The notes under the pieces are model-generated. The model was given only the letters and a program-made list of their open reading frames with translations, was not told where the DNA came from and searched no databases. Of a stretch of 64,000 nt of DNA, positions 1-64,000 are shown in pieces (within the stretch, counting starts at the first letter, position 1; every line of letters starts with the position of its first letter). Source of the DNA: Actibacterium sp. (GTDB lineage: Bacteria > Pseudomonadota > Alphaproteobacteria > Rhodobacterales > Rhodobacteraceae); assembly GCA_016278325.1 (NCBI GenBank), contig JADQCB010000001.1, positions 62,001 to 126,000 on the forward strand, read 5' to 3'. The position numbers and the translations under genes are program-made.

Positions 1-64
1 ATTCAGCCTAGGGCAGGCAATCGGTGGGCACAATGTCAAAATCCGTTACCTTGCCGCGCGATGG

Positions 65-700
65 CTATTGCGCATCGTCGGTCTTGGGACGGTTGGCGAC
101 GATCTCGTCGATCAGGCCCCAGTCCTTGGCCTGTTCGGGATCCATGAAATTGTCGCGCTCCAGCGCGTCCTGCACGGCCTTCAGTTTCTGGCCGGTGTGC
201 CGGACATAGATCTCGTTCAACCGGTCCTTCAGCTTCTGGGTTTCCTGCGCATGGATCATGATGTCGGTGGCCTGTCCCTGATACCCTCCGGACGGCTGGT
301 GAACCATGATCCGCGAATTGGGCAGCGAGAAGCGCATTCCCGGCGCCCCGGCGGCCAGCAGCAGCGACCCCATCGAGGCCGCCTGCCCCACGACCAGCGT
401 GCTGACACTGGGCTTGATGTATTGCATCGTGTCATAGATCGACAGCCCGGAGGTCACGACACCGCCGGGGCTGTTGATATACATGCTGATTTCCTTGGAG
501 GGATTCTCGGCCTCCAGGTGCAGCAACTGGGCCACGATCAGGCTGGCCATGCCGTCATGAACCGGGCCGGTGACAAAGATGATCCGCTCTTTCAGCAGGC
601 GCGAGAAGATATCATAGGCGCGTTCGCCGCGCGCGGTCTGCTCGACCACCATCGGCACGAGGTTGTTCATGTAGTGTTCGTGAGGGTCGTTCATTGCCAC
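65..700 (-). CDS. clpP: ATP-dependent Clp protease proteolytic subunit
   Basis: Serine protease core of the ClpXP/ClpAP complex, which degrades unfolded or tagged cytoplasmic proteins. The 211-residue product matches the usual ClpP length. The catalytic triad is in register: Ser109 (in GQAASMG), His134 (in MVHQP) and Asp183 (in ERDNF). The 25- and 74-residue spacings equal those of the E. coli enzyme. The protein can start at Met1 or Met3; both are in the same frame. No clpX is visible in the 64 bases left of the stop codon, so a clpX partner would lie outside the window or elsewhere. The gene is read away from the ectR-like regulator. Confidence 0.97.
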
Positions 701-786
701 CTGCCTGTTATCCCGAGGGCCATGCTAGGCCCGAAAAACCTGACAGAGTCTTAGGACGCCGCCCCGGTGGCTGCAAGGGGCAGCGG

Positions 787-1272
787 TCAGTGACCGGGTG
801 TCTGGCGCTTGATGTCGCCGGGATCGAGCACCGGAGCGGCGTCCATGTCACCGGCGTTGAGCAATGACGCCACGCGCTCCAGCGCCGCGACGATCATCGC
901 CTGTTCCCAATCCGGAAGCGCGTCGAACCGGTCGACGTAACGATCCTGCAACGGGTCCGGCGCGCGGGCGATCGACGCGCGCCCCTCGTCGGTCAGGAAG
1001 ATATTGGTCTGGCGGCGATCGGCCTCGGACCGCTGGCGCGACACCAGCCCCTTGGCAACCAGCCGGTCGATCAGGGTCGTGATGGTGGCCTGGCTGACCC
1101 CCATCCGGGTGGACAGCGCCTTGGGCGTTGATGCTCCGGTCTCGGCAACAATCTGGAGCACGCGAATCTGCACCGCGGTCAGACCCGCCGATTTCGCCAG
1201 CTCCCGCCCGTAAAGCTCGGTGGCGCGGAGAATGCGGCGCAGCGCAATCAGGCTGATATCCGATCTTTTCAC
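787..1272 (-). CDS. ectR: MarR-family regulator, probable EctR of the ectoine operon
   Basis: A 161-residue winged-helix regulator of the MarR family. The recognition region is near residues 55-85 (SQATITTLIDRLVAKG), followed by the wing residues RQRSEADRRQ. It is transcribed divergently from ectA across a 245-base AT-rich intergenic region. MarR-type EctR proteins encoded next to ectABC repress ectoine synthesis in halotolerant methylotrophs. By position and family this gene is the likely local repressor; the assignment is inferred from context, not from a unique motif. A near-palindrome overlapping the probable ectA -10 element (1478-1495) is a plausible binding site. Confidence 0.85.
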   Translation of the reverse strand: MKRSDISLIALRRILRATELYGRELAKSAGLTAVQIRVLQIVAETGASTPKALSTRMGVSQATITTLIDRLVAKGLVSRQRSEADRRQTNIFLTDEGRASIARAPDPLQDRYVDRFDALPDWEQAMIVAALERVASLLNAGDMDAAPVLDPGDIKRQTPGH

Positions 1273-1462
1273 GACAACTCTCCCTGCGGGCCGGCGCCCG
1301 AATCGCGGCTTGATCCTGAAAACAAGAGGAAATCGCTTTGCGAGGCAAATACTTTTTTACAGCAAGACAAAGCAATATCCACAAAAATCAACAGGTTTCC
1401 TTCGATTTTCTTGGAATTTTCCCGAACCAATCAGCAATCTCCCAGAAATTACACTTAGCCTA

Positions 1463-1495
1463 TTGAAGTTTCGCATGGCTAACTATATTGTTGGT
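1463..1495 (+). promoter_or_regulatory. Candidate ectA promoter with overlapping MarR-type operator
   Basis: TTGAAG (1463-1468) and TATATT (1484-1489), 15 bases apart, look like -35 and -10 elements upstream of the ectA start at 1518. The imperfect palindrome GCTAACTATATTGTTGGT (1478-1495, 12 of 18 positions symmetric) covers the -10. A dimeric repressor bound there would block polymerase. The spacer is shorter than the ideal 17, and TTAGCC (1455-1460) is an alternative -35. Confidence 0.45.
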
Positions 1496-1517
1496 CGTGA
1501 GCAGAGTGAGGACCGAC

Positions 1518-2057
1518 ATGAACATGCAGACCCCGAAGGCCCTTAAGGCCGCCAAAGCCCCGATCACGTTCCGGACCCCGGTCCAGGAGGACGGCGCCGA
1601 GATCTGGGAGCTCATTCGCGCATGCAAGCCGCTCGATGAGAATTCCATGTATTGCAACCTGTTGCAGTGCGATCATTTCGCCGACACCTGCGTGGTGGCC
1701 GAGATGGAAGGGAAGATCGTCGGATGGATTTCCGCCTATGTGCCCCCCAGCGACCCCGAAACTGTGTTTGTCTGGCAGGTCGCGGTGTCGCCGGACGCGC
1801 GTGGCCGTGGACTGGGCAGCAAGATGCTGCACGAACTGTTTTCGCGCGAAGCCTGTTACCAGGTATGGCGCCTTCAGACGACGATCACCCGTGACAACGA
1901 TGCCTCCTGGGCCCTGTTCAAGCGGTTCGCGGACAGCTGCGGCGCCGCGATGGACAGCGAAGCCTACTACAAGCGGGACACCCATTTCCGGGGCATCCAC
2001 GACACCGAGCATATGGTGACAATTCGCCTGGCCGAGCAACTCAAGGCCGCGGCCTGA
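1518..2057 (+). CDS. ectA: L-2,4-diaminobutyric acid N-gamma-acetyltransferase
   Basis: A GNAT-fold acetyltransferase that acetylates L-2,4-diaminobutyrate with acetyl-CoA, the second step of ectoine synthesis. The acetyl-CoA loop is visible as DARGRGLGSKML, preceded by the strand FVWQVAVSP. The start is placed at the ATG at 1518 because GTGAGG lies six bases upstream. An in-frame TTG at 1488 lacks a good site and falls inside the probable promoter. This gives 179 residues, normal for EctA. It is the first gene of ectA-ectB-ectC-ask_ect, with 58 bases to ectB. Confidence 0.96.
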   Translation: MNMQTPKALKAAKAPITFRTPVQEDGAEIWELIRACKPLDENSMYCNLLQCDHFADTCVVAEMEGKIVGWISAYVPPSDPETVFVWQVAVSPDARGRGLGSKMLHELFSREACYQVWRLQTTITRDNDASWALFKRFADSCGAAMDSEAYYKRDTHFRGIHDTEHMVTIRLAEQLKAAA

Positions 2058-2115
2058 TTGCCGGCGCGCGATTGCGTGACGCCAGCCCCCAGAATTTCAT
2101 CCACAAGAGGATCCC

Positions 2116-3405
2116 ATGACGACTGTTGAAACAGCCGACAAAGAAATCTTTGCACGACGCGAGTCCGAGGCCCGGTCCTATTGCCGGAACTTCGACACCG
2201 TCTTTACCAGTGCCGAAGGCAGCACCATGACCGATGCCGACGGCCGCACCTATATCGACTTCCTGGCCGGATGTTCGTCGCTGAACTATGGCCATAACGA
2301 CCCGGACATGAAGGCCGCGCTGCTGGACCATATCGCCGGCAACGGCATCGCCCACGGGCTGGACATGTATACCGATTCCAAGGCCGCCTTTCTCAAGGCG
2401 TTCGAGGAACTCGTGCTCTGGCCGCGCGGCATGGATCACAAGGTGATGATGACCGGCCCCACCGGCACCAACGCTGTCGAGGCCGCGATCAAGCTGGCCC
2501 GCAAGGTGACCGGGCGCAAGAACGTGATCTCGTTCACCAACGGGTTCCACGGCATGACGCTCGGATCGCTGGCGCTGACCGGCAATCACGGCAAGCGCGC
2601 CGGCGCCGGTGGCGTGTCGCTGAACGATGTCACCCGCATGCCCTTCGAGGGGGCGCTTGGCGACGACGTGGACACGTTGCAGATCATCGAATCGATGCTG
2701 GCGAATTCGTCCTCGGGGATCGAGCCGCCGGCCGCGTTCATCCTGGAACTGGTCCAGGGCGAAGGCGGGCTCAACGCCGCCAGCCCGGAATGGGTGCAGG
2801 GAATCGCCCGCCTGGCCGAAGCGCATGGCGCGCTTCTGATCGTCGATGACATCCAGGCCGGCCTGGGCCGCACCGGAAGCTTCTTCAGCTTCGACAATTT
2901 CGGCATCGTCCCGGACATGGTGACGATGGCCAAGTCGCTGTCTGGCTTCGGCCTGCCGTTCGCGGCGCTGCTGATCAAGCCGGAACATGACATCTGGAAG
3001 CCGGCCGAGCACAACGGCACCTTCCGTGGCAACACCCACGCCTTCGTCACCGCGCGCATCGCGCTGGAGAAGTTCTGGGCCGACGACCGGTTCCGCCACC
3101 AGATCGCGCTGAAGAGCCAGGTTCTGGAAGAACGCCTGCTTGGCATCGCGGCCCGGATTCCGGGCGCCACGATCAAGGGGCGCGGGATGATGCGCGGCGT
3201 CGATGTCGGATCGGGCGAGCTGGCCGGCGAAATCTGCGCCGAAGCCTTCCGCAACGGTCTTATCATCGAAACCTCGGGCGCCGAGGACGAGGTGGTGAAG
3301 GTGCTTGCGCCGCTCACCACGCCGATGGAACAGTTCAAGGAGGGGCTCGATATTCTCGAGTCGGCCGTCGATACCATCCTCCCTTTAAAAGTAGCTGCGG
3401 AGTAA
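2116..3405 (+). CDS. ectB: Diaminobutyrate--2-oxoglutarate transaminase
   Basis: A class-III PLP aminotransferase that converts L-aspartate-4-semialdehyde and glutamate to L-2,4-diaminobutyrate, the committing step of ectoine synthesis. The 429-residue product has PLP-binding Asp244 in [13 protein letters not shown] and Schiff-base Lys273 in [16 protein letters not shown] lies just upstream of the ATG at 2116. It is the second gene of the ectoine operon. The reverse direction of the same chemistry is probably carried out by the related but distinct DoeD at 32047-33417. Confidence 0.96.
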
Positions 3406-3409
3406 GCGC

Positions 3410-3796
3410 ATGATCGTACGCGACTTCAACAAGCTGAAAGACAGCGACAGGGCCGTCTCGGACGCGCAATGGACCTCGGTGCGGATGCTTCTGGCCAATG
3501 ACGGGATGGGGTTTTCGTTCCACATCACCACGCTGAAGGCCGGTTCGGAACACACGTTCCATTACAAGCACCACTTCGAGAGCGTCTATTGCATCTCGGG
3601 AGAGGGCTCGATCACCGACCTTGCCTCGGGCGAAACCTACGAGATCAAGCCCGGCGTGATGTATGCGCTGGATCAGCATGACAAGCACACCGTCCGCGCC
3701 ACTGGCGAGGATCTGGTGATGGCATGCTGCTTCAACCCGCCCGTCACCGGTCACGAAGTGCACCGCGAAGACGGCTCCTACGCGCCGGCAGACTGA
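3410..3796 (+). CDS. ectC: L-ectoine synthase
   Basis: A cupin-fold enzyme that cyclises N-gamma-acetyl-L-2,4-diaminobutyrate to ectoine. The 128-residue product has the typical EctC length. The three iron-binding residues known from characterised ectoine synthases are present at the same positions: Glu57, Tyr85 and His93. The gene starts four bases after the ectB stop, which implies translational coupling. No ectD (ectoine hydroxylase) follows, so this window by itself supports ectoine but not 5-hydroxyectoine. Confidence 0.97.
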
Positions 3797-3834
3797 CAAA
3801 AGGACGTGCTCGGGCAACCGGGGACGGAACGACA

Positions 3835-5265
3835 GTGACCCATAAACATACCGTCGAGAAGATCGGCGGAACCTCCATGTCGCGCGTTCACGAACTGCGC
3901 GACACCCTTTTCATCGGCGACCGGACCGGCGACGACCTGTATAACCGGGTGTTCGTCGTGTCGGCATTCGGCGGCATTACCGACCTGTTGCTGGAACACA
4001 AGAAATCCGGCACGCCGGGCGTCTATGGGCTCTTTTCCAACGCCGACAACGATCGCGGCTGGTCCGACGCACTGAACGACGTGGCCGACGCGATGCGCGC
4101 CGCCCAGGACGCGGTGCTGGACCATCCCGCCGATCGCGCCTCGGCCGACGATTTCGTGCGAGAGCGGATCGAGGGCGCGCGCTCTTGCCTGATCGATCTT
4201 CAGCGGCTGTGCTCTTACGGGCATTTCCAGCTGTCGAGCCACATGCAGATCATCCGGGAGCTGCTTTCCGGCCTGGGCGAGGCGCATTCCGCCTTCGTCA
4301 CGGCCACGATGCTGCGCCGCGCGGGTGTCGATGCGCGCTTCGTCGATCTGTCGGGCTGGCGCGACGAGGGCAGCTATACGCTGGAAGAGCGCATCAAGCA
4401 GGGCTTTTCCGATGTCGATTTCGCGCGCGAATTGCCGATCGTGACCGGCTATGCACAATGCGCCGAAGGGTTGATGGCCGAATTCGACCGCGGATATTCC
4501 GAGGTCACCTTCTCGAAGATCGCGGCGCTGACCGGCGCGCGCGAGGCGATCATCCACAAGGAATTCCACCTGTCCTCGGCCGACCCGCGACTGGTGGGCG
4601 CGGATTCGGTGGTGAAACTTGGCCACACCAACTATGACGTCGCCGACCAGCTGTCGAACATGGGCATGGAGGCGGTCCACCCCAAGGCCGCCAAGATGCT
4701 GCGCCAGGCCGGGATCTCGCTGCGCGTGACCAACGCCTTCGAGCCGCACGATCCGGGCACGCTGATCGACGAGGAAGACGGCAATACCAGCCGCGTCGAG
4801 ATGGTCACGGGGCTGGGTGTCTATGCGCTGGAAGTGTTCGAACAGGACATGGTCGGCGTCAAGGGTTACGACAGTTCGATCCTCGATGTGCTGACCCGTC
4901 ACAAGGTGCGTATCGTCGCCAAGACATCGAACGCCAACACGATCACCCACTATCTGGATGCCCCTCTGAAACTGATCAAGCGGGTGGAGCGGGACCTGGC
5001 CGATCGCTATCCCGGCGCGCAGATCAGCGTGCGCAACCTGGCCGTGGTCGCGGCGATCGGGCGTGACCTGAAGGGCCTGAAAGTTCTCTCGCGCAGCCTG
5101 GCCGCTCTCGAGGACGCGGGGATCGACCCTGTTGCCGTTCAGCAAACCACGCGCGACGTGGACGCCCAGTTCATCGTCCCGCGCGACAAGATGGACGATG
5201 CCATCCGCACCCTGCACCGGGAACTCGTCGAATCCCCTTTGGCATCACTGAGACAGGTCGCATGA
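3835..5265 (+). CDS. ask_ect: Ectoine-pathway aspartate kinase
   Basis: An aspartokinase of the Ask_Ect type, which supplies aspartyl phosphate for aspartate semialdehyde and so feeds EctB. The kinase domain begins at the very N-terminus (KIGGTSMSR), and the C-terminal third (from about residue 330) looks like the tandem ACT region. I chose the GTG at 3835, 38 bases after ectC, because GGGACGGA precedes it and the protein then begins at the kinase motif, giving 476 residues. Upstream in-frame starts would overlap ectC. Linkage to ectABC marks this as the specialised isoenzyme, thought to escape the feedback control of the biosynthetic aspartokinase. Confidence 0.93.
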   Translation: MTHKHTVEKIGGTSMSRVHELRDTLFIGDRTGDDLYNRVFVVSAFGGITDLLLEHKKSGTPGVYGLFSNADNDRGWSDALNDVADAMRAAQDAVLDHPADRASADDFVRERIEGARSCLIDLQRLCSYGHFQLSSHMQIIRELLSGLGEAHSAFVTATMLRRAGVDARFVDLSGWRDEGSYTLEERIKQGFSDVDFARELPIVTGYAQCAEGLMAEFDRGYSEVTFSKIAALTGAREAIIHKEFHLSSADPRLVGADSVVKLGHTNYDVADQLSNMGMEAVHPKAAKMLRQAGISLRVTNAFEPHDPGTLIDEEDGNTSRVEMVTGLGVYALEVFEQDMVGVKGYDSSILDVLTRHKVRIVAKTSNANTITHYLDAPLKLIKRVERDLADRYPGAQISVRNLAVVAAIGRDLKGLKVLSRSLAALEDAGIDPVAVQQTTRDVDAQFIVPRDKMDDAIRTLHRELVESPLASLRQVA

Positions 5266-5297
5266 CGACCTGATGTCGGCCCGCTGCTCACGGGCTG

Positions 5298-5343
5298 CGC
5301 CCCGCCGCACACGCGATTTTGTGTGGCGGGGCGTCCGCGTTTT
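5298..5343 (+). terminator. Terminator of the ectoine operon
   Basis: The stem CGCCCCGCC/GGCGGGGCG plus ACAC/GTGT forms 13 pairs around the loop GCGATTTT, with a two-base GC bulge on the left arm. A T-containing tract follows, ending near the TTTT at about 5341. It lies 33 bases after the ask_ect stop and separates the ectoine operon from the ABC importer genes. Confidence 0.7.
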
Positions 5344-5388
5344 GCGCTTTACCGTCGGGCGACAGGTTCCAACGGGAAGGACAGAAGT

Positions 5389-6597
5389 ATGAAACGTCGC
5401 TTCGCAGCGGTCATCGCGGCCGCTCTTGTTGCATCGAGCGCCGCGGCCACGCCCGATCCGGCCGACTGGGATGCCGTGCTGGCCGAGGCCGAGGGGCAGA
5501 CCGTCTATTTCAATGCCTGGGGCGGTTCGACCGCGACCAACGACTTCATCGCCTGGGCGGGGGCGCAGGTGAAGGACCGGTACGGCGTGACGGTCGAGCA
5601 TGTGAAACTGTCCGACACCGCGGACGCGGTCAGCCGCGTGCTGGCCGAAAAGACCGCCGGCCAGGATCAGGGCGGCGCGGTGGACCTGATCTGGATAAAC
5701 GGCGCCAATTTCGCCGCCATGAAGGAAAACGACCTGTTGTTCGGCCCCTGGGCGGAAGACCTGCCCAACTGGAAATATGTCGATGTCGAAGGCAAGCCAG
5801 CGGTGGTCAACGATTTCACCGTGCCCACCGAGGGGTTCGAAAGCCCGTGGGCGATGGCGCAGGTCGTATTCTATCACGACACGGCCCGCCTGCCGGAGCC
5901 GCCTAAAACGATCGCCGGATTGCTGGATTGGGCCAAGGCGAACCCGGGCCGGTTCACCTTTCCGCAACCGCCCGATTTCCTGGGCACCACCTTTCTGAAA
6001 CAGGCGCTTTACGGGCTGGTGGACGATCCCTCGGTCCTTCAGAAACCGGTGGACGCGGTGGACTATGCGGCGATCACCGCGCCGCTGTGGTCCTTTCTCG
6101 ACGAACTGACCCCGAAGCTCTGGCGATCCGGCCGGGCCTATCCGCAGACCGGGCCGCGCCAGATCCAGCTCATGGCCGATGGCGAGATCGACCTGGCGAT
6201 CTCGTTCAGCCCGGGCGAGGCATCCACCGCCATCGCCAACCACCAGCTTCCCGACACGGTTCGCACCTTCGTGCTGGAGGGCGGCACCATCGGCAATGCC
6301 AGCTTCCTGGCGATCCCCTATAACGCCACGGCCAAGGCCGGTGCGATGGTGCTGGCGAATTTCCTGCTCTCGCCCGAGGCCCAGGCCCGCGCCCAGGATC
6401 CCGATATACTGGGATATGGCACGGTCCTGTCGATGGCCAGGCTGAGCGCCGAGCAGCGCGCGGCCTTCGACGCGCTGGATCTTGGCATTGCCACGCTGCC
6501 ACCGGAACAGCTTGGCCCCGTCCTGCCCGAGCCGCATCCCAGCTGGGCCACCCGCCTGGCCGAGGACTGGACCGCGCGCTACGGCATCGCGCCATAG
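5389..6597 (+). CDS. YnjB-type ABC transporter substrate-binding protein
   Basis: A periplasmic solute-binding protein of an ABC importer. Residues 1-20 form a signal peptide (positive start, hydrophobic core, likely cleavage after SSAAA). The mature part begins with an extracellular-binding-protein pattern (VYFNAWGGSTATNDFIAW), and WINGANFAAMKENDLLFGP is typical of the YnjB/COG4134 family. Start at the ATG at 5389 with GGAAGGA upstream; 402 residues. It is followed without a gap by a fused permease and an ATPase. The substrate of YnjBCD systems is not established to my knowledge, and the sequence does not reveal it. Confidence 0.85.
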   Translation: MKRRFAAVIAAALVASSAAATPDPADWDAVLAEAEGQTVYFNAWGGSTATNDFIAWAGAQVKDRYGVTVEHVKLSDTADAVSRVLAEKTAGQDQGGAVDLIWINGANFAAMKENDLLFGPWAEDLPNWKYVDVEGKPAVVNDFTVPTEGFESPWAMAQVVFYHDTARLPEPPKTIAGLLDWAKANPGRFTFPQPPDFLGTTFLKQALYGLVDDPSVLQKPVDAVDYAAITAPLWSFLDELTPKLWRSGRAYPQTGPRQIQLMADGEIDLAISFSPGEASTAIANHQLPDTVRTFVLEGGTIGNASFLAIPYNATAKAGAMVLANFLLSPEAQARAQDPDILGYGTVLSMARLSAEQRAAFDALDLGIATLPPEQLGPVLPEPHPSWATRLAEDWTARYGIAP

Positions 6598-8277
6598 ATG
6601 CGGCTGGCCCCGACGGTCACCCTGCTGCTGTTGCTCGGGCCGCTGCTGGCCGGGCTGGCGGGAACGCTCGCACCGGCATTGGGGGTGTTCCCGGCCCTGG
6701 GCGGCACCCGGCCCAGCCTGGCCCCGCTGCACGCGCTTCTTGCCTGGCCCGGGCTTGTCCCGGCCAGCCGCCTGAGCCTGACCACGGGCCTGGTAGCCAC
6801 CGCGCTGTCACTGGCCGTCACCACGCTGATCATGGCCGGCTGGTCGAACACCGCGGCCTTTCGCTGGATGGAGCGGGCGCTTTCGCCGCTGCTGTCGGTG
6901 CCGCATGCCGCGGCAGCCTTCGGCATCGCCTTCCTGATCGCGCCGTCGGGCTGGATTGCCCGCGCCCTGTCGCCCTGGCTGACCGGCTGGACACAACCGC
7001 CTGACCTGCTGATCGTGCAGGATCCCTGGGGCATGGCAATGGTGATGGGTCTGGTCGCGAAAGAGGTGCCGTTCCTGTTGCTGATGACCATGGCCGCCCT
7101 GCCCCAGACAATGCCGCGCCGCAGCCTGACCGTGGCGCAGGCCCTGGGCTATTGCCGTGTCACCGGCTGGCTGAAGGCGGTGTTCCCGCAGGTCTATCCG
7201 CGGATCCGCCTGCCGATCTACGCGGTCCTGGCCTATTCCATGTCGGTGGTCGATGTGGCGATCATCCTCGGGCCGAACACCCCGGCCCCGCTGGCGGTTC
7301 AGGTGGTGCGCTGGATGGGGGATCCGGATCTTTCGATGCGGTTCATCGCCTCGGGCGCGGCGGTGTTGCAATTGCTTCTGGTGCTTGCCGCGATCGGGCT
7401 GTGGCGCATGGGCGAAATGCTGGTGGCCTGTCTTGGCCGCCTGTGGATCGACCGCGGCGGCCGCGGGCATCTCGACCCTCTGCTGGCGCTGGCCGGGGCC
7501 GGCGCCGCGGGGCTGAGCGCGGCAGGTATCCTGTTTGGCCTGGCCGGTCTGGCCTTGTGGTCGGTCGCGGGATTCTGGGGGTTTCCCGACGCGCTGCCCG
7601 ACAGGCTGAGCCTTGACGGATGGGCGCGCCACGGCCCGATGCTGGCCGATCCGGCGACCGAGACGATCGTGATTGCCGCCGCCGCGACGCTGCTGGCGCT
7701 GGCGCTGACCCTGGCCTGCCTGGAGGCCGAACACCGATTCGGCCTGACGCCGGGCACGCGCAGCCTCTGGCTTTTGTACCTGCCATTGCTGATTCCCCAG
7801 ATCGCATTTCTGCCGGGGCTCCAGACGCTGGCCCTGCTTGTCGGCGCGGAGACCGGCCGCGGTGCGGTGATCCTGGGGCACGTGGTCTTCGTTCTGCCCT
7901 ATGTATTCCTGTCGCTGGCCGGGCCCTTCCGCGGGTGGGACAGGCGCTATGCCACCGTGGCGGCGGCGATGGGGGTCACGCAGAACCGCACCTTCTGGCA
8001 GATCCGTCTTCCGATGCTCCTGGCGCCGGTGCTGACCGCCGCCGCTGTCGGCATCGCTGTCTCGGTCGGGCAATACCTGCCGACGCTCTTGCTGGGTGCC
8101 GGACGGGTGCAGACCCTGACGACCGAGGCGGTCGCCCTGGCCTCGGGCGGCGACCGGCGGGTGATCGGGCTGTTTGCGCTGGCGCAGACCGGCATGGTGA
8201 TGCTGGGCTTTGCGCTTGCCATCGGACTGCCCCGGCTGGTCTGGGCCAACCGGCATGCGCTGCGGGGGACGGCATGA
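6598..8277 (+). CDS. YnjC-type ABC transporter permease, two fused permease domains
   Basis: A 559-residue inner-membrane permease with at least ten hydrophobic segments. It looks like two MetI-like permease halves in one chain, with a junction near residues 280-310. EAA-type cytoplasmic loops are visible in both halves (QALGYCRVTGWLKAVFPQVYP around 180-200 and AAMGVTQNRTFWQIRLPML around 455-475). The ATG directly follows the TAG stop of the binding-protein gene, so translation is probably coupled. The ATPase gene overlaps its stop by four bases (ATGA). One such protein could replace the usual permease dimer. Confidence 0.85.
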   Translation: MRLAPTVTLLLLLGPLLAGLAGTLAPALGVFPALGGTRPSLAPLHALLAWPGLVPASRLSLTTGLVATALSLAVTTLIMAGWSNTAAFRWMERALSPLLSVPHAAAAFGIAFLIAPSGWIARALSPWLTGWTQPPDLLIVQDPWGMAMVMGLVAKEVPFLLLMTMAALPQTMPRRSLTVAQALGYCRVTGWLKAVFPQVYPRIRLPIYAVLAYSMSVVDVAIILGPNTPAPLAVQVVRWMGDPDLSMRFIASGAAVLQLLLVLAAIGLWRMGEMLVACLGRLWIDRGGRGHLDPLLALAGAGAAGLSAAGILFGLAGLALWSVAGFWGFPDALPDRLSLDGWARHGPMLADPATETIVIAAAATLLALALTLACLEAEHRFGLTPGTRSLWLLYLPLLIPQIAFLPGLQTLALLVGAETGRGAVILGHVVFVLPYVFLSLAGPFRGWDRRYATVAAAMGVTQNRTFWQIRLPMLLAPVLTAAAVGIAVSVGQYLPTLLLGAGRVQTLTTEAVALASGGDRRVIGLFALAQTGMVMLGFALAIGLPRLVWANRHALRGTA

Positions 8278-8909
8278 GCGCGGGGCTGCACCTGGACGAC
8301 CTGTGCATCCGGCATCACGGCGCGGCGCTGGTGCGGCTGGATGTGCATATCGCTCCCGGCGAGGTGCTGACTGTGATGGGCCCCTCGGGGATCGGCAAAT
8401 CCACGCTGCTGGCGGCGATAACGGGAACCCTGCCGCCGGGCTTCACCACGACGGGGCGGATCACGCTCAACGGCCGCGACATCACCCACAGCGCCCCCGA
8501 GAACCGCCATGCCGGCATCCTGTTTCAGGACGAATTGCTGTTCGGGCACATGTCGGTCGGCCGCAATCTTTCCTTCGGCCTGCCGGCGACGCTGCGCGGC
8601 CGCGCGACGCGGCGAGCCAAGGTTGCCGCCGCACTGGCCGAGATCGGCCTCGAAGGCTTTGGCCCGCGCGACCCGGCGACGCTGTCGGGCGGGCAGAAGG
8701 CCCGGGTGGCGCTGATGCGGATGCTTCTGTCAGAGCCGCAGGCGCTGTTGCTGGATGAGCCGTTTTCGCGGCTCGACGCGGCGCTGAAGGACCAGATGCG
8801 CGCCCTTGTCTTCGAGCGGGCGCGCGACCGGGCGTTGCCGGTTCTGCTGGTGACCCATGACCCCGGCGATGCGAAAGCGGCCGGCGGCCGGGTCGTGACT
8901 CTGGCATAG
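8274..8909 (+). CDS. YnjD-type ABC transporter ATP-binding protein
   Basis: The ATPase of the three-gene importer, 211 residues. It has Walker A GPSGIGKST (36-44), a Q-loop near residue 85 (LFQDE), signature LSGGQ (137-141), Walker B ending LLLDEP (158-163), a D-loop and the switch His195 in VTHD. The start overlaps the permease stop as ATGA. The protein is short, with little after the H-loop and no C-terminal regulatory domain. It ends 19 bases before the convergent nusB gene. Confidence 0.88.
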   Translation: MSAGLHLDDLCIRHHGAALVRLDVHIAPGEVLTVMGPSGIGKSTLLAAITGTLPPGFTTTGRITLNGRDITHSAPENRHAGILFQDELLFGHMSVGRNLSFGLPATLRGRATRRAKVAAALAEIGLEGFGPRDPATLSGGQKARVALMRMLLSEPQALLLDEPFSRLDAALKDQMRALVFERARDRALPVLLVTHDPGDAKAAGGRVVTLA

Positions 8910-8928
8910 GGCGCGACGGCCGCTGCGG

Positions 8929-9381
8929 TCAGAATGTCTCGGGCCGGGCCTCGCGCGCCATGTGGTCGATCACCGCATTCACGAATTTCGGCTCGCGCCC
9001 CTCGGGAAAGAAAGCGTGGGCGAGATCGACATATTCGTTGATGACCACCCTGGGCGGCACCGCCTTGCCCACGAGCTCGGCACCGGCCCCGCGGAACAGC
9101 GCACGCAGGGTCGGGTCGATCCGGTCGATCGGCCACTTGGCCACCAATGCACGGTCGGTCATCTGGTCGATCTTCGCCTGCCTGTCCACGACCGTGTCGA
9201 GGATCGAGCGGAACAGATCCAGGTCGGCCTCGGCCATCTCGTCCTCGTCATAGACGGCACCGATCCGGTGCGTCTCGAACTCCTTGCGGATCGAATCGAT
9301 CGACTGGCCGGAATGCTCCATCTGGAACAGCGCCTGAACGGCATAAAGCCGCGCCGCGGATTTCATCTGACGGGTGCTCAT
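8929..9381 (-). CDS. nusB: Transcription antitermination factor NusB
   Basis: An all-helical RNA-binding factor that, with NusE (S10), binds boxA of rRNA transcripts. The 150-residue product starts MSTRQMKSAARLYAVQALFQ, the usual NusB N-terminus, and ends with the conserved helix containing PPRVVINEYVDLAHAF and FVNAVIDHMARE. The ATG overlaps the ribH stop as ATGA, so the two are translationally coupled. Longer in-frame extensions would run through ribH and are rejected. It is the last gene of the ribE-ribBX-ribH-nusB series. Confidence 0.95.
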   Translation of the reverse strand: MSTRQMKSAARLYAVQALFQMEHSGQSIDSIRKEFETHRIGAVYDEDEMAEADLDLFRSILDTVVDRQAKIDQMTDRALVAKWPIDRIDPTLRALFRGAGAELVGKAVPPRVVINEYVDLAHAFFPEGREPKFVNAVIDHMAREARPETF

Positions 9382-9929
9382 GCCCTTGACGGGCCTTCGC
9401 TGTCGCCACCGGCCATCCGGAATTCCTGTCCGGCGGGTCTGAAGCCGACACCACGGGTCTCGCCGCCCCATCTGCGCGACAATGCCATCAGGTGCAGCGC
9501 CGCGGCCGCGGCCCCGCCACCCTTGTTTTGTCCCGACGGGTCGGCGCGCGATTCCGCCTGCGCATGGGTCTCGACGGTCAGGATGCCGTTGCCGATGCAC
9601 GCCCCCGAAAGCCCCAGCAGGGTCAAGCCGCGTGAACTGTCGTTGCAAACCGTCTCGTAATGCGTGGTTTCGCCGCGGATCACGCAACCCAGGGCCACGA
9701 ACCCGTCGAAATTCGACTGCCGATGGGCCAGTGCGATGGCTGCGGGCACCTCCAGCGCGCCGGGCACCTCGACCAGATCATGGGTCACGCCCGCCGCGTC
9801 CAGTGTCGCGCGCGCGCCCGCGATCAGCGCATCGGCGATATCGCGGTAATACGGCGCGACGACGATCAGAACCCTGGCGGGCTTGTCGAAATCCGGCAGC
9901 GGCAGCGTGTAATGGCTTTGTCCGGCCAT
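9378..9929 (-). CDS. ribH: 6,7-dimethyl-8-ribityllumazine synthase
   Basis: Condenses 5-amino-6-ribitylaminouracil with 3,4-dihydroxy-2-butanone 4-phosphate, the penultimate step of riboflavin synthesis. Family motifs are present: VPGALEVPAAI near residues 54-64, CVIRGETTHYE near 82-92, and the GLTLLGLSG/GILTVE strand. At 183 residues it is longer than the common 155-160. The extra C-terminal tail of about 20 residues after RWGGET is of low complexity. It lies three bases downstream of ribBX and overlaps nusB by four. Confidence 0.95.
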   Translation of the reverse strand: MAGQSHYTLPLPDFDKPARVLIVVAPYYRDIADALIAGARATLDAAGVTHDLVEVPGALEVPAAIALAHRQSNFDGFVALGCVIRGETTHYETVCNDSSRGLTLLGLSGACIGNGILTVETHAQAESRADPSGQNKGGGAAAAALHLMALSRRWGGETRGVGFRPAGQEFRMAGGDSEGPSRA

Positions 9930-9932
9930 GAT

Positions 9933-11051
9933 TCATCCCTTTCCGGAAATCTTGCGGGTTCCCTCGATCGACAGGCCATACCCTTCGAGGCCGACGACAT
10001 TCGGGCGCGGCGAGTCGGTCAGCAGGATCAGCTTGTGCAGGCCGAGCGCCGCCAGGATCTGTGCCCCCAGCCCGTATTGCCGCAGCTTGTGCGGCGAGGT
10101 CGAGTCGCCCGTCGCCAGCTTCATCGCCGTGTCGCGCAGCAGCACCACGGCGCCGCGTCCTTCCTCGGCGATGATCTGCATGGCGCGGGCCATTTCGCCG
10201 GTATCGCCGCCAACGCCCAGAACGTCCTGCAACGGGTTCAGCGCGTGCATCCGCACCAGGACCGGCGCCGGATCCGACAGATCGCCCTTGGTCAGCACGA
10301 TATGCTCGGCGCCCTGGGTCTCGTCGGTGAAGACCCGCATCATCCAGTCGCCGCCATATTGCGCATGAACGGATTTGACCGCGCTTTCGTTGACCAGGTT
10401 GTCGTGGCGTCGGCGATAGGCGATCAGGTCCGAGATCGTGCCGATCTTCAGGTCGTGGCGCTGCGCGAAGCTGACAAGGTCGGGCAGCCGGGCCATGGTG
10501 CCATCCTCTTTCATCACTTCGCAGATCACCCCCGACGGGTTCAGCCCGGCCAGGCGCGCCACGTCCACCGCGGCTTCGGTATGCCCGGCGCGGACCAGCA
10601 CGCCACCATCCTTGGCGCGCAGCGGAAAGACATGCCCGGGCGTGGCGATGTCGGCACCGGTCTTGGAGGTGTCGATCGCCACGGCCACGGTGCGCGCGCG
10701 GTCATGGGCGGAAATGCCGGTTGTCACGCCCTCGCGCGCCTCGATCGAAATCGTGAACGCGGTCTCGTGGCGCGACGAGTTCTGCGAGGCCATCAGCGGC
10801 AGGCCAAGCGCGTCGATCCGCTCTCCGGGCAGGCTGAGGCAGATCAGCCCACGCCCATGGGTTGCCATGAAATTGATCGCCTCGGGCGTGGCCATCTGCG
10901 CCGGGATCACAAGATCGCCCTCGTTCTCGCGATCCTCGTGATCGACGAGGATGAACATGCGCCCGTTGCGCGCGTCTTCGATGATCTCCTCGACCGGCGA
11001 AATCGCGTCGGCGTAATCGTATTCCTGGCTGTCGTTCTGTTCGGTCATCAT
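9933..11051 (-). CDS. ribB: 3,4-dihydroxy-2-butanone 4-phosphate synthase with degenerate GTP cyclohydrolase II-like domain (RibBX type)
   Basis: The N-terminal half (about residues 15-215) is DHBP synthase, with DHEDRENEGDLVIPAQ near its start and the acidic metal site intact. It converts ribulose 5-phosphate to the four-carbon riboflavin precursor. The C-terminal half aligns with GTP cyclohydrolase II, but the zinc-site segment, normally holding three cysteines (C-x10-C-x-C), reads VRMHALNPLQDVLGVGG with no cysteine. GTP cyclohydrolase II activity is therefore not expected, as in the RibBX variant described in Proteobacteria. Starts at 11051 or 11048 are equally possible. A separate RibA should exist elsewhere in the genome. 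Confidence 0.9.
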   Translation of the reverse strand: MMTEQNDSQEYDYADAISPVEEIIEDARNGRMFILVDHEDRENEGDLVIPAQMATPEAINFMATHGRGLICLSLPGERIDALGLPLMASQNSSRHETAFTISIEAREGVTTGISAHDRARTVAVAIDTSKTGADIATPGHVFPLRAKDGGVLVRAGHTEAAVDVARLAGLNPSGVICEVMKEDGTMARLPDLVSFAQRHDLKIGTISDLIAYRRRHDNLVNESAVKSVHAQYGGDWMMRVFTDETQGAEHIVLTKGDLSDPAPVLVRMHALNPLQDVLGVGGDTGEMARAMQIIAEEGRGAVVLLRDTAMKLATGDSTSPHKLRQYGLGAQILAALGLHKLILLTDSPRPNVVGLEGYGLSIEGTRKISGKG

Positions 11052-11231
11052 CCCCAACCTTCTGAGCGCCCGACTGTTAGCCCGATGCGCCGGGAATGGA
11101 AAGTGCCGGATTTGCCGGCGCGGCCGCGATGCGATTTCACCATTCCGGCAACAGCGCGCCCTACGCGCGACATATTTTCATGTCAGAAACAGCAGGTAAA
11201 GGATAGGCAACCACGACCGAAGGAATCCCCG

Positions 11232-12320
11232 ATGGCAATGCAAGCCGATCTGCGCGCAAATCCCGGCGCGTGGCGGGAAAACGTGATTTCGCGCAACAGG
11301 CTGCTGATCGCATTGATCGGCCTTCACCTTATCCTCACGATCGCCGTCGGGATGGTCGCCACGACGCCGTTCGAGCCGGGCATTTTCAATGCGCTGCTGC
11401 TCCTGTTCGCGCTCTTGCTGCCGATCTTCGCCATGATCATCGTGGTCTGGCGCTTCGGTTACATGGCGCTGCGGGTCCGGCCGGCACGACCGATCCACTG
11501 GCTGGCACGCGATCTGTGGCGTATCGCTGGTGATCGCGAGCGCCTGACCGAGGGCGCACTGACCCTGCTGGCGCTGACGGTCTTCACCGCCTGCTTCGGA
11601 TATTTCAAACAGGTCATTCCGCAACTGAACCCGTTCAGCTGGGATCCGGCGCTGGCACGGCTCGACGTGATGCTGCATGGCGGTGCCGCGCCGCACGAAT
11701 ACCTGATGCGGCTTTTCGGCGCGCCGCGCGTGGTGAGCCTGTTCAACACCGCCTATCATGCGTGGTTCTTCGTGATGTATTTCATCGTCTTCCTGGCGTG
11801 CTTCACGACGGAACCGGACCGGCGCGAGACCCGCAACACCTTTCTGCTGGCCTTCGTCCTGACCTGGGGTTTGGGCGGCAACGTGCTGGCGACGGTGTTC
11901 GCCTCGGGCGGGCCGGTCTATTTCGAGAAACTGGGATTCGGCACCAATTATGCCCATCTGAACGCCATGCTGGCCGCCTTCGACCGGATCAGCCCGATCT
12001 CGGCGCTCGAAACTCAGGACATGCTCTGGCAGGGCTATGCCGATGAGGGCCGGGTCGCAGGCATCTCGGCCATGCCCAGCATGCACATGGCCAGCACCAC
12101 GCTTCTGGCGCTGTACGGTTTTCGCCATTCCCGCCTGGCCGGGGCGCTGTTGACGGCATTCGCGGTGACGATCGCGATCGGCGCCGTCCTGCTGGCCTGG
12201 CACTATGCCGTGGATGTCTATGCCGGGGCGCTGTTCGCGCTGATCTGCTGGTGGGCCGCGGGATGGCTGAGCGGTGACACCGCCGCCTTCGGCCGTGCCG
12301 GGCTCAGCCCCACTCGCTGA
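11232..12320 (+). CDS. PAP2-superfamily integral membrane protein
   Basis: A 362-residue membrane protein of the inositol-phosphorylceramide-synthase-like branch of the PAP2 superfamily. Six or more hydrophobic segments are visible. Two catalytic signatures are present: MPSMHMAS with His285, and HYAVDVYAG with His324 and Asp328. Members hydrolyse or transfer lipid phosphate groups at the outer face of the inner membrane; the substrate here is unknown. Start at the ATG at 11232 behind AAGGAATC; upstream in-frame sequence is antisense to the ribB gene. The stop lies inside the convergent ribE, a 17-base overlap. It sits between ribE and ribBX but on the opposite strand. Confidence 0.82.
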   Translation: MAMQADLRANPGAWRENVISRNRLLIALIGLHLILTIAVGMVATTPFEPGIFNALLLLFALLLPIFAMIIVVWRFGYMALRVRPARPIHWLARDLWRIAGDRERLTEGALTLLALTVFTACFGYFKQVIPQLNPFSWDPALARLDVMLHGGAAPHEYLMRLFGAPRVVSLFNTAYHAWFFVMYFIVFLACFTTEPDRRETRNTFLLAFVLTWGLGGNVLATVFASGGPVYFEKLGFGTNYAHLNAMLAAFDRISPISALETQDMLWQGYADEGRVAGISAMPSMHMASTTLLALYGFRHSRLAGALLTAFAVTIAIGAVLLAWHYAVDVYAGALFALICWWAAGWLSGDTAAFGRAGLSPTR

Positions 12321-12903
12321 GCCGCGCCACATAGCGCGCCAGCGTGTCGATCTCCAGGTTGACGCGATCGCCCACCGACAGGTCGCCCCAGGTGGTGACG
12401 GCCTTGGTATGCGGGATGACATTGACGCCGAATTCGGCGCCATCGACCTCGTTCACCGTCAGCGACGTGCCGTTCAGCGCGATCGAGCCCTTGGGCGCGA
12501 TGAACTTCGCCAACGCCTCGGGCGCGCGAAAGGTCAGCCGGGTGCTGTCGCCCTCGTCGCGGATCGCCACCAGCTCGGCCACGCCATCCACATGGCCCGA
12601 CACGATATGCCCGCCCAGCTCATCGCCCAGTTTCAGCGCCCGTTCCAGGTTGACCCGCTTGCCCACGGTCCAGTCGCGCAGGGTGGTGCGCGAAACCGTC
12701 TCGGCCGAAATGTCCACATCGAACCACCCGGCCCGATCATCGCCGCCGCGGTCCGTCACGGTCAGGCAGACCCCGTCGCAGGCGATGGAGGCACCGATGG
12801 CGATGCCCGCGGGCGGGTAACCTGTGCCGATGCGGGCCGTCAGGTCGCCCTTCTGATCCAGCGCCGTCACGGTGCCGATATCGGTTATGATGCCTGTGAA
12901 CAT
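12304..12903 (-). CDS. ribE: Riboflavin synthase alpha subunit
   Basis: Dismutates two molecules of 6,7-dimethyl-8-ribityllumazine to riboflavin. The 199-residue protein shows the internal duplication of the family: MFTGIITDIGTV and SIACDGVCLTV in the first barrel, and GHIVSGHVDGVAE and SIALNGTSLTVN in the second. It is read toward ribBX, but an opposite-strand PAP2 gene lies between them, so co-transcription would have to run antisense through that gene. Its upstream region is shared divergently with kpsS and holds a perfect inverted repeat at 13005-13020. Confidence 0.95.
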   Translation of the reverse strand: MFTGIITDIGTVTALDQKGDLTARIGTGYPPAGIAIGASIACDGVCLTVTDRGGDDRAGWFDVDISAETVSRTTLRDWTVGKRVNLERALKLGDELGGHIVSGHVDGVAELVAIRDEGDSTRLTFRAPEALAKFIAPKGSIALNGTSLTVNEVDGAEFGVNVIPHTKAVTTWGDLSVGDRVNLEIDTLARYVARLSEWG

Positions 12904-13004
12904 GCGCCGCCCCTTGCTGATCCCGGGCCAGAAGTAACCCCTCGGGCCGGGCAGGACAAGGCACAGAGCCGTCGCGCCCGGGCCGCAAATCCGCCGTTTT
13001 CACC

Positions 13005-13020
13005 TGTTCGAATGCGAACA
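13005..13020. promoter_or_regulatory. Perfect inverted repeat between ribE and kpsS
   Basis: TGTTCGAATGCGAACA is a perfect 6-4-6 inverted repeat between the divergent ribE (start 12903) and kpsS (start 13100). It could be an operator for either gene. It is not the direct-repeat GTTC-N7-GTTC form of the alphaproteobacterial LexA box. I do not recognise the binding protein. Confidence 0.3.
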
Positions 13021-13099
13021 AAGCGGATGACAGGCACCCGGCGGGCGGGCCATAGAACATGCCATGACATCGCCGGGCCGAAACCACTGGAAGGGCAGC

Positions 13100-14392
13100 A
13101 TGACCACGCGCTTGGGACGGGATCGGCGCTTTTTGTTCCTGCAGGGACCGCACGGACCATTCTTTCACCGGCTGGGGCGGATGCTGCGTGCCGCGGGGGC
13201 CGAGGTCTGGCGCGTCGGCTTCAACCGTGGCGATCAGGCGTTCTGGTTCAACGCCCCGTCCTACATCCCCTATACGGGCCGGGCCGAGGATTGGCCGGAC
13301 CGGTTCGGCGCGCTGCTGCGCGACAAGCGGATCACCGATATCGTGCTCTATGGCGATACCCGCCCGATCCATGCCCAGGCGATCCGCATCGCCCGTGCGG
13401 CGGGGCTTGGCATCCACGTTTTCGAGGAAGGCTATCTGCGGCCCTATTGGGTGACCTATGAACGCGGCGGGGCGAACGGCCACTCCCGCCTGATGGACCT
13501 GACGATAGAGGACATGCGCGCCGCGCTGGAAGCGGTCGATCCCGATCAGCCCGACGCGCCGGCACGCTGGGGCGACATGCGCCATCATATCTTCTATGGC
13601 GCGCTTTATCATTACTTCGTGATGCTGCGGAACGGGCGCTATCGCAATTTCCGGCCGCATCGCGATATCCCGGTTGCGCGCGAGTTCCATCTCTACCTGC
13701 GTCGGCTTCTGCTGATGCCGTTCCAGGCGCTGGACCGCTTCGCCGCGACCCAGCGGATCCGGCATGGCGGGTTTCCCTATCACCTGGTGCTGCTCCAGCT
13801 GGAGCATGATTCCAGTTTCCGGATGCACGGTCCGTTCACGACGATGACCGAGTTCCTGGACCTGTGCATCGCAAGCTTTGCCAATGGCGCGCCCAGCCAT
13901 CACCACCTGGTGTTCAAGGCCCACCCGCTGGAGGACGGGCGCGTGCCGCAACGCCGCGCGATCCGGCAGCTGATGCGCCGATACGGCGTCGAAGACCGGG
14001 TGCATTACGTGCGCGGCGGCAAGCTGGCCGGGCTGCTGGATCATGCCCGCACCGCGGTCACCGTGAACTCGACCGCGGCGCAGCAGGTGCTCTGGCGGGG
14101 CATCCCGCTGAAGGTGTTCGGCAACGCGGTCTACGCCAAGCCGGAATTCGTCTCGACCCTGCCGCTGTCGGAATTCTTCGCCGCGCCGGGCCGGCCGGAC
14201 AGCCGTGCCTATCGCGATTATCGCCGCTATCTGCTGGAGACATCGCAGATTCCCGGCGGGTTCTATTCGGCCCGCGGCCGCCGGCAATTGCTGCGCCAGG
14301 TGGTCGACATGATCCTCGACGATGCGGACCCCTATGATGCGCTGCGCCTGGGCAAAGCGGCACCGCGGCAACAGTTGCAGATCGTCAAATAG
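13100..14392 (+). CDS. kpsS: KpsS-like capsule polysaccharide Kdo-linker transferase
   Basis: A member of the capsule synthesis/export family (Capsule_synth, KpsS/LipB). KpsS adds the first beta-Kdo residue to phosphatidylglycerol to build the poly-Kdo linker of ABC-exported capsules. The N-terminus RRFLFLQGPHGPFFHRLG and the segment HVFEEGYLRPYWVTYE are typical, and the C-terminal half has HHHLVFKAHPLEDG and TVNSTAAQQVLWRGIP. The ATG at 13100 follows GGAAGGG and gives 430 residues; the ATG at 13064 in the same frame has no clear site. It is the first of three co-directional capsule genes. kpsMT and kpsE are not in the window. Confidence 0.88.
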   Translation: MTTRLGRDRRFLFLQGPHGPFFHRLGRMLRAAGAEVWRVGFNRGDQAFWFNAPSYIPYTGRAEDWPDRFGALLRDKRITDIVLYGDTRPIHAQAIRIARAAGLGIHVFEEGYLRPYWVTYERGGANGHSRLMDLTIEDMRAALEAVDPDQPDAPARWGDMRHHIFYGALYHYFVMLRNGRYRNFRPHRDIPVAREFHLYLRRLLLMPFQALDRFAATQRIRHGGFPYHLVLLQLEHDSSFRMHGPFTTMTEFLDLCIASFANGAPSHHHLVFKAHPLEDGRVPQRRAIRQLMRRYGVEDRVHYVRGGKLAGLLDHARTAVTVNSTAAQQVLWRGIPLKVFGNAVYAKPEFVSTLPLSEFFAAPGRPDSRAYRDYRRYLLETSQIPGGFYSARGRRQLLRQVVDMILDDADPYDALRLGKAAPRQQLQIVK

Positions 14393-14487
14393 CGTGATGT
14401 ATCGCTTCGCTGGCGTTTTGTTTCGGGATTCTGTAGTCTTGCCGGAAAAAGATAAGGCAGTTTCGGCAGAAACGAGGAGCCCGAGCA

Positions 14488-15618
14488 GTGAAGAGACAGG
14501 AATTTCGCAGGGCCAGAGTGCTGGTCCTGATGGTCCTTGTGGCAAGCCTCGCCGCATGTGGCCTCCCCCGGTCGGGGCCCAGCAAGAAAGAGATTTTCGC
14601 GGGATCCGTTCAGAAACAGGGCGATGCCTTCGTGGTCGATGTCAATGATCGGGTGACGCGGGCGACCGCGCTCGTGCCGTCCCTGGGCTTTCCGAGCGCC
14701 TTGAAAAAGGCCGGCCTCGTCGGGTCGGATGTCATCAATCCCGGCGATACGCTTGGCCTGACGATCTATGAAAACGTCGATGACGGGTTGCTGGCCGGGC
14801 CGACGGGAAATGTCAGCAATCTGAGCGAAGTGCAGGTCGACGGGTCCGGCAATATCTTCATCCCCTATGCCGGGCGGATCCACGCGGCCGGAAACACGCC
14901 CGAAAGGCTGCGCCAGATCATCACCGAGAAGCTGGACGCGCAAACGCCCGACCCGCAGGTGATGGTCCGCCGGGTTGCCGGCAATGGCGCCACAGTATCG
15001 CTTGCGGGCAGTGTCGCGGCGCAAGGCGTCTATCCGATCGAACGCCCGACCCGAACCCTCTCGGCCATGCTGGCGCAGGCGGGCGGCGTGACGATCCCGC
15101 CAGAGGTGGCACAGATCACCCTGATACGCGGCGACAAGCGCGGCAAGATCTGGTTCCGCGACCTATATGACAACCCCGAGTTGGATATCGCGCTGCGTGA
15201 CGGCGACCGCATCCTGGTCGAAGAGGACACCCGCGCCTTCACGGCCCTGGGCGCCACCGGCGCGCAGAACCGGGTTCAGTTCCAGTCCCAGACCCTTTCC
15301 GCGCTGGAGGCCATCGCCCGCGTCGGCGGGTTGCGCACCAGCCTGGCCGATCCGACCGGCGTGTTCGTGCTACGCAACGAACCGGCCGAGATCGCGAACG
15401 CCGTCCTGGGCCGGAACGATCTGCAAGGCGATCAGCGTTTCGTCTATGTGCTTGACCTGACCCAGCCTAACGGGATGTTCGAAGCACGCGATTTCCTGAT
15501 CCGCGACGGCGACACGGTCTATGTGACCGAAGCGCCCTTCGTGCAGTGGCAGAAGACGCTGAGCGCGATCACCGGCACCGCATCTTCGGCGGATTCGCTG
15601 GCCTCGATCGGCCAGTGA
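14488..15618 (+). CDS. Polysaccharide export lipoprotein of the OPX (Wza/KpsD) family
   Basis: An outer-membrane polysaccharide export protein. A lipoprotein signal peptide ends at the lipobox LAAC with Cys24. The Poly_export domain follows at about residues 80-170 (INPGDTLGLTIYENV, VDGSGNIFIPYAGRI), with two SLBB-like segments after it (SLAGSVAAQGVYPIERP; ALGATGAQNRVQF). Length 376. The GTG start at 14488 is supported by AGGAG eight bases upstream. It lies between kpsS and kpsC and overlaps kpsC by four bases, so it most likely forms the outer channel for the same capsule. Confidence 0.9.
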   Translation: MKRQEFRRARVLVLMVLVASLAACGLPRSGPSKKEIFAGSVQKQGDAFVVDVNDRVTRATALVPSLGFPSALKKAGLVGSDVINPGDTLGLTIYENVDDGLLAGPTGNVSNLSEVQVDGSGNIFIPYAGRIHAAGNTPERLRQIITEKLDAQTPDPQVMVRRVAGNGATVSLAGSVAAQGVYPIERPTRTLSAMLAQAGGVTIPPEVAQITLIRGDKRGKIWFRDLYDNPELDIALRDGDRILVEEDTRAFTALGATGAQNRVQFQSQTLSALEAIARVGGLRTSLADPTGVFVLRNEPAEIANAVLGRNDLQGDQRFVYVLDLTQPNGMFEARDFLIRDGDTVYVTEAPFVQWQKTLSAITGTASSADSLASIGQ

Positions 15619-17678
15619 ACCCGGAAATGACGGGCCCGGCGCCGGACGGCGGGGCCGCCGGGCGGCCCGGACCCGCCCGGCGGCTTTACGTCTATAACGG
15701 CGGCTTCCTGACCCAGCGCCGCGTGCGGCGCATCCTGGAACTGTCGGGCTTTCATCTCCGCCTGGGCAAGCCCGGACCCGGCGATTGGATCGGCGTCTGG
15801 GGCCAGTCGCCCACCGCGCCGCGCGGCGCCGCGATGGCCCGCTTGACGGGCGCGCCGGTGCTGCGCATCGAGGATGCCTTCCTGCGCTCGGTGCTGCCCG
15901 GGCGCGCCGGTGGCGATCCCCCGCTGGGGCTGTTGCTGGACCGCGCCGGGGTGCATTTCGATCCCTCGACACCATCCGATCTGGAACGGTTACTGGCCGG
16001 CGCGGCGCTTGACGACACCGCATTGCTGAACCGCGCCCGCGACGCCATGGCGCGCCTCCAGGCCCTGCACCTGTCGAAATACAACGCCTTCGACCCGGCC
16101 GCACCGGTCCCCGCGCCCGGCTATGTGCTGGTGATCGACCAGACCGCCGGCGATGCCTCGGTCATCGCCTCGGGGGCCAGCCGCGCCACATTTCGCGAGA
16201 TGCTGGCCTTCGCGCAGATCGAGAACCCCGGCGCGCGCATCCTGATCAAGCGCCATCCGGAAACGGTCGCGGGTCACCGAAAGGGACATTTCGACGCCGC
16301 GCAGGCCACCGGGGCCGTGGAATTCTTCGATCGCCCGGTATCGCCGTGGAAACTTCTGGACGGGGCCATCGGCGTCTATACCGTGTCGTCGCAACTGGGG
16401 TTCGAGGCGATCCTGGCCGGCCACAAGCCGCGGGTCTTCGGCCAGCCATTCTATGCCGGCTGGGGCCTGACACGGGACGAAAACCCGGTGCCGCGACGCG
16501 AACGGCGCCTGACCCGGGCACAGCTTTTCGCCGCCGCGATGATCCTGGCACCGCGCTGGTACGACCCCTGTCGCGACCGCCTGTGTTCGCTTGAGGATGC
16601 GATCGCCACGCTCGAGGCCGAGGCCCGCGCATGGCGCGACGACCATGACGGCTGGGTGGCTTGCGGCATGCGGTTGTGGAAACGCCGCCATCTTCAACAG
16701 TTTTTCGGCCGGGTCCGCCCGGTCCGCTTTTGCGCGGCTCCGGGCAAGGCCGCGGCACGGGCGCAAGCCGAGGGACGCCGGGTGATGGTCTGGGCCGGAA
16801 AGGCCGAAATGGCCCCGCCGGGCGCGGTCCGGGTCGAGGACGGTTTCCTGCGTTCGCGCGGCCTGGGCGCGGCCCTGACACCGCCCCTGTCGCTGGTCTG
16901 CGACGATCTGGGGATCTACTATGACCCGGCCACCGAGAGCCGCCTTGAGCGATTGATCGCGGCGGCGCCGGATCTGCCCGAGGCCGAGCTGCAGCGCGCC
17001 CGGCGCCTGATCGCGCGCCTGACCGAGGCCGGGGTCACGAAATACAACCTCACCGGCGCGGATTTGCCGGATCTGCCGTCGGGGCGCCGCATCCTGGTGG
17101 CCGGGCAGGTGGAAGACGACGCCTCTATCCTTGCGGGCTGCATCGGGGCCGAGCGGAGCAACCTGGCATTGCTCGAACGCGCGCGGGCCGAGAACCCCGA
17201 CGCGGTTCTGCTTTACAAGCCGCATCCGGACGTGGAGGCAGGGCTGCGCGCCGGCGCCCTGCCGGCGGGCGCGGCCGCGCGGCTGGCCGATGCCGTTCTG
17301 CCCAGTCTCGCGGCCGAAACCCTGTTCCCCGAGATCGACGCGGTCTGGACCCTGACCTCGACGCTGGGTTTCGAGGCGCTGTTGCGCGGGCTACCCGTCA
17401 CCTGCCTCGGGATGCCATTTTATGCGGGATGGGGGCTGACGCGCGACCTGGTCGCGGCCCCCGCGCGGCGCGCGGGACCGGTCGCGCCGGAAGCGCTGGC
17501 CCATGCCGCGCTGATCGGCTATCCACGATACCTCGATCCGGTGACCGGGCGGCCCTGCCCTGTCGAGGTGATCGTCGAACGCCTGGAGAGCGGCATCGCG
17601 ACGAGGGGCGGGGCGATCACGCGGGTTCTGTCCAGGCTTCAGGGGATTTTCGCGACCCAGGCGCATCTTTGGCGGTGA
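15615..17678 (+). CDS. kpsC: KpsC-like bifunctional capsule Kdo-linker transferase
   Basis: A 687-residue protein with two tandem Capsule_synth domains, as in E. coli KpsC (675), which extends the poly-Kdo linker with two alternating beta-Kdo transferase modules. The repeats are visible: RIEDAFLRS at about residue 85 and RVEDGFLRS at about 405, each followed by a Leu-rich segment with D-x-G-x-x-x-D. Both halves end in FYAGWGLTRD. The GTG at 15615 overlaps the upstream stop as GTGA; an ATG at 15627 is the alternative. A hairpin and the GGGAGTATTT repeat follow the stop. Confidence 0.9.
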   Translation: MNPEMTGPAPDGGAAGRPGPARRLYVYNGGFLTQRRVRRILELSGFHLRLGKPGPGDWIGVWGQSPTAPRGAAMARLTGAPVLRIEDAFLRSVLPGRAGGDPPLGLLLDRAGVHFDPSTPSDLERLLAGAALDDTALLNRARDAMARLQALHLSKYNAFDPAAPVPAPGYVLVIDQTAGDASVIASGASRATFREMLAFAQIENPGARILIKRHPETVAGHRKGHFDAAQATGAVEFFDRPVSPWKLLDGAIGVYTVSSQLGFEAILAGHKPRVFGQPFYAGWGLTRDENPVPRRERRLTRAQLFAAAMILAPRWYDPCRDRLCSLEDAIATLEAEARAWRDDHDGWVACGMRLWKRRHLQQFFGRVRPVRFCAAPGKAAARAQAEGRRVMVWAGKAEMAPPGAVRVEDGFLRSRGLGAALTPPLSLVCDDLGIYYDPATESRLERLIAAAPDLPEAELQRARRLIARLTEAGVTKYNLTGADLPDLPSGRRILVAGQVEDDASILAGCIGAERSNLALLERARAENPDAVLLYKPHPDVEAGLRAGALPAGAAARLADAVLPSLAAETLFPEIDAVWTLTSTLGFEALLRGLPVTCLGMPFYAGWGLTRDLVAAPARRAGPVAPEALAHAALIGYPRYLDPVTGRPCPVEVIVERLESGIATRGGAITRVLSRLQGIFATQAHLWR

Positions 17679-17732
17679 ACGCCGTTCGACCCGGCCGTCG
17701 CCCTTTCCGGCGGGGTTTTTGCCAGGCATGGG

Positions 17733-17806
17733 GGCAGAGGGGGCTGCCTGCCCCCTCTGCCGCTGACGCGGCATTCACCCCCGGGAGTATTTACACCAAG
17801 GTGAAG
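17733..17806 (+). repeat. Hairpin plus GGGAGTATTT intergenic element, copy 1
   Basis: A perfect 12-bp stem (17733-17744 with 17750-17761, loop TGCCT) is followed by a smaller hairpin TGCCGC/GCGGCA (17758-17773), then CCC, GGGAGTATTT (17783-17792), ten bases and GAAG (17803-17806). The same arrangement occurs in inverted orientation at 33472-33519. It lies 3' of kpsC and before the convergent ribD, so it may act as the terminator of the capsule operon. From memory, similar elements are common 3' of genes in Rhodobacterales; that was not checked here. Confidence 0.6.
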
Positions 17807-17816
17807 AGCGCCGCCC

Positions 17817-18920
17817 TCAGGCGCGCAGCCAGCGGTGGAGAACGTCGCCCCCCAGGTCGCGCGTTTCGACGAGCGTGAAGCGCGGCGCGTCGGCCAGCCG
17901 GTCCAGCCCCATCGCGCCCAGGGCCGGGCGCCCTTCGGCCCCCAGGACAAGCCCGGCGGTGAAGCCGACCAGCTCGTCCACAAGGCCGGCGCCAAGCAGG
18001 GACGCGGCCAGGGCGCTGCCGCCTTCGCAGAAGACCCGGGTCAGGCCGGCGCGGCCCAGGGCCTGCAGGATGGCGCCCGGATCGAGTTGCCCACCGGGAC
18101 CCGTGGCGACCGGAAGCAGCGTTGCGCCGAGTTCGGACCAGGCCGCGCGCCGTTCCGCGGGCGCGTCCTTGCCGTGGCAGAGCCAAAGCGGGGCCGTGGC
18201 GGGACTGCTGGCCAGGTTCCCGTTCAGCGGAAGATCGAGCCGGCGCGTGCAGATCACGCGCAGGGGCTGTTTCGTCACCCCCAGGTTGCGCACCGTCAGC
18301 GCCGGATCGTCGGCGCGCGCGGTGCCGCCACCCACCATCACCGCATCATGTCGCGCCCGCATCGCATGCACCATGCGCCGGGCCCCGGGCCCGGTGATCC
18401 ACCGGCTTTCGCCGCTGGCGGTGGCGATGCGCCCGTCGAAGGAACTGGCGAGTTTCAGGGTCACCATGGGTCGGCCTTGTGTGCGGTTGAGCACGAACCC
18501 CGCATGCGCGGCGCGCGCCTCGGGCTGCATCACGCCCTCGGTCACCATGACCCCGGCGCGCGCCAGGCGCGCATGACCGGCCCCGGCCACGCGCCGATCG
18601 GGATCGACGAGCGCGGTGACCACGCGTGCAACGCCGGCGGCGATCAGCGCGTCGGCGCAGGGCGGCGTCCTGCCGTGATGGGCGCAGGGTTCCAGGGTGA
18701 CATATGCGGTCGCACCACGCGCGGCGGCGCCGGCCTGGCCCAGTGCCACGACCTCGGCATGCGGGCGCCCGCCGGGTCGGGTCCAGCCGCGGCCGACGAT
18801 GCGCCCCTTGCGCACGATCACGCAGCCGACCGCCGGGTTGGGCCAGCAATTGCCCTGACCGCGCTGGCCCAACGAAAGTGCGAGCGCCATGAAACGGCGG
18901 TCTGGTGGCGCGGCGCTCAC
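17817..18920 (-). CDS. ribD: Bifunctional diaminohydroxyphosphoribosylaminopyrimidine deaminase / 5-amino-6-(5-phosphoribosylamino)uracil reductase
   Basis: Carries out the second and third steps of the riboflavin pathway. The N-terminal cytidine-deaminase-like domain (1-145) has the zinc ligands His54 (HAE), Cys79 and Cys88 ([11 protein letters not shown]). The C-terminal reductase domain starts near residue 148 ([17 protein letters not shown]) and has [13 protein letters not shown]. The 367-residue length is typical. The GTG start at 18920 overlaps the nrdR stop as GTGA; a start at the internal Met11 is possible. Unlike the usual arrangement, ribE is not immediately downstream, because an inverted capsule block intervenes. 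Confidence 0.95.
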
Positions 18921-19384
18921 TCTTCCGGCTGGTCGGTGGGCCGCAATTCGCTGACGAACCTGTCGAAATCGTCAGCGGCCTGGAAATTCTTGTAAACGCT
19001 TGCGAAGCGCACATAGGCCACGGTATCGATCCGGGCCAACGCCTCCATCACGATCTCTCCGATCAGCTTGGAGGGGATGTCGGTCTCGCCCATGCTTTCG
19101 AGGCGCCGGACGATGCCCGAAATCATCTGGTCGACGCGTTCGGGTTCGATATGGCGTTTCTGAAGGGCGATGCGGATCGACCGTTCCAGCTTGTCGCGAT
19201 CGAAATCCTCGCGCCGGCCATTGCTCTTGATCACCACGAGGTCGCGCAGCTGCACCCGCTCATAGGTCGTGAAACGACCGCTGCATGCGGGGCAGAAACG
19301 CCGGCGACGGATCGCGACGTGATCTTCGGCGGGGCGCGAATCCTTGACCTGTGTATCGACATTTCCGCAGAACGGGCAGCGCAT
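18917..19384 (-). CDS. nrdR: Transcriptional repressor NrdR
   Basis: A 155-residue repressor of ribonucleotide reductase genes. The zinc ribbon is at the N-terminus with Cys3, Cys6, Cys31 and Cys34, and the ATP-cone domain follows from about residue 48 ([16 protein letters not shown]). It overlaps ribD by four bases, a common pairing in Proteobacteria. It is divergent from the dodecin gene across 166 bases. TATAGT at about 19425-19430 on the minus strand could serve as its -10, but I see no good -35. Confidence 0.96.
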
Positions 19385-19550
19385 TACCTTCCCCTCGGTC
19401 CCAATCCCCGATTATCCACAGGCACTATAGGGGAGCCTCCATAATTTGGGTAGGGGGCAATTTGTGCCGCAAGATGATGAATGTTGACCACCATCAACGA
19501 GCGGCAATCCGAGATATGGTAATGGTCTGCCTTCCGCATAGGAGGATATC

Positions 19551-19754
19551 ATGAGTATCGCACGCGTAACGGAAATTTCGTCCAGCTCGACCCAGAGTTT
19601 CGAAGATGCCGTAAGGAAAGGCATTGCCCGCGCATCGGAGACATTGCGCGGCGTCAAGAGCGCCTGGATCAAGGAACAACAAGTGGACGTGACCGACGGG
19701 GCCATCACCCAGTTCCGGGTGAACATGATGGTGACATTCGTTCTGGAGGACTGA
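19551..19754 (+). CDS. Dodecin family flavin-binding protein
   Basis: A 67-residue dodecin. These small proteins form hollow dodecamers that bind riboflavin, FMN or coenzyme A and are thought to buffer flavin. The pattern fits: MSIARVTEISSSSTQSFEDAV, then RASETLRGVKSAWIKEQ with the Trp that stacks on the flavin, then a final strand QFRVNMMVTFVLED. The start has a near-perfect Shine-Dalgarno, AGGAGG, eight bases upstream. A strong hairpin follows, so it is probably a single-gene unit. Its position beside nrdR-ribD fits a flavin-storage role. Confidence 0.92.
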   Translation: MSIARVTEISSSSTQSFEDAVRKGIARASETLRGVKSAWIKEQQVDVTDGAITQFRVNMMVTFVLED

Positions 19755-19764
19755 GGCCTGGCCC

Positions 19765-19805
19765 ATCTCTGCCGCGACCTGCCTGTGGTGGGGCGCGGCA
19801 GAGAT
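19765..19805 (+). terminator. Terminator-like hairpin after dodecin
   Basis: ATCTCTGCCGCG (19765-19776) pairs perfectly with CGCGGCAGAGAT (19794-19805) across a 17-base loop. It lies ten bases after the dodecin stop. There is no long T run behind it, so it may also act as a 3' stabiliser. The remaining bases to rpoD (19806-20049) hold no gene that I can support. Confidence 0.55.
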
Positions 19806-20049
19806 ATTCGAAAAGGTAAATAGTATCTCTATATTTCAGCGCCCGATGCCAAAAGATATCGAAAACAGGCAAGCACCCTGACCCATCCAACATGGCAGCG
19901 GCGTCAGCAACCGGTCGCCCTGCCCCACGCAGCAATCCCACGGATGCCGCGGCTGAAACCACAAGGCCTGCGGTGGCACGGCGATGAACGCCGGGGCGCG
20001 CGGAATGGGCCGGGATAGGCGGGAAGGGCGACCCGCGGGCCGCCCCCGG

Positions 20050-22080
<2,031 letters not shown>

Positions 22081-22201
22081 TCTGTGCTCCTTGCGGGGGG
22101 AAGCTGATTCGGCAGTTTACCCAGCGTCCGAATCATTAGCGCGAATCATGCGGCTACACACCCGTTTAACGGTGATTTCTTATTCAATCGTCGCAGCGGC
22201 G

Positions 22202-24160
22202 TCACGATGGTCTTCGCCCTCCCTTGGCGAAATCTATCTGTTCGAGAAGACGATCGAAGGCACTGCGCTCATCGCGTTTCATCCGGGCGCCATTCGGCGC
22301 GAGGTCGTATTCGTTGCGATCCTCGGTATCGCCACGCCCGGCACGATTGCGCGCCTCGGCCACCTGGCTCAACCGCCAGGTCACGCCCTCATCCGCAAAC
22401 CCGGACAGATCGTTCATCGCATCCTCGATCTCGCGCGCGGCCCCGCGCACGGCATCCAGCTTCGCCAGTTCCTCGGCCAGGCACAACGCCGCCTTTTGCG
22501 TGTCGGTCCGGTCCAGCAGAGGTGGCGCAATCTGCACATGGCTCAGGCCCAGAAGCTTTTCAAGGGGGCCGGGCCCCAGCGCGTCCCCGACCGCAGCATG
22601 CAGCCTGTCCGGGTCGGCGATATCGACATGGTTAAGCAGCGCGTTGCGGATGCGGGCGTGATCGCGTGTCACGCAATGCAGCCGTTCGATCTCGACCTCG
22701 AACTCGGGCAGCAGCGCGGGATGCGTCAGAAGGGTGGCGAGGATCACCGCCTCGCGCAGTTCCTCTTCGAATTGCGGCGGGGCAAGGACCAGCGCCGATT
22801 GCTTCGTTGCCGGCTGGAACGACGGCCCGGCATCGCGGCGGCGCCATTTGCCGCGCGCCGGGGCCGCGCCGCGCCGCTGGCCGAACAGTTCCCACCGCAA
22901 GCGGCGGATTTCTTCGCCGTAATGGCCGCGAATCGACGGATCCTTGATCCGCGCGATGGCATTGCGCAGGTCGCGATCCAGCGCGGCCTTGCGTTCGGGG
23001 CTGTCCAGTACACGGCCCTCGGTTTCGCGCTGCCACAGGATCTGCACCATCGGCTGCGCATTCTCCAGCAGCTTGCGCATCGCCCCGGCGCCACCGTCGC
23101 GGATCACGTCGTCCGGATCCTTGCCCGCGGGCATCAGCGCAAAGCGCAGGGACTGGCCCGCCTCCAGCAGCGGCAGCGCAAGGTCGATCAGCCGCCGCGC
23201 CGCACCCAGCCCGGCGCTGTCGCCATCCAGCGCGATTACCGGCTCGGGGTGGATGCGCCACAGAAGCTGAAGCTGGGTTTCGGTGATCGCGGTGCCCAGG
23301 GGCGCGACCGCGGCGTCGAACCCGGCTTCGGCCAGCGCGATCACGTCCATGTAGCCCTCGGCCACGATCAGCGGGCCGGCCTTGCCCGCGGCTTCGCGCG
23401 CGCGGGCCTGATTATAGAGGCTGCGCCCCTTGTCGAACAGTTCGGTCTCGGGCGAGTTCAGATACTTGGCGTTTTCGCCGGGATCCATCGCCCGACCCCC
23501 GAAGGCGATGGCGCGTCCGCGCCCGTCGCGGATCGGAAAGATGATCCGGTTGCGGAACACGTCATAGGGATTGCGCCCCTTGTCCGACGGTTTCGCGAGA
23601 CCGGCCCCGAGCATCAGTTCGGGCGACACGCCCTTGCCGGTCAGGTGATCCCACAGGTTCTGCCACCCCGGCGGGGCAAAGCCTATCTCCCAACGCTCCA
23701 ACGCGGCCGCGTTCAGGCCCCGCCCGGCCAGGTAGTCGCGCGCCGCGGCGGCGGCACCGGTGTTGAGTTGCAGGCGGAAATACCGAACTGCCTGCTCCAT
23801 CACCTCGGCCAGCCGGGTCCGACGGTCGGCCTTTTCGGCCGCCCTGGGATCGCGCTCGGGCATCTGCATCCCGACCTCGCCGGCCAGAATCTCCACCGCC
23901 TCCATGAAATCGACATTCTCGGTCTCGCGGATGAAACTGATCGCATCGCCCTTGGCGTGACATCCGAAGCAATAGTAGAAGCCTTTTCGGTCATCGACGT
24001 GGAAGCTGGCCGTTTTTTCCTGGTGGAACGGGCACGGCGCCCACATGTCGCCCTTGCCCTGGTTCGACTTGCGCTGGTCCCAGATCACCTTGCGCCCCAC
24101 CACCTGGGACAGCGAGGCGCGGCCACGCAGTTCGTCGAGGAATCCGGGGGGCAGGCTCAT
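22202..24160 (-). CDS. dnaG: DNA primase
   Basis: Synthesises RNA primers at the replication fork. The 652-residue protein has the N-terminal zinc site Cys43, His46, Cys64 and Cys67 (CPFH and CFGC), the catalytic core with the Toprim motif VAEGYMDVIAL near residue 258 and ALDGDSAG near 310, and a C-terminal helicase-binding region. The start at 24160 is the first ATG. It is divergent from the glycosyltransferase-like gene at 24298 and is followed by rpoD. Confidence 0.97.
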   Translation of the reverse strand: MSLPPGFLDELRGRASLSQVVGRKVIWDQRKSNQGKGDMWAPCPFHQEKTASFHVDDRKGFYYCFGCHAKGDAISFIRETENVDFMEAVEILAGEVGMQMPERDPRAAEKADRRTRLAEVMEQAVRYFRLQLNTGAAAAARDYLAGRGLNAAALERWEIGFAPPGWQNLWDHLTGKGVSPELMLGAGLAKPSDKGRNPYDVFRNRIIFPIRDGRGRAIAFGGRAMDPGENAKYLNSPETELFDKGRSLYNQARAREAAGKAGPLIVAEGYMDVIALAEAGFDAAVAPLGTAITETQLQLLWRIHPEPVIALDGDSAGLGAARRLIDLALPLLEAGQSLRFALMPAGKDPDDVIRDGGAGAMRKLLENAQPMVQILWQRETEGRVLDSPERKAALDRDLRNAIARIKDPSIRGHYGEEIRRLRWELFGQRRGAAPARGKWRRRDAGPSFQPATKQSALVLAPPQFEEELREAVILATLLTHPALLPEFEVEIERLHCVTRDHARIRNALLNHVDIADPDRLHAAVGDALGPGPLEKLLGLSHVQIAPPLLDRTDTQKAALCLAEELAKLDAVRGAAREIEDAMNDLSGFADEGVTWRLSQVAEARNRAGRGDTEDRNEYDLAPNGARMKRDERSAFDRLLEQIDFAKGGRRPS

Positions 24161-24297
24161 GCCCCATAATATCGGCTCACAATCCGCGCGTGTCCAGCCG
24201 GTCGCGCCGATTCGTGACGCGCGACACCGTCTGCGGGGTTTCGCCGTCCCCCCGCGCCCGCCTATACTGCGCCGGCAGGCATCGGGCAGGGCAGGAA

Positions 24298-25299
24298 ATG
24301 ATCGCAGCGGACGGGCGAAAATCTTTCAATATCATGATCGTCGGCCAGGCCGGGCGGCTGCAATACGAGGCCCTGCTGTTTGCCGCCTCGCTGCGCCATT
24401 GCGATCCCGGGTTCGACGGCCGGCTGATCGTGGCCGAACCGCAGCCCGGCCCGCTCTGGCCCGACGATCCGCGCATTCGCGACGCCGAGATTCGCGGGTT
24501 GCTGGCCGAGCTCGGGGCCGAGATCGTGCCCTTCGAATCGCGCGTCTTCGGCGCCGCCTATCCGCAGGGCAACAAGATCGAGGGGCTGGCGGCCCTGCCC
24601 CCGGACGAGCCCTTCGTGTTCTTCGACACCGACACGCTGATCACCGGGCCGCTCAGTTCCGTGCCCTTCGACTTCGATCGCCCCGCCGCCTCGATGCGAC
24701 GCGAGGGCACCTGGCCGGTGATCGAACTTTACGGCCCGGGCTATACCGAGATCTGGAAATCGCTCTATGACCGGTTCGGGCTGGATTTCGACAGCTCGCT
24801 CGACCGGTCGCAACCCGACGAATACTGGCGCCGCTATCTCTATTTCAACGCGGGCTGGTTCTTTTACCGCTGCCCGCGGGAATTCGGGCGGCGTTTCCTG
24901 GACTATGCCACGGCGATCCGCGACGACCCGCCGGCCGCGCTGGTCTGCCAGCCGCTCGACCCCTGGCTGGACCAGGTGGCGCTGCCGCTGGTCATCCATT
25001 CCCTGGGCGGCGGCCGGCCGGGGCCGGAATTGTCCGGGCTGGATGGTGACATCAGTTGCCACTGGCGGGTGATGGCGCTGTTTTTCGCGCGTGAAAGCGA
25101 TCGTTCCATCGCGGTTCTGGACGCCATTGCCGCGCCCAACCGGATCAAGAAGGCGCTGAAACGCTATGAGCCGTTCAAGCGGATGATCTATCAGGCCAAG
25201 GGCCGCAAGGCGCGCGAGATGTTCGACCGAAGCAACCTGCCGGCGCAGGAAAAGATGATCCGCAACCGGCTGAAGAAAGCCAAGATGTGGATTCGCTGA
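24298..25299 (+). CDS. Glycosyltransferase-like protein of unknown specificity
   Basis: A 333-residue soluble protein. A DxD-type motif in PFVFFDTDTLITGPL (about residues 108-122) and the N-terminal strand NIMIVGQAGRLQYEALLFAASLR resemble the GT-A fold of glycosyltransferases that use nucleotide sugars. The segment YLYFNAGWFFYRC near residue 185 fits the second half of such folds. The C-terminus is basic (RNRLKKAKMWIR). No membrane segment or signal is seen. The ATG at 24298 follows GCAGGAA, and TATACT at 24263-24268 could be a -10. Neighbours are dnaG and metY, which give no hint of the acceptor. Confidence 0.6.
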   Translation: MIAADGRKSFNIMIVGQAGRLQYEALLFAASLRHCDPGFDGRLIVAEPQPGPLWPDDPRIRDAEIRGLLAELGAEIVPFESRVFGAAYPQGNKIEGLAALPPDEPFVFFDTDTLITGPLSSVPFDFDRPAASMRREGTWPVIELYGPGYTEIWKSLYDRFGLDFDSSLDRSQPDEYWRRYLYFNAGWFFYRCPREFGRRFLDYATAIRDDPPAALVCQPLDPWLDQVALPLVIHSLGGGRPGPELSGLDGDISCHWRVMALFFARESDRSIAVLDAIAAPNRIKKALKRYEPFKRMIYQAKGRKAREMFDRSNLPAQEKMIRNRLKKAKMWIR

Positions 25300-25387
25300 A
25301 CCCCCGAGCGCCGCCGCGTGCGAGGTCTGCAATTGCCCCCGAGGCGGCTTCGTGCTTTTCTCGACCCTGAAATTTCCGGAGGATCCC

Positions 25388-26674
25388 ATGACCAACTCTT
25401 ACGGTTTCGACACGTTGCAAATTCACGCCGGCGCGCGGCCCGACCCGGCCACCGGGGCGCGGCAGACGCCGATCTATCAGACCACATCCTATGTGTTCCG
25501 CGACGCCGACCATGCCGCCGCGCTGTTCAACCTGCAGGAGGTCGGCTTCATCTATTCGCGCCTGACCAACCCCACCGTCGCGGTGCTTCAGGAACGCATG
25601 GCGACGCTGGAGGGCGGACAGGGCGCGGTCTGTTGCTCGTCGGGACATGCGGCACAGATCATGGCGCTGTTCCCGCTGATGGCGCCGGGCAAGAACGTGA
25701 TCGCCTCGACCCGGCTTTACGGGGGCACCGTCACCCAGTTCAGCCAGTCGATCAAGCGCTTCGGCTGGTCGGCGAAATTCGTGGATTTCGACGATCTCGA
25801 CGCGCTGAAAGCCGCGATCGACGACGATACGCAGGCGATATTCTGCGAATCCATCGCCAATCCGGGCGGCTATGTCACCGATCTGGACGCGGCCGCGAAG
25901 ATCGCCGACGAGGCGGGCATCCCGTTGATCGTCGACAACACCTCGGCGACGCCCTACCTGTGCCGCCCGATCGAGCACGGCGCGACGCTTGTCGTGCATT
26001 CGATGACGAAATACCTGACCGGCAACGGCACCGTGACAGGCGGCGTGATCGTCGATTCGGGCAAGTTCGACTGGTCCGCCTCGGGCCGGTTCCCGTCCCT
26101 GTCGGAACCCGAGCCTGCCTATCACGGCCTGAAATTCCACGAAACCTTCGGTCCGCTGGCCTTTACCTTCCATGGCATCGCGATCGGCCTGCGCGATCTG
26201 GGCATGACGCTGAACCCGCAGGCGGCGCATTACACGCTCATGGGGATCGAAACCCTGTCGTTGCGGATGCAGCGCCATGTGGAGAACACGAAGAAAGTGG
26301 CCGCCTGGCTCGAGAAACATCCCGCCGTCTCGAAGGTCACCTATGCCGGCCTGCCATCGAGCCCCTATTACGAACGGGCGCAGAGGCTGTATCCGAAAGG
26401 CGCCGGCGGGCTGTTCACCTTCGGGCTGAAAGGCGGATACGAAGCCTGCGTCAAGCTGGTCGACGCGGTGGACCTGTTCAGCCATGTCGCCAATCTGGGC
26501 GATACCCGGTCGCTGATCATCCATTCGGCCTCGACGACCCATCGCCAGTTGAACGAAGAACAGCAAAAGGCGGCGGGGGCCGCGCCCGACATGGTGCGCC
26601 TTTCGATCGGGATCGAGGATCCCGACGACCTGATCGCCGATCTGGATCAGGCCCTGGCCCGGGCCACGGCCTGA
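25388..26674 (+). CDS. metY: O-acetylhomoserine aminocarboxypropyltransferase / sulfhydrylase
   Basis: A Cys/Met-metabolism PLP enzyme that makes homocysteine from O-acetylhomoserine and sulfide. The Schiff-base lysine is Lys208 in HSMTKYLTGNG. The N-terminus GFDTLQIHAGARPDPATGARQTPIYQ is typical of the MetY branch, and the 428-residue length with an insert before the C-terminal domain favours MetY over cystathionine enzymes. The ATG at 25388 follows GGAGGA. No SAM-responsive riboswitch is recognisable in the 88 bases upstream. It converges on recN with only 12 bases between stops. Confidence 0.93.
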   Translation: MTNSYGFDTLQIHAGARPDPATGARQTPIYQTTSYVFRDADHAAALFNLQEVGFIYSRLTNPTVAVLQERMATLEGGQGAVCCSSGHAAQIMALFPLMAPGKNVIASTRLYGGTVTQFSQSIKRFGWSAKFVDFDDLDALKAAIDDDTQAIFCESIANPGGYVTDLDAAAKIADEAGIPLIVDNTSATPYLCRPIEHGATLVVHSMTKYLTGNGTVTGGVIVDSGKFDWSASGRFPSLSEPEPAYHGLKFHETFGPLAFTFHGIAIGLRDLGMTLNPQAAHYTLMGIETLSLRMQRHVENTKKVAAWLEKHPAVSKVTYAGLPSSPYYERAQRLYPKGAGGLFTFGLKGGYEACVKLVDAVDLFSHVANLGDTRSLIIHSASTTHRQLNEEQQKAAGAAPDMVRLSIGIEDPDDLIADLDQALARATA

Positions 26675-26686
26675 CCCCGAGCCGGC

Positions 26687-28336
26687 TCAGGCAGACAGAA
26701 GCGCGCGGGCGGCGGCGCGGGCCTCATCGGTGATGATGTCGCCGGCCAGCATCCGGGCCAGTTCGTCGATCCGCTCCGCCGCGGCGACCGGGGTGACGGT
26801 GGACAGGGTGGTGTCGCCTTTCACCGTCTTCTCGACCCGCCAGTGATGCGCGCCTTTCGCCGCGACCTGCGGCGAATGCGTGACGACCAGGACCTGACCA
26901 CCTTCGGCCAGCCGCGCAAGTCGGCGGCCCACCGCATCGGCGGTGGCGCCGCCCACCCCGCGGTCGATTTCGTCGAAGATCATCGTCAGGCCGCTGCCGC
27001 CCCCGGTCAGGCAGACCTTGAGCGCCAGAAGAAAGCGCGAAAGCTCTCCGCCCGACGCGATCTTGTTGAGCGGCCCTGCCGGCGCGCCGGGGTTGGTCGC
27101 CACAGCGAAGGTGACGGCATCGCGACCTTCCGGACCCGGTTCGCCCGGCGCGATCTCGGTGGAAAAGACCGCGCGCTCCATCTTAAGCGGCGCCAGTTCC
27201 GCGGCCATCGCGCGGTCGAGCTTCGCGGCGGCGGCCTGGCGGCGGCGCGACAGCGCTTCGGCCAGCCGGTCGTATTCCTCCCTTGCCCGGCTGACATCGG
27301 CGCGATGGTCTTCGAGCTTTCCCTCGCCCGCGTCGAGGGCCGCCAGCCGGGCGCGCAGATCCTCGGCGAATCCGCCCAGGTCGTCGGGCAGAACGCCATG
27401 CTTGCGCGCCTGGGCGCGTATCTCGAACAGGCGTTCCTCGACCCGTTCCAGCTCGGCCGGGTCGAAGGCGAGCTGTTCGAGAAAGCGTTCGATTCCCTGC
27501 TGCGCCTCGCCCAGCTCGGCCAGGGCCCGGCCAAGCGCGTCGATCGCCTCGTCCAGCGCGCCTTCGGCGGTCGTGGCCGCCCCCTCCAGCCAGCGCAACG
27601 CATCGCCCATCATTCCCTCGGCGCCGTCGCTTCCGGTCGCGGAATGGGCGCGGATGATGTCCTCCCGGATGCGGTCGGCGGCCTGCATCATCCGGCGCCG
27701 GCTGTCCAGTTCGGCCTCTTCGCCCGGCTGCGGGTCCAGCCTGTCCAGTTCGTCCACCGCGTGACGCAGATATTCCTCTTCCCTGCGCATCGCCGCCAGC
27801 TCGGCCTCGGCGGCCTCCAGCGCGGCGCGCGCCTTGGCCAGGCCACGCCACGCGGCGCGGGTGGCGGCGACATCCGCAGCGGTGCCGGCAAAACTGTCCA
27901 GAAGCGCCCGGTGCGCGCGCGGGTTCAGCAGACCGCGATCGTCCTGCTGGCCATGCAGTTCCACCAGCGTGTCGGACAGGGCGCGCAACACCTCACCGCT
28001 TGCGCGACGGTCATTGACCCAGGCCGTCTTGCGCCCTTCGGCGGTATTCACCCGGCGCAGGATCAACTCGTCGCCCGCGGGCAGACCGGCCTCTTGCAGG
28101 ATGGCCCTTGCCGGATGATCCTGCGCCAGGTCGAACGCCGCCACCACCTCGCCCTGGGCGGCGCCCGCGCGCACCAGTTCGGCCCGGCCGCGCCAGCCCA
28201 GCACGAAGCCGAGCGCGTCGAGCAGGATCGACTTGCCGGTCCCCGTCTCGCCGGTCAGCACGTTGAGACCCGGCTGAAAGGCAAGTTCCAGCCGGTCGAT
28301 GATAAGCAGGTCCCGGATGTCGAGACTGCGCAACAT
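26687..28336 (-). CDS. recN: DNA repair protein RecN
   Basis: An SMC-like ATPase that acts in recombinational repair of double-strand breaks. It is 549 residues: Walker A GETGTGKS at 29-36, a long coiled-coil middle (about 150-370) rich in Ala, Glu and Arg, then the signature-like region KIASGGELSRFLLALK and Walker B MIFDEIDRGVGG in the C-terminal lobe. It starts 17 bases after the bamD stop, in the lpxC-bamD-recN order seen across Alphaproteobacteria. Confidence 0.96.
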   Translation of the reverse strand: MLRSLDIRDLLIIDRLELAFQPGLNVLTGETGTGKSILLDALGFVLGWRGRAELVRAGAAQGEVVAAFDLAQDHPARAILQEAGLPAGDELILRRVNTAEGRKTAWVNDRRASGEVLRALSDTLVELHGQQDDRGLLNPRAHRALLDSFAGTAADVAATRAAWRGLAKARAALEAAEAELAAMRREEEYLRHAVDELDRLDPQPGEEAELDSRRRMMQAADRIREDIIRAHSATGSDGAEGMMGDALRWLEGAATTAEGALDEAIDALGRALAELGEAQQGIERFLEQLAFDPAELERVEERLFEIRAQARKHGVLPDDLGGFAEDLRARLAALDAGEGKLEDHRADVSRAREEYDRLAEALSRRRQAAAAKLDRAMAAELAPLKMERAVFSTEIAPGEPGPEGRDAVTFAVATNPGAPAGPLNKIASGGELSRFLLALKVCLTGGGSGLTMIFDEIDRGVGGATADAVGRRLARLAEGGQVLVVTHSPQVAAKGAHHWRVEKTVKGDTTLSTVTPVAAAERIDELARMLAGDIITDEARAAARALLSA

Positions 28337-28353
28337 GCCCTAGTGCCCCATGA

Positions 28354-29208
28354 TCAGAGCCACTCGCCCTTGATCATCTGGCGATAGACCTTGCTCAGCC
28401 AGCCGGTGCCGCGCTGCTCGGGCTTCAGCCCCTGGCCGCGAAGCAGATCATAGGCATCCTGATACCATTCGGTGGAGCGGAAGTTGTAGCCCAGGATCGC
28501 ACCCGCCGTCTGTGCCTCGTCGGTCAGGCCCAGCGAAAGGTAGCTTTCGACCAGCCGATACAGCGCCTCGGCGGTCAGCGTCGTGGTTCGGTAATCTTCC
28601 ACCACGACGCGGAACCGGTTGATCGCCGCCGCATAATTCCCGCGCTTGAGGTAATAGCGCCCGATCTCCATCTCCTTGGCGGCAAGATGGTTGAAGGCCA
28701 GGTCGAATTTCAGGATCGCCGATTGCGCATATTCGCTTTCCGGATAGCGCTCGATCACCGTGCGCAAGGCCTGAAGCGCCTGATAGGTCAGGCCCTGGTC
28801 GCGGCCGACCAGGTCGATCTGGTCGTAATAGGTCAGCGCCAGAAGGTATTGGGCATAGGCCGCATCCTCATCGGCCGGGTAGAAATCTATATACCGCTGC
28901 GCCGCGGCGCGGGCCTCTTCATATTTCCGGTCGCGGTGAAAGGCATAGGCCTGCATGATCAGGGCGCGCCGGGCCCATTCGGAATAGGGATACAACCGCT
29001 CGACCTCTGCGAACAGCTCGGCCGCCTTTTCCGGATCCTTGCGCGATTCCAGTTCGAATTCCGCCTTGCGATAGATCTGCTCGGCGGTCAGGCTTTCCAG
29101 CGCCGGCTCTTTCGGCCCGCCCCCGAATCCGCCGCCCCCGCAGGACGCCAGCAGGCCCAGCGACATGACCGCCGCGACCAGCGCCTTGTGCGACCTGCTT
29201 GTGCCCAT
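28354..29208 (-). CDS. bamD: Outer membrane protein assembly factor BamD
   Basis: A TPR lipoprotein of the BAM complex that inserts beta-barrel proteins in the outer membrane. The lipoprotein signal ends at ASC with Cys23, followed by a glycine-rich linker. TPR helices run from about residue 45 (YRKAEFELESRKDPEKAAELF) to 250, including ERLYPYSEWARRALIMQAYAF. I chose the ATG at 29208 (284 residues) because the signal peptide begins there; longer in-frame extensions have no coding character. It follows lpxC and precedes recN. Confidence 0.95.
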   Translation of the reverse strand: MGTSRSHKALVAAVMSLGLLASCGGGGFGGGPKEPALESLTAEQIYRKAEFELESRKDPEKAAELFAEVERLYPYSEWARRALIMQAYAFHRDRKYEEARAAAQRYIDFYPADEDAAYAQYLLALTYYDQIDLVGRDQGLTYQALQALRTVIERYPESEYAQSAILKFDLAFNHLAAKEMEIGRYYLKRGNYAAAINRFRVVVEDYRTTTLTAEALYRLVESYLSLGLTDEAQTAGAILGYNFRSTEWYQDAYDLLRGQGLKPEQRGTGWLSKVYRQMIKGEWL

Positions 29209-29321
29209 GAACCGCCTACCCTTGTCGTTTCCGTGTTCTCGACGCGCCAACGGGCGCCGTGCCCCCGTTTCGTAGCACAGAAAAATCCGGCGCAAAATGT
29301 CTTTGGCCCGGATTTCGGAGA

Positions 29322-30242
29322 TCAGGCGACGAGGCGCAGATCGTCGGCACGGATCCCGACGCCCGGCAAACGCCGCGCAGTGCGGGGATCGCATGTAATC
29401 ATGCGGAAAGAAGCCGGACGGGCGAACATCGTCCGCAGCAGCCGATTGGTCAGCGCGTGACCGGCGCGGGTTCCGGTATAGCGTCCCAGAATGGGCGCCC
29501 CGGCAAGGGCCAGATCCCCCAGCGCATCAAGCATCTTGTGGCGAACCGGTTCGTCGGAATGGCGCATTCCACCGGGGCTGAGCACGCGGGGCCCATCCAC
29601 GACGACCGCATTTTCCAGCGTGCCGCCCATCGCAAGCCCGGAGGCGCGCATCGCCTCGACATCCGCCTGGCGACAGAAGGTGCGGCTGTCGCAAAGCTCG
29701 CGCACGAAGGCACCGTTGGCCATGTCCAGCACCTTGTCCTGGCGGCCGATCGCCGTATCCCGGAAATCGATATGGAACGCGATCTCCAGGCTTCCGGCCG
29801 GTTCGAGCCGCGCCCGCGCGGCACCGTCGTGAACCTCGACCGGCTCCAGGATCTCGATGGCCCGTTCCGGTGCGTCGAGCGATCGCAACCCGCACTCCAG
29901 TATCGCGTGGACGAAAGGTGCGGCCGAGCCGTCCAGGATCGGAACCTCGGGGCCGTCTATGTCGATCATCGCGTTATGCACACCGCAGCCGGCCAGGGCC
30001 GCCATGACATGCTCCACGGTCGAGACCGAAACCCCGGACTCGTTCACCAGCCGGGTGCAGAGTTTCGTCGGCACGACCGAATCCCAACGCGCCGCGATCA
30101 GCGGATCGGCACCCACGATGTCGGTGCGGCGGAACCAGATGCCGTATTCGGCCGCGGCCGGGTGGATCGCCAGGCGCACCTTCTGACCGGTATGGAGCCC
30201 GATGCCGGTAAACCGGGTCCGGGATTTCAACGTGGTCTGCAT
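29322..30242 (-). CDS. lpxC: UDP-3-O-acyl-N-acetylglucosamine deacetylase
   Basis: The zinc deacetylase that commits UDP-GlcNAc to lipid A synthesis. In 306 residues the zinc ligands are His78 (in STVEHVMAAL), His235 and Asp239 (in VRHKMLDALGD), and the catalytic His262 is present in GHALTNRLL. The N-terminal FTGIGLHTG is the family signature. It is read toward bamD with a 113-base gap. The 493 bases upstream, before gph, contain no other recognised gene. Confidence 0.97.
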   Translation of the reverse strand: MQTTLKSRTRFTGIGLHTGQKVRLAIHPAAAEYGIWFRRTDIVGADPLIAARWDSVVPTKLCTRLVNESGVSVSTVEHVMAALAGCGVHNAMIDIDGPEVPILDGSAAPFVHAILECGLRSLDAPERAIEILEPVEVHDGAARARLEPAGSLEIAFHIDFRDTAIGRQDKVLDMANGAFVRELCDSRTFCRQADVEAMRASGLAMGGTLENAVVVDGPRVLSPGGMRHSDEPVRHKMLDALGDLALAGAPILGRYTGTRAGHALTNRLLRTMFARPASFRMITCDPRTARRLPGVGIRADDLRLVA

Positions 30243-30735
30243 GGTTCACCCGATCTGTCGCGCCCGCTCGTTCCGACAGGCGCCCTTTGGCTACGCCGCA
30301 GGACACGGGACCTCAACTCAATCTTTGCAACAGAATGTAACATCGTCCGCAACTTTCGGCTGCATCCCGCCCAGCCTGCAACCATCCAATGTAAGACATT
30401 GATACAGATCGGAAAAGTTAGGTCCGGATCATCACCCCGCCCGATTCCCGTCCCGACTTTCGCGATCTGGCCGACGATCCGGACGGCGGCCCGATGCGGA
30501 TGCCGCCGAAATGCTGTCCTTGTCGCATGCGGCGCGGCCCGCTGGCATGTTTGCCATGGTCATCTGCAATCGCTGTGCCTATGTGACTTGCATAAGTGGG
30601 CGCGTCCTTCGCAGCCGGGCCGGCTGCGCAGCGAACAGCGCGGCAATGCGCCGACCTGGGGCCGGCGGTGATGCAAATGGATCGACGCGGGAACCGCATT
30701 GCCGGTCCGGTCCCGCCGGTAGGAGGGTCAATCAA
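30243..30735. other. Gene-free region between lpxC and gph
   Basis: These 493 bases separate the divergent lpxC and gph and must hold both promoters. The lpxC-proximal half is AT-rich around 30320-30420; the rest is GC-rich. A perfect odd palindrome of 17 bases, GCAGCCGGGCCGGCTGC, lies at 30611-30627. No tRNA, small ORF with good codon use, or recognised riboswitch was found. Confidence 0.4.
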
Positions 30736-31410
30736 ATGCCGGGCGACGTGAAGGCCGTCATCTTCGATCTGGACGGCACGCTGCTCGACAGCGCGCCCGA
30801 CATCCATGCCGTGGCCAACGCGACGCTGGCCGAAGCCGGGTCCGGTCCGATCTCGTTGGACCAGGCGCGCCGTTTCATAGGCAATGGCGCGGGCGTCTTC
30901 GTCAGCCGGATGATGGCCGCCTGCGGGATCGAGGAAACGCCCGAGGCGCACGCCCGGCTGCATGCCGCCTTCGTCGCGCGTTATGATGGGGCAACGGCAC
31001 TGACCCGGCCCTACCCGGGCGCGCGCGACGCGCTGATGGCATTGCACGAGGCCGGCTTTGCCCTTGGCCTGTGCACGAACAAGCCGCAACGCCCGACGAT
31101 GTCGGTCTTGCGGCATTTCCGGCTGCACGGCCTGTTCGGCACGGTGGTGTGCGGCGACACCCTGCCCCGGCGCAAACCCGATGCTGCACCGCTGCAAAAG
31201 GCGGCGGCCGATCTGGGCGCCACCTTTGCGCTGTTCGTCGGCGACAGCGAAATCGACGCCGAAACCGCCCGCGCCGCCGGACTGCCCTTCGCCCTGTTCA
31301 CCGAAGGCTATCGCAAGACCGGGTTCGAAAACATCCCCCACACCGCCTCCTTCGACAGGTTCGCAGACCTGCCCGAAATCGCGGCCGGCCTGCTGGCGGC
31401 ACCGGCCTGA
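30736..31410 (+). CDS. gph: Phosphoglycolate phosphatase-like HAD hydrolase
   Basis: A HAD-superfamily phosphatase, probably 2-phosphoglycolate phosphatase, which salvages glycolate from DNA repair or from photorespiration-type reactions. Nucleophile Asp11 and acid Asp13 lie in FDLDGTLLDS; motif II is LCTNKPQRPT and motif IV GDSEIDAETARAAGLP. The ATG at 30736 follows AGGAGGG and gives 224 residues, the normal Gph length. HAD enzymes are hard to tell apart by sequence, so the substrate is tentative. Confidence 0.85.
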   Translation: MPGDVKAVIFDLDGTLLDSAPDIHAVANATLAEAGSGPISLDQARRFIGNGAGVFVSRMMAACGIEETPEAHARLHAAFVARYDGATALTRPYPGARDALMALHEAGFALGLCTNKPQRPTMSVLRHFRLHGLFGTVVCGDTLPRRKPDAAPLQKAAADLGATFALFVGDSEIDAETARAAGLPFALFTEGYRKTGFENIPHTASFDRFADLPEIAAGLLAAPA

Positions 31411-31504
31411 CCCCGGCCTCGGCTTGAACTGGATCCCATTTTCGATATGTAACAGCCGCGCCGCTCGCCCCGAGGCCAGCATCTCAATCGCAACGGAGAG
31501 TTTC

Positions 31505-31936
31505 ATGGACATCCGCCCCATCACCCCGGATTTTGCCGCCGCGCCGCAAATCGCCGCCACCGACCTGCCCGAGGCCGCGCGCCGCGGCTTTCGCACGCTG
31601 ATCTGCAACCGCCCCGACGGCGAGGAACCCGGCCAACCGGATTTCGCCGAAATAGAAAAGGCGGCAAGCGAACTCGGCATGGCGGTGCATTACCTTCCCA
31701 TCAGCAACGCGGTCGGCCTGACGACCGAGACCGTGGATGCGCTCGAAAAATTGTTGGCAAAGGCGGAACGGCCGGTGCTGGCCTTCTGTCGCAGCGGCAC
31801 CCGATCGACGATGGCCTGGGGCATGGCGATGTCTGCCAGCGAGGATCCCGAGACGCTGATCCGCGCGGCGGCGACAGCCGGATACGACCTGGCGCCGCTG
31901 CGCCCGGCCATGGAAATGCGGCACAAGTCAGCCTGA
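31505..31936 (+). CDS. DUF442 / TIGR01244-type sulfurtransferase- or phosphatase-like protein
   Basis: A 143-residue protein of the DUF442 (BLH phosphatase) family. The N-terminus MDIRPITPDFAAAPQIAATD and the motif TLICNRPDGEEPGQP are characteristic. The active loop AFCRSGTRS has Cys95 and Arg100, as in rhodanese or dual-specificity phosphatase folds. Relatives are linked to sulfide oxidation or are fused to beta-lactamase-like hydrolases, but nothing nearby supports a sulfide role here. The start at 31505 follows GGAGAG. Confidence 0.82.
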   Translation: MDIRPITPDFAAAPQIAATDLPEAARRGFRTLICNRPDGEEPGQPDFAEIEKAASELGMAVHYLPISNAVGLTTETVDALEKLLAKAERPVLAFCRSGTRSTMAWGMAMSASEDPETLIRAAATAGYDLAPLRPAMEMRHKSA

Positions 31937-31944
31937 CGGCATGA

Positions 31945-31972
31945 AGCCGGGCACCGGCGTCGATGCCCGGCT
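31945..31972 (+). terminator. Terminator-like hairpin after the DUF442 gene
   Basis: AGCCGGGCA (31945-31953) pairs perfectly with TGCCCGGCT (31964-31972) around a 10-base loop. It lies eight bases after the stop and between convergent genes (DUF442 plus, doeD minus), so it may serve both directions. No T run follows. Confidence 0.45.
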
Positions 31973-32046
31973 CGATGCGTTCGCCGATGGTGCCGAAGCG
32001 GGGTGTCGCACCGATGATGCGCCCCCCGCTGCGACCGGGGACAGTC

Positions 32047-33417
32047 CTATCCCAGCTGCGCCCTGACTGCCTTTTCCGTTGCCGCGACGATCTGGTCGGC
32101 TTCCTGCCGGTTCAGGCACAGCGGCGGCGCGAACCCGATGATCTCGCCCTGCGGCATCGCCCGCGCGATCACCCCGTCTTCGGCCATCGCGCCGACGATG
32201 CCGGCCGCCGCCTTCCGGTCCGGGTCCATGAACACCCGGTCGGCTTTGTCCGCAACAAGCTCAACCGCGCAAAGCATGCCGTCGCCGCGGATGTCGCCCA
32301 CGTTCGGATGATCGCCCAGCGCCTCGCGCATCGCCCGGTTCAGATAGGCGCCCGTGTCGCCCGCATTCGCGACCAGGCCCATCTCGTCGATCAGCTTCAG
32401 GTTGGCCACGCCCGCCGCCGCTCCGATCGGATGCGCCGAATAGGTCCAGCCATGGCCGATCGGCCCGTTCTCGTCGGTGCCCTGTTCCAGCACTTTCCAC
32501 ATCTTGTCGGATACGATCGACCCCGACAGCGGCGCATAGGCCGAGGTCAACCCCTTGGCGATGGTGATCAGATCGGGTCGCATCCCGTAATGATCCGAAC
32601 CGAACATGGTGCCAAGCCGGCCGAAACCGGTAACGACCTCGTCGGCGATCAGCAGAATGTCATGCTTTTCCAGCACCGGCTGGATCGCCTCCCAATAGCC
32701 CGCCGGCGGGGGCACGATGCCCCCGGTGCCCAGAAGCGGCTCGCCGATGAAGGCCGCGATGGTGTCCGCGCCTTCGCGTTCGATCAGCTGCTCCAGCTCC
32801 GCCGCACACCAGGCGCTGAACGCTTCTTCGCTCATGTCGGGATCGGGACGGCGGAAGTAATACGGCGCCTCGGTATGCACGACCTGCGCCAGGGGCAGGT
32901 CGAACTTCTTGTGAAACAGCTCCAGCCCGGTCAGTGAACCGGTCATCAGGCCCGAGCCGTGATACCCCCGCCAGCGGCTGATGATCTTCTTCTTCTCCGG
33001 CAATCCGCGGATGTTGTTGTAATACCAGATCAGCTTGATGTTGGTCTCGTTCGCGTCCGATCCGCCAAGGCCGAAATAGACCTTGCTCATGTTGTCGGGC
33101 GCACGATCGAGGATCATTTTCGACAGGGTTATGGACGCCTCCGTGCCATGCCCGACATAGGCATGGTAATAGGCCAGCTCACGCGCCTGTTCGGCAATCG
33201 CCTCGGCGATCTCACTCCGTCCATAGCCGACATTGACACAGTAAAGCCCCGCAAAGGCATCCAGCAGGCGATTGCCCGCGCGATCCTGGATGAACACGCC
33301 CTCGCCGCCGGTCACGACACGCTGCGGTGCCTCTCCGCGCGCGAACTGGCCCAGATGGGTGGACGGGTGCAGGAAATTCTCCCGGTCCCATTGCTCGAGC
33401 AGATCGTTCTTCAACAT
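32047..33417 (-). CDS. doeD: Class-III aminotransferase, probable diaminobutyrate transaminase of ectoine catabolism
   Basis: A 456-residue PLP aminotransferase with Asp259 in LIADEVVTGFGRLG and Schiff-base Lys288 in TIAKGLTS. The class includes beta-alanine/pyruvate and omega-amino acid transaminases. In this cluster (doeX, doeC, doeA and a deacetylase) its expected role is L-2,4-diaminobutyrate to aspartate-4-semialdehyde, which DoeC then oxidises to aspartate. The substrate is inferred from context; the sequence alone would also fit other omega-aminotransferases. It lies downstream of doeC with a 111-base gap that contains an intergenic hairpin repeat. Confidence 0.85.
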   Translation of the reverse strand: MLKNDLLEQWDRENFLHPSTHLGQFARGEAPQRVVTGGEGVFIQDRAGNRLLDAFAGLYCVNVGYGRSEIAEAIAEQARELAYYHAYVGHGTEASITLSKMILDRAPDNMSKVYFGLGGSDANETNIKLIWYYNNIRGLPEKKKIISRWRGYHGSGLMTGSLTGLELFHKKFDLPLAQVVHTEAPYYFRRPDPDMSEEAFSAWCAAELEQLIEREGADTIAAFIGEPLLGTGGIVPPPAGYWEAIQPVLEKHDILLIADEVVTGFGRLGTMFGSDHYGMRPDLITIAKGLTSAYAPLSGSIVSDKMWKVLEQGTDENGPIGHGWTYSAHPIGAAAGVANLKLIDEMGLVANAGDTGAYLNRAMREALGDHPNVGDIRGDGMLCAVELVADKADRVFMDPDRKAAAGIVGAMAEDGVIARAMPQGEIIGFAPPLCLNRQEADQIVAATEKAVRAQLG

Positions 33418-33471
33418 CGTTTCTTTCCTTTCTTCTTTCCTGGTCGCGCGCCGCCCGGCACCCGACCCTTC

Positions 33472-33519
33472 TTCTCGGGGAAAATACTCCCGCCGGAGGC
33501 GCCCTGCGGCGCTGCCTCC
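33472..33519 (-). repeat. Hairpin plus GGGAGTATTT intergenic element, copy 2
   Basis: Read on the minus strand: an imperfect stem GGAGGC/GCCTCC (33514-33519 with 33495-33500) with inner pairing, then CGGC, GGGAGTATTT (33491-33482), TCCCGA and GAAG (33475-33472). It has the same parts in the same order as 17733-17806. It begins nine bases after the doeC stop, consistent with terminator or 3'-processing function between doeC and doeD. Confidence 0.6.
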
Positions 33520-33528
33520 TGCTGCGGC

Positions 33529-35001
33529 TCAGGCCCAGTCGCGGCAGACATACTTGACCTCGGTGAAGGCTTCCATCCCGAGGCGCGCGCCCTCGCGGTT
33601 CACACCGGATTGCTTGTAGCCGCCAAAGGGGATCGGCGCGCCGGTGACCTTGGTGCGGTTGACCGCGACCATGCCGAATTCCAGCGCGCGCGAGGCGCGA
33701 TATATACGGCGCGGGTCCATCGTGTGCAGATAGGCCACCAGCCCGTATTCCGTCGCGTTGGCCCGTTGCAAGACCTCGTCTTCGCTGTCGAAGGGGGTGA
33801 TCGCCGCGACGGGGCCGAAGGTTTCCTCGCGCATGATCGATGCCGCGTCGGGCACATCGGCCAGCACCGTGGGCTGATAGAACAGCGGCCCCTGCGGGCC
33901 GCGCGCGCCACCTGTCATCAACCGCGCGCCCTTGTACAGCGCATCGGCCACATGCTCTTCCTGCTTGGCGACCGCCTTTTCGTTCATCAGCGGGCCGAGA
34001 TCGGGATCGTCCAGCCCGTTGCCCAGCGTCAGCTTTTCCGTCGCCTGCGCGAAGCGGGTGCAGAACGCGTCATAGACCGACCGCTCGACATAGAACCGGT
34101 TTGCCCCCAGGCAGTCCTGCCCGGTGGTGGCGAATTTGGCCTTGATCGCCTCTTCCACCGCCTGATCCATGTCGGCATCGGCGAACATGATGAAAGGCGC
34201 GTGCCCGCCCAGTTCCAGCACCAGCCGTTTCACGGTATCGGCGGACTGGCGATAGAGCAGCTTGCCGATCTCGGTCGAGCCGGTGAAGGACAGCGCACGC
34301 ACGCGCGGATCGGCCGTCCAGGGCTCCACGACGGCGGACGCCTTGCCGGTGACCACGTTGAAGGCCCCGGCGGGCAGGCCGGCACGCTCGGCCAGTTCGG
34401 CCAGCGCCAGCGCCGAGAAGGGCGTCTCGCCCGAGGGGTGCGCGACCACCGTGCAGCCCGCCGCCATCGCCGCGCCGGCCTTGCGGGTCAGCATCGCCGA
34501 GGGGAAATTCCAGGGCGTGATCAGCGCGGCGACGCCCACCGGCTCGCGCCAGATCTCGACCTCCGCATCGGGCAGGTGGCTGGTCACGCCCTCGATATTC
34601 GGGCGCTTGGCCTCTTCGGAATAGAACTCCAGGAACGAGGCGGCATAATCGATCTCGCCGCGCGCTTCCGATATCGGCTTGCCCTGTTCCAGGACCATGA
34701 TCCGGGCCAGGTCCTCGCGATGCGTGCACATCAGTTCGAACCAGCGGCGCAGCAGGCGCGATCGCTCCTGCGGCAGCAACCCCGACCAGACCGGAAAGGC
34801 CGCATCGGCGGCGTCGACCGCGGCGCGGGATTCCCCGGCCGACAGGCTGGCCACCTCGCCCAGCCAGGCGCCGGTGGCAGGGTCGGTCACGGCCAGCGTC
34901 GCATTGTCCCCGGCGCCGGTCCACTTGCCGCCGATATAGGAAAACTGGCGCACCAGGCGCGGATCGTTAAGCGCGTTCAGCGCGGATTGATGACGTGACA
35001 T
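33529..35001 (-). CDS. doeC: Aldehyde dehydrogenase, probable aspartate-semialdehyde dehydrogenase of ectoine catabolism
   Basis: A 490-residue NAD(P)-dependent aldehyde dehydrogenase close to the succinate-semialdehyde branch. The catalytic set is present: Asn165 (TPWNFP), Lys174, Glu263 (LELGG) and Cys297 (GQDC). In the ectoine pathway DoeC oxidises aspartate-4-semialdehyde to aspartate. At the usual coenzyme lysine of the VLKPS/A motif this protein has His188 (VVAHPSGETP), which is unusual. The ATG at 35001 is supported by GGAGG seven bases upstream. An inverted repeat covers its probable promoter at 35033-35063. Confidence 0.87.
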   Translation of the reverse strand: MSRHQSALNALNDPRLVRQFSYIGGKWTGAGDNATLAVTDPATGAWLGEVASLSAGESRAAVDAADAAFPVWSGLLPQERSRLLRRWFELMCTHREDLARIMVLEQGKPISEARGEIDYAASFLEFYSEEAKRPNIEGVTSHLPDAEVEIWREPVGVAALITPWNFPSAMLTRKAGAAMAAGCTVVAHPSGETPFSALALAELAERAGLPAGAFNVVTGKASAVVEPWTADPRVRALSFTGSTEIGKLLYRQSADTVKRLVLELGGHAPFIMFADADMDQAVEEAIKAKFATTGQDCLGANRFYVERSVYDAFCTRFAQATEKLTLGNGLDDPDLGPLMNEKAVAKQEEHVADALYKGARLMTGGARGPQGPLFYQPTVLADVPDAASIMREETFGPVAAITPFDSEDEVLQRANATEYGLVAYLHTMDPRRIYRASRALEFGMVAVNRTKVTGAPIPFGGYKQSGVNREGARLGMEAFTEVKYVCRDWA

Positions 35002-35032
35002 GGGCGAACCTCCGACATGGGATTTGGCCCGA

Positions 35033-35063
35033 GGATACATCCTGCCGCGACGAGGATGTAACC
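35033..35063 (-). promoter_or_regulatory. Inverted repeat over the probable doeC promoter
   Basis: GGATACATCCT (35033-35043) and AGGATGTAACC (35053-35063) form an 11-9-11 inverted repeat with one mismatch. On the minus strand TTACAT and TATCCT, 18 bases apart, fall within it and could be -35 and -10 of doeC. A DoeX dimer site is the simplest reading. It could alternatively be a weak terminator after doeX, although there is no T run. Confidence 0.45.
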
Positions 35064-35115
35064 AAAGCGAAAGCCGCAAACAGACGATTCCGCCTGCCGG
35101 GATCGGTCGAAATAG

Positions 35116-35610
35116 TCAATTCGTCTGCCTTGCCTGCGATGCAAGCAGATCGAGCGGCGGAAGGCCAGACGTTTTGACCGGCTTCGTCACGATATAGGTA
35201 TAGTAGCGTGCCAGTCCGATTCGGGCGGCCAACATCCCGTCGATCAGCCGTTGATAGCTGTCGATCGACGGCGTCACGACCTGCATCAGATAATCGAACC
35301 CGCCACCCAGCGCCCAGCATCCCGTCACCTCGGGATATTCCTGCATCGCGGCTTCGAACCCGGCAAAGGTCTCGGTGCGATGATTGTCCAGTTCCGCCGC
35401 GACGAAGACCAGCACATGCGGGCCCAGTGCGCGCAACGAGATCCGCGCGCCATAGCCTTCGATCAGTCCCGCTTTTTCCAGGCGCTTCAGACGTTCCCAG
35501 CAGGGTGTCGGCGACAGGTTGATGCGTGCGGCCAGGGCTGCCTTGGTGATCCGTCCCTCGCGCCAGAGAATGCGCAGGATGTCCAGGTCGCGTTGATCCA
35601 GCCGGGTCAT
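35116..35610 (-). CDS. doeX: Lrp/AsnC-family regulator of ectoine catabolism
   Basis: A 164-residue Lrp/AsnC regulator. The N-terminal winged helix (residues 1-60) includes LDQRDLDILRILWREGRITKAAL and LSPTPCWERLKRLEKAGLI; the C-terminal RAM ligand domain spans about 68-145. Members encoded beside doeA (DoeX/AsnC) respond to the degradation intermediates N-acetyl-diaminobutyrate and diaminobutyrate and control uptake and catabolism genes. It lies directly upstream of doeC and divergent from doeA, so it is placed to regulate both arms. Confidence 0.88.
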   Translation of the reverse strand: MTRLDQRDLDILRILWREGRITKAALAARINLSPTPCWERLKRLEKAGLIEGYGARISLRALGPHVLVFVAAELDNHRTETFAGFEAAMQEYPEVTGCWALGGGFDYLMQVVTPSIDSYQRLIDGMLAARIGLARYYTYIVTKPVKTSGLPPLDLLASQARQTN

Positions 35611-35935
35611 GCGCGCGGGCCCCGGAGTTTGCCCCGGGTCCGGACAGGGCGCCGGCCGCCACGCCGCGACCGTTTCGCGGGCGCGCGGAACCTTCCTGCT
35701 GCTATGCGGTTGCAGCGGCGATCCATGTCATCTAGCGTCCGCAGCATCCGCCACCTTTGTCGTTATGGGACAATTTCATGTCGCCTGCGTTGGGGAACGG
35801 GCCTTTGAAAGCCGCATCCTGAGTCGTGGTTCAACGGGACCGGCAAGCCGGCCCACCCCCCAAAGCAGCACGCGACCGAAGCCCAAGTCAACATGGGACG
35901 GGTCGGTGTGAGCGCTGACGAGGAGACAGACGGCC
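35611..35935. promoter_or_regulatory. doeX-doeA divergent intergenic region
   Basis: These 325 bases hold the promoters of doeX and doeA. TTGTC (35757-35761) and GACAA (35769-35773), separated by seven bases, form an Lrp-sized inverted repeat about midway. AGGAG at 35921-35925 serves doeA. No further gene is supported; one open stretch lacks a ribosome site and recognisable product. Confidence 0.35.
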
Positions 35936-37150
35936 GTGATGGAAGACAGTTCCGAATTTCCCTATCTGGCCGAAAGCCGGGCCCCTTTCAGCCTGGCCGA
36001 GTATGAACGCCGCCTTGACAAGGTGCGCGCGGCGATGGACGCCCAGGGGCTGGACATGCTGTTCATCGAGGATCCGTCGAACATGGCCTGGCTGACGGGC
36101 TATGACGGCTGGTCGTTCTATGTCCACCAGGGGGTGCTGGTCTTTCACGATGCCGATCCGATGTGGTGGGGCCGCGGGCAGGATGCCAACGGCGCGGTGC
36201 GCACCGTGTGGATGGACAACGCCCATGTCGCCCAATATGCCGATATCTATGTGCAATCGACCGAGCGTCACCCGATGCAGGCGCTGGCCCGGATGATCAA
36301 GGATCTGGGCTATGGCGAAAAGCGCATCGGCGTCGAGATGGACAACTATTATTTCTCGGCCAAGGCCTATCTGACGCTGCTCGAGGAATTGCCCGAGGCG
36401 CAACTCATCGACGCGGGCGGGCTGGTGAACTGGCAGCGCGGCGTGAAATCCGACGAAGAGCTGGATTTCATGCGCCGCGCCGCGCGGATCTCGGAATCGC
36501 TGGTGGACAAGGTGCTGGAACTGGTCGAGCCCGGCCTGCCCAAGAACGAACTGGTGGCCGAGATCTGCCGCCAGGCCATTCGCGGCGTGGACGAGGATTG
36601 GGGCGATTATGCCGCCATCGTGCCGCTTCTGCCCTCGGGGTCGGATGCCGCGGCGCCGCACCTGACCTGGGACGGCCGCCCGTTCGAAACCGGCGAGGCG
36701 ACCTTTTTCGAAATGTCGGGCTGCTACCGCCGCTATCATGCGCCGTTTTCGCGCACCGTCTTTCTGGGCGAGCCGCCGGATTACCTGCTGCGCGCCGAGG
36801 CGGCGCTGGTCGAAGGACTGGAAGCCGGGCTTCAGGCCGCCCGCGCCGGCAACCGTGCCTGCGACGTGGCCAATGCGCTGGCCGCCCCGCTGGAAGCCGC
36901 GGGCATCAGCCGCAGCGCCCGCTGCGGCTATCCCATCGGCCTGTCCTATCCGCCGGACTGGGGCGAGCGCACGATCAGCTTCCGCGCCGAGGACGAAACC
37001 ATCCTGGAGCCGGGCATGACCTTTCATTTCATGCCCGGGCTGTGGATGGAAAACTGGGGGATGGAGATCACCGAGCCGATCCTCATCACCCCCTCCGGTC
37101 CGGCCGAAACCTTCTGCAACCGGCCCCGCCAGCTTTTCGTCAAGAGGTGA
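35936..37150 (+). CDS. doeA: Ectoine hydrolase
   Basis: A member of the M24 (creatinase/prolidase-like) fold that opens the ectoine ring to N-acetyl-L-2,4-diaminobutyrate, the first step of ectoine degradation. The creatinase N-domain covers about 20-160 and the pita-bread domain 170-400. The segments EMSGCYRRYHAPFSRT and GYPIGLSYPPDWGERTISF are typical of DoeA/EutD. The Asp ligands of metal-dependent M24 peptidases are not present in the first of these. The start is GTG at 35936 or ATG at 35939. The next gene follows after one base, so the two are almost certainly co-translated. Confidence 0.93.
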   Translation: MMEDSSEFPYLAESRAPFSLAEYERRLDKVRAAMDAQGLDMLFIEDPSNMAWLTGYDGWSFYVHQGVLVFHDADPMWWGRGQDANGAVRTVWMDNAHVAQYADIYVQSTERHPMQALARMIKDLGYGEKRIGVEMDNYYFSAKAYLTLLEELPEAQLIDAGGLVNWQRGVKSDEELDFMRRAARISESLVDKVLELVEPGLPKNELVAEICRQAIRGVDEDWGDYAAIVPLLPSGSDAAAPHLTWDGRPFETGEATFFEMSGCYRRYHAPFSRTVFLGEPPDYLLRAEAALVEGLEAGLQAARAGNRACDVANALAAPLEAAGISRSARCGYPIGLSYPPDWGERTISFRAEDETILEPGMTFHFMPGLWMENWGMEITEPILITPSGPAETFCNRPRQLFVKR

Positions 37151-37151
37151 C

Positions 37152-38315
37152 ATGCTCGACAGAACCCAGGCCCTGCTGAAGGATCTGGTGGCCTATCCCA
37201 CCGTGTCCTCGGACAGCAATCACGAGATGATCGTGCATATCGCCGCGCTGCTGTCGGAACTCGGCGCGCGGGTCGATCTGATGGAGGATGAAACCGGCCA
37301 CAAGGCAAACCTGTTCGCCACGATGGGGCCCGCCGATGCGCCGGGCGGGGTCGTGCTGTCAGGCCATACCGACGTGGTGCCGGTCGCCGATCAGGACTGG
37401 TCATCGGATCCGTTCGCCCTGCGCGAGGCGGACGGGCGCCTCTACGGGCGCGGCAGCTGCGACATGAAGGGCTTCATCGCCTGCACCCTGGCGATGGCGC
37501 CACGGTTCGCGCGGGCCGACCTGAAGCGGCCTTTGCATTTCGCCTTTACCTATGACGAAGAGGTCGGCTGCCTGGGCGGCCAGGCGCTGGTGGCCGAGTT
37601 GAAGGCGCGCGGCATCCGCCCCGACATCGCCATCATCGGCGAACCGACGGAAATGAAGATCATAGACGCGCACAAGGGCTGCTTCGAATACACGGCCGAA
37701 TTCCACGGGCTGGAGGGCCACGGCTCTGACCCCGGTGTCGGGGTGAATGCCGCCGAATATGCGGTGCGTTATGTCACCCGACTGCTTGAATTGCGCGACG
37801 CGCTCAAGGGCCGGGCCCCGGCCAACAGCCCGTTCGACCCGCCCTTCACGACGATCAACCTGGGCCGGATCCACGGCGGTGTCGCGCATAACGTGATCCC
37901 CGGCAAGGCCGAGGTCGAATGGGAGATGCGCCCGATCCAGCCCGGCGACGCCGATTTCGTCAAGGCCGAGATCGCACGCTATTGCGACGAGGTGCTTCTG
38001 CCCGAGATGCGCGCCATCCACCCGGATGCGGCGATCGACACCACCGTGATCGGAGAGGTCGTCGGCCTGGACCCGATGGACGAGAATGCAGCGCGGCAAC
38101 TGGTTGCCGAACTGACCGGACAGAACGGCACACAGACGGTGCCCTTCGGCACCGAGGCGGGGCTCTTCCAGGACATGGGCATGTCGGCCGTTGTTTGTGG
38201 GCCCGGCGCGATCGCGCAGGCCCACAAGCCCGATGAATTCGTCGCGATCGACCAGCTTGGCCAGTGTCTTGCGATGTTGGACCGGCTCGCGACACAGATG
38301 GAACGCGCCGCCTAA
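37152..38315 (+). CDS. M20-family (ArgE-like) deacetylase, probable N-acetyl-diaminobutyrate deacetylase
   Basis: A 387-residue M20 metallopeptidase-fold deacetylase close to acetylornithine deacetylase. Metal and catalytic residues are in place: His72 (SGHTDVVP), Asp104 (GSCDMKG), Glu136/Glu137 (YDEEVG), Glu164 (GEPTEMK) and His358 (QAHKPDEF). It starts one base after doeA. Its position predicts deacetylation of N-acetyl-L-2,4-diaminobutyrate, which is one methylene shorter than N-acetylornithine. The classical DoeB/EutE belongs to a different family (aspartoacylase/succinylglutamate desuccinylase), so this looks like a non-homologous replacement. A plain ArgE role cannot be excluded. Confidence 0.85.
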   Translation: MLDRTQALLKDLVAYPTVSSDSNHEMIVHIAALLSELGARVDLMEDETGHKANLFATMGPADAPGGVVLSGHTDVVPVADQDWSSDPFALREADGRLYGRGSCDMKGFIACTLAMAPRFARADLKRPLHFAFTYDEEVGCLGGQALVAELKARGIRPDIAIIGEPTEMKIIDAHKGCFEYTAEFHGLEGHGSDPGVGVNAAEYAVRYVTRLLELRDALKGRAPANSPFDPPFTTINLGRIHGGVAHNVIPGKAEVEWEMRPIQPGDADFVKAEIARYCDEVLLPEMRAIHPDAAIDTTVIGEVVGLDPMDENAARQLVAELTGQNGTQTVPFGTEAGLFQDMGMSAVVCGPGAIAQAHKPDEFVAIDQLGQCLAMLDRLATQMERAA

Positions 38316-38653
38316 CTGCCCGGAGTGCTCTTCATCTTTTCGAACATCGCGTTGCCGATATTCATCAGCTTGCCGGTTTCGGCCGCGTATTGCTCGACGG
38401 CGGTCTTGAGGAAACCTGCCTGAATCTCGGCCAGCCGGTCCATGTCGCGACAATTCAGCAAAGCGTGCTGGGTCTTCACGTCCTCCTTTATCCGCTCGTT
38501 CAGAAATTCGGTGAATTCCGCCCCGGCGCGGGTCGCGCTCTCGATCATCGCCGTGCCGAACCAGCCCAGCATCCCGAATTGGGCCGCCTGTGCCTGATTG
38601 AAACCGGCCATCGGTTTGGCCTGTCCGGATGTCCGTTTTTGCGTATCGGTCAT
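38312..38653 (-). CDS. Phasin family protein
   Basis: A 113-residue helical protein resembling the phasin_2 family, whose members coat polyhydroxyalkanoate granules. The pattern of amphipathic helices fits (AQAAQFGMLGWFGTAMIESATRAGAEF and MDRLAEIQAGFLKTAVEQYAAET). The ATG at 38653 follows GGGGGG; an upstream in-frame ATG at 38665 is possible. Its stop overlaps the convergent deacetylase stop by four bases. No PHA synthase or depolymerase is in the window, so the granule link rests on family resemblance. Confidence 0.7.
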   Translation of the reverse strand: MTDTQKRTSGQAKPMAGFNQAQAAQFGMLGWFGTAMIESATRAGAEFTEFLNERIKEDVKTQHALLNCRDMDRLAEIQAGFLKTAVEQYAAETGKLMNIGNAMFEKMKSTPGS

Positions 38654-38812
38654 TTTTCCCCCCATGGTGATCCGAGCCGCAAGGATACACCGAAATGCGT
38701 GGCCAGGGATTGCGCCAAATCATTCCGGCCGGTCGGCGCGGCGTCACTTTCGTATTTTCGGCAGGAAACTGCCGATGGTGCCCGACCTGGCCTGCACCTC
38801 ACCTCAGGGCGA

Positions 38813-39772
38813 TCACAGCCAGCCGCGCCGGCGGAAATACCACATCGGCAGCCCGGCCGAGACGATCATCAGGACAACCGCAAGCGGATAGCCAAGCCGC
38901 CAATTAAGTTCCGGCATGTAATCGAAATTCATCCCGTAGATCGATGCGATCAAGGTGGGCGGCAGGAAGGCCACCGCCGCGACCGAGAAGATCTTGATGA
39001 TCGCATTCTGCTCGATATTGATCAGCCCCAGGGTCGCCTCCAGCAGCAGCCCGGTCTTTTGCTGAAGGAACCCGGCCTGTTCCGAGATCGTGCGGATATC
39101 GCGGTTCTGGGTCTTCAACCGATCGCGCAGGGCCTTGTCGGCCTTGCGGCTCTCCAGCACCGGATAGAGGTATCCGGTAAGCCGTTCCATCGTCAGAAGA
39201 CTTTCGCGCAACTGCATCAGGAGCCCGTCGTTCAGCCCGATCTGGCGCAGCAATTCGCGGTGATCGCTGCGTTTGTCATCATCCTCGTTCCGGAAGGTCC
39301 GGCGCGAGATCTGATCGATTTCCTGGCCGGCCTGTTCGGTGATGTCGGCCAGTCGGTCGATGATCTCCTCGATCAGACCCATCAGAACCCCCTCTGGCGT
39401 CGAACAATCGCCCGAGCTGCGCCCGGCCCGCGGCGGATAGGTGGTAAAGGGGCGCGGATCGTGATGCCGAATCGTGATCAACCGATCTTTCGCCAGAACG
39501 AATGTGACCGGCCCGCTCACCGGCTCTTGCTGATCGCTTCGCGCTGGCAAAAGCGCGGTCATCACGGGAACCCCGTCATCGATGTATAACCGCGAGGATT
39601 GCTCGATCTCTTCCTGATCGGCCCGGCTCGGCAGCGCCACCCCCACCAGTTCGGAAAGCGTCGCACGCTCCTGCTCGGTCGGGCGAAGAACGTCGATCCA
39701 GATCACGCCCTCGCCTGTTGCGTCCGGCGTGCCGACCAGGGCGCCATCCTTCCGCCGGTATCCATTTATCAT
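38813..39772 (-). CDS. corA: CorA-family magnesium/cobalt transporter
   Basis: A 319-residue CorA/2-TM-GxN transporter. The pore signature YGMNFDYMPEL carries GMN at residues 280-282, between two C-terminal membrane helices (about 262-281 and 296-312). A long helical cytoplasmic N-domain precedes them, with the basic C-terminus WYFRRRGWL. The ATG at 39772 gives the standard length; earlier in-frame sequence is not coding-like. It probably mediates Mg2+ uptake; Co2+ or Ni2+ are alternative substrates for the family. Confidence 0.92.
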   Translation of the reverse strand: MINGYRRKDGALVGTPDATGEGVIWIDVLRPTEQERATLSELVGVALPSRADQEEIEQSSRLYIDDGVPVMTALLPARSDQQEPVSGPVTFVLAKDRLITIRHHDPRPFTTYPPRAGRSSGDCSTPEGVLMGLIEEIIDRLADITEQAGQEIDQISRRTFRNEDDDKRSDHRELLRQIGLNDGLLMQLRESLLTMERLTGYLYPVLESRKADKALRDRLKTQNRDIRTISEQAGFLQQKTGLLLEATLGLINIEQNAIIKIFSVAAVAFLPPTLIASIYGMNFDYMPELNWRLGYPLAVVLMIVSAGLPMWYFRRRGWL

Positions 39773-40246
39773 CGCCGCCTCCGCGTGGTGATTGACCCGA
39801 TTTGATGTCCAGTATACCCGCAACGCGGATGGAAGCATAATCCGCGCAAGGCCGCTGAACTTGCGCGCGCGGCCGCCCGGGCCACGGACCCGGCGAAGAA
39901 CGGATTCGCACAACAACGCCCTATTTCGGCCGTCTTTTTTTTCCACACCCGAGTCAGCCAAACGACCGGAGCGCGGCCATGACCTGGATTTCGACCATCA
40001 CCTTCGACGAGATCGCGCTGAGCATCGTGACGCTCTGCATCCTCCGCGGGACAATGATCCACATCCTTCCGGATCACGTCGCCGGCCCGGGCGGATGGCT
40101 GATCGACACCGGTCCCGAGGATATGTGACGGATCATCGCTTTCGAAATCGCACCGGGATGCGTGCGATAGCTTAACCGCGCCTCGCAAACGCGCAGTGAG
40201 GTATCGCCTTGTGCGCCACGGGCACGCGCGATCAAGGCGGCGTTCC
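39773..40246. other. Region between corA and the FAD dehydrogenase
   Basis: A 474-base stretch without a recognised gene, holding the upstream region of corA and the downstream end of the FAD dehydrogenase. A run of eight T lies at 39935-39942. One short plausible ORF (39979-40128) is listed separately. Otherwise I see no RNA gene or clear repeat. Confidence 0.4.
39979..40128 (+). CDS. Possible 49-residue hypothetical protein
   Basis: An ATG behind GGAGCG opens a 49-codon frame ending in TGA at 40126-40128. The product begins MTWISTITFDEIALSIVTLC, has one short hydrophobic stretch (about residues 12-22) and ends GGWLIDTGPEDM. Third codon positions are mostly G or C, like real genes here. I do not recognise a family, and it may be a chance ORF or a gene remnant. 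Confidence 0.3.
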   Translation: MTWISTITFDEIALSIVTLCILRGTMIHILPDHVAGPGGWLIDTGPEDM

Positions 40247-41683
40247 TCAGCCGGCACCGGTCCCGGCGGCAACGATCACGCCGGGGTTCATGATGCCGTT
40301 CGGGTCCAGCGCCGCCTTGATCGCGCGGATCGCGGCCAGCTTGGCCGGATCGCCATAACGGTTCAGATCGGCGACCTTGAGCCGGCCGATACCGTGTTCG
40401 GCACTGACCGATCCCCCCATCCGGTGCACGATGTCATGCACGCATCGCTTGATCGCGTCGCGCTGAAATTCATGATCCGCCCGGCTTGCCCCGGCCGCGG
40501 GGAACACGTTGTAATGCAGGTTGCCATCGCCCAGGTGGCCGAAGCAGTTCACCCGGAAGCTGTCGATTTCGGACAGCGCGTCGATCCCCTCGGGGATGAA
40601 GTCCGGGATCGCCCCGAGTGGCAGCGATATGTCATGCGACGAGATCGCGCCGATCTTTCGGTTGGCCTCGGGGATGCGTTCGCGCAACGCCCAGAACTCG
40701 GCGCGCTGCGCCTCGGACTGGGCGACGACGCCATCGCTGACCAGCCCCGCCTCGGCGGCCTCGGCGAACAGCTCTTCCAGTTCTGCCTGGGGGGCCTGCC
40801 CGGCGCCCAGCCCGAGGTCGATCAGCACCATCCAGTCGGGCCGGTCGGCAAATGGCTGGCGCAATTCCGGCATCGTCTCGGCCAGGAAATCCAGCCCCAT
40901 GCCCCCGATCAGCTCGAAGGCCGAGATCCCCTCGCCGATCCGCTGGCGGGCGATGGCCAGCAGGTCCAGTGCCGCCGCGGGGTCGTTGACAACGATCAGC
41001 GCGGCCCCTTCCCGCGCCGGCCGCGGATAGAGCTTCAGCGCCGCCGCGGTGATCACCCCAAGGGTGCCTTCGGCCCCGATCAGCAGGTTGCGCAGGTCAT
41101 AGCCGGTATTGTCCTTGCGCAGGCGCGTCAGGCCGTGCCAGATCGACCCGTCGGGCAGCACCGCCTCCAGCCCCAGGCACAGATCGCGCGCGTTGCCGTA
41201 ACGCAGCACGTTGCTTCCGCCGGCATTGGTGGCCAGATTGCCGCCGATCCGCGCCGATCCTTCCGACGCGAGCGACAGCGGAAACAGCCGGTCCGCGTCC
41301 CGGGCGGCGGCCTGGATGTCGGCCAGGATCGCCCCCGCCTCGGCCACCACGACGTTCTCGCGCGGGTTCACGTCGCGGATCGCGGCCATGCGCTCCAGCG
41401 ACAGGATCACCGGCGCGGGACCATCCTCCATCACCTGTCCGCCAACCAGTCCGGTGCCGCCGCCATAGGGCACAAGCGCGACCCGCGCCGCATTGCAGGC
41501 GCGGACGATCAGGGCCACCTCGTCGGTATTGGCGGGTGCGACCAGCAGCCCGCCATGGCCGTGATAGCGGCCGCGCGGTTCTTCCAGATAGGCCGGGGTC
41601 AATCTGCGAAAGGCCGCCGCGGGCAGGTCAGCGCGCAGGCCCGCGATGAAATCGTCGGTCACGGGGTTGAGTGTCATGTGCAT
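40247..41683 (-). CDS. FAD-linked D-2-hydroxyacid dehydrogenase (GlcD/D-2-hydroxyglutarate type)
   Basis: A 478-residue flavoprotein of the FAD_binding_4 / FAD-oxidase C family. The FAD-binding core shows VPYGGGTGLVGG (about 72-83) and GGNLATNAGGSNVLRYGN (about 148-165). The C-terminal domain has CFGHLGDGNLHYNV and SAEHGIGRLK, whose histidines act in substrate oxidation. Such enzymes oxidise D-2-hydroxyglutarate, D-lactate or glycolate and pass electrons to the quinone pool or ETF. D-2-hydroxyglutarate dehydrogenase is the likeliest, but the substrate cannot be fixed from sequence. The start is at 41683 or 41677. It stands alone, not in the cta operon. Confidence 0.88.
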   Translation of the reverse strand: MHMTLNPVTDDFIAGLRADLPAAAFRRLTPAYLEEPRGRYHGHGGLLVAPANTDEVALIVRACNAARVALVPYGGGTGLVGGQVMEDGPAPVILSLERMAAIRDVNPRENVVVAEAGAILADIQAAARDADRLFPLSLASEGSARIGGNLATNAGGSNVLRYGNARDLCLGLEAVLPDGSIWHGLTRLRKDNTGYDLRNLLIGAEGTLGVITAAALKLYPRPAREGAALIVVNDPAAALDLLAIARQRIGEGISAFELIGGMGLDFLAETMPELRQPFADRPDWMVLIDLGLGAGQAPQAELEELFAEAAEAGLVSDGVVAQSEAQRAEFWALRERIPEANRKIGAISSHDISLPLGAIPDFIPEGIDALSEIDSFRVNCFGHLGDGNLHYNVFPAAGASRADHEFQRDAIKRCVHDIVHRMGGSVSAEHGIGRLKVADLNRYGDPAKLAAIRAIKAALDPNGIMNPGVIVAAGTGAG

Positions 41684-41755
41684 TCAATGCCCCGGTCGGC
41701 GCCCGGGCGCAAGCCGGTCGGTCGCCGCGCGCCGCATTGACGCCGGCGGCCGGGC

Positions 41756-42340
41756 TCACCCCACATCGGTGCGCCCGCGGCGATCACCGCGCAGATTGGC
41801 GTAAAGGACGTGATTGCGCCAGCGGCCGGCAATCTGAAGATAGCTCTGGGCGACGCCCTCATACTTGAAGCCGCAGCGCTCCAGCACCCCGCGCGAGGCG
41901 GCGTTCTCGGGCAGGCAGGCGGCTTCGATCCGGCTGAGATCGAGCTGCGTGAACGCATGATGCACCACCGCCTCGATCGCTTCGCGCATGTAACCCTGCC
42001 GCGCATGCGGCTGCCCCACCCAGTAACCCAGCGTGCCCGACTGCGCCGGGCCGCGGCGGATATTGTCCAGCGTGATCGCCCCCAGCAGCACCTGGTCGGA
42101 ACGCCGGATCAGAAACAGCGGCAACGCGGTCCCCCCCGCCAGCGCCCGCTGCGCCCAATAGACACGGTTGGTGAACGCCTTGCGCGTCAGGTGATCGTCG
42201 GCCCAGGTCGGCTCCCACCGGACAAGGAAATCGCGGCTGGACTGGCGCAGGCGCGTCCAGGGGGTGAAATCGACATGCTGCGGTGGGCGCAGCGTCATCC
42301 GGTCGGTCTCGATCCGGACCTTCCGCCGCCGCGACAGCAT
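41756..42340 (-). CDS. GNAT acetyltransferase of the RimJ/RimL type
   Basis: A 194-residue N-acetyltransferase. The acetyl-CoA-binding segment (GYWVGQPHARQGYMREAI) and the tail motif IEAACLPENAASRGVLERCGF match RimJ, which acetylates the N-terminal alanine of ribosomal protein S5. The ATG overlaps the last base of the upstream peptidase stop (TGATG), so it is the end of the ctaC-to-rimJ gene series. The true acceptor could be another protein. Confidence 0.85.
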   Translation of the reverse strand: MLSRRRKVRIETDRMTLRPPQHVDFTPWTRLRQSSRDFLVRWEPTWADDHLTRKAFTNRVYWAQRALAGGTALPLFLIRRSDQVLLGAITLDNIRRGPAQSGTLGYWVGQPHARQGYMREAIEAVVHHAFTQLDLSRIEAACLPENAASRGVLERCGFKYEGVAQSYLQIAGRWRNHVLYANLRGDRRGRTDVG

Positions 42341-43602
42341 CACGCGGCACGCCCGCCCTGAAGTTCGGCAAGCTCCGGCGCATCCTCCACCGGGCCATAG
42401 AGCGCCATCGCCGCGCGCCCCGACGCCACGAGATCCGCACCGAACGCCTTCACGTCGCCGGTGGTCACCGCGTCGATCCGCGCGATCGTCTCTTCCAGAT
42501 CCGGAATCCTGTCCCAGACCGCCAGCAGATGCGCCAGCCGCTCGGCGCGGGCCGACGGGCTTTCCAGCCCGATCAGCAATCCCGCCTTCATCTGCGTCCG
42601 GGCCCGGCCCACCTCGGCCGGGGTCATGTCCCGGGCCGCACGGGCCATTTCCGAGATCGTCAACTCGCCAAGCTCGCGCAGCTGTGCAGCAGAAGTGCCG
42701 GCATAGATCGTGACCATCCCGGTATCGGCGAAGGCCCCGGCCTGCGCGAAGATGGTGTAGCACAGGCCGCGCTTTTCCCGGATCTCCTGGAACAGGCGCG
42801 ATGACATCGCCCCGCCCAGGGCGCTGGCATAGATCTGTGCCGTATAGACGGCCGGATCGCGATATCCCGGGGCCTCGAAGGCAAGCGCGAAATGCGCCTG
42901 TTCCAGCGGCCGGACCATGCGCTTTTCGCCGCCGGAAAACCGGGCCGCGGTGGCGTCCGGCTGGCTTGCCGGTTCAAGATGGCCAAACAGCTTTTCGGCC
43001 AGGCGCACGATCTCTCCGTGATCCACGGCCCCGGTCGCCGAAAGTATCATCTGTTCTGGCGCGTAATGTTCGCGCACGAATTTGGCCAGATCGGCGCGGG
43101 AAAAGCTGCGCACACGCTCGGCCGGGCCGAGGATGCTGCGCCCCAGAGCCTGGTCGGGATAGGCGGCCTCTTGCAGCCAGTCGAAGATGATGTCGTCGGG
43201 CGTGTCCAGGACCTGGCCGATTTCCTGAAGGATCACGCCCCGCTCGACCTCTATCTCGGCGGGATCGAAGACCGGATTGAGCACGATATCGGCGATCACG
43301 TCCAGCGCCAGCGGCACGTCGGCCTCCAGCACGCGGGCGTAATAGGCCGTCATTTCGCGGCTGGTATAGGCATTGATATGGCCGCCGACATCCTCGATCG
43401 CCTCGGCGATCTGCATGGCGCTGCGCCGCTCGGTCCCCTTGAACGCCATGTGTTCCAGGAAATGCGCGATACCGTTCTGTTCGACCCGCTCGTGGCGGCC
43501 GCCCGCCGTCACCCAGATCCCCAGCGCCGCCGATTTGAAACCGGGCATCACCTCGGTCACGATGCGGAATCCGTTGGACAGCCTGTGGATCTCGACACTC
43601 AC
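42340..43602 (-). CDS. M16-family zinc peptidase (processing-peptidase-like)
   Basis: A 420-residue M16B metalloprotease related to the mitochondrial processing peptidase beta subunit. The inverted zinc motif HxxEH is HFLEH (His47, Glu50, His51), and the third ligand Glu lies in the following ERGVILQEI helix. The GTG at 43602 overlaps the thrC stop as GTGA, and this start gives the standard length. Longer frames run into thrC and are rejected. The thrC-M16-rimJ order is common in Rhodobacterales; the physiological substrate is unknown. Confidence 0.93.
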   Translation of the reverse strand: MSVEIHRLSNGFRIVTEVMPGFKSAALGIWVTAGGRHERVEQNGIAHFLEHMAFKGTERRSAMQIAEAIEDVGGHINAYTSREMTAYYARVLEADVPLALDVIADIVLNPVFDPAEIEVERGVILQEIGQVLDTPDDIIFDWLQEAAYPDQALGRSILGPAERVRSFSRADLAKFVREHYAPEQMILSATGAVDHGEIVRLAEKLFGHLEPASQPDATAARFSGGEKRMVRPLEQAHFALAFEAPGYRDPAVYTAQIYASALGGAMSSRLFQEIREKRGLCYTIFAQAGAFADTGMVTIYAGTSAAQLRELGELTISEMARAARDMTPAEVGRARTQMKAGLLIGLESPSARAERLAHLLAVWDRIPDLEETIARIDAVTTGDVKAFGADLVASGRAAMALYGPVEDAPELAELQGGRAA

Positions 43603-44990
43603 GCGCGGCGCCTTTCCTTGATCAGCGCCTCGATGGCGCCCAGGTCGTTTGCAACACGGCTCACCCGTTCGTCGCGTTCGTAAAGATCCGCGAGCCGCGC
43701 CGGCAATGGCGGGCGCAGCCCGGTTGCGGCCTCGACCGCATCGGGGAATTTCGCGGGATGCGCTGTGGCCAGCGTGACCATGGGGACCGGACCGCGCAGA
43801 TGCGCCTCGGCCACCCGGACACCGACGGCCGAATGCGGGCAGAGGATCTCGCCCGTTGCGGCATGCACGGCGCGGATCGTCGCCGATGTCTCCTCTTCCG
43901 ACGCGCGCCCCGAGGCAAAGCTCTCGCCCAGCTTCTCCAACGCGCCCTGGCTGATATGGAAGCCACCCTGTGTCTTCAGCTCTTCCATCAGCTGCGCCAC
44001 CGCCTTGCCGTCGCGTTCGTAAGCCTCGAAAAGCGCGCGCTCGAAATTGGAACTGACCTGGATATCCATCGACGGGCTGATCGAGGGCACCACCCCCTGC
44101 TTGACATACCCGCCCGTGCCGAGCGCCCGGTGCAGGATGTCGTTCTGGTTCGTCGCCACCACCAGCTGACCGACCGGCAGGCCCATCCGCTTGGCGATGT
44201 AGCCCGCGAAGATGTCGCCGAAATTGCCGGTGGGGACCGTGAAATCCACGACCCTGCCGGGCGCGCCCAGGCTGACCGCAGCGCTGAAGTAATAGACCAC
44301 CTGCGCCAGCACCCGCGCCCAGTTGATCGAATTGACCCCGGCCAGCCCCACGCTGTCGCGAAAGGCGAAATCGTTGAACATGTCCTTCACCGCCGCCTGG
44401 CAATCGTCGAAATCGCCATCCACCGCCAATGCGTGGACATTGTCCTCGGTCGGGGTGGTCATCTGCCGGCGCTGCACCTCGGACACGCGGCCATGCGGAA
44501 ACAGGATGAACACGTCGACATTGTCGAGCCCGCGGAACGCCTCGATCGCCGCGCTGCCGGTGTCGCCGCTGGTCGCGCCGACGATCGTCACCCGCTGCCC
44601 CGAGCGCTCCAGCGCGGCCTGGAACAGCTGGCCGATCAGCTGCATCGCGAAATCCTTGAACGCCAGGGTCGGGCCGTGAAACAGTTCCAGAAGGAAATGG
44701 TTGGGGCCAAGCTGCACCAGCGGCGCGCGGGCCGCATGTCCGAACGCGCGATAGGCCCGCGCGATGATCGCCGTGAATTCGTGATCCGTGAACGCATCGC
44801 CGACAAAGGGCCGCATGACCCGGAACGCCGTCTCTTCATAGGACAGGCCGGCCAATGCGCCGATCTCGGCCGGGGCCATGACCGGGATCGTCTCGGGCAG
44901 ATAAAGACCGCCATCGCGGGCCAGCCCGGTCAGCATGGCTTGCTCGAAATTCAGAACCGGGGCCTGGCCCCGTGTGGAAACATATTGCAT
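43599..44990 (-). CDS. thrC: Threonine synthase
   Basis: The PLP enzyme that converts O-phosphohomoserine to threonine. The Schiff-base lysine is Lys112 in LAFKDFAMQ, and the phosphate-binding loop GATSGDTGSAAIE is near residue 160. The 463-residue form, starting MQYVSTRGQAPVLNFEQAMLTGLARDGGLYLPE, is the longer bacterial/yeast-type enzyme. The gene starts 10 bases after the surf1 stop, so it is expressed with the oxidase assembly genes, and it overlaps the M16 peptidase by four. Confidence 0.97.
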   Translation of the reverse strand: MQYVSTRGQAPVLNFEQAMLTGLARDGGLYLPETIPVMAPAEIGALAGLSYEETAFRVMRPFVGDAFTDHEFTAIIARAYRAFGHAARAPLVQLGPNHFLLELFHGPTLAFKDFAMQLIGQLFQAALERSGQRVTIVGATSGDTGSAAIEAFRGLDNVDVFILFPHGRVSEVQRRQMTTPTEDNVHALAVDGDFDDCQAAVKDMFNDFAFRDSVGLAGVNSINWARVLAQVVYYFSAAVSLGAPGRVVDFTVPTGNFGDIFAGYIAKRMGLPVGQLVVATNQNDILHRALGTGGYVKQGVVPSISPSMDIQVSSNFERALFEAYERDGKAVAQLMEELKTQGGFHISQGALEKLGESFASGRASEEETSATIRAVHAATGEILCPHSAVGVRVAEAHLRGPVPMVTLATAHPAKFPDAVEAATGLRPPLPARLADLYERDERVSRVANDLGAIEALIKERRRA

Positions 44991-45000
44991 CCGCCCGCCT

Positions 45001-45678
45001 TCAATCGGTTTTCCGCCTGATACGCCACAGCAGCAGCCCTGTCATCCCCAGCCAGACCAGGGCGAGCGAAAACCATGTGATGGCGTATTCAAGGTGATCG
45101 TTGGGAATGCCCCGGGCCGACACCGGCAGGCGCATCAGGGTCGAATCGCCCGGCGTGATCTTGCGCGCGACGACCAGAACCGGGCGCGCGCCCAGCGCGG
45201 CGGCCATCGCCGGCACGTCGCGGGCAAACCACAGCCCCTGAGCTAGGTCGGGTTCGGGCGTGAACCCGTCCACCTCGTCGGGCCAGTGCAGGTTGCCGAT
45301 GACCCTCACCCGTCCGTCGGGCAGCTGGCCCGGCGCCGCGCCATCGGGCAGAAATCCCCGGTCGACCAGGATCCGCCGGCCGTCATCGGTCTGCAGCACG
45401 CGGATCAGGCGGTGTCCCGCGCCGACCTGCCGGATACTGGCAAGCACGCGCAGCGCCCCGGTGTCCCAGCGCCCGGAAACCGTGACGGGCAGATATTCAT
45501 CGCGCGCCGGGTCGGGCGCAACCGGCAGGGCGACGGGCGCATCCGCAATGCGCGCCTCGATCCGGGACAGCACGCCCTCTTTCCACGCCAGGCGCTGCAA
45601 TTGCCACACCCCGAGCGCGACGAGCACGCCCGCCCCCAGCAGGCCGAACAGAAGTGGAACGATCATACGTCGCGTCAT
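45001..45678 (-). CDS. surf1: SURF1-family cytochrome oxidase assembly protein
   Basis: A 225-residue inner-membrane protein that helps insert heme a into subunit I of cytochrome c oxidase. Two hydrophobic segments flank a periplasmic domain: about residues 6-24 and 197-217 (YAITWFSLALVWLGMTG). Family features include ARDEYLPVTVSGRW and ILVDRGFLP. It is downstream of ctaE with a 95-base gap containing a hairpin, and is followed by thrC. Confidence 0.93.
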   Translation of the reverse strand: MTRRMIVPLLFGLLGAGVLVALGVWQLQRLAWKEGVLSRIEARIADAPVALPVAPDPARDEYLPVTVSGRWDTGALRVLASIRQVGAGHRLIRVLQTDDGRRILVDRGFLPDGAAPGQLPDGRVRVIGNLHWPDEVDGFTPEPDLAQGLWFARDVPAMAAALGARPVLVVARKITPGDSTLMRLPVSARGIPNDHLEYAITWFSLALVWLGMTGLLLWRIRRKTD

Positions 45679-45701
45679 GACTTGTCCGTCCTCGACGGCA
45701 A

Positions 45702-45725
45702 AGGGCGCAGGAAACCCCGCGCCCT
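45702..45725 (-). terminator. Hairpin between ctaE and surf1
   Basis: AGGGCGC (45702-45708) pairs with GCGCCCT (45719-45725) across a 10-base loop. On the minus strand TTTGCC follows. The T run is short, so partial termination or mRNA processing within the operon is more likely than a full stop. Confidence 0.35.
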
Positions 45726-45773
45726 GCCGATTTCACCTTGCCGAAAATTCACGCGCCGACGGCATGGGCGCGG

Positions 45774-46574
45774 TCAGCCGCCCCAGATATAGACCGCCGC
45801 GAACAGGAACAGCCAGACCACGTCGACGAAGTGCCAGTACCACGCCGCCGCCTCGAAACCGACATGCTGCTCCGGCGTGAAATCGCCCGCCAGTGTGCGC
45901 AGCAGGCACACGAACAGGAAGATCGTGCCGATGACGACATGCGCGCCGTGGAACCCGGTCGCCATGAAGAAGTTCGCACCATATATATTGCCCGAGAAGC
46001 CGAACGCCGCGTGGCTGTATTCGTAGGCCTGCAGCAGCGTGAAGGTCAGCCCCAGAACGATCGCCAGGATCAGGCCGTTGCGCATGTCGCGGCGGTTGTT
46101 CTCATGCACCAGCGCATGGTGTGCCCAGGTCGCCGCCGCGCCCGAACACAGCAGGATCAGCGTGTTGATCAGCGGCAGGTGCCAGGGGTCGAATGTCTCG
46201 ATCCCCGCCGGCGGCCATTGTCCGTCCACCGCCGGGCTCTGCGGCCCCATCGGATAAAGCGCGTGTTTGAAAAAGCTCCAGAACCAGGCGGCGAAGAACA
46301 TCACTTCGGACATGATGAACAGGATGAAGCCATAGCGCAGGCCGATCCGAACCACCGGCGTATGATCGCCCGCGCGCGCCTCGGCGACCACTTCGGACCA
46401 CCAGCCGAACATTACATAGGCCACCAGGGCGAAGCCGATCAACATGATCCAGGGGCCGTTGTCGTGGAAGAACATGACCGCGCCATAGAGCATGACGAAC
46501 GCGCCCAGCGCCCCCAGAAGCGGCCAGATCGACGGGTTTATGATATGGTAGTCGTGGTTTTTCTCATGCGCCAT
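45774..46574 (-). CDS. ctaE: Cytochrome c oxidase subunit III
   Basis: Subunit III of the aa3-type oxidase, 266 residues with seven predicted membrane helices. The N-terminus [20 protein letters not shown] and the C-terminal [17 protein letters not shown] are strongly typical. It lies in the ctaC-ctaB-small gene-ctaG-ctaE order. Subunit I (ctaD) is not in the window; in many Rhodobacterales it is encoded elsewhere. Confidence 0.97.
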
Positions 46575-46595
46575 TGGGGTCCCTCGCCTGAGACG

Positions 46596-47177
46596 TCAGT
46601 TGAAGTTTGTTGTGGTGCCGGTATCGGCGTCGAGCCGGGCCTGCTCTTTCGGCAGTTCGGCCTCGTGGAAGGTATAGCTCAGAGTGATCGTCGGAACGTA
46701 TTTCGCCTCCGGGTCGTCCTTGATGGCGGGATCGACATAGAAGGTGACAGGCATCTGCACCCGCTCGCCCGGCTGCAATACCTGCATCGTGAAGCAGAAA
46801 CAGTCGATCTTGGTGAAATACCCGCCCGCGGAATAGGGCGCAACATTGTAACTGGCGCTGCCCGCGATCACCCGGTCCGTCGGGTTGTAAGCCTCGTAGA
46901 AGGCGAGCCCGGTCTCACCGATCTTCAGCTCCATCGTTGTCTCGACCGGCGCGAATTCCCAGGGAAAGCCGCGTTCCCTGGAGGCATCGAACCGGATCTC
47001 GATGGTCTCGTCCAGCACCCGGTCCGACCCGGCCGACGCGACGCCGGTCGTGCCGCCGAACCCGGTCACCCGGCAGAACAGGTTGTAGGCAGGCACCGCC
47101 GCCCAGGCCATGGCGCCCATGAAGACCACGACACCAGCCAGCTTCAGCACGGTCTTCTGCTTGGCATCCATGCTCAT
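46596..47177 (-). CDS. ctaG: Cytochrome c oxidase assembly protein CtaG/Cox11
   Basis: A copper chaperone for the CuB site of subunit I. The 193-residue protein has one N-terminal membrane anchor (about 10-30), the conserved Cys35 just after it ([11 protein letters not shown]), and the copper-binding CFCF motif with Cys126 and Cys128. The start overlaps the small upstream gene by four bases (ATGA). The stop is 21 bases before ctaE. Confidence 0.96.
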
Positions 47178-47377
47178 TGGCCGCTCTCCTGCCGGTCCGC
47201 GGGCATTGCCATCTCGGGCCGCGCGACATGATCGAAGGCCTGCATCGGATCGCCTTCGGTCACCTTGACCACGGTCAGGCCGAAGACCAGGACGACGAAG
47301 GCCGCCAGCACAAGGCCCAGCCCCAGATTGCGGCCAAAACGGCGCTTGTGCAATTCGTGTTCTTCGCGGAACGACAT
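47174..47377 (-). CDS. Small membrane protein of the cta operon (CoxF-like)
   Basis: A 67-residue protein with a basic N-terminus ([19 protein letters not shown]), one membrane helix at about 18-40 and a short polar tail. Small genes in this place, between ctaB and ctaG, are called coxF or ORF1 in relatives; the function is not well defined. The ATG at 47377 lies just beyond the ctaB stop, with GGAG nine bases upstream inside ctaB; an in-frame ATG at 47392 would overlap ctaB. The end overlaps ctaG as ATGA. Confidence 0.8.
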
Positions 47378-47378
47378 G

Positions 47379-48314
47379 CTACCACACTCCAAGCCCGTAG
47401 GCGCCCATACCGCTTTGCACCATCAGCGCCACGAAATGCAGGAACAGATAGATCAGCGAGAACCGGAAGAACCGCTTTTCGACCGCGTAACCGTCCGCGT
47501 CGGCCGCAGCCTCGTCGCGGCGGCGGATCGCGAGCGCCCCGCGGATGAACTGCGCGTTCAGCACCAGCGACACGGCCAGATAGACCGGCCCGCCGATCGG
47601 GGTGGCCGCGATCGCCAATGCCACCGGAGCCAGCAACAGCGTGTAGGCCAGCACATGGCGTCGCGTCGCCCGGCGGCCATGCGTGACCGTCAGCATCGGC
47701 ACGCCGGCATCCGCATAATCGCTTTTCATGAACAGCGCCAGGGCCCAGAAATGCGGCGGCGTCCACATGAAGATCAGCGCGAACATCAGAACCGATTCAA
47801 GGCTGACGCCACCCGTGGCCACGGCCCAGCCGATCATCGGCGGAAACGCCCCGGCCGCGCCACCGATCACGATGTTCTGCGGCGTCGCGCGCTTGAGCCA
47901 CATCGTATAGACCACGGCATAGAAAAAGATCGTGAAGGCCAGCAAGGCCGCGGCGAACCAGTTCGACGCGAGGCCCAGCATCACCACCGAGAAGCCCGAA
48001 AGCGCCAGCCCCAGGCCCAACGCCTCTTCCGGGGCGACGCGACCGGCCGGCACCGGGCGTTGCGCCGTGCGCCGCATCACCGCATCGATATCGGCGTCCC
48101 ACCACATGTTCAACGCGCCCGACGCGCCGCCGCCCACTGCAATGAACAGGATCGCAAAAAATGCCACGAAAGGATGGACGGCCACCGGCGCCACGACCAG
48201 ACCGGCCAGCGCCGTGAACACGACCAGCGACATCACGCGGGGCTTGAGAAGCGCCACGTAATCGCCGAACCCGGCTTCACCGGTCTGATCGAAGGCGGTT
48301 GCGATATCGGTCAT
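47379..48314 (-). CDS. ctaB: Protoheme IX farnesyltransferase (heme O synthase)
   Basis: A UbiA-type prenyltransferase that adds a farnesyl group to heme b, giving heme o, the precursor of heme a. It is 311 residues with about nine membrane helices. The Asp-rich motif [20 protein letters not shown] near residue 100 and the second acidic loop [12 protein letters not shown] near 220 bind the prenyl diphosphate. It lies second in the operon, after a strong hairpin that separates it from ctaC. Confidence 0.96.
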
Positions 48315-48334
48315 TCTGTCCTCGGGTCGGGGTG

Positions 48335-48362
48335 GGGCGGGCGGTCAGCGTTCCGCCCGCCC
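48335..48362 (-). terminator. Strong hairpin between ctaC and ctaB
   Basis: GGGCGGGCGG (48335-48344) pairs perfectly with CCGCCCGCCC (48353-48362) around an eight-base loop. It starts eight bases after the ctaC stop and has no T run behind it. It probably attenuates read-through or protects the ctaC 3' end, giving more subunit II than assembly factors. Confidence 0.5.
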
Positions 48363-48370
48363 GCGGAAAT

Positions 48371-49246
48371 TCAATCGGCCGACGCCACCTTGACCGGCTT
48401 CGCCGCGCCGGCATCGGCATATTCCGCCTTGGCCTTTTCCAGCCACGCCTCATAAGCTTCGGGGGTGACGGCCTTGACGGTGATCGGCATGAAGGCATGG
48501 TTCGAACCGCACAGTTCCGAACACTGCCCGAAATAGATCCCCTCCATCCCCTTGTCGACCTTGAACCACATCTCGGCCAGGCGTCCGGGGATCGCGTCCT
48601 GCTTCACGCCGAAGGCCGGCATCGCCCAGGAATGGATCACGTCGGCGCCGGTGACCTGGATCACCACGTTCTTGCCGGTCGGCACAACCATGGCCGTGTC
48701 GGTCGCCAGCCGGTACATGTCTTCGGGATAGCCCGCCTCGGCCAGCTGGTCCTTCTGAAGCATGTAACTGTCGAACGAGAACCCCTCATCGGGGTATTCA
48801 TAGCCCCAATACCATTGATAGCCGGTGATCTTGACGGTCACATCGGCCTTCGGGATCTCCATCTGCTTGAACAGCACCGGCAGGGAGAAGGCCCCGATGA
48901 CGACCAGGATGATGATCGGCACGATGGTCCAGGTGACTTCCAGCGGCGAATTGTGGGTAAAGCTGGCCGGCTTGGGGTTCGCACGACGGTTGAATCGCAG
49001 GATGACGATGATCAACAGCGCCAGGACGAACAGGCAGATCGCCCCGATGATCCAGTTGATCATCCCGTCCAGCCCCTGCAAATCGCGCGCCAGTTCCGTC
49101 GCGGCCGGCTGAAAGCCGGTCCCGCCATCCACCGGCTTGCCGATGATCCTGAGCCCGTCCACAGTCTCCTGTGCCAGCGCCGATTTTGCCATGATCGTTG
49201 CAGCAGCTGCGGCCGAGACGCCGCCAAGCAAAGATGAAATCCGCAT
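48371..49246 (-). CDS. ctaC: Cytochrome c oxidase subunit II
   Basis: Subunit II of the aa3 oxidase, which accepts electrons from cytochrome c at the CuA centre. The 291-residue precursor has a signal peptide ending near KSALA at residue 25, two membrane helices (about 62-84 and 104-126) and the cupredoxin domain. The CuA ligands are complete: His205, Cys242, Glu244, Cys246, His250 and Met253. The ATG at 49246 is chosen for its AGGGA spacing; 49252 is a close alternative. It is the promoter-proximal gene of the operon and divergent from tldD. Confidence 0.97.
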
Positions 49247-49404
49247 GTGCATTCCCTGTTCGAATGGCGGCCCGTGGCCGCTGAACGGCACCCGAAATTC
49301 GGTCAGGCCGTTGAGTTCCCGGCCCCAAAAACCATATTACACCGGATGAAACAAGCCATGTTTGTTGCGGCATTGGGCCGCGATTTGATCTGGCGCAAGG
49401 ACCG

Positions 49405-50829
49405 ATGATGCAGCACCCCAGATTCCAGCCGTTTACCGATTCTCTCGACCAGGAGCGCGCCCTTGCGGTCTTGCGCGATGCCACCGCCGGCGCCGATGAT
49501 GGCGAGCTGTTCCTCGAACGGCGCCGGTCCGAGGCGATCATGCTGGATGACGGGCGAATCAGGACGGCCAGCTATGACGCATCCGAAGGTTTCGGCCTGC
49601 GCGCCGTGCGCGGCGCGGCCTCGGGCTATGCGCATTCCACCGAGATCAGCGAAAGCGCGCTCCGACGCGCGGCGCAAACCGCGCGGCTGGCGGTCGGCGA
49701 TGGCGGCGGCGTGATGGCGGACGGGCCGCACGCGACCAACCGGCGGCTCTATACCGATGCCGACCCGATGGCGGGCGCCGAATTTCCGGTCAAGATCGAG
49801 ACCCTGCGCGAGATCGACGCCTTCGCCCGCGATCTGGATCCGCGCGTCGTGCAGGTTTCGGCCACCCTGGCCGCATCGCTGCAAGAGATCCACATCCTGC
49901 GCCCGGATGGCCAGCTTCTGTCGGATATCCGGCCGATGACGCGGCTGAATGTCTCGGTCATCGTCGAGGAAAACGGGCGCCGTGAAAGCGGCATGGCCGG
50001 CGGCGGCGGGCGCACCGGCCTGGGCGGGCTGATCGCGCGCGACCATTGGCAGACCACCGCGCAAGAGGCTTTGCGGATCGCGCTGGTCAACCTCCGGGCC
50101 GAACCGGCGCCGGCCGGCGTGATGGACGTGGCGCTCGGGGCCGGGTGGCCCGGCATCCTGCTGCACGAGGCGGTCGGCCACGGGCTGGAGGGCGATTTCA
50201 ACCGCAAGGGCAGTTCGGCCTTCGCCGGGCTGATGGGGCAGCGGGTGGCCGCGCCCGGGGTCACGGTGCTCGATGACGGCACGATCCCCGACCGGCGCGG
50301 CTCGATCACCTTCGATGACGAGGGCACGCCCTCGGGGCGCAACCTGCTGATCGAGGACGGAATCCTCGTCGGCTACATGCAGGATCGGCAGAACGCCCGC
50401 CTGATGGGGGTCGCGCCCACCGGCAATGGCCGGCGCGAAAGCTTTGCCCATACGCCGATGCCGCGGATGACCAACACGATCATGATGGGCGGAGACGCCA
50501 GCCCCGACGACATCGTGACCGAGGTGAAGGATGGCATCTATGCCGTGGGGTTCGGCGGCGGACAGGTGGATATCACCAACGGCAAGTTCGTGTTCAGCTG
50601 CACCGAGGCCTATCGCGTGATCGACGGCCGGATCGGCGCGCCGGTCAAGGGCGCGACCCTGATCGGCGACGGCCCCACCGCGATGCAGAAAATCCGCGCC
50701 GTCGGCAATGACATGGCGCTCGACCCGGGAATCGGCAACTGCGGCAAGGCCGGCCAGTGGGTGCCGGTGGGCGTGGGCCAGCCGACGCTGCTGATCGGCG
50801 GCCTGACGGTGGGCGGCGCGGCGCGCTGA
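49405..50829 (+). CDS. tldD: TldD/PmbA-family metalloprotease TldD
   Basis: The catalytic half of the TldD-TldE protease, which degrades unfolded peptides and matures some peptide natural products. The zinc motif HEAVGH (His254, Glu255, His259) is in LLHEAVGHGLEGD, and the 474-residue length is typical. The start is ATG at 49405 or 49408 behind AAGGA. The partner tldE/pmbA is not in the window. It is divergent from ctaC. Confidence 0.94.
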   Translation: MMQHPRFQPFTDSLDQERALAVLRDATAGADDGELFLERRRSEAIMLDDGRIRTASYDASEGFGLRAVRGAASGYAHSTEISESALRRAAQTARLAVGDGGGVMADGPHATNRRLYTDADPMAGAEFPVKIETLREIDAFARDLDPRVVQVSATLAASLQEIHILRPDGQLLSDIRPMTRLNVSVIVEENGRRESGMAGGGGRTGLGGLIARDHWQTTAQEALRIALVNLRAEPAPAGVMDVALGAGWPGILLHEAVGHGLEGDFNRKGSSAFAGLMGQRVAAPGVTVLDDGTIPDRRGSITFDDEGTPSGRNLLIEDGILVGYMQDRQNARLMGVAPTGNGRRESFAHTPMPRMTNTIMMGGDASPDDIVTEVKDGIYAVGFGGGQVDITNGKFVFSCTEAYRVIDGRIGAPVKGATLIGDGPTAMQKIRAVGNDMALDPGIGNCGKAGQWVPVGVGQPTLLIGGLTVGGAAR

Positions 50830-50993
50830 CCGGCCGGCCCCGCCGCAAGCGCCCGGCCTGCGGTGTTGGCCCGGGCCGGAAAGCGGGGCTGGCGGGCGGG
50901 CAGGTTTTCGGAAAAATTTTCACCGCCGTTCATGTGCCGTTAACCTTGCTTCGCGCAATCTCGGCCCACGGATGAGACGGAGTCGCGCGGCCA

Positions 50994-52208
50994 GTGGACA
51001 AACATTCTTCCACCCACCCCCTCGCACCACCCACCCAGGAAGAGTCCCTGGTCGCATGGCTTCGTCTCATTCGGTCCCGCCGGGTCGGCCCGGCAACCTT
51101 TTTCCGTCTGATGACAGAGCATGGCAGCGCCGAGGCCGCGCTGGAGGCGCTTCCGGGTGTGGCGCGGGTCGCCGGGGTCGAACGCTATGCCCCCTGCCCC
51201 GCCGCAGCGGCCGAGCGCGAACTGGCCGCGGGCCGTGCCGCCGGCGCGGTCCCGGTGCCCTTCGGTTCGCCCGACTACCCGAAGGCGCTGGCCGGGGTTC
51301 CCGATCCGCCGCCGCTGCTCTGGCTGCGTGGCCAGCCTCACCTGTTGCGCCGGCCGATGGTGGCGATGGTCGGGGCGCGCAATGCCTCGTCGCTGGGAAC
51401 ACGCATGGCGCGCGCCCTTGCCGCGGGGCTGGGCGAACACGGGATCGTCACGGTCTCGGGGCTGGCCCGCGGGATCGACACGGCGGCACATATGGCCTCG
51501 CTCGACAGCGGAACCGTCGCGGTGATGGCCGGCGGGGTGGACGTGACCTATCCGGCCGAGAATGCCGATCTTGCCGCGCGTATCGCCGAGACCGGTCTTG
51601 TTCTGTCCGAGCAACCGGTCGGCATGCAGCCCCAGGCGCGCCACTTTCCCAGCCGCAACCGCATCATCGCCGGGTTGGCCGAGGCGGTCGTGGTGGTCGA
51701 GGCGGCGGCCCGATCGGGCAGCCTGATCACCGCGAAGAACGCGCTCGACCAGGGGCGCGAGGTTCTGGCCGTGCCCGGCCACCCTTTCGACGCGCGTGCG
51801 GCCGGTGCGAACATGCTGATCCGCGACGGCGCGGTTCTGGTGCGCAACGCCGCAGACGTGATCGAGGCGCTGCCCCCCGCACACAGCCCGGAGCCGGCGC
51901 ATTCGGATATGTTTCCGATCCGCCGCCCGGAACCGCAGCCCCGTCCTGCGCGCGGGCCCGAAACGGCGCGGCCGTCGCGTTTTGCCAAGATCCCGGCCGG
52001 CCCGGAACGGCGGGCCCGGCGCGCCAGCGAAATCCCCGCGCTTCATGCCGAGATCCTGTCGCGGCTGGGCCCCTCGCCCGTGGCCGAGGATCAGCTGATC
52101 CGCGATCTCGACCTGCCCGCGGGCCAGGTCACGCCCGAATTGCTGAACCTGGAGCTTGAGGGCCGCGTCACCCGCCAGGCCGGCGGTCTTCTGTCGCGCG
52201 CCGACTGA
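50994..52208 (+). CDS. dprA: DNA-processing protein DprA
   Basis: A ssDNA-binding protein that loads RecA on incoming DNA during transformation. The Rossmann-like domain is at about 120-320, with MVAMVGARNASSLGTRMA, TVSGLARGIDTAAH and AGGVDVTYPAENADLAARI. A C-terminal winged-helix domain (DprA_WH) covers about 345-400. The GTG start at 50994 gives 404 residues. In Rhodobacterales DprA also serves uptake of gene-transfer-agent DNA. A TTAA half-site at 50940-50943 upstream is a weak hint of CtrA control. topA follows after a 179-base gap. Confidence 0.93.
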   Translation: MDKHSSTHPLAPPTQEESLVAWLRLIRSRRVGPATFFRLMTEHGSAEAALEALPGVARVAGVERYAPCPAAAAERELAAGRAAGAVPVPFGSPDYPKALAGVPDPPPLLWLRGQPHLLRRPMVAMVGARNASSLGTRMARALAAGLGEHGIVTVSGLARGIDTAAHMASLDSGTVAVMAGGVDVTYPAENADLAARIAETGLVLSEQPVGMQPQARHFPSRNRIIAGLAEAVVVVEAAARSGSLITAKNALDQGREVLAVPGHPFDARAAGANMLIRDGAVLVRNAADVIEALPPAHSPEPAHSDMFPIRRPEPQPRPARGPETARPSRFAKIPAGPERRARRASEIPALHAEILSRLGPSPVAEDQLIRDLDLPAGQVTPELLNLELEGRVTRQAGGLLSRAD

Positions 52209-52387
52209 GGCCACCGCGGCCCGGTCCCCTTTCACCTGTCTCCGACCAGGGCAGCCCCCCGCCGCCAATCGATTTTTCCGCCCCGAAGGGGCGTTCGGCG
52301 CCGGCCGCGGGGACACATTGACATTCCCCCGCCGCCACCCACATTTTGCGCCGCCAGTGGCCCGTGCCACGAGTCGAAAGGAATTTC

Positions 52388-54901
52388 ATGCCCGTTGTCG
52401 TCGTCGAGTCCCCCGCCAAAGCAAAGACAATCAACAAGTATCTGGGCGACGATTATACCGTTCTGGCCTCCTACGGCCATGTCCGCGACCTGCCGCCAAA
52501 GGACGGCTCGGTCGATCCGGAGCATGGCTTCGACATGAAATGGGAGGTGGCCAGCGATTCCCGCAAACACGTCAAGGCGATCGCCGACGCGCTGAAGGAT
52601 GACAACGCGCTGATCCTCGCAACCGACCCCGACCGAGAGGGCGAGGCGATCAGCTGGCACCTGGAAGAGACGCTGCGCAAGCGCAAGGCGCTCAAGAAGA
52701 ACACGCCGGTGTCGCGCGTGGTGTTCAACGCGATCACCAGATCGGCCGTGACCGAGGCGATGAAGAACCCCCGTCAGATCGATGCGCCACTGGTCGAGGC
52801 CTATCTCGCCCGCCGGGCGCTCGACTATCTGGTGGGGTTCAACCTGTCGCCCGTGCTGTGGCGCAAGCTGCCCGGCGCCAAGTCGGCCGGCCGCGTGCAA
52901 TCGGTCTGCCTGCGGCTGATCGTCGAGCGCGAAATGGAGATCGAGGCGTTCCGCCCCCGCGAATACTGGACCGTCAAGGCGCAGCTTTCGACCCCGCGCG
53001 GACAGGACTACGAGGCGCGGCTGACCGCCCTCGGCGGCAAGAAGCTGGACAAGTACGATCTGGAAAACGGGACCGCGGCCGAACTGGCCGTCCAGGCGAT
53101 CCGGTCGCGCGATCTGACGGTGAAATCGGTCGAGGCAAAACCGGCCAACCGCAACCCGGCCGCCCCGTTCATGACCTCGACCCTGCAACAGGAGGCCAGC
53201 CGAAAGTTCGGCTTCGGCGCCCGCCAGACCATGTCGGCGGCGCAGCGTCTCTATGAGGCGGGGCACATCACCTATATGCGGACCGACGGGATCGACATGG
53301 CCCCCGAGGCCGTGATGGCCGCACGCGATGCGATCAAAGGCCGCTATGGCGTCGATTACGTTCCCGATTCGCCGCGCATGTACAAGAACAAGGCCAAGAA
53401 CGCGCAGGAAGCGCATGAATGTATCCGTCCCACCGACATGACGCGCGACGCCGCGGCGCTGCGGCTGACCGATGCCGATCAGCGCAAGCTGTATGACCTG
53501 ATCTGGAAACGCACCCTGGCCAGCCAGATGGCCGCCGCGCGGATGGAACGCACCACCGTGGACGTGGCCAGCGCCGACGACCAGGTCGAGCTGCGCGCCA
53601 CCGGCCAGGTAGTGCTGTTCGACGGGTTCATGAAGGTCTACCAGGAAGGCCGCGACGACGTGGTCGTGGATGACGACGACAAGCGCCTGCCACAGATCAC
53701 CCAGGGCGAGGCCGCCAGGACCGAAAGCGTCACGCCCGAACAGCACTTCACCCAGCCGCCGCCGCGCTACACCGAGGCAACGCTGGTCAAGCGGATGGAA
53801 GAGCTGGGGATCGGGCGCCCCTCGACCTATGCCTCGATCGTCACGACGATCCAGGACCGGGGCTATGTCCGCAAGGAACAGAACCGCCTGCTGCCCGAAG
53901 ACAAGGGGCGGCTGGTCACGGCCTTCCTGGAAAACTACTTCCGCAAATATGTCGGCTATGAGTTCACGGCCAACCTGGAAGACGAGCTTGACGATGTCTC
54001 GGCGGGTGAGCGCGACTATATAGATGTGCTCGACCGGTTCTGGCGCGATTTCTCGGCGGCGATTGCCGAAACCTCGGATCTGCGAATCACCGAAGTGCTG
54101 GAAAAGATCGACGAGGTTCTGGCCCCGCATCTCTATCCGCCGCGCGAAGACGGGAGTGATCCGCGGATCTGCCCGAAATGCGGCGCCGGACGGCTGAACC
54201 TCAAGACCGCACGCTCGGGCGGGGCGTTCATCGGCTGCTCGAACTATCCCGAATGCCGCTATACCCGGCCATTGTCGGCGCAGGCCGATGACGGCACGGC
54301 GGAGCTGGACGGCAAGGTGCTGGGCCATGACGGCACGGAGGAGATCACGCTGCGCATCGGCCGGTTCGGTCCCTATGTCCAGAAGGGCGAGCCGACCGAG
54401 GACCAGCCCAAACCGCCGCGGGCCAGCTTGCCAAAGGGCTGGAGCCCCGAAGAGATCGACCTGGACAAGGCGATGTTGTTGCTCAGCCTGCCGCGCGAAG
54501 TGGGGCCGCATCCCGACGATGGCGAGATGATCGAGGCGGGTATCGGCCGCTATGGCCCCTATGTCCGGCACGGTCGTCTCTATGCCAATCTCAAGGAGGT
54601 GGACGATGTGTTCACCATCGGCATGAACCGCGCGGTCGAGGTGCTGGCGCAGAAGGCCGCCACGCGCGGCGGCGGGCGCGGCGCCGCGGCCAAGCCGATC
54701 AAGGAGTTGGGCGAGCATCCCGAAAGCGGCGGCGCGGTGAACGTGATGGACGGGCGCTATGGGCCTTACGTCAAATGGGACAAGGTCAACGCGACCCTGC
54801 CCAAGGACACGAACCCGGATGACGTGACGATGGATCTGGCGGTGCAGCTGATCGCCGAAAAGGCGGCGAAGAAGGGCGGCAAGCGCAAGAAGAAGGCCTG
54901 A
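52388..54901 (+). CDS. topA: DNA topoisomerase I
   Basis: A type IA topoisomerase that relaxes negative supercoils. The Toprim acidic motif TDPDREGE is at residues 79-86 and the catalytic Tyr296 in ITYMRTDG. One four-cysteine zinc ribbon lies near residue 595 (CPKCGAGRL...CSNYPEC). Three C-terminal Topo_C repeats follow, each with the GRYGPYV pattern, and a lysine-rich tail. The ATG at 52388 follows AAAGGAA and begins at the Toprim strand MPVVVVESPAKAK; 837 residues. It follows dprA, a common pair. Confidence 0.97.
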   Translation: MPVVVVESPAKAKTINKYLGDDYTVLASYGHVRDLPPKDGSVDPEHGFDMKWEVASDSRKHVKAIADALKDDNALILATDPDREGEAISWHLEETLRKRKALKKNTPVSRVVFNAITRSAVTEAMKNPRQIDAPLVEAYLARRALDYLVGFNLSPVLWRKLPGAKSAGRVQSVCLRLIVEREMEIEAFRPREYWTVKAQLSTPRGQDYEARLTALGGKKLDKYDLENGTAAELAVQAIRSRDLTVKSVEAKPANRNPAAPFMTSTLQQEASRKFGFGARQTMSAAQRLYEAGHITYMRTDGIDMAPEAVMAARDAIKGRYGVDYVPDSPRMYKNKAKNAQEAHECIRPTDMTRDAAALRLTDADQRKLYDLIWKRTLASQMAAARMERTTVDVASADDQVELRATGQVVLFDGFMKVYQEGRDDVVVDDDDKRLPQITQGEAARTESVTPEQHFTQPPPRYTEATLVKRMEELGIGRPSTYASIVTTIQDRGYVRKEQNRLLPEDKGRLVTAFLENYFRKYVGYEFTANLEDELDDVSAGERDYIDVLDRFWRDFSAAIAETSDLRITEVLEKIDEVLAPHLYPPREDGSDPRICPKCGAGRLNLKTARSGGAFIGCSNYPECRYTRPLSAQADDGTAELDGKVLGHDGTEEITLRIGRFGPYVQKGEPTEDQPKPPRASLPKGWSPEEIDLDKAMLLLSLPREVGPHPDDGEMIEAGIGRYGPYVRHGRLYANLKEVDDVFTIGMNRAVEVLAQKAATRGGGRGAAAKPIKELGEHPESGGAVNVMDGRYGPYVKWDKVNATLPKDTNPDDVTMDLAVQLIAEKAAKKGGKRKKKA

Positions 54902-54959
54902 GCATCACGCCGCATCGCGGCAATCCGTTGACTCGGCGCAGGCCAGACGCCAGAACATG

Positions 54960-54977
54960 CCCCAATCTGAATTGGGG
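54960..54977 (+). promoter_or_regulatory. Hairpin overlapping the scoA ribosome binding site
   Basis: CCCCAATCTGAATTGGGG is a perfect 7-4-7 inverted repeat. Its right arm merges with GGGGAGAG, the likely Shine-Dalgarno of scoA (ATG at 54986). It may mask the site in the mRNA or act as a DNA operator. TTGACT near 54928-54933 is a possible -35, although the matching -10 is poor. Confidence 0.4.
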
Positions 54978-54985
54978 AGAGATCC

Positions 54986-55684
54986 ATGAAAAAGCTGTAT
55001 GGCAGCGCGGCAGAGGCCCTGGACGGGCTTTTGTTTGACGGCATGACCATCGCCGCGGGCGGGTTCGGCCTGTGCGGCATTCCCGAGCTTCTGATCGCGG
55101 CGATTCGCGAGGCCGGCACCAGCGACATCACCATCGCCTCGAACAATTGCGGCGTTGACGAGTTCGGTCTGGGCATCCTGCTGGAAAGCCGCCAGATCCG
55201 GAAGATGATGTCATCCTATGTGGGCGAGAATGCCGAATTCATGCGCCAGTACCTGTCGGGCGAGCTGGAACTGGAATTCAACCCGCAGGGCACCCTGGCC
55301 GAGCGGATGCGCGCCGGCGGCGCGGGCATCCCGGGCTTCTACACGAAAACCGGCGTCGGCACCCAGATCGCCGAGGGCAAGGAACATAAGGAGTTCGACG
55401 GCGAGACCTATATCCTGGAACGCGGCATCGTGGCGGATATTTCCATCGTCAAGGCGTGGAAGGCCGATGAAACCGGCAATCTGGTGTTCCGCAAGACCGC
55501 GCGCAACTTCAACCCGCCGGCGGCCAAATGCGGCAAGGTCTGCATCGTCGAGGTCGAGGAAATCGTGCCCACCGGAAGCCTGGATCCCGACTGCATCCAT
55601 CTGCCCGGTATCTATGTGCATCGCCTGATCCAGGGCGAACACGAGAAACGCATCGAAAAGCGCACCACGCGCCCGGCAGCTTGA
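54986..55684 (+). CDS. scoA: Succinyl-CoA:3-ketoacid CoA-transferase subunit A
   Basis: The alpha chain of a two-subunit CoA transferase that activates acetoacetate with succinyl-CoA, for ketone-body or polyhydroxybutyrate breakdown. In 232 residues the CoA-transferase family I signature is [10 protein letters not shown] at about 24-33, and [11 protein letters not shown] follows. The pair with scoB, 14 bases apart, is complete. A hairpin overlaps its ribosome binding site. Specificity between acetoacetate and other 3-oxoacids cannot be read from sequence. Confidence 0.93.
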
Positions 55685-55698
55685 AGGAGGTCACGACC

Positions 55699-56328
55699 AT
55701 GGCATGGGACCGCAACCAGATGGCCGCGCGCGCGGCACGGGAACTCGAAGACGGGATGTATGTGAACCTCGGGATCGGGATCCCGACACTGGTGGCCAAT
55801 TACATCCCCGAGGGCGTGCATGTGACGCTTCAGTCGGAAAACGGGATGCTGGGCATCGGCCCCTTCCCGATCGAGGGAGAGGAAGACCCCGACCTGATCA
55901 ATGCCGGCAAGCAAACGATCACCGAACTGCCGCACTCGGCCTATTTCGACAGCGCCGAAAGCTTCGCGATGATCCGCGGCGGCAAGATCGCCATGGCGAT
56001 CCTGGGCGCGATGGAAGTGGCCGAGAACGGCGATCTTGCGAACTGGATGATCCCGGGCAAGCTGGTCAAGGGCATGGGCGGCGCGATGGACCTCGTGGCC
56101 GGGGTCAAGCGCGTCGTCGTGGTGATGGACCACACCAACAAGCATGGTGACAGCAAGTTGCTGAAGGCATGCACCCTTCCGCTGACAGGCACCGGGGTCG
56201 TGAACCGGATCATCACCAATCTGGGCGTGCTGGATGTGGTCGAGGGCGGGCTGAAGATCGTCGAATGCGCCGAGGGCGTCACCGAGGACGAGATCCGCGC
56301 GGCGACCGAGGCGCGGGTTGTCAACTGA
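55699..56328 (+). CDS. scoB: Succinyl-CoA:3-ketoacid CoA-transferase subunit B
   Basis: The beta chain with the catalytic glutamate, in [14 protein letters not shown] near residue 51, which forms the glutamyl-CoA intermediate. It is 209 residues; the N-terminus [24 protein letters not shown] is typical. The ATG at 55699 follows AAGGAGG. The gene ends 22 bases before a strong bidirectional terminator. Confidence 0.94.
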
Positions 56329-56350
56329 TCGCGGCGGTTGCCACGAAACA

Positions 56351-56383
56351 GAACGGGGGCCTTGCGGCCCCCGTTCTTGTTTG
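56351..56383. terminator. Bidirectional rho-independent terminator
   Basis: GAACGGGGGCC (56351-56361) pairs perfectly with GGCCCCCGTTC (56366-56376) around the tetraloop TTGC. TTGTTTG follows on the plus strand and TGTTTCG on the minus strand. It can end both scoAB and the convergent small secreted protein gene. Confidence 0.85.
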
Positions 56384-56406
56384 CAGTCCGGGATCGGCGT
56401 CGGCGA

Positions 56407-56784
56407 TCAGGTGTCGCTCTCGATCGCGAGGCGTTCGAAAATCGCCTGCGCACGGGCGTTGACCGCCGTTCCGGAGATCAGCGTGCCGGCGTTATCGGCC
56501 AGCGCGCGGGTGGCGCCGTTATCGCTGGAGCGGGCGAGACCGGCGAAGATTTCCCGCGCCTGCGGGCTCACGGTGCCGCGCGTCGACAGGGTTGCGGGGC
56601 TGGCGGCGCGGGTGTCCTGCGTCAGGCTGAAGGCCCGGTCATTGCCGTTATCGGCGCGCTGGGCCTGGGCGGCGAAAACTTCCAGCGCGGTCTGGTTGAC
56701 CACACCGGGGGCGTTGTATTGCTGCGCCACGGCAGGAACGGTGGCGCCAAGGATCAGGGCGGTGCTAAGGATCAGGTTTTTCAT
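56407..56784 (-). CDS. Small secreted protein with internal repeats, unknown function
   Basis: A 125-residue protein with a clear signal peptide (cleavage likely after VPAVA at residue 20). The mature part holds two and a half copies of a repeat: starting near residues 29, 72 and 108, with the shared core A-x-x-(V/I)-F followed by SDNG or ADNG and a following RA (ALEVFAAQAQRADNG; AREIFAGLARSSDNG; AQAIFERLAIESD). No cysteines or membrane segments are in the mature part. The ATG at 56784 has AAGGAGAG upstream. I do not recognise the family. It is probably periplasmic or secreted. Confidence 0.75.
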   Translation of the reverse strand: MKNLILSTALILGATVPAVAQQYNAPGVVNQTALEVFAAQAQRADNGNDRAFSLTQDTRAASPATLSTRGTVSPQAREIFAGLARSSDNGATRALADNAGTLISGTAVNARAQAIFERLAIESDT

Positions 56785-56953
56785 CTCGTCTCTCCTTTTG
56801 ATGCGTTCGGCGGCTGTCTGTGTCGCCGTCATGATTCAAAGGTGGGGCAGGCAGCGACCTGAATCAATGAACATAAATGTGCCGAAATTTACCCGGTAGT
56901 GTGTTTTCGCACACACAAGTTCCGATCAGATTCCCGTGACGGGCTATTGTCGT

Positions 56954-57769
56954 TCAGCCCGCGGCACCCGTGCGGAAAACGCAGCCGTCGCTGACCAGTT
57001 CGGGCGGCGTGACGCACAGCCCGCGCGCCACGCGCCAGGCCGCCAGCACCCGGGGCACATAATCGCGGGTCTCGGCGAAGGGCGGCACGCCGGCGTTGTC
57101 GCGCACCGCCCCCGCGCCCGCGTTATAGGCGGCCAGAACCAGCACCGGGTCGCGGTCGAACCGGTCCATGAGCCAGTCGAGGAAGGCGACGCCGCCGCGA
57201 ATGTTCTGCGCCGGATCGGTCGGATCGCTCACCCCGAAACGCGCGGCCGTGTCCGGCATCAGCTGCATCAGCCCGACCGCCCCCTTCGGACTGACCGCGG
57301 CGGGCCGCCCGCCGCTTTCGACGCTCATCACCGCCAGAACCAGGGCGGGGGAAACCTGCGTGCCGATCGTCGCGCCGAGGATTTCGCGACCATGCCGCGC
57401 GGCCAGGTCCTGCATGATCTGAAGACGCGGCGCTGCCACGCCGGCGCCCCCCGGCCCCTGCCCGAGCGCCGCCACGGCAGAACCAAGCCGGCCGGCGCCG
57501 CTGTCAGCCAGCGCCGGCGAAACGGCCTGCCAATACCAGGCGTAATCGCCCGCGCCCGCGCCCGGGGCGGGATCGGCGCCGGTTCCGGACGGCTTCGGCG
57601 GTGGCGACGGCGCGGGTGCGATCTGCACCGTGATCCGCCGGTCGGTTCCGGGGCCTGGCGGTTTCACCGTGCGAAATGTGAAATCGGGGTAAGGTGCGGG
57701 CGATTGCGCCGCCGCGGCGAGCGCAAATAGCCCCGCGGCCAACAGCACGGATGGTCCGATCGGTTTCAT
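56954..57769 (-). CDS. Lytic transglycosylase (SLT domain)
   Basis: A periplasmic peptidoglycan-cleaving enzyme. It has a signal peptide (1-21), a Pro-rich linker with PSPPPKPSG around 54-62, and an SLT domain at about 125-245. The catalytic Glu is in AVMSVESGG near residue 153, followed by SPKGAVGLMQLMP and VLAAYNAGAGAV. It is 271 residues long. It is divergent from the Tad pilus genes, so it could open peptidoglycan for the pilus, but family members also serve general turnover. Confidence 0.9.
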   Translation of the reverse strand: MKPIGPSVLLAAGLFALAAAAQSPAPYPDFTFRTVKPPGPGTDRRITVQIAPAPSPPPKPSGTGADPAPGAGAGDYAWYWQAVSPALADSGAGRLGSAVAALGQGPGGAGVAAPRLQIMQDLAARHGREILGATIGTQVSPALVLAVMSVESGGRPAAVSPKGAVGLMQLMPDTAARFGVSDPTDPAQNIRGGVAFLDWLMDRFDRDPVLVLAAYNAGAGAVRDNAGVPPFAETRDYVPRVLAAWRVARGLCVTPPELVSDGCVFRTGAAG

Positions 57770-58131
57770 CAGGCGGGTCCTGCTCTGCCCCTGTTATTGC
57801 AACGAGTGTCGCAAAAAACCCGGTCGCAAGCCAATGGAATCCCCGAATCCCCCACCGTCGATGACCGCGAAAAGCCCTGGAACACGGGCGGGCGTAAAGA
57901 AATCATTACCGAATTTGAGATTTTTTCCTGTTTGTTTTTAGTGTCTTACGACCATTTTCCGGCTTTTCTTAACACTCTCCAAAATTGTCCCAAGGGGGTC
58001 AAACTCTTGCCCCAATCAAAGGGCTTATTTCACCCATGCCGAAACGGTAATCGGTCCAGCAGATGGCCGGTCCGATACGATCCGCAGAGGCACCACGAAG
58101 CGAGCAACGATCTTAAAGAGGGATCACCACA
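57770..58131. promoter_or_regulatory. Upstream region of the Flp pilin genes
   Basis: A 362-base divergent region between the transglycosylase gene and flp1. The stretch 57895-58030 is markedly AT-rich compared with its neighbours, as expected for a strong promoter region. TTAAC at 57969-57973 resembles a CtrA half-site; the second half is degenerate. AGAGGGA near 58115 is the flp1 ribosome site. No gene is recognised inside. Confidence 0.4.
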
Positions 58132-58347
58132 ATGAAACTTTTCGACACCATCAAGACTTTCGCGGCCGACGAATCCGGCGCCGTGACCGTTGACTGGGTT
58201 GTGCTGACGGCGGCTGTCGTCGGCCTGGGCTTCGCGGTCCTGACTGCGGCCAGCGGCGGCATGAAGACCCTGGCCAGCAACATCTCGACCGAAGTCAGCG
58301 GCATCACGGTCGATTCCGGCCAGACCACGACGACCACGACAAACTGA
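58132..58347 (+). CDS. flp: Flp-family type IVb prepilin, copy 1
   Basis: A 71-residue Flp pilin precursor, the structural subunit of a Tad pilus. A 16-residue leader ends in Gly16, followed by the hydrophobic segment AVTVDWVVLTAAVVGLGF. Asp rather than the usual Glu is at mature position 5, and Trp replaces Tyr at 6. The C-terminus is a threonine run. Residues 12-34 are identical to the second prepilin (58547). A terminator at 58374 separates the two genes, so this copy can be the more strongly expressed. Confidence 0.9.
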   Translation: MKLFDTIKTFAADESGAVTVDWVVLTAAVVGLGFAVLTAASGGMKTLASNISTEVSGITVDSGQTTTTTTN

Positions 58348-58373
58348 TTTTCGACTCATGCTGTCGCGGAATT

Positions 58374-58409
58374 CGGCCGCGCCTTTCCAGGCGCGGCCGT
58401 TCTTTCTTT
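58374..58409 (+). terminator. Rho-independent terminator between the two flp genes
   Basis: CGGCCGCGCC (58374-58383) pairs perfectly with GGCGCGGCCG (58390-58399) around a six-base loop, followed by TTCTTTCTTT. It starts 26 bases after the flp1 stop. It would end most flp1 transcripts and let only part continue into flp2 and the export genes. Confidence 0.8.
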
Positions 58410-58546
58410 CCCGATCCCCCTCAAAACCGGGAAAATGCCGGAACATCGCCATTCCGTCGCCGCTTTTCCCGGCAAACTGGGACTCGGGTGGCGGCATGAC
58501 CCAGAACCCTGTGCGCCAGAAACCGCGCGCAGCCGAGGAGAGAGAA

Positions 58547-58735
58547 ATGAAAATGGCGTTCAAGGAATTCCTTGCGGACGAATCCGGCGCCGTCACCGTC
58601 GACTGGGTGGTTCTTACCGCCGCCGTGGTCGGCCTCGGATTCAGCATCATCCTGGTCTTCGCGGACGGAAACAAGACCGTGGCTGACAATATCAGCAGCA
58701 CGGTTGCGAACGTCCCGGTCGAGACCAACCAATGA
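58547..58735 (+). CDS. flp: Flp-family type IVb prepilin, copy 2
   Basis: A 62-residue Flp prepilin. The leader ends at Gly14, and the mature protein is about 48 residues. Residues 10-32 are identical to residues 12-34 of copy 1, including Asp at mature position 5, while the leader and C-terminus differ. The ATG at 58547 has GAGGAG six bases upstream. It may be a minor pilin or an alternative major subunit. No prepilin peptidase (tadV/cpaA) gene lies between here and cpaB. Confidence 0.88.
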   Translation: MKMAFKEFLADESGAVTVDWVVLTAAVVGLGFSIILVFADGNKTVADNISSTVANVPVETNQ

Positions 58736-58909
58736 CCCGGTATAAACCCGGCTGCAAACCCGTGTTGCGTGGCTTGCAAGCAAATCCCGGTTTTGGCCAT
58801 CGCCCGGCCAAGTTTGCGCCGCAATCTTCCGACAGTTTGCGCTGAGCTGGAAAGCCGGTTCTCGCGGCCGCCAGGGCTGACCGGGCCGCGGTAAAGGAAA
58901 GGAAATGTC

Positions 58910-59764
58910 ATGCGTTTGCTATTCGGGGTCGTCCTTGTCGTTGGCCTGGCGCTTGCCGGCTTCGCCGTCTACATGGCGCAAAGCTATATATCGCAATACC
59001 AGACCGCCCTGGCGCAAGAGCGTGCCGCGCAGGCCAAGCAGATCAAGCTGACCGAGATCTATATCGCCGCCCGGCCGCTGAAATACGGCGAGCCGCTGAA
59101 GAAAGAGGATGCGATCAAGGTCAAATGGCCCGCCGAGGCCGTGCCCGAAGGCGCCTTCAAATCGCAGGAAGAGCTTTTTGCCGCAGGCAGCGACCAGGTG
59201 CGCACCGTGCTGCGCGCCATGGAAAAGCACGAGCCCCTGCTGGCGGTGAAGCTGACCAAACCCGGCGAGGAAGCCGGCATCACCTCGCGCCTGTCCGACG
59301 GAATGCGCGCCTTCGCGATCAATGTCGATGTCAGCTCGGGGGTGTCGGGCTTTCTGCGGCCGGGCGACCGGGTCGACGTCTATTGGACGGGCACGGTGCA
59401 ATCGGGTGGCGACGAGCGGCGGATTACCAAGCTTATCCAGGCCGGCATGCACCTGATCGCCGTCGACCAGACCGCCGACAAGGATCGCTATAACCCGATC
59501 ATCGCCCGCACCGTCACCGTCGAGGCGACGCCGCAGCAGGTCGCCTCTCTGGCGCAGGCGCAATCCAGCGGGAAACTGGCCTTGTCGCTTGTCGGCGCGC
59601 TTGACCAGACCCAGGCGACCGCGGTCCAGGTGGACCAGGCGGAAATGCTGGGCCTGGTCGAAAAGGCACCGGTCGCGGCCGCGCCCGAACCCGAGCCCGC
59701 CTGCACGATCCGCACCCGCCGCGGCTCGGAACTGGTGATCAAGGAAATTCCCTGCACCAACTGA
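58910..59764 (+). CDS. cpaB: Tad pilus assembly protein CpaB/RcpC
   Basis: A 284-residue periplasmic protein anchored by an N-terminal helix (residues 3-22). The SAF domain is visible at about 49-115 (IYIAARPLKYGEPLKKEDAI, then EPLLAVKLTKPGE), followed by the RcpC/CpaB domain (AFAINVDVSSGVSGFLRPGDRVDVYWTG). It is thought to act with the secretin CpaC in the outer-membrane complex. The C-terminus holds two cysteines (CTIRTRR...IPCTN) that could form a disulfide. Confidence 0.94.
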   Translation: MRLLFGVVLVVGLALAGFAVYMAQSYISQYQTALAQERAAQAKQIKLTEIYIAARPLKYGEPLKKEDAIKVKWPAEAVPEGAFKSQEELFAAGSDQVRTVLRAMEKHEPLLAVKLTKPGEEAGITSRLSDGMRAFAINVDVSSGVSGFLRPGDRVDVYWTGTVQSGGDERRITKLIQAGMHLIAVDQTADKDRYNPIIARTVTVEATPQQVASLAQAQSSGKLALSLVGALDQTQATAVQVDQAEMLGLVEKAPVAAAPEPEPACTIRTRRGSELVIKEIPCTN

Positions 59765-59952
59765 AAAACCCTTCCACACCAGCGGCATGGCGCGGCCCGG
59801 GACGATCCCGCGCCGTGCCTGTTGCCACTTATCCACATAAACCATCGCGAATAAACGACTGATTCTTGCAATAAATCCCCGTTTGGCCCATGCTGTGCTT
59901 CAATTGGGCAAAAAAGACCCTTCCCGTGACGTGATCGGAGAGGCAGGATCAC

Positions 59953-61383
59953 ATGTATATCAAGAAGCTATTTCAGGCGGTCCTGTTGGGGGCCGCGGTC
60001 GGGCTGACATTCGTTCCGCCAGCCGACGCAGAGACGCTTCGTGTCATGCGTGACGGCACCTCACGCAGCCTCGACGTGCCGATGAACCGGGCCGTGGTGG
60101 TCGAAAGCGACACCGTGTTCGCGGAAATTTCGATCGCGAACCCGCAGATCGCCGATATCTCGACCCTGTCGGACCGCACGATATATGTGCTGGGCAAGCA
60201 GCCCGGGCGCACGACGCTGACCCTGCTGGGCCCCGATGGCCGGCTTATCACCAATGTCGAGGTGCGCGTCACCCCCGATGTCAGTGAATTGAAAGAGCGG
60301 CTGCGCGAAGTGCTGCCCGGCGAACCGATCGAGGTGCGGCCGGCCAATGACGGACTTGTGCTGTCGGGCACGGTATCTTCGGCCGCGGCGATCGACCGCG
60401 CCCTGGATCTCGCCAATCGCTATGCGCCCGATCGCGTGTCCAACCTGATGATGGTCGGCGGCAGCCAACAGGTCTTGCTCAAGGTCCGCTTCGCCGAAAT
60501 GAACCGTTCCGTGCGCAAGAGCCTGTCGTCCAGCCTTGCGATCAACGGGATCGGCAGCAACGGCGATCTCAGCGGCGTTGGTGGCACCGGCACCTATACC
60601 GCCGATGGCAACCTGAAGAACCTGTTCGACGGGGATCCCGCGACCGATGTCAGCCGCACCGGTCAGACCGAGGGGGTGTTCACGCTTGGCATCGACGCCG
60701 GCAGCCTGCAATTCGCGATCATGCTCGAAGCGCTCGAAAGCAATGGCTTCGTGCGCACCCTGGCCGAACCGAACCTGACCGCGCTGTCGGGCCAGAGCGC
60801 CGAATTCCTGGCCGGCGGCGAATACCCGGTGCCCGTGTCGACCGACAACGGCAACGTCACCGTGGAATACAAGCCCTTCGGCATACAGCTGAATTTCACA
60901 CCGCGCGTGGTCGGAAAGAACATCAACCTGCGCCTCGGCGCCGAGGTCAGCGGCGTCGATCCGACGGTCTCCTACAGCAGCGGCGGCATCTCGGTCAGCG
61001 GGTTTTCCACGCGCAAGACATCGACAACCGTCGAACTGCATGACGGTGAAAGCTTTGCCATCGCCGGCTTGTTGCAGGACGATTTCACGTCGCTCAAGGG
61101 ACAGGTCCCCTGGCTGGGCGACATCCCGATCCTGGGGGCGCTGTTCCGCAGTTCGGAATATGAACGCAACCAGACAGAGCTGGTCATCATCATCACCGCG
61201 CATCTTGTCACCCCGACGCGTGGCGACGCCTATGCCCTGCCGACGGACCGGGTGCGCCCCCCCACCGAGAACGAGCTGTTTCTTCAGGGCAAGGTCGCCT
61301 CGGACCGGCGCCCGACATCGGGCGCGGCCGGCGAAGTGGCGCGACAGGATTTCAGCGGCTCCTATGGCTATGTGATGGAGTGA
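59953..61383 (+). CDS. cpaC: Tad pilus outer-membrane secretin CpaC/RcpA
   Basis: The secretin channel of the Tad pilus, 476 residues. A signal peptide (1-26, cleavage after PADA) is followed by the pilus-assembly N-domain (LDVPMNRAVVVESDTVFAEISI), a BON-like segment and the secretin domain from about 240 to 425 (AEFLAGGEYPVPV; VPWLGDIPILGALFRS; TELVIIITAHLV). It lies 188 bases after cpaB. The next gene starts six bases after its stop. Confidence 0.96.
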   Translation: MYIKKLFQAVLLGAAVGLTFVPPADAETLRVMRDGTSRSLDVPMNRAVVVESDTVFAEISIANPQIADISTLSDRTIYVLGKQPGRTTLTLLGPDGRLITNVEVRVTPDVSELKERLREVLPGEPIEVRPANDGLVLSGTVSSAAAIDRALDLANRYAPDRVSNLMMVGGSQQVLLKVRFAEMNRSVRKSLSSSLAINGIGSNGDLSGVGGTGTYTADGNLKNLFDGDPATDVSRTGQTEGVFTLGIDAGSLQFAIMLEALESNGFVRTLAEPNLTALSGQSAEFLAGGEYPVPVSTDNGNVTVEYKPFGIQLNFTPRVVGKNINLRLGAEVSGVDPTVSYSSGGISVSGFSTRKTSTTVELHDGESFAIAGLLQDDFTSLKGQVPWLGDIPILGALFRSSEYERNQTELVIIITAHLVTPTRGDAYALPTDRVRPPTENELFLQGKVASDRRPTSGAAGEVARQDFSGSYGYVME

Positions 61384-61388
61384 CGGCA

Positions 61389-62033
61389 ATGCGCATCCCC
61401 TATCTGGTTCTGTCCGGCATCGCCGTCATCGCGCTTTCGGCATGCACGCCGAACAACGTGAAAAGCTTCTATTCCGAGGCGGGCAGCGGCCTGGATACGG
61501 GGGATTTCGGCGACGCCACGATGAACAACACCCTGGTCATGACCGGCGAGCGCAATGCTGCGATCAACCTGACCCGGAAATTCGCCAGCGAAGTGCCCAA
61601 TACTGTCAATTTCGCCTTCGACAGCGCGGTTCTGGGGCCCGATGCGATGGCGGCGCTGGATCAGCAGGCAGAGTGGATCAAACGCTATTCGCTGGCCCGC
61701 TTCCGCGTCTATGGCCACACCGACAAGGTCGGCAGTACCGCCTATAACAAGCGGCTGGGCCTGCGCCGCGCCCAGGTCGTGGTCAATTACCTGGTCGCCA
61801 GGGGCATCTCGCGCGACCGGCTCGAGGCTGTGGTATCCTTCGGCGAAATGCAGCCGCTGGTCGTCACCGAGGGGCGCGAACGGCGCAACAGGCGCACGGT
61901 GACCGAAGTTTCGGGCTTCGTGAAGGGACGGGCGCAATACCTGGACGGCAAATACGCGCAGGCGATCTATGAGGGCTATGTCGCAAGCGCCGCCGAACCG
62001 CATGAGCCGGTCTCCGGCGGCGGCGGAGAGTAG
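61389..62033 (+). CDS. OmpA-family lipoprotein of the Tad locus
   Basis: A 214-residue lipoprotein (lipobox LSAC, Cys19) with an OmpA-like peptidoglycan-binding domain at about 75-175 (VNFAFDSAVL; VYGHTDKVGSTAYNKRLGLRRAQVVVNYL). It occupies the place of cpaD/tadD-type lipoproteins in other Tad loci and probably ties the secretin to peptidoglycan. The ATG at 61389 puts the lipobox at the usual distance; a GTG at 61380 overlapping the cpaC stop is possible. Confidence 0.9.
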   Translation: MRIPYLVLSGIAVIALSACTPNNVKSFYSEAGSGLDTGDFGDATMNNTLVMTGERNAAINLTRKFASEVPNTVNFAFDSAVLGPDAMAALDQQAEWIKRYSLARFRVYGHTDKVGSTAYNKRLGLRRAQVVVNYLVARGISRDRLEAVVSFGEMQPLVVTEGRERRNRRTVTEVSGFVKGRAQYLDGKYAQAIYEGYVASAAEPHEPVSGGGGE

Positions 62034-62260
62034 GTCCGAAATCCCCGCCAGAGGGATCCCGCGCAGGGCCGGAAACCGGCCACAAGAACCAAACAATTAC
62101 GGTTTTTCAGCCCTAATGTTGCCCATATTCCACGGCATCTTTCCCTAGAGGCAGCGGGCGCGACGCCGAGTCGTGCCGCGACGGTCCGGGCAGAACCAGG
62201 GGCGCACAGAACGCCCCGGCGGTGCGTCCGACCGGTGGGGAAACGGAAGGATGCGAACGC

Positions 62261-63529
62261 ATGACAAGTAGCGCGGCTATGAAATCAGAGCCGGAACCGA
62301 TCATTGCTTGCACGGTTTCGCGCGATGTCCAGAATTTCGACCTGCTGATCGAGGACATGGAAACCGAACTCGGCGAAAGCTGGGGTGATTTGTCATTCGA
62401 GGACGCGGCGACCTTCCTTTCGCAACCCGACGCATCGTCGCTGGAATTCGTGGCCATTGCCGTGGACGACCAGGACGAAGAGGAACTGCCCCGGATCGGC
62501 GACCTGATCGCGCTGGCCAAGGAAAAGAAGGTTCGCGTGATCCTGATCGCCGAAGAGGTCAGCCCGATGGCATTGCACCATCTGCTGCGTCGCGGCGCGG
62601 ACGATTTCGTGCCCTACCCCCTGCCCGAAGGCGCGTTGCACGAGGCGATCGAACGGCTGCGCGCCCCGGTTGCGGCGGTTGCCGTGCCCGACCAGCCCGG
62701 CCCGCAGGCCGGCCCGCCTGCCCCCTATCACGCGCCGGGCGCCGGGCGGCATGGATCGGTGCTGCCGATCCATGCGCTTGCCGGCGGCGTCGGCGCCTCG
62801 ACATTCGCGGTGAACCTGGCCTGGGAACTGGCCGTCACCACCAAGAAGGATCCGCCGCGGGTCTGCCTGCTGGATCTCGACCTGCAATTCGGATCGACCT
62901 CGACCTATCTGGACCTGCCCCGGCGCGAAGCGGTGTTCGAACTGTTGTCCGACACGCCGGCGATGGATGCCGAAGCGTTCCACCAGGCATTGCTTCCGTT
63001 CAACGAGAAGCTGCATGTCCTGACCGCGCCGGCAGACATGCTGCCGCTGGACCTGATCGGCCCCGAAGACGTGACCACCCTGGTCGAAATGGCCCGGGCC
63101 AATTTCGACTTCGTGATCATCGACATGCCGCGCACGCTGGTCCAGTGGACCGAAACGGCGCTCAACAGCGCGGATTTCTACTTCGCGGTGATGGAGATGG
63201 ACATGCGCTCGGCACAGAACGCGCTGCGTTTCGTGCGCGCCCTCAAGAGCGAGGATCTGCCGCATGAGAAGCTGCGCTTCGCGATGAACCGGGCACCGAA
63301 ATTCACCGACCTGTCCGGCAAGAGCCGGGTCAAGCGGATGGCCGAGAACCTGGATATCGACATCGAGATCATGCTGCCCGATGGCGGAAGGCAGGTTTCG
63401 CAGGCCAACGACCATGGTCTGCCGCTGGCCGAAACCGCGGCGAAGAACCCGCTGCGAAAGGAATACCAGAAACTTGCCGCATCGGTATTCGAACACGCGA
63501 AGGCGCGTGCGCACGGACAGCAAGCGTAA
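62261..63529 (+). CDS. cpaE: Tad pilus localisation ATPase-like protein CpaE/TadZ
   Basis: A 422-residue MinD/ParA-superfamily protein that places the Tad machine in the cell. An atypical receiver-like N-domain (about 10-135) is followed by the MinD-like domain from 165. The P-loop region at 173-182 reads LAGGVGAST, so the usual lysines are replaced, as in known TadZ proteins; nucleotide hydrolysis may be weak or absent. Later motifs include LLDLDLQFGSTSTYLDL and FVIIDMPRTLVQWT. The ATG at 62261 follows GGAAGG. Confidence 0.93.
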   Translation: MTSSAAMKSEPEPIIACTVSRDVQNFDLLIEDMETELGESWGDLSFEDAATFLSQPDASSLEFVAIAVDDQDEEELPRIGDLIALAKEKKVRVILIAEEVSPMALHHLLRRGADDFVPYPLPEGALHEAIERLRAPVAAVAVPDQPGPQAGPPAPYHAPGAGRHGSVLPIHALAGGVGASTFAVNLAWELAVTTKKDPPRVCLLDLDLQFGSTSTYLDLPRREAVFELLSDTPAMDAEAFHQALLPFNEKLHVLTAPADMLPLDLIGPEDVTTLVEMARANFDFVIIDMPRTLVQWTETALNSADFYFAVMEMDMRSAQNALRFVRALKSEDLPHEKLRFAMNRAPKFTDLSGKSRVKRMAENLDIDIEIMLPDGGRQVSQANDHGLPLAETAAKNPLRKEYQKLAASVFEHAKARAHGQQA

Positions 63530-63550
63530 CAATCACCAAGGGGGCCCCGA

Positions 63551-64000
63551 ATGTTTTCGCGTTACAAGAAGCCAGCCAGTTCCAGGCCAAAACCCGCACC
63601 CGCCGCGGCCCCGGCGGCGGCGCCTGCGCCGGCATCGCAACCGGGCCGCCCCGCGGTTTCGCGCAAGCCGGTGGAAGCCAGGGCGGTCCCGGTCGACAAG
63701 GACCGCAAGCGCAGGGAACGGCTGTCGGAAATCAAGGTCGAGTTGCACAAGCGGCTCCTGGAGAACCTGAACCTTTCTGCCATCGAGCATGCCTCCGAGT
63801 CCGATCTGCGCGCCGAGATCCAGGCGATCTCGGCCGAGGCGCTGGAAGAGATGAGCGTCGTCCTGAACAAGGAAGAGCGCGCCACCCTGCATCAGGATCT
63901 GTTCGACGAGGTGATGGGCCTGGGGCCGCTTGAGACGCTGCTGAAGGATGACAGCGTCAATGACATCCTGGTGAACGGCCCGCACCAGATCTTCATCGAA
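63551..64000 (+). CDS. cpaF: Tad pilus assembly ATPase CpaF/TadA (cut by window end)
   Basis: The first 150 residues of the type II/IV secretion ATPase that powers the Tad pilus. A Pro/Ala-rich N-terminus (1-45) precedes the conserved start of the ATPase N-domain (EIKVELHKRLLENLNLSAIE), and LLKDDSVNDILVNGP lies near residue 133. The Walker motifs are beyond the window. It starts 21 bases after cpaE behind AAGGGG, so it is part of the cpaE operon. Confidence 0.94.
   Translation, partial: MFSRYKKPASSRPKPAPAAAPAAAPAPASQPGRPAVSRKPVEARAVPVDKDRKRRERLSEIKVELHKRLLENLNLSAIEHASESDLRAEIQAISAEALEEMSVVLNKEERATLHQDLFDEVMGLGPLETLLKDDSVNDILVNGPHQIFIE

Follow-up and report, generated by a model that had tools for sequence, protein, structure and literature searches.

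An ArgE-type M20 deacetylase likely stands in for DoeB/EutE in an ectoine degradation locus of Actibacterium sp.

Which enzyme deacetylates the product of DoeA where the gene behind doeA is not doeB? According to the available parts of PMC3187862, DoeA yields N-alpha-acetyl-2,4-diaminobutyrate (N-alpha-acetyl-DABA), and DoeB of H. elongata takes off its acetyl group. In the window, by which we mean the whole 64,000-nucleotide stretch of Actibacterium sp. DNA that was analyzed, the gene directly behind doeA encodes an M20 protein. The genes of this locus are as follows.

35939..37150, plus strand: doeA/eutD, ectoine hydrolase (M24, creatinase-like), with an alternative GTG start at 35936; from TIGR02993, 6twk, and eutD of the reference locus L091.
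37152..38315, plus strand: ArgE-type M20 deacetylase, proposed N-alpha-acetyl-L-2,4-diaminobutyrate deacetylase (DoeB replacement); from ORF, profiles, alignment, and model.
35116..35610, minus strand: asnC/doeX, Lrp-type regulator, divergent from doeA; 68% identity over 104 residues to L091 asnC.
33529..35001, minus strand: ssd/doeC, aspartate-semialdehyde dehydrogenase of the ALDH family, start taken from the ORF translation; 76% identity to L091 ssd.
32047..33417, minus strand: atf/doeD, diaminobutyrate transaminase, class III; 77% identity to L091 atf, PRK07482 821.6 bits.

L091 is a complete eutABCDE-asnC-ssd-atf ectoine/hydroxyectoine cluster, and it served as the reference for the window asnC, ssd, and atf genes (68 to 77% identity). 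The window doeA is 57% identical to L091 eutD, and its product matches the solved DoeA 6twk with an E value of 1.1e-157 (phmmer) and scores 594.4 bits against TIGR02993, slightly below the cut-off of 613. The window thus carries doeA together with orthologues of asnC, ssd, and atf, as expected of an ectoine degradation locus. Since these genes resemble the L091 set, the doeA-doeX-doeC-doeD complement is present, with doeB alone replaced. The same window also holds a synthesis cluster, ectA-ectB-ectC-ask (window:1488-5265).

1488..2057, plus strand: ectA, diaminobutyrate acetyltransferase; TIGR02406 187.3 bits, cut-off 120.6.
2116..3405, plus strand: ectB, diaminobutyrate transaminase (synthesis); TIGR02407 582.1 bits, cut-off 552.2.
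3410..3796, plus strand: ectC, ectoine synthase; PF06339 194.8 bits, NF009806 191.5 bits, cut-off 128.
3724..5265, plus strand: ORF holding aspartate kinase (ask), behind ectC; NF006614 684.8 bits, cut-off 536.

Because the NF006614 match starts at residue 41, the true start of ask lies further inside ORF 3724..5265. Given ectABC and ask, the source organism can presumably make ectoine itself. Behind these genes lie ABC transporter genes (window:5323-8909), the binding protein of which scores 559 bits against NF008633 (PRK11622; cut-off 203).

The original prediction had placed an M20 enzyme with a full ArgE-type metal site one base after doeA, and both points were borne out. The M20 ORF is intact, running from the ATG at 37152 to a stop ending at 38315 (387 amino acids), and a single base separates it from the end of the doeA ORF at 37150. 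Its product matches Peptidase_M20 (130.9 bits) and M20_dimer (76.5 bits) in Pfam and exceeds the NCBIfam cut-offs of both PRK07522 (482.3 bits; cut-off 412) and the acetylornithine deacetylase family TIGR01892 (388.9 bits; cut-off 297.7). In the alignment with ArgE 7rsf, His72, Asp104, Glu137, Glu164, and His358, as well as Asp74 and Glu136, match the same residues, and these metal and catalytic residues are invariant in 131 of 131 aligned M20 rows. By its profile scores and its di-metal and catalytic residues, the protein belongs to the ArgE families. Its AF2 model (mean pLDDT, 91.3) has as its best fold match the E. coli di-zinc ArgE 8uw6 (Z 37.9, rmsd 3.3, 370 residues, 33% identity), with which 3pfo and the DapE structures 8f8o and 7t1q tie within 1 Z; no AstE/AspA structure was among the matches of the model, an absence that carries no weight. 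Nine positions differ between the clade of the window M20 and outgroup M20s at the chosen thresholds (e.g., 133 T/S, 191 G/S, and 253 A/C), and none of the nine could be interpreted from the alignment as a substrate contact of a pocket distinguishing diaminobutyrate from ornithine.

ArgE deacetylates an N-alpha-acetyl diamino acid whose side chain is one carbon longer than that of acetyl-DABA. The window M20 resembles E. coli ArgE (7rsf and 8uw6) in its fold, its metal and catalytic residues, and its sequence (33% identity), and N-alpha-deacetylation chemistry is expected of both; the two differ in pathway. The source genome encodes ArgJ (379.8 bits; cut-off 298), so arginine synthesis needs no ArgE, and the window M20 is not required for that role. 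When the whole genome (99.76% complete) was searched for DoeB/EutE with TIGR02994, nothing matched at E ≤ 1e-3, and a DoeB elsewhere in it was rejected on that result. Both searches favor the original prediction.

To place the locus in context, we surveyed 149 genomes of the same family as the source, one per genus. We defined a strong DoeA as a best M24 match of roughly 420 bits or more, which excluded G033 (399 bits), G090 (363 bits), and G017 (266 bits), and the M20 clade as matches of at least 390 bits, lying above a score gap from 390.8 to 345.6 and sharing 53% identity or more with the window protein. A strong DoeA was found in 97 of the 149 genomes (99 M24 rows, with second copies in G013 and G038; for G147 and G123, the scores of two M24 pieces were summed approximately and treated as a single row). 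The M20 clade was present in 62 of these 97 genomes and in 0 of the 52 others (Fisher 5e-17, a value that ignores phylogeny); if G033, where an M20 of 42% identity adjoins the 399-bit M24, and G090 were taken as DoeA positive, the counts would become 62/99 and 0/50. M20 lay directly downstream of DoeA in 49 of the 62 M20-clade genomes, with a gap of 2 to 30 bases in 45 of the 49 pairs (median, 16), as measured between match ends rather than ORF ends. This adjacency is far beyond chance. Among the 13 genomes in which M20 was not counted beside DoeA, G131 was scored as nonadjacent although an M20 fragment adjoins its DoeA at a contig end, and M20 adjoins a Pot-like ABC transporter in G002 and G119. 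M20 lies beside eutB-eutC in G004, and G117 has its M20 divergently oriented to asnC and atf.

EutE above its cut-off of 402.7 bits was found in 21 of the 149 genomes, all of them DoeA positive, and it was directly downstream of DoeA in 20. Of the genomes with EutE or M20, 79 of 81 carry just one; G013 and G119 alone have both, which would be redundant if the roles were identical. Neither EutE above cut-off nor the M20 clade was found in 16 of the 97 strong-DoeA genomes. Below-cut-off EutE relatives (180 to 300 bits) occur in 20 of the 149 genomes, including 8 of the 62 M20 genomes. An AstE/AspA-type enzyme could act in such M20 genomes; the window genome has no such relative. Only 27 of the 149 genomes pass the 613-bit cut-off of TIGR02993, compared with 97 having a strong DoeA, and this profile therefore probably under-annotates DoeA in the family. 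A LuxR-type autoinducer-binding regulator lies directly behind DoeA at L046:6816-7598 and L050:6585-7343, in genomes (G050 and G018) with neither EutE above cut-off nor the M20 clade. Outside the family, L127:6966-11840 reads DoeA-Lrp-SSD-AT, with no eutE or M20 match within the 15-kb stretch.

The same arrangement was seen beyond the family sample. From a genome_contigs search, in which the best 80 of at least 595 pattern-matching stretches were kept, we took 21 named loci at 55% identity or higher. Within this selection from the best 80, M20 was directly downstream of DoeA in 16 of 21 loci, a strong DoeA (530 to 634 bits) was present in all 21 genomes, DoeB above cut-off was present in 0 of 21, and below-cut-off EutE relatives (180 to 290 bits) were present in 7 of 21, including Pelagibacterium lentulum (252 bits). 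Examples of such relatives from the two samples are G560:C87:11242-12228 and G559:C15:6443-7393. The P. lentulum locus (L157) reads eutA-eutB-eutC-eutD-M20 beside uehA and uehB, and M20 therefore occupies the position of eutE. In Brevirhabdus pacifica (L145), M20 is divergent from asnC-ssd-atf, and DoeA is located elsewhere. A Mesorhizobium plasmid carries the pair under the labels doeA and argE, so the argE label that had been anticipated beside M24 hydrolase genes does occur in public annotation; the gene in front of the pair is labeled a PLP-dependent aminotransferase family protein and is probably a MocR-type regulator. At L136:7001-8142, on a Mesorhizobium amorphae plasmid, M20 adjoins a short M24 piece and looks broken because it is annotated as two separate ORFs.

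We next compared the histories of the two genes in quick maximum likelihood trees, for which SH-aLRT was the only support measure. The DoeA tree holds 116 rows, and partner changes were counted over the 85 rows with EutE or M20, the 31 partnerless rows being left uncounted. On this tree, the partner must have switched between EutE and M20 at least three times: the main M20-linked set comprises 63 rows, 55 with M20 (SH-aLRT, 99), the Mesorhizobium plasmid row lies within a mostly EutE-linked set (15 rows; SH-aLRT, 99), and Pelagibacterium falls near the base. By this count, the M20 pairing arose with at least three DoeA lineages, and so it is not one frozen accident. In the M20 tree, where an M20 counts as adjacent if it immediately follows a DoeA (more than 45% identity) on the same strand, all 57 DoeA-adjacent M20s fall in one 97-row set (SH-aLRT, 94), and M20 is directly downstream of DoeA in 0 of 34 outgroup rows. 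In outgroup locus L193, the M20 and a DoeA-like gene (41% identity) are convergently oriented; in L210, eutE-like (47%) and DoeA-like (34%) genes lie nearby. The DoeA alignment contains 97 columns with conservation of 95% or higher in each of the two classes (M20 partnered and EutE partnered) and 0 columns that are conserved but different between the classes.

How does the window enzyme relate to the deacetylases already assigned to this step? Like DoeB/EutE (TIGR02994), it is encoded immediately after doeA within an ectoine degradation locus and has the same proposed reaction, and the two are distributed in a nearly mutually exclusive manner, but DoeB/EutE belongs to the unrelated AstE_AspA_cat family (as in L091 EutE), whereas the window protein is an M20 enzyme. 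The premise that every DoeB-type enzyme is an aspartoacylase family member holds for DoeB/EutE but is incomplete, since DoeB2 (NCBIfam NF038260), a curated N(2)-acetyl-L-2,4-diaminobutanoate deacetylase found beside a DoeA, is of the M20 superfamily. An M20 deacetylase in the ectoine pathway is therefore not a new idea. DoeB2, however, belongs to the M20 amidohydrolase subfamily (343 bits against TIGR01891 in L121, where its partners are DoeA_2 and an EctB-like transaminase), while the window M20 is ArgE type. When we scanned the deacetylases of four of the five above-cut-off DoeA_2 loci taken wide, the DoeB2 profile scored 605 to 659 bits (cut-off, 550) in all four doeB-doeD-doeA-doeC loci (L121, L122, L124, and L125), and TIGR01892 gave these proteins 19 to 41 bits in the three of four where it was listed. 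We rejected the window M20 as a DoeB2, as NF038260 is absent from its top 25 families, the lowest of which scores 77.6 bits. In the available parts of PMC7192451, Methylomicrobium has the gene order doeB-doeD-doeA-doeC, and N-alpha-acetyl-DAB was detected in a doeB mutant after down-shock; from this gene order, the DoeB of Methylomicrobium alcaliphilum would be a DoeB2. The window enzyme, annotated argE, would then be a third deacetylase type for this step, of a subfamily distinct from DoeB2. The AbgB of certain Bacillota clusters is presumably of the M20 amidohydrolase type as well, unlike the ArgE-type window M20. Those putative ectoine clusters, which their authors call tentative, resemble the window locus in that an amidohydrolase gene (abgB) is present and eutE is absent (available parts of PMC13188858). 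Within the portions of the open-licence literature available to us, we found no paper naming an ArgE-type enzyme as DoeB.

Taken together, these observations make it very likely that the window M20 is an ectoine pathway deacetylase standing in for DoeB/EutE; we infer its substrate, di-zinc mechanism, in vivo role, and the direction of the swap. This role is supported by the identities to L091, the co-occurrence across 149 genomes, the L157 locus, the partner changes, the presence of ArgJ, and the absence of DoeB. Against it count the ArgE family cut-offs that the protein passes, the sub-cut-off window DoeA, the 16 DoeA genomes with neither enzyme, the two genomes with both, the 13 M20s not counted beside DoeA, the below-cut-off EutE relatives in some M20 genomes, and the failure of the alignment to reveal a residue pointing to a diaminobutyrate rather than an ornithine pocket. 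A nonhomologous deacetylase in ectoine catabolism, as first proposed, thus gains support from linkage, co-occurrence, and near exclusion, all at the level of sequence comparison.

The best surviving alternative, although an improbable one, is that the DoeA-M20 pair acts on a related compound, such as 5-hydroxyectoine or another N-acetyl diamino acid precursor, with M20 deacetylating its product. G013 would fit this reading, since it holds a full eutABCDE cluster plus a separate DoeA-M20 pair, as would the proximity of a Pot-like transporter: among the matches listed, the gene for its binding protein (SBP) lies within 12 kb of DoeA on the same contig in 25 of 49 M20-linked but 0 of 20 EutE-linked family loci (rows down to G052; 33 further listed rows fall on no counted DoeA contig). 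However, the window asnC, ssd, and atf genes are 68 to 77% identical to an ectoine set, 42 of 44 ectoine synthase genomes carry DoeA, no DoeA column separates the partner classes, and the L157 M20 sits within a canonical cluster. We consider it very improbable that the gene is a plain ArgE that acts on N-acetylornithine in arginine synthesis and lies beside doeA by chance. Although TIGR01892 and PRK07522 are above cut-off and no solved structure is closer than E. coli ArgE, the genome has ArgJ, all 62 M20-clade genomes have a strong DoeA, the clade is found in none of the 52 genomes lacking one, and the adjacent pairs are so closely spaced (2 to 30 bases in 45 of 49). Since a housekeeping gene for arginine synthesis would not follow the distribution of DoeA, we rejected an arginine role on the basis of ArgJ and this co-occurrence. 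Finally, given that ArgE enzymes are well established to attack alpha-acetyl groups and that EutE and M20 occur singly in 79 of the 81 genomes having either, we give almost no credence to a mere side role for M20, e.g., N-gamma-acetyl-DABA deacetylation, with an unrecognized enzyme acting as DoeB, even though H. elongata doeA expressed in E. coli gave rise to both acetyl-DABA isomers, of which the gamma isomer is not taken by DoeB (available parts of PMC3187862), 2 genomes have both EutE and M20, and some M20 genomes have below-cut-off EutE relatives.

The Pot-like SBP was present in 129 of the 149 family genomes (among the matches listed); its presence is therefore uninformative, only its proximity to DoeA counts, and we rejected presence of the transporter as a marker. 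A PotABCD-like transporter, a candidate ectoine importer, adjoins DoeA-M20 in L081, L082, L083, L084, L087, L138, L140, L148, L227, L229, L236, and L237, with atf standing between the transporter and the pair in L081, L138, and L140. Relatives of the L081 binding protein include a GABA sensor, mannopine (MotA) and agropine binders, and 8jv1.

Related genes are found in SAR11. The DoeA-linked set of the M20 tree includes 26 SAR11 M20 proteins (46 to 51% identity), 22 of them from genomes with a strong DoeA (439 to 475 bits); 0 of these 26 genomes had a DoeB match. Among 118 SAR11 genomes, DoeA was found in 39 and M20 in 42 (35 genomes had both, 4 only DoeA, and 7 only M20), and the two were on one contig, 6 to 27 kb apart, in 29 of the 35 with both. 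In seven SAR11 stretches, doeA comes after a potABCD-type transporter and eutA is nearby; M20 lies inside six of the seven and, in L260, beyond the stretch. The locus reads M20 / potC potB potD potA doeA eutA at L256:4376-12028 and L257:2967-17882, and L257 also holds an aldehyde dehydrogenase and an agmatinase, fitting the gene names in a figure legend on polyamine loci (PMC8437039). The available parts of that paper assign SAR11 PotABCD to polyamines, with its authors stating that validation remains, and PotD abundance is given in its abstract. Three findings count against an ectoine role in SAR11: both DoeA rows examined keep 69 of the 97 columns conserved in other DoeAs, EutA scores 217 bits (cut-off, 318), and the SBP scores 613 bits against 8jv1-8jv4, structures deposited as spermidine/putrescine binding. 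On these grounds, we hold back from extending the ectoine role to SAR11. It is accordingly doubtful that DoeA, M20, and a "PotABCD"-type ABC transporter form a wider module for the uptake and degradation of ectoine-like osmolytes in Rhodobacterales and SAR11.

In the pathway proposed for the window locus, DoeA would open ectoine to N-alpha-acetyl-2,4-diaminobutyrate, and the M20 enzyme, from the ArgE-type lineage of N-alpha-acetyl-amino-acid deacetylases, would remove the acetyl group. Atf/DoeD and Ssd/DoeC would then convert diaminobutyrate to aspartate, under regulation by AsnC/DoeX. Recruitment of an ArgE-type enzyme as the deacetylase is the most economical reading of these comparisons, and the enzyme is a candidate to fill the deacetylase gap in many alphaproteobacteria that possess doeA but not doeB. 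Since a survey from 2026 focused on genomes carrying EutD, EutE, and EutB (available parts of PMC13188858), doeA-M20 loci would be missed by it. If the proposed role is true, argE labels beside doeA need revision, the capacity of alphaproteobacteria for ectoine catabolism has been undercounted, and three nonorthologous enzymes fill one step.
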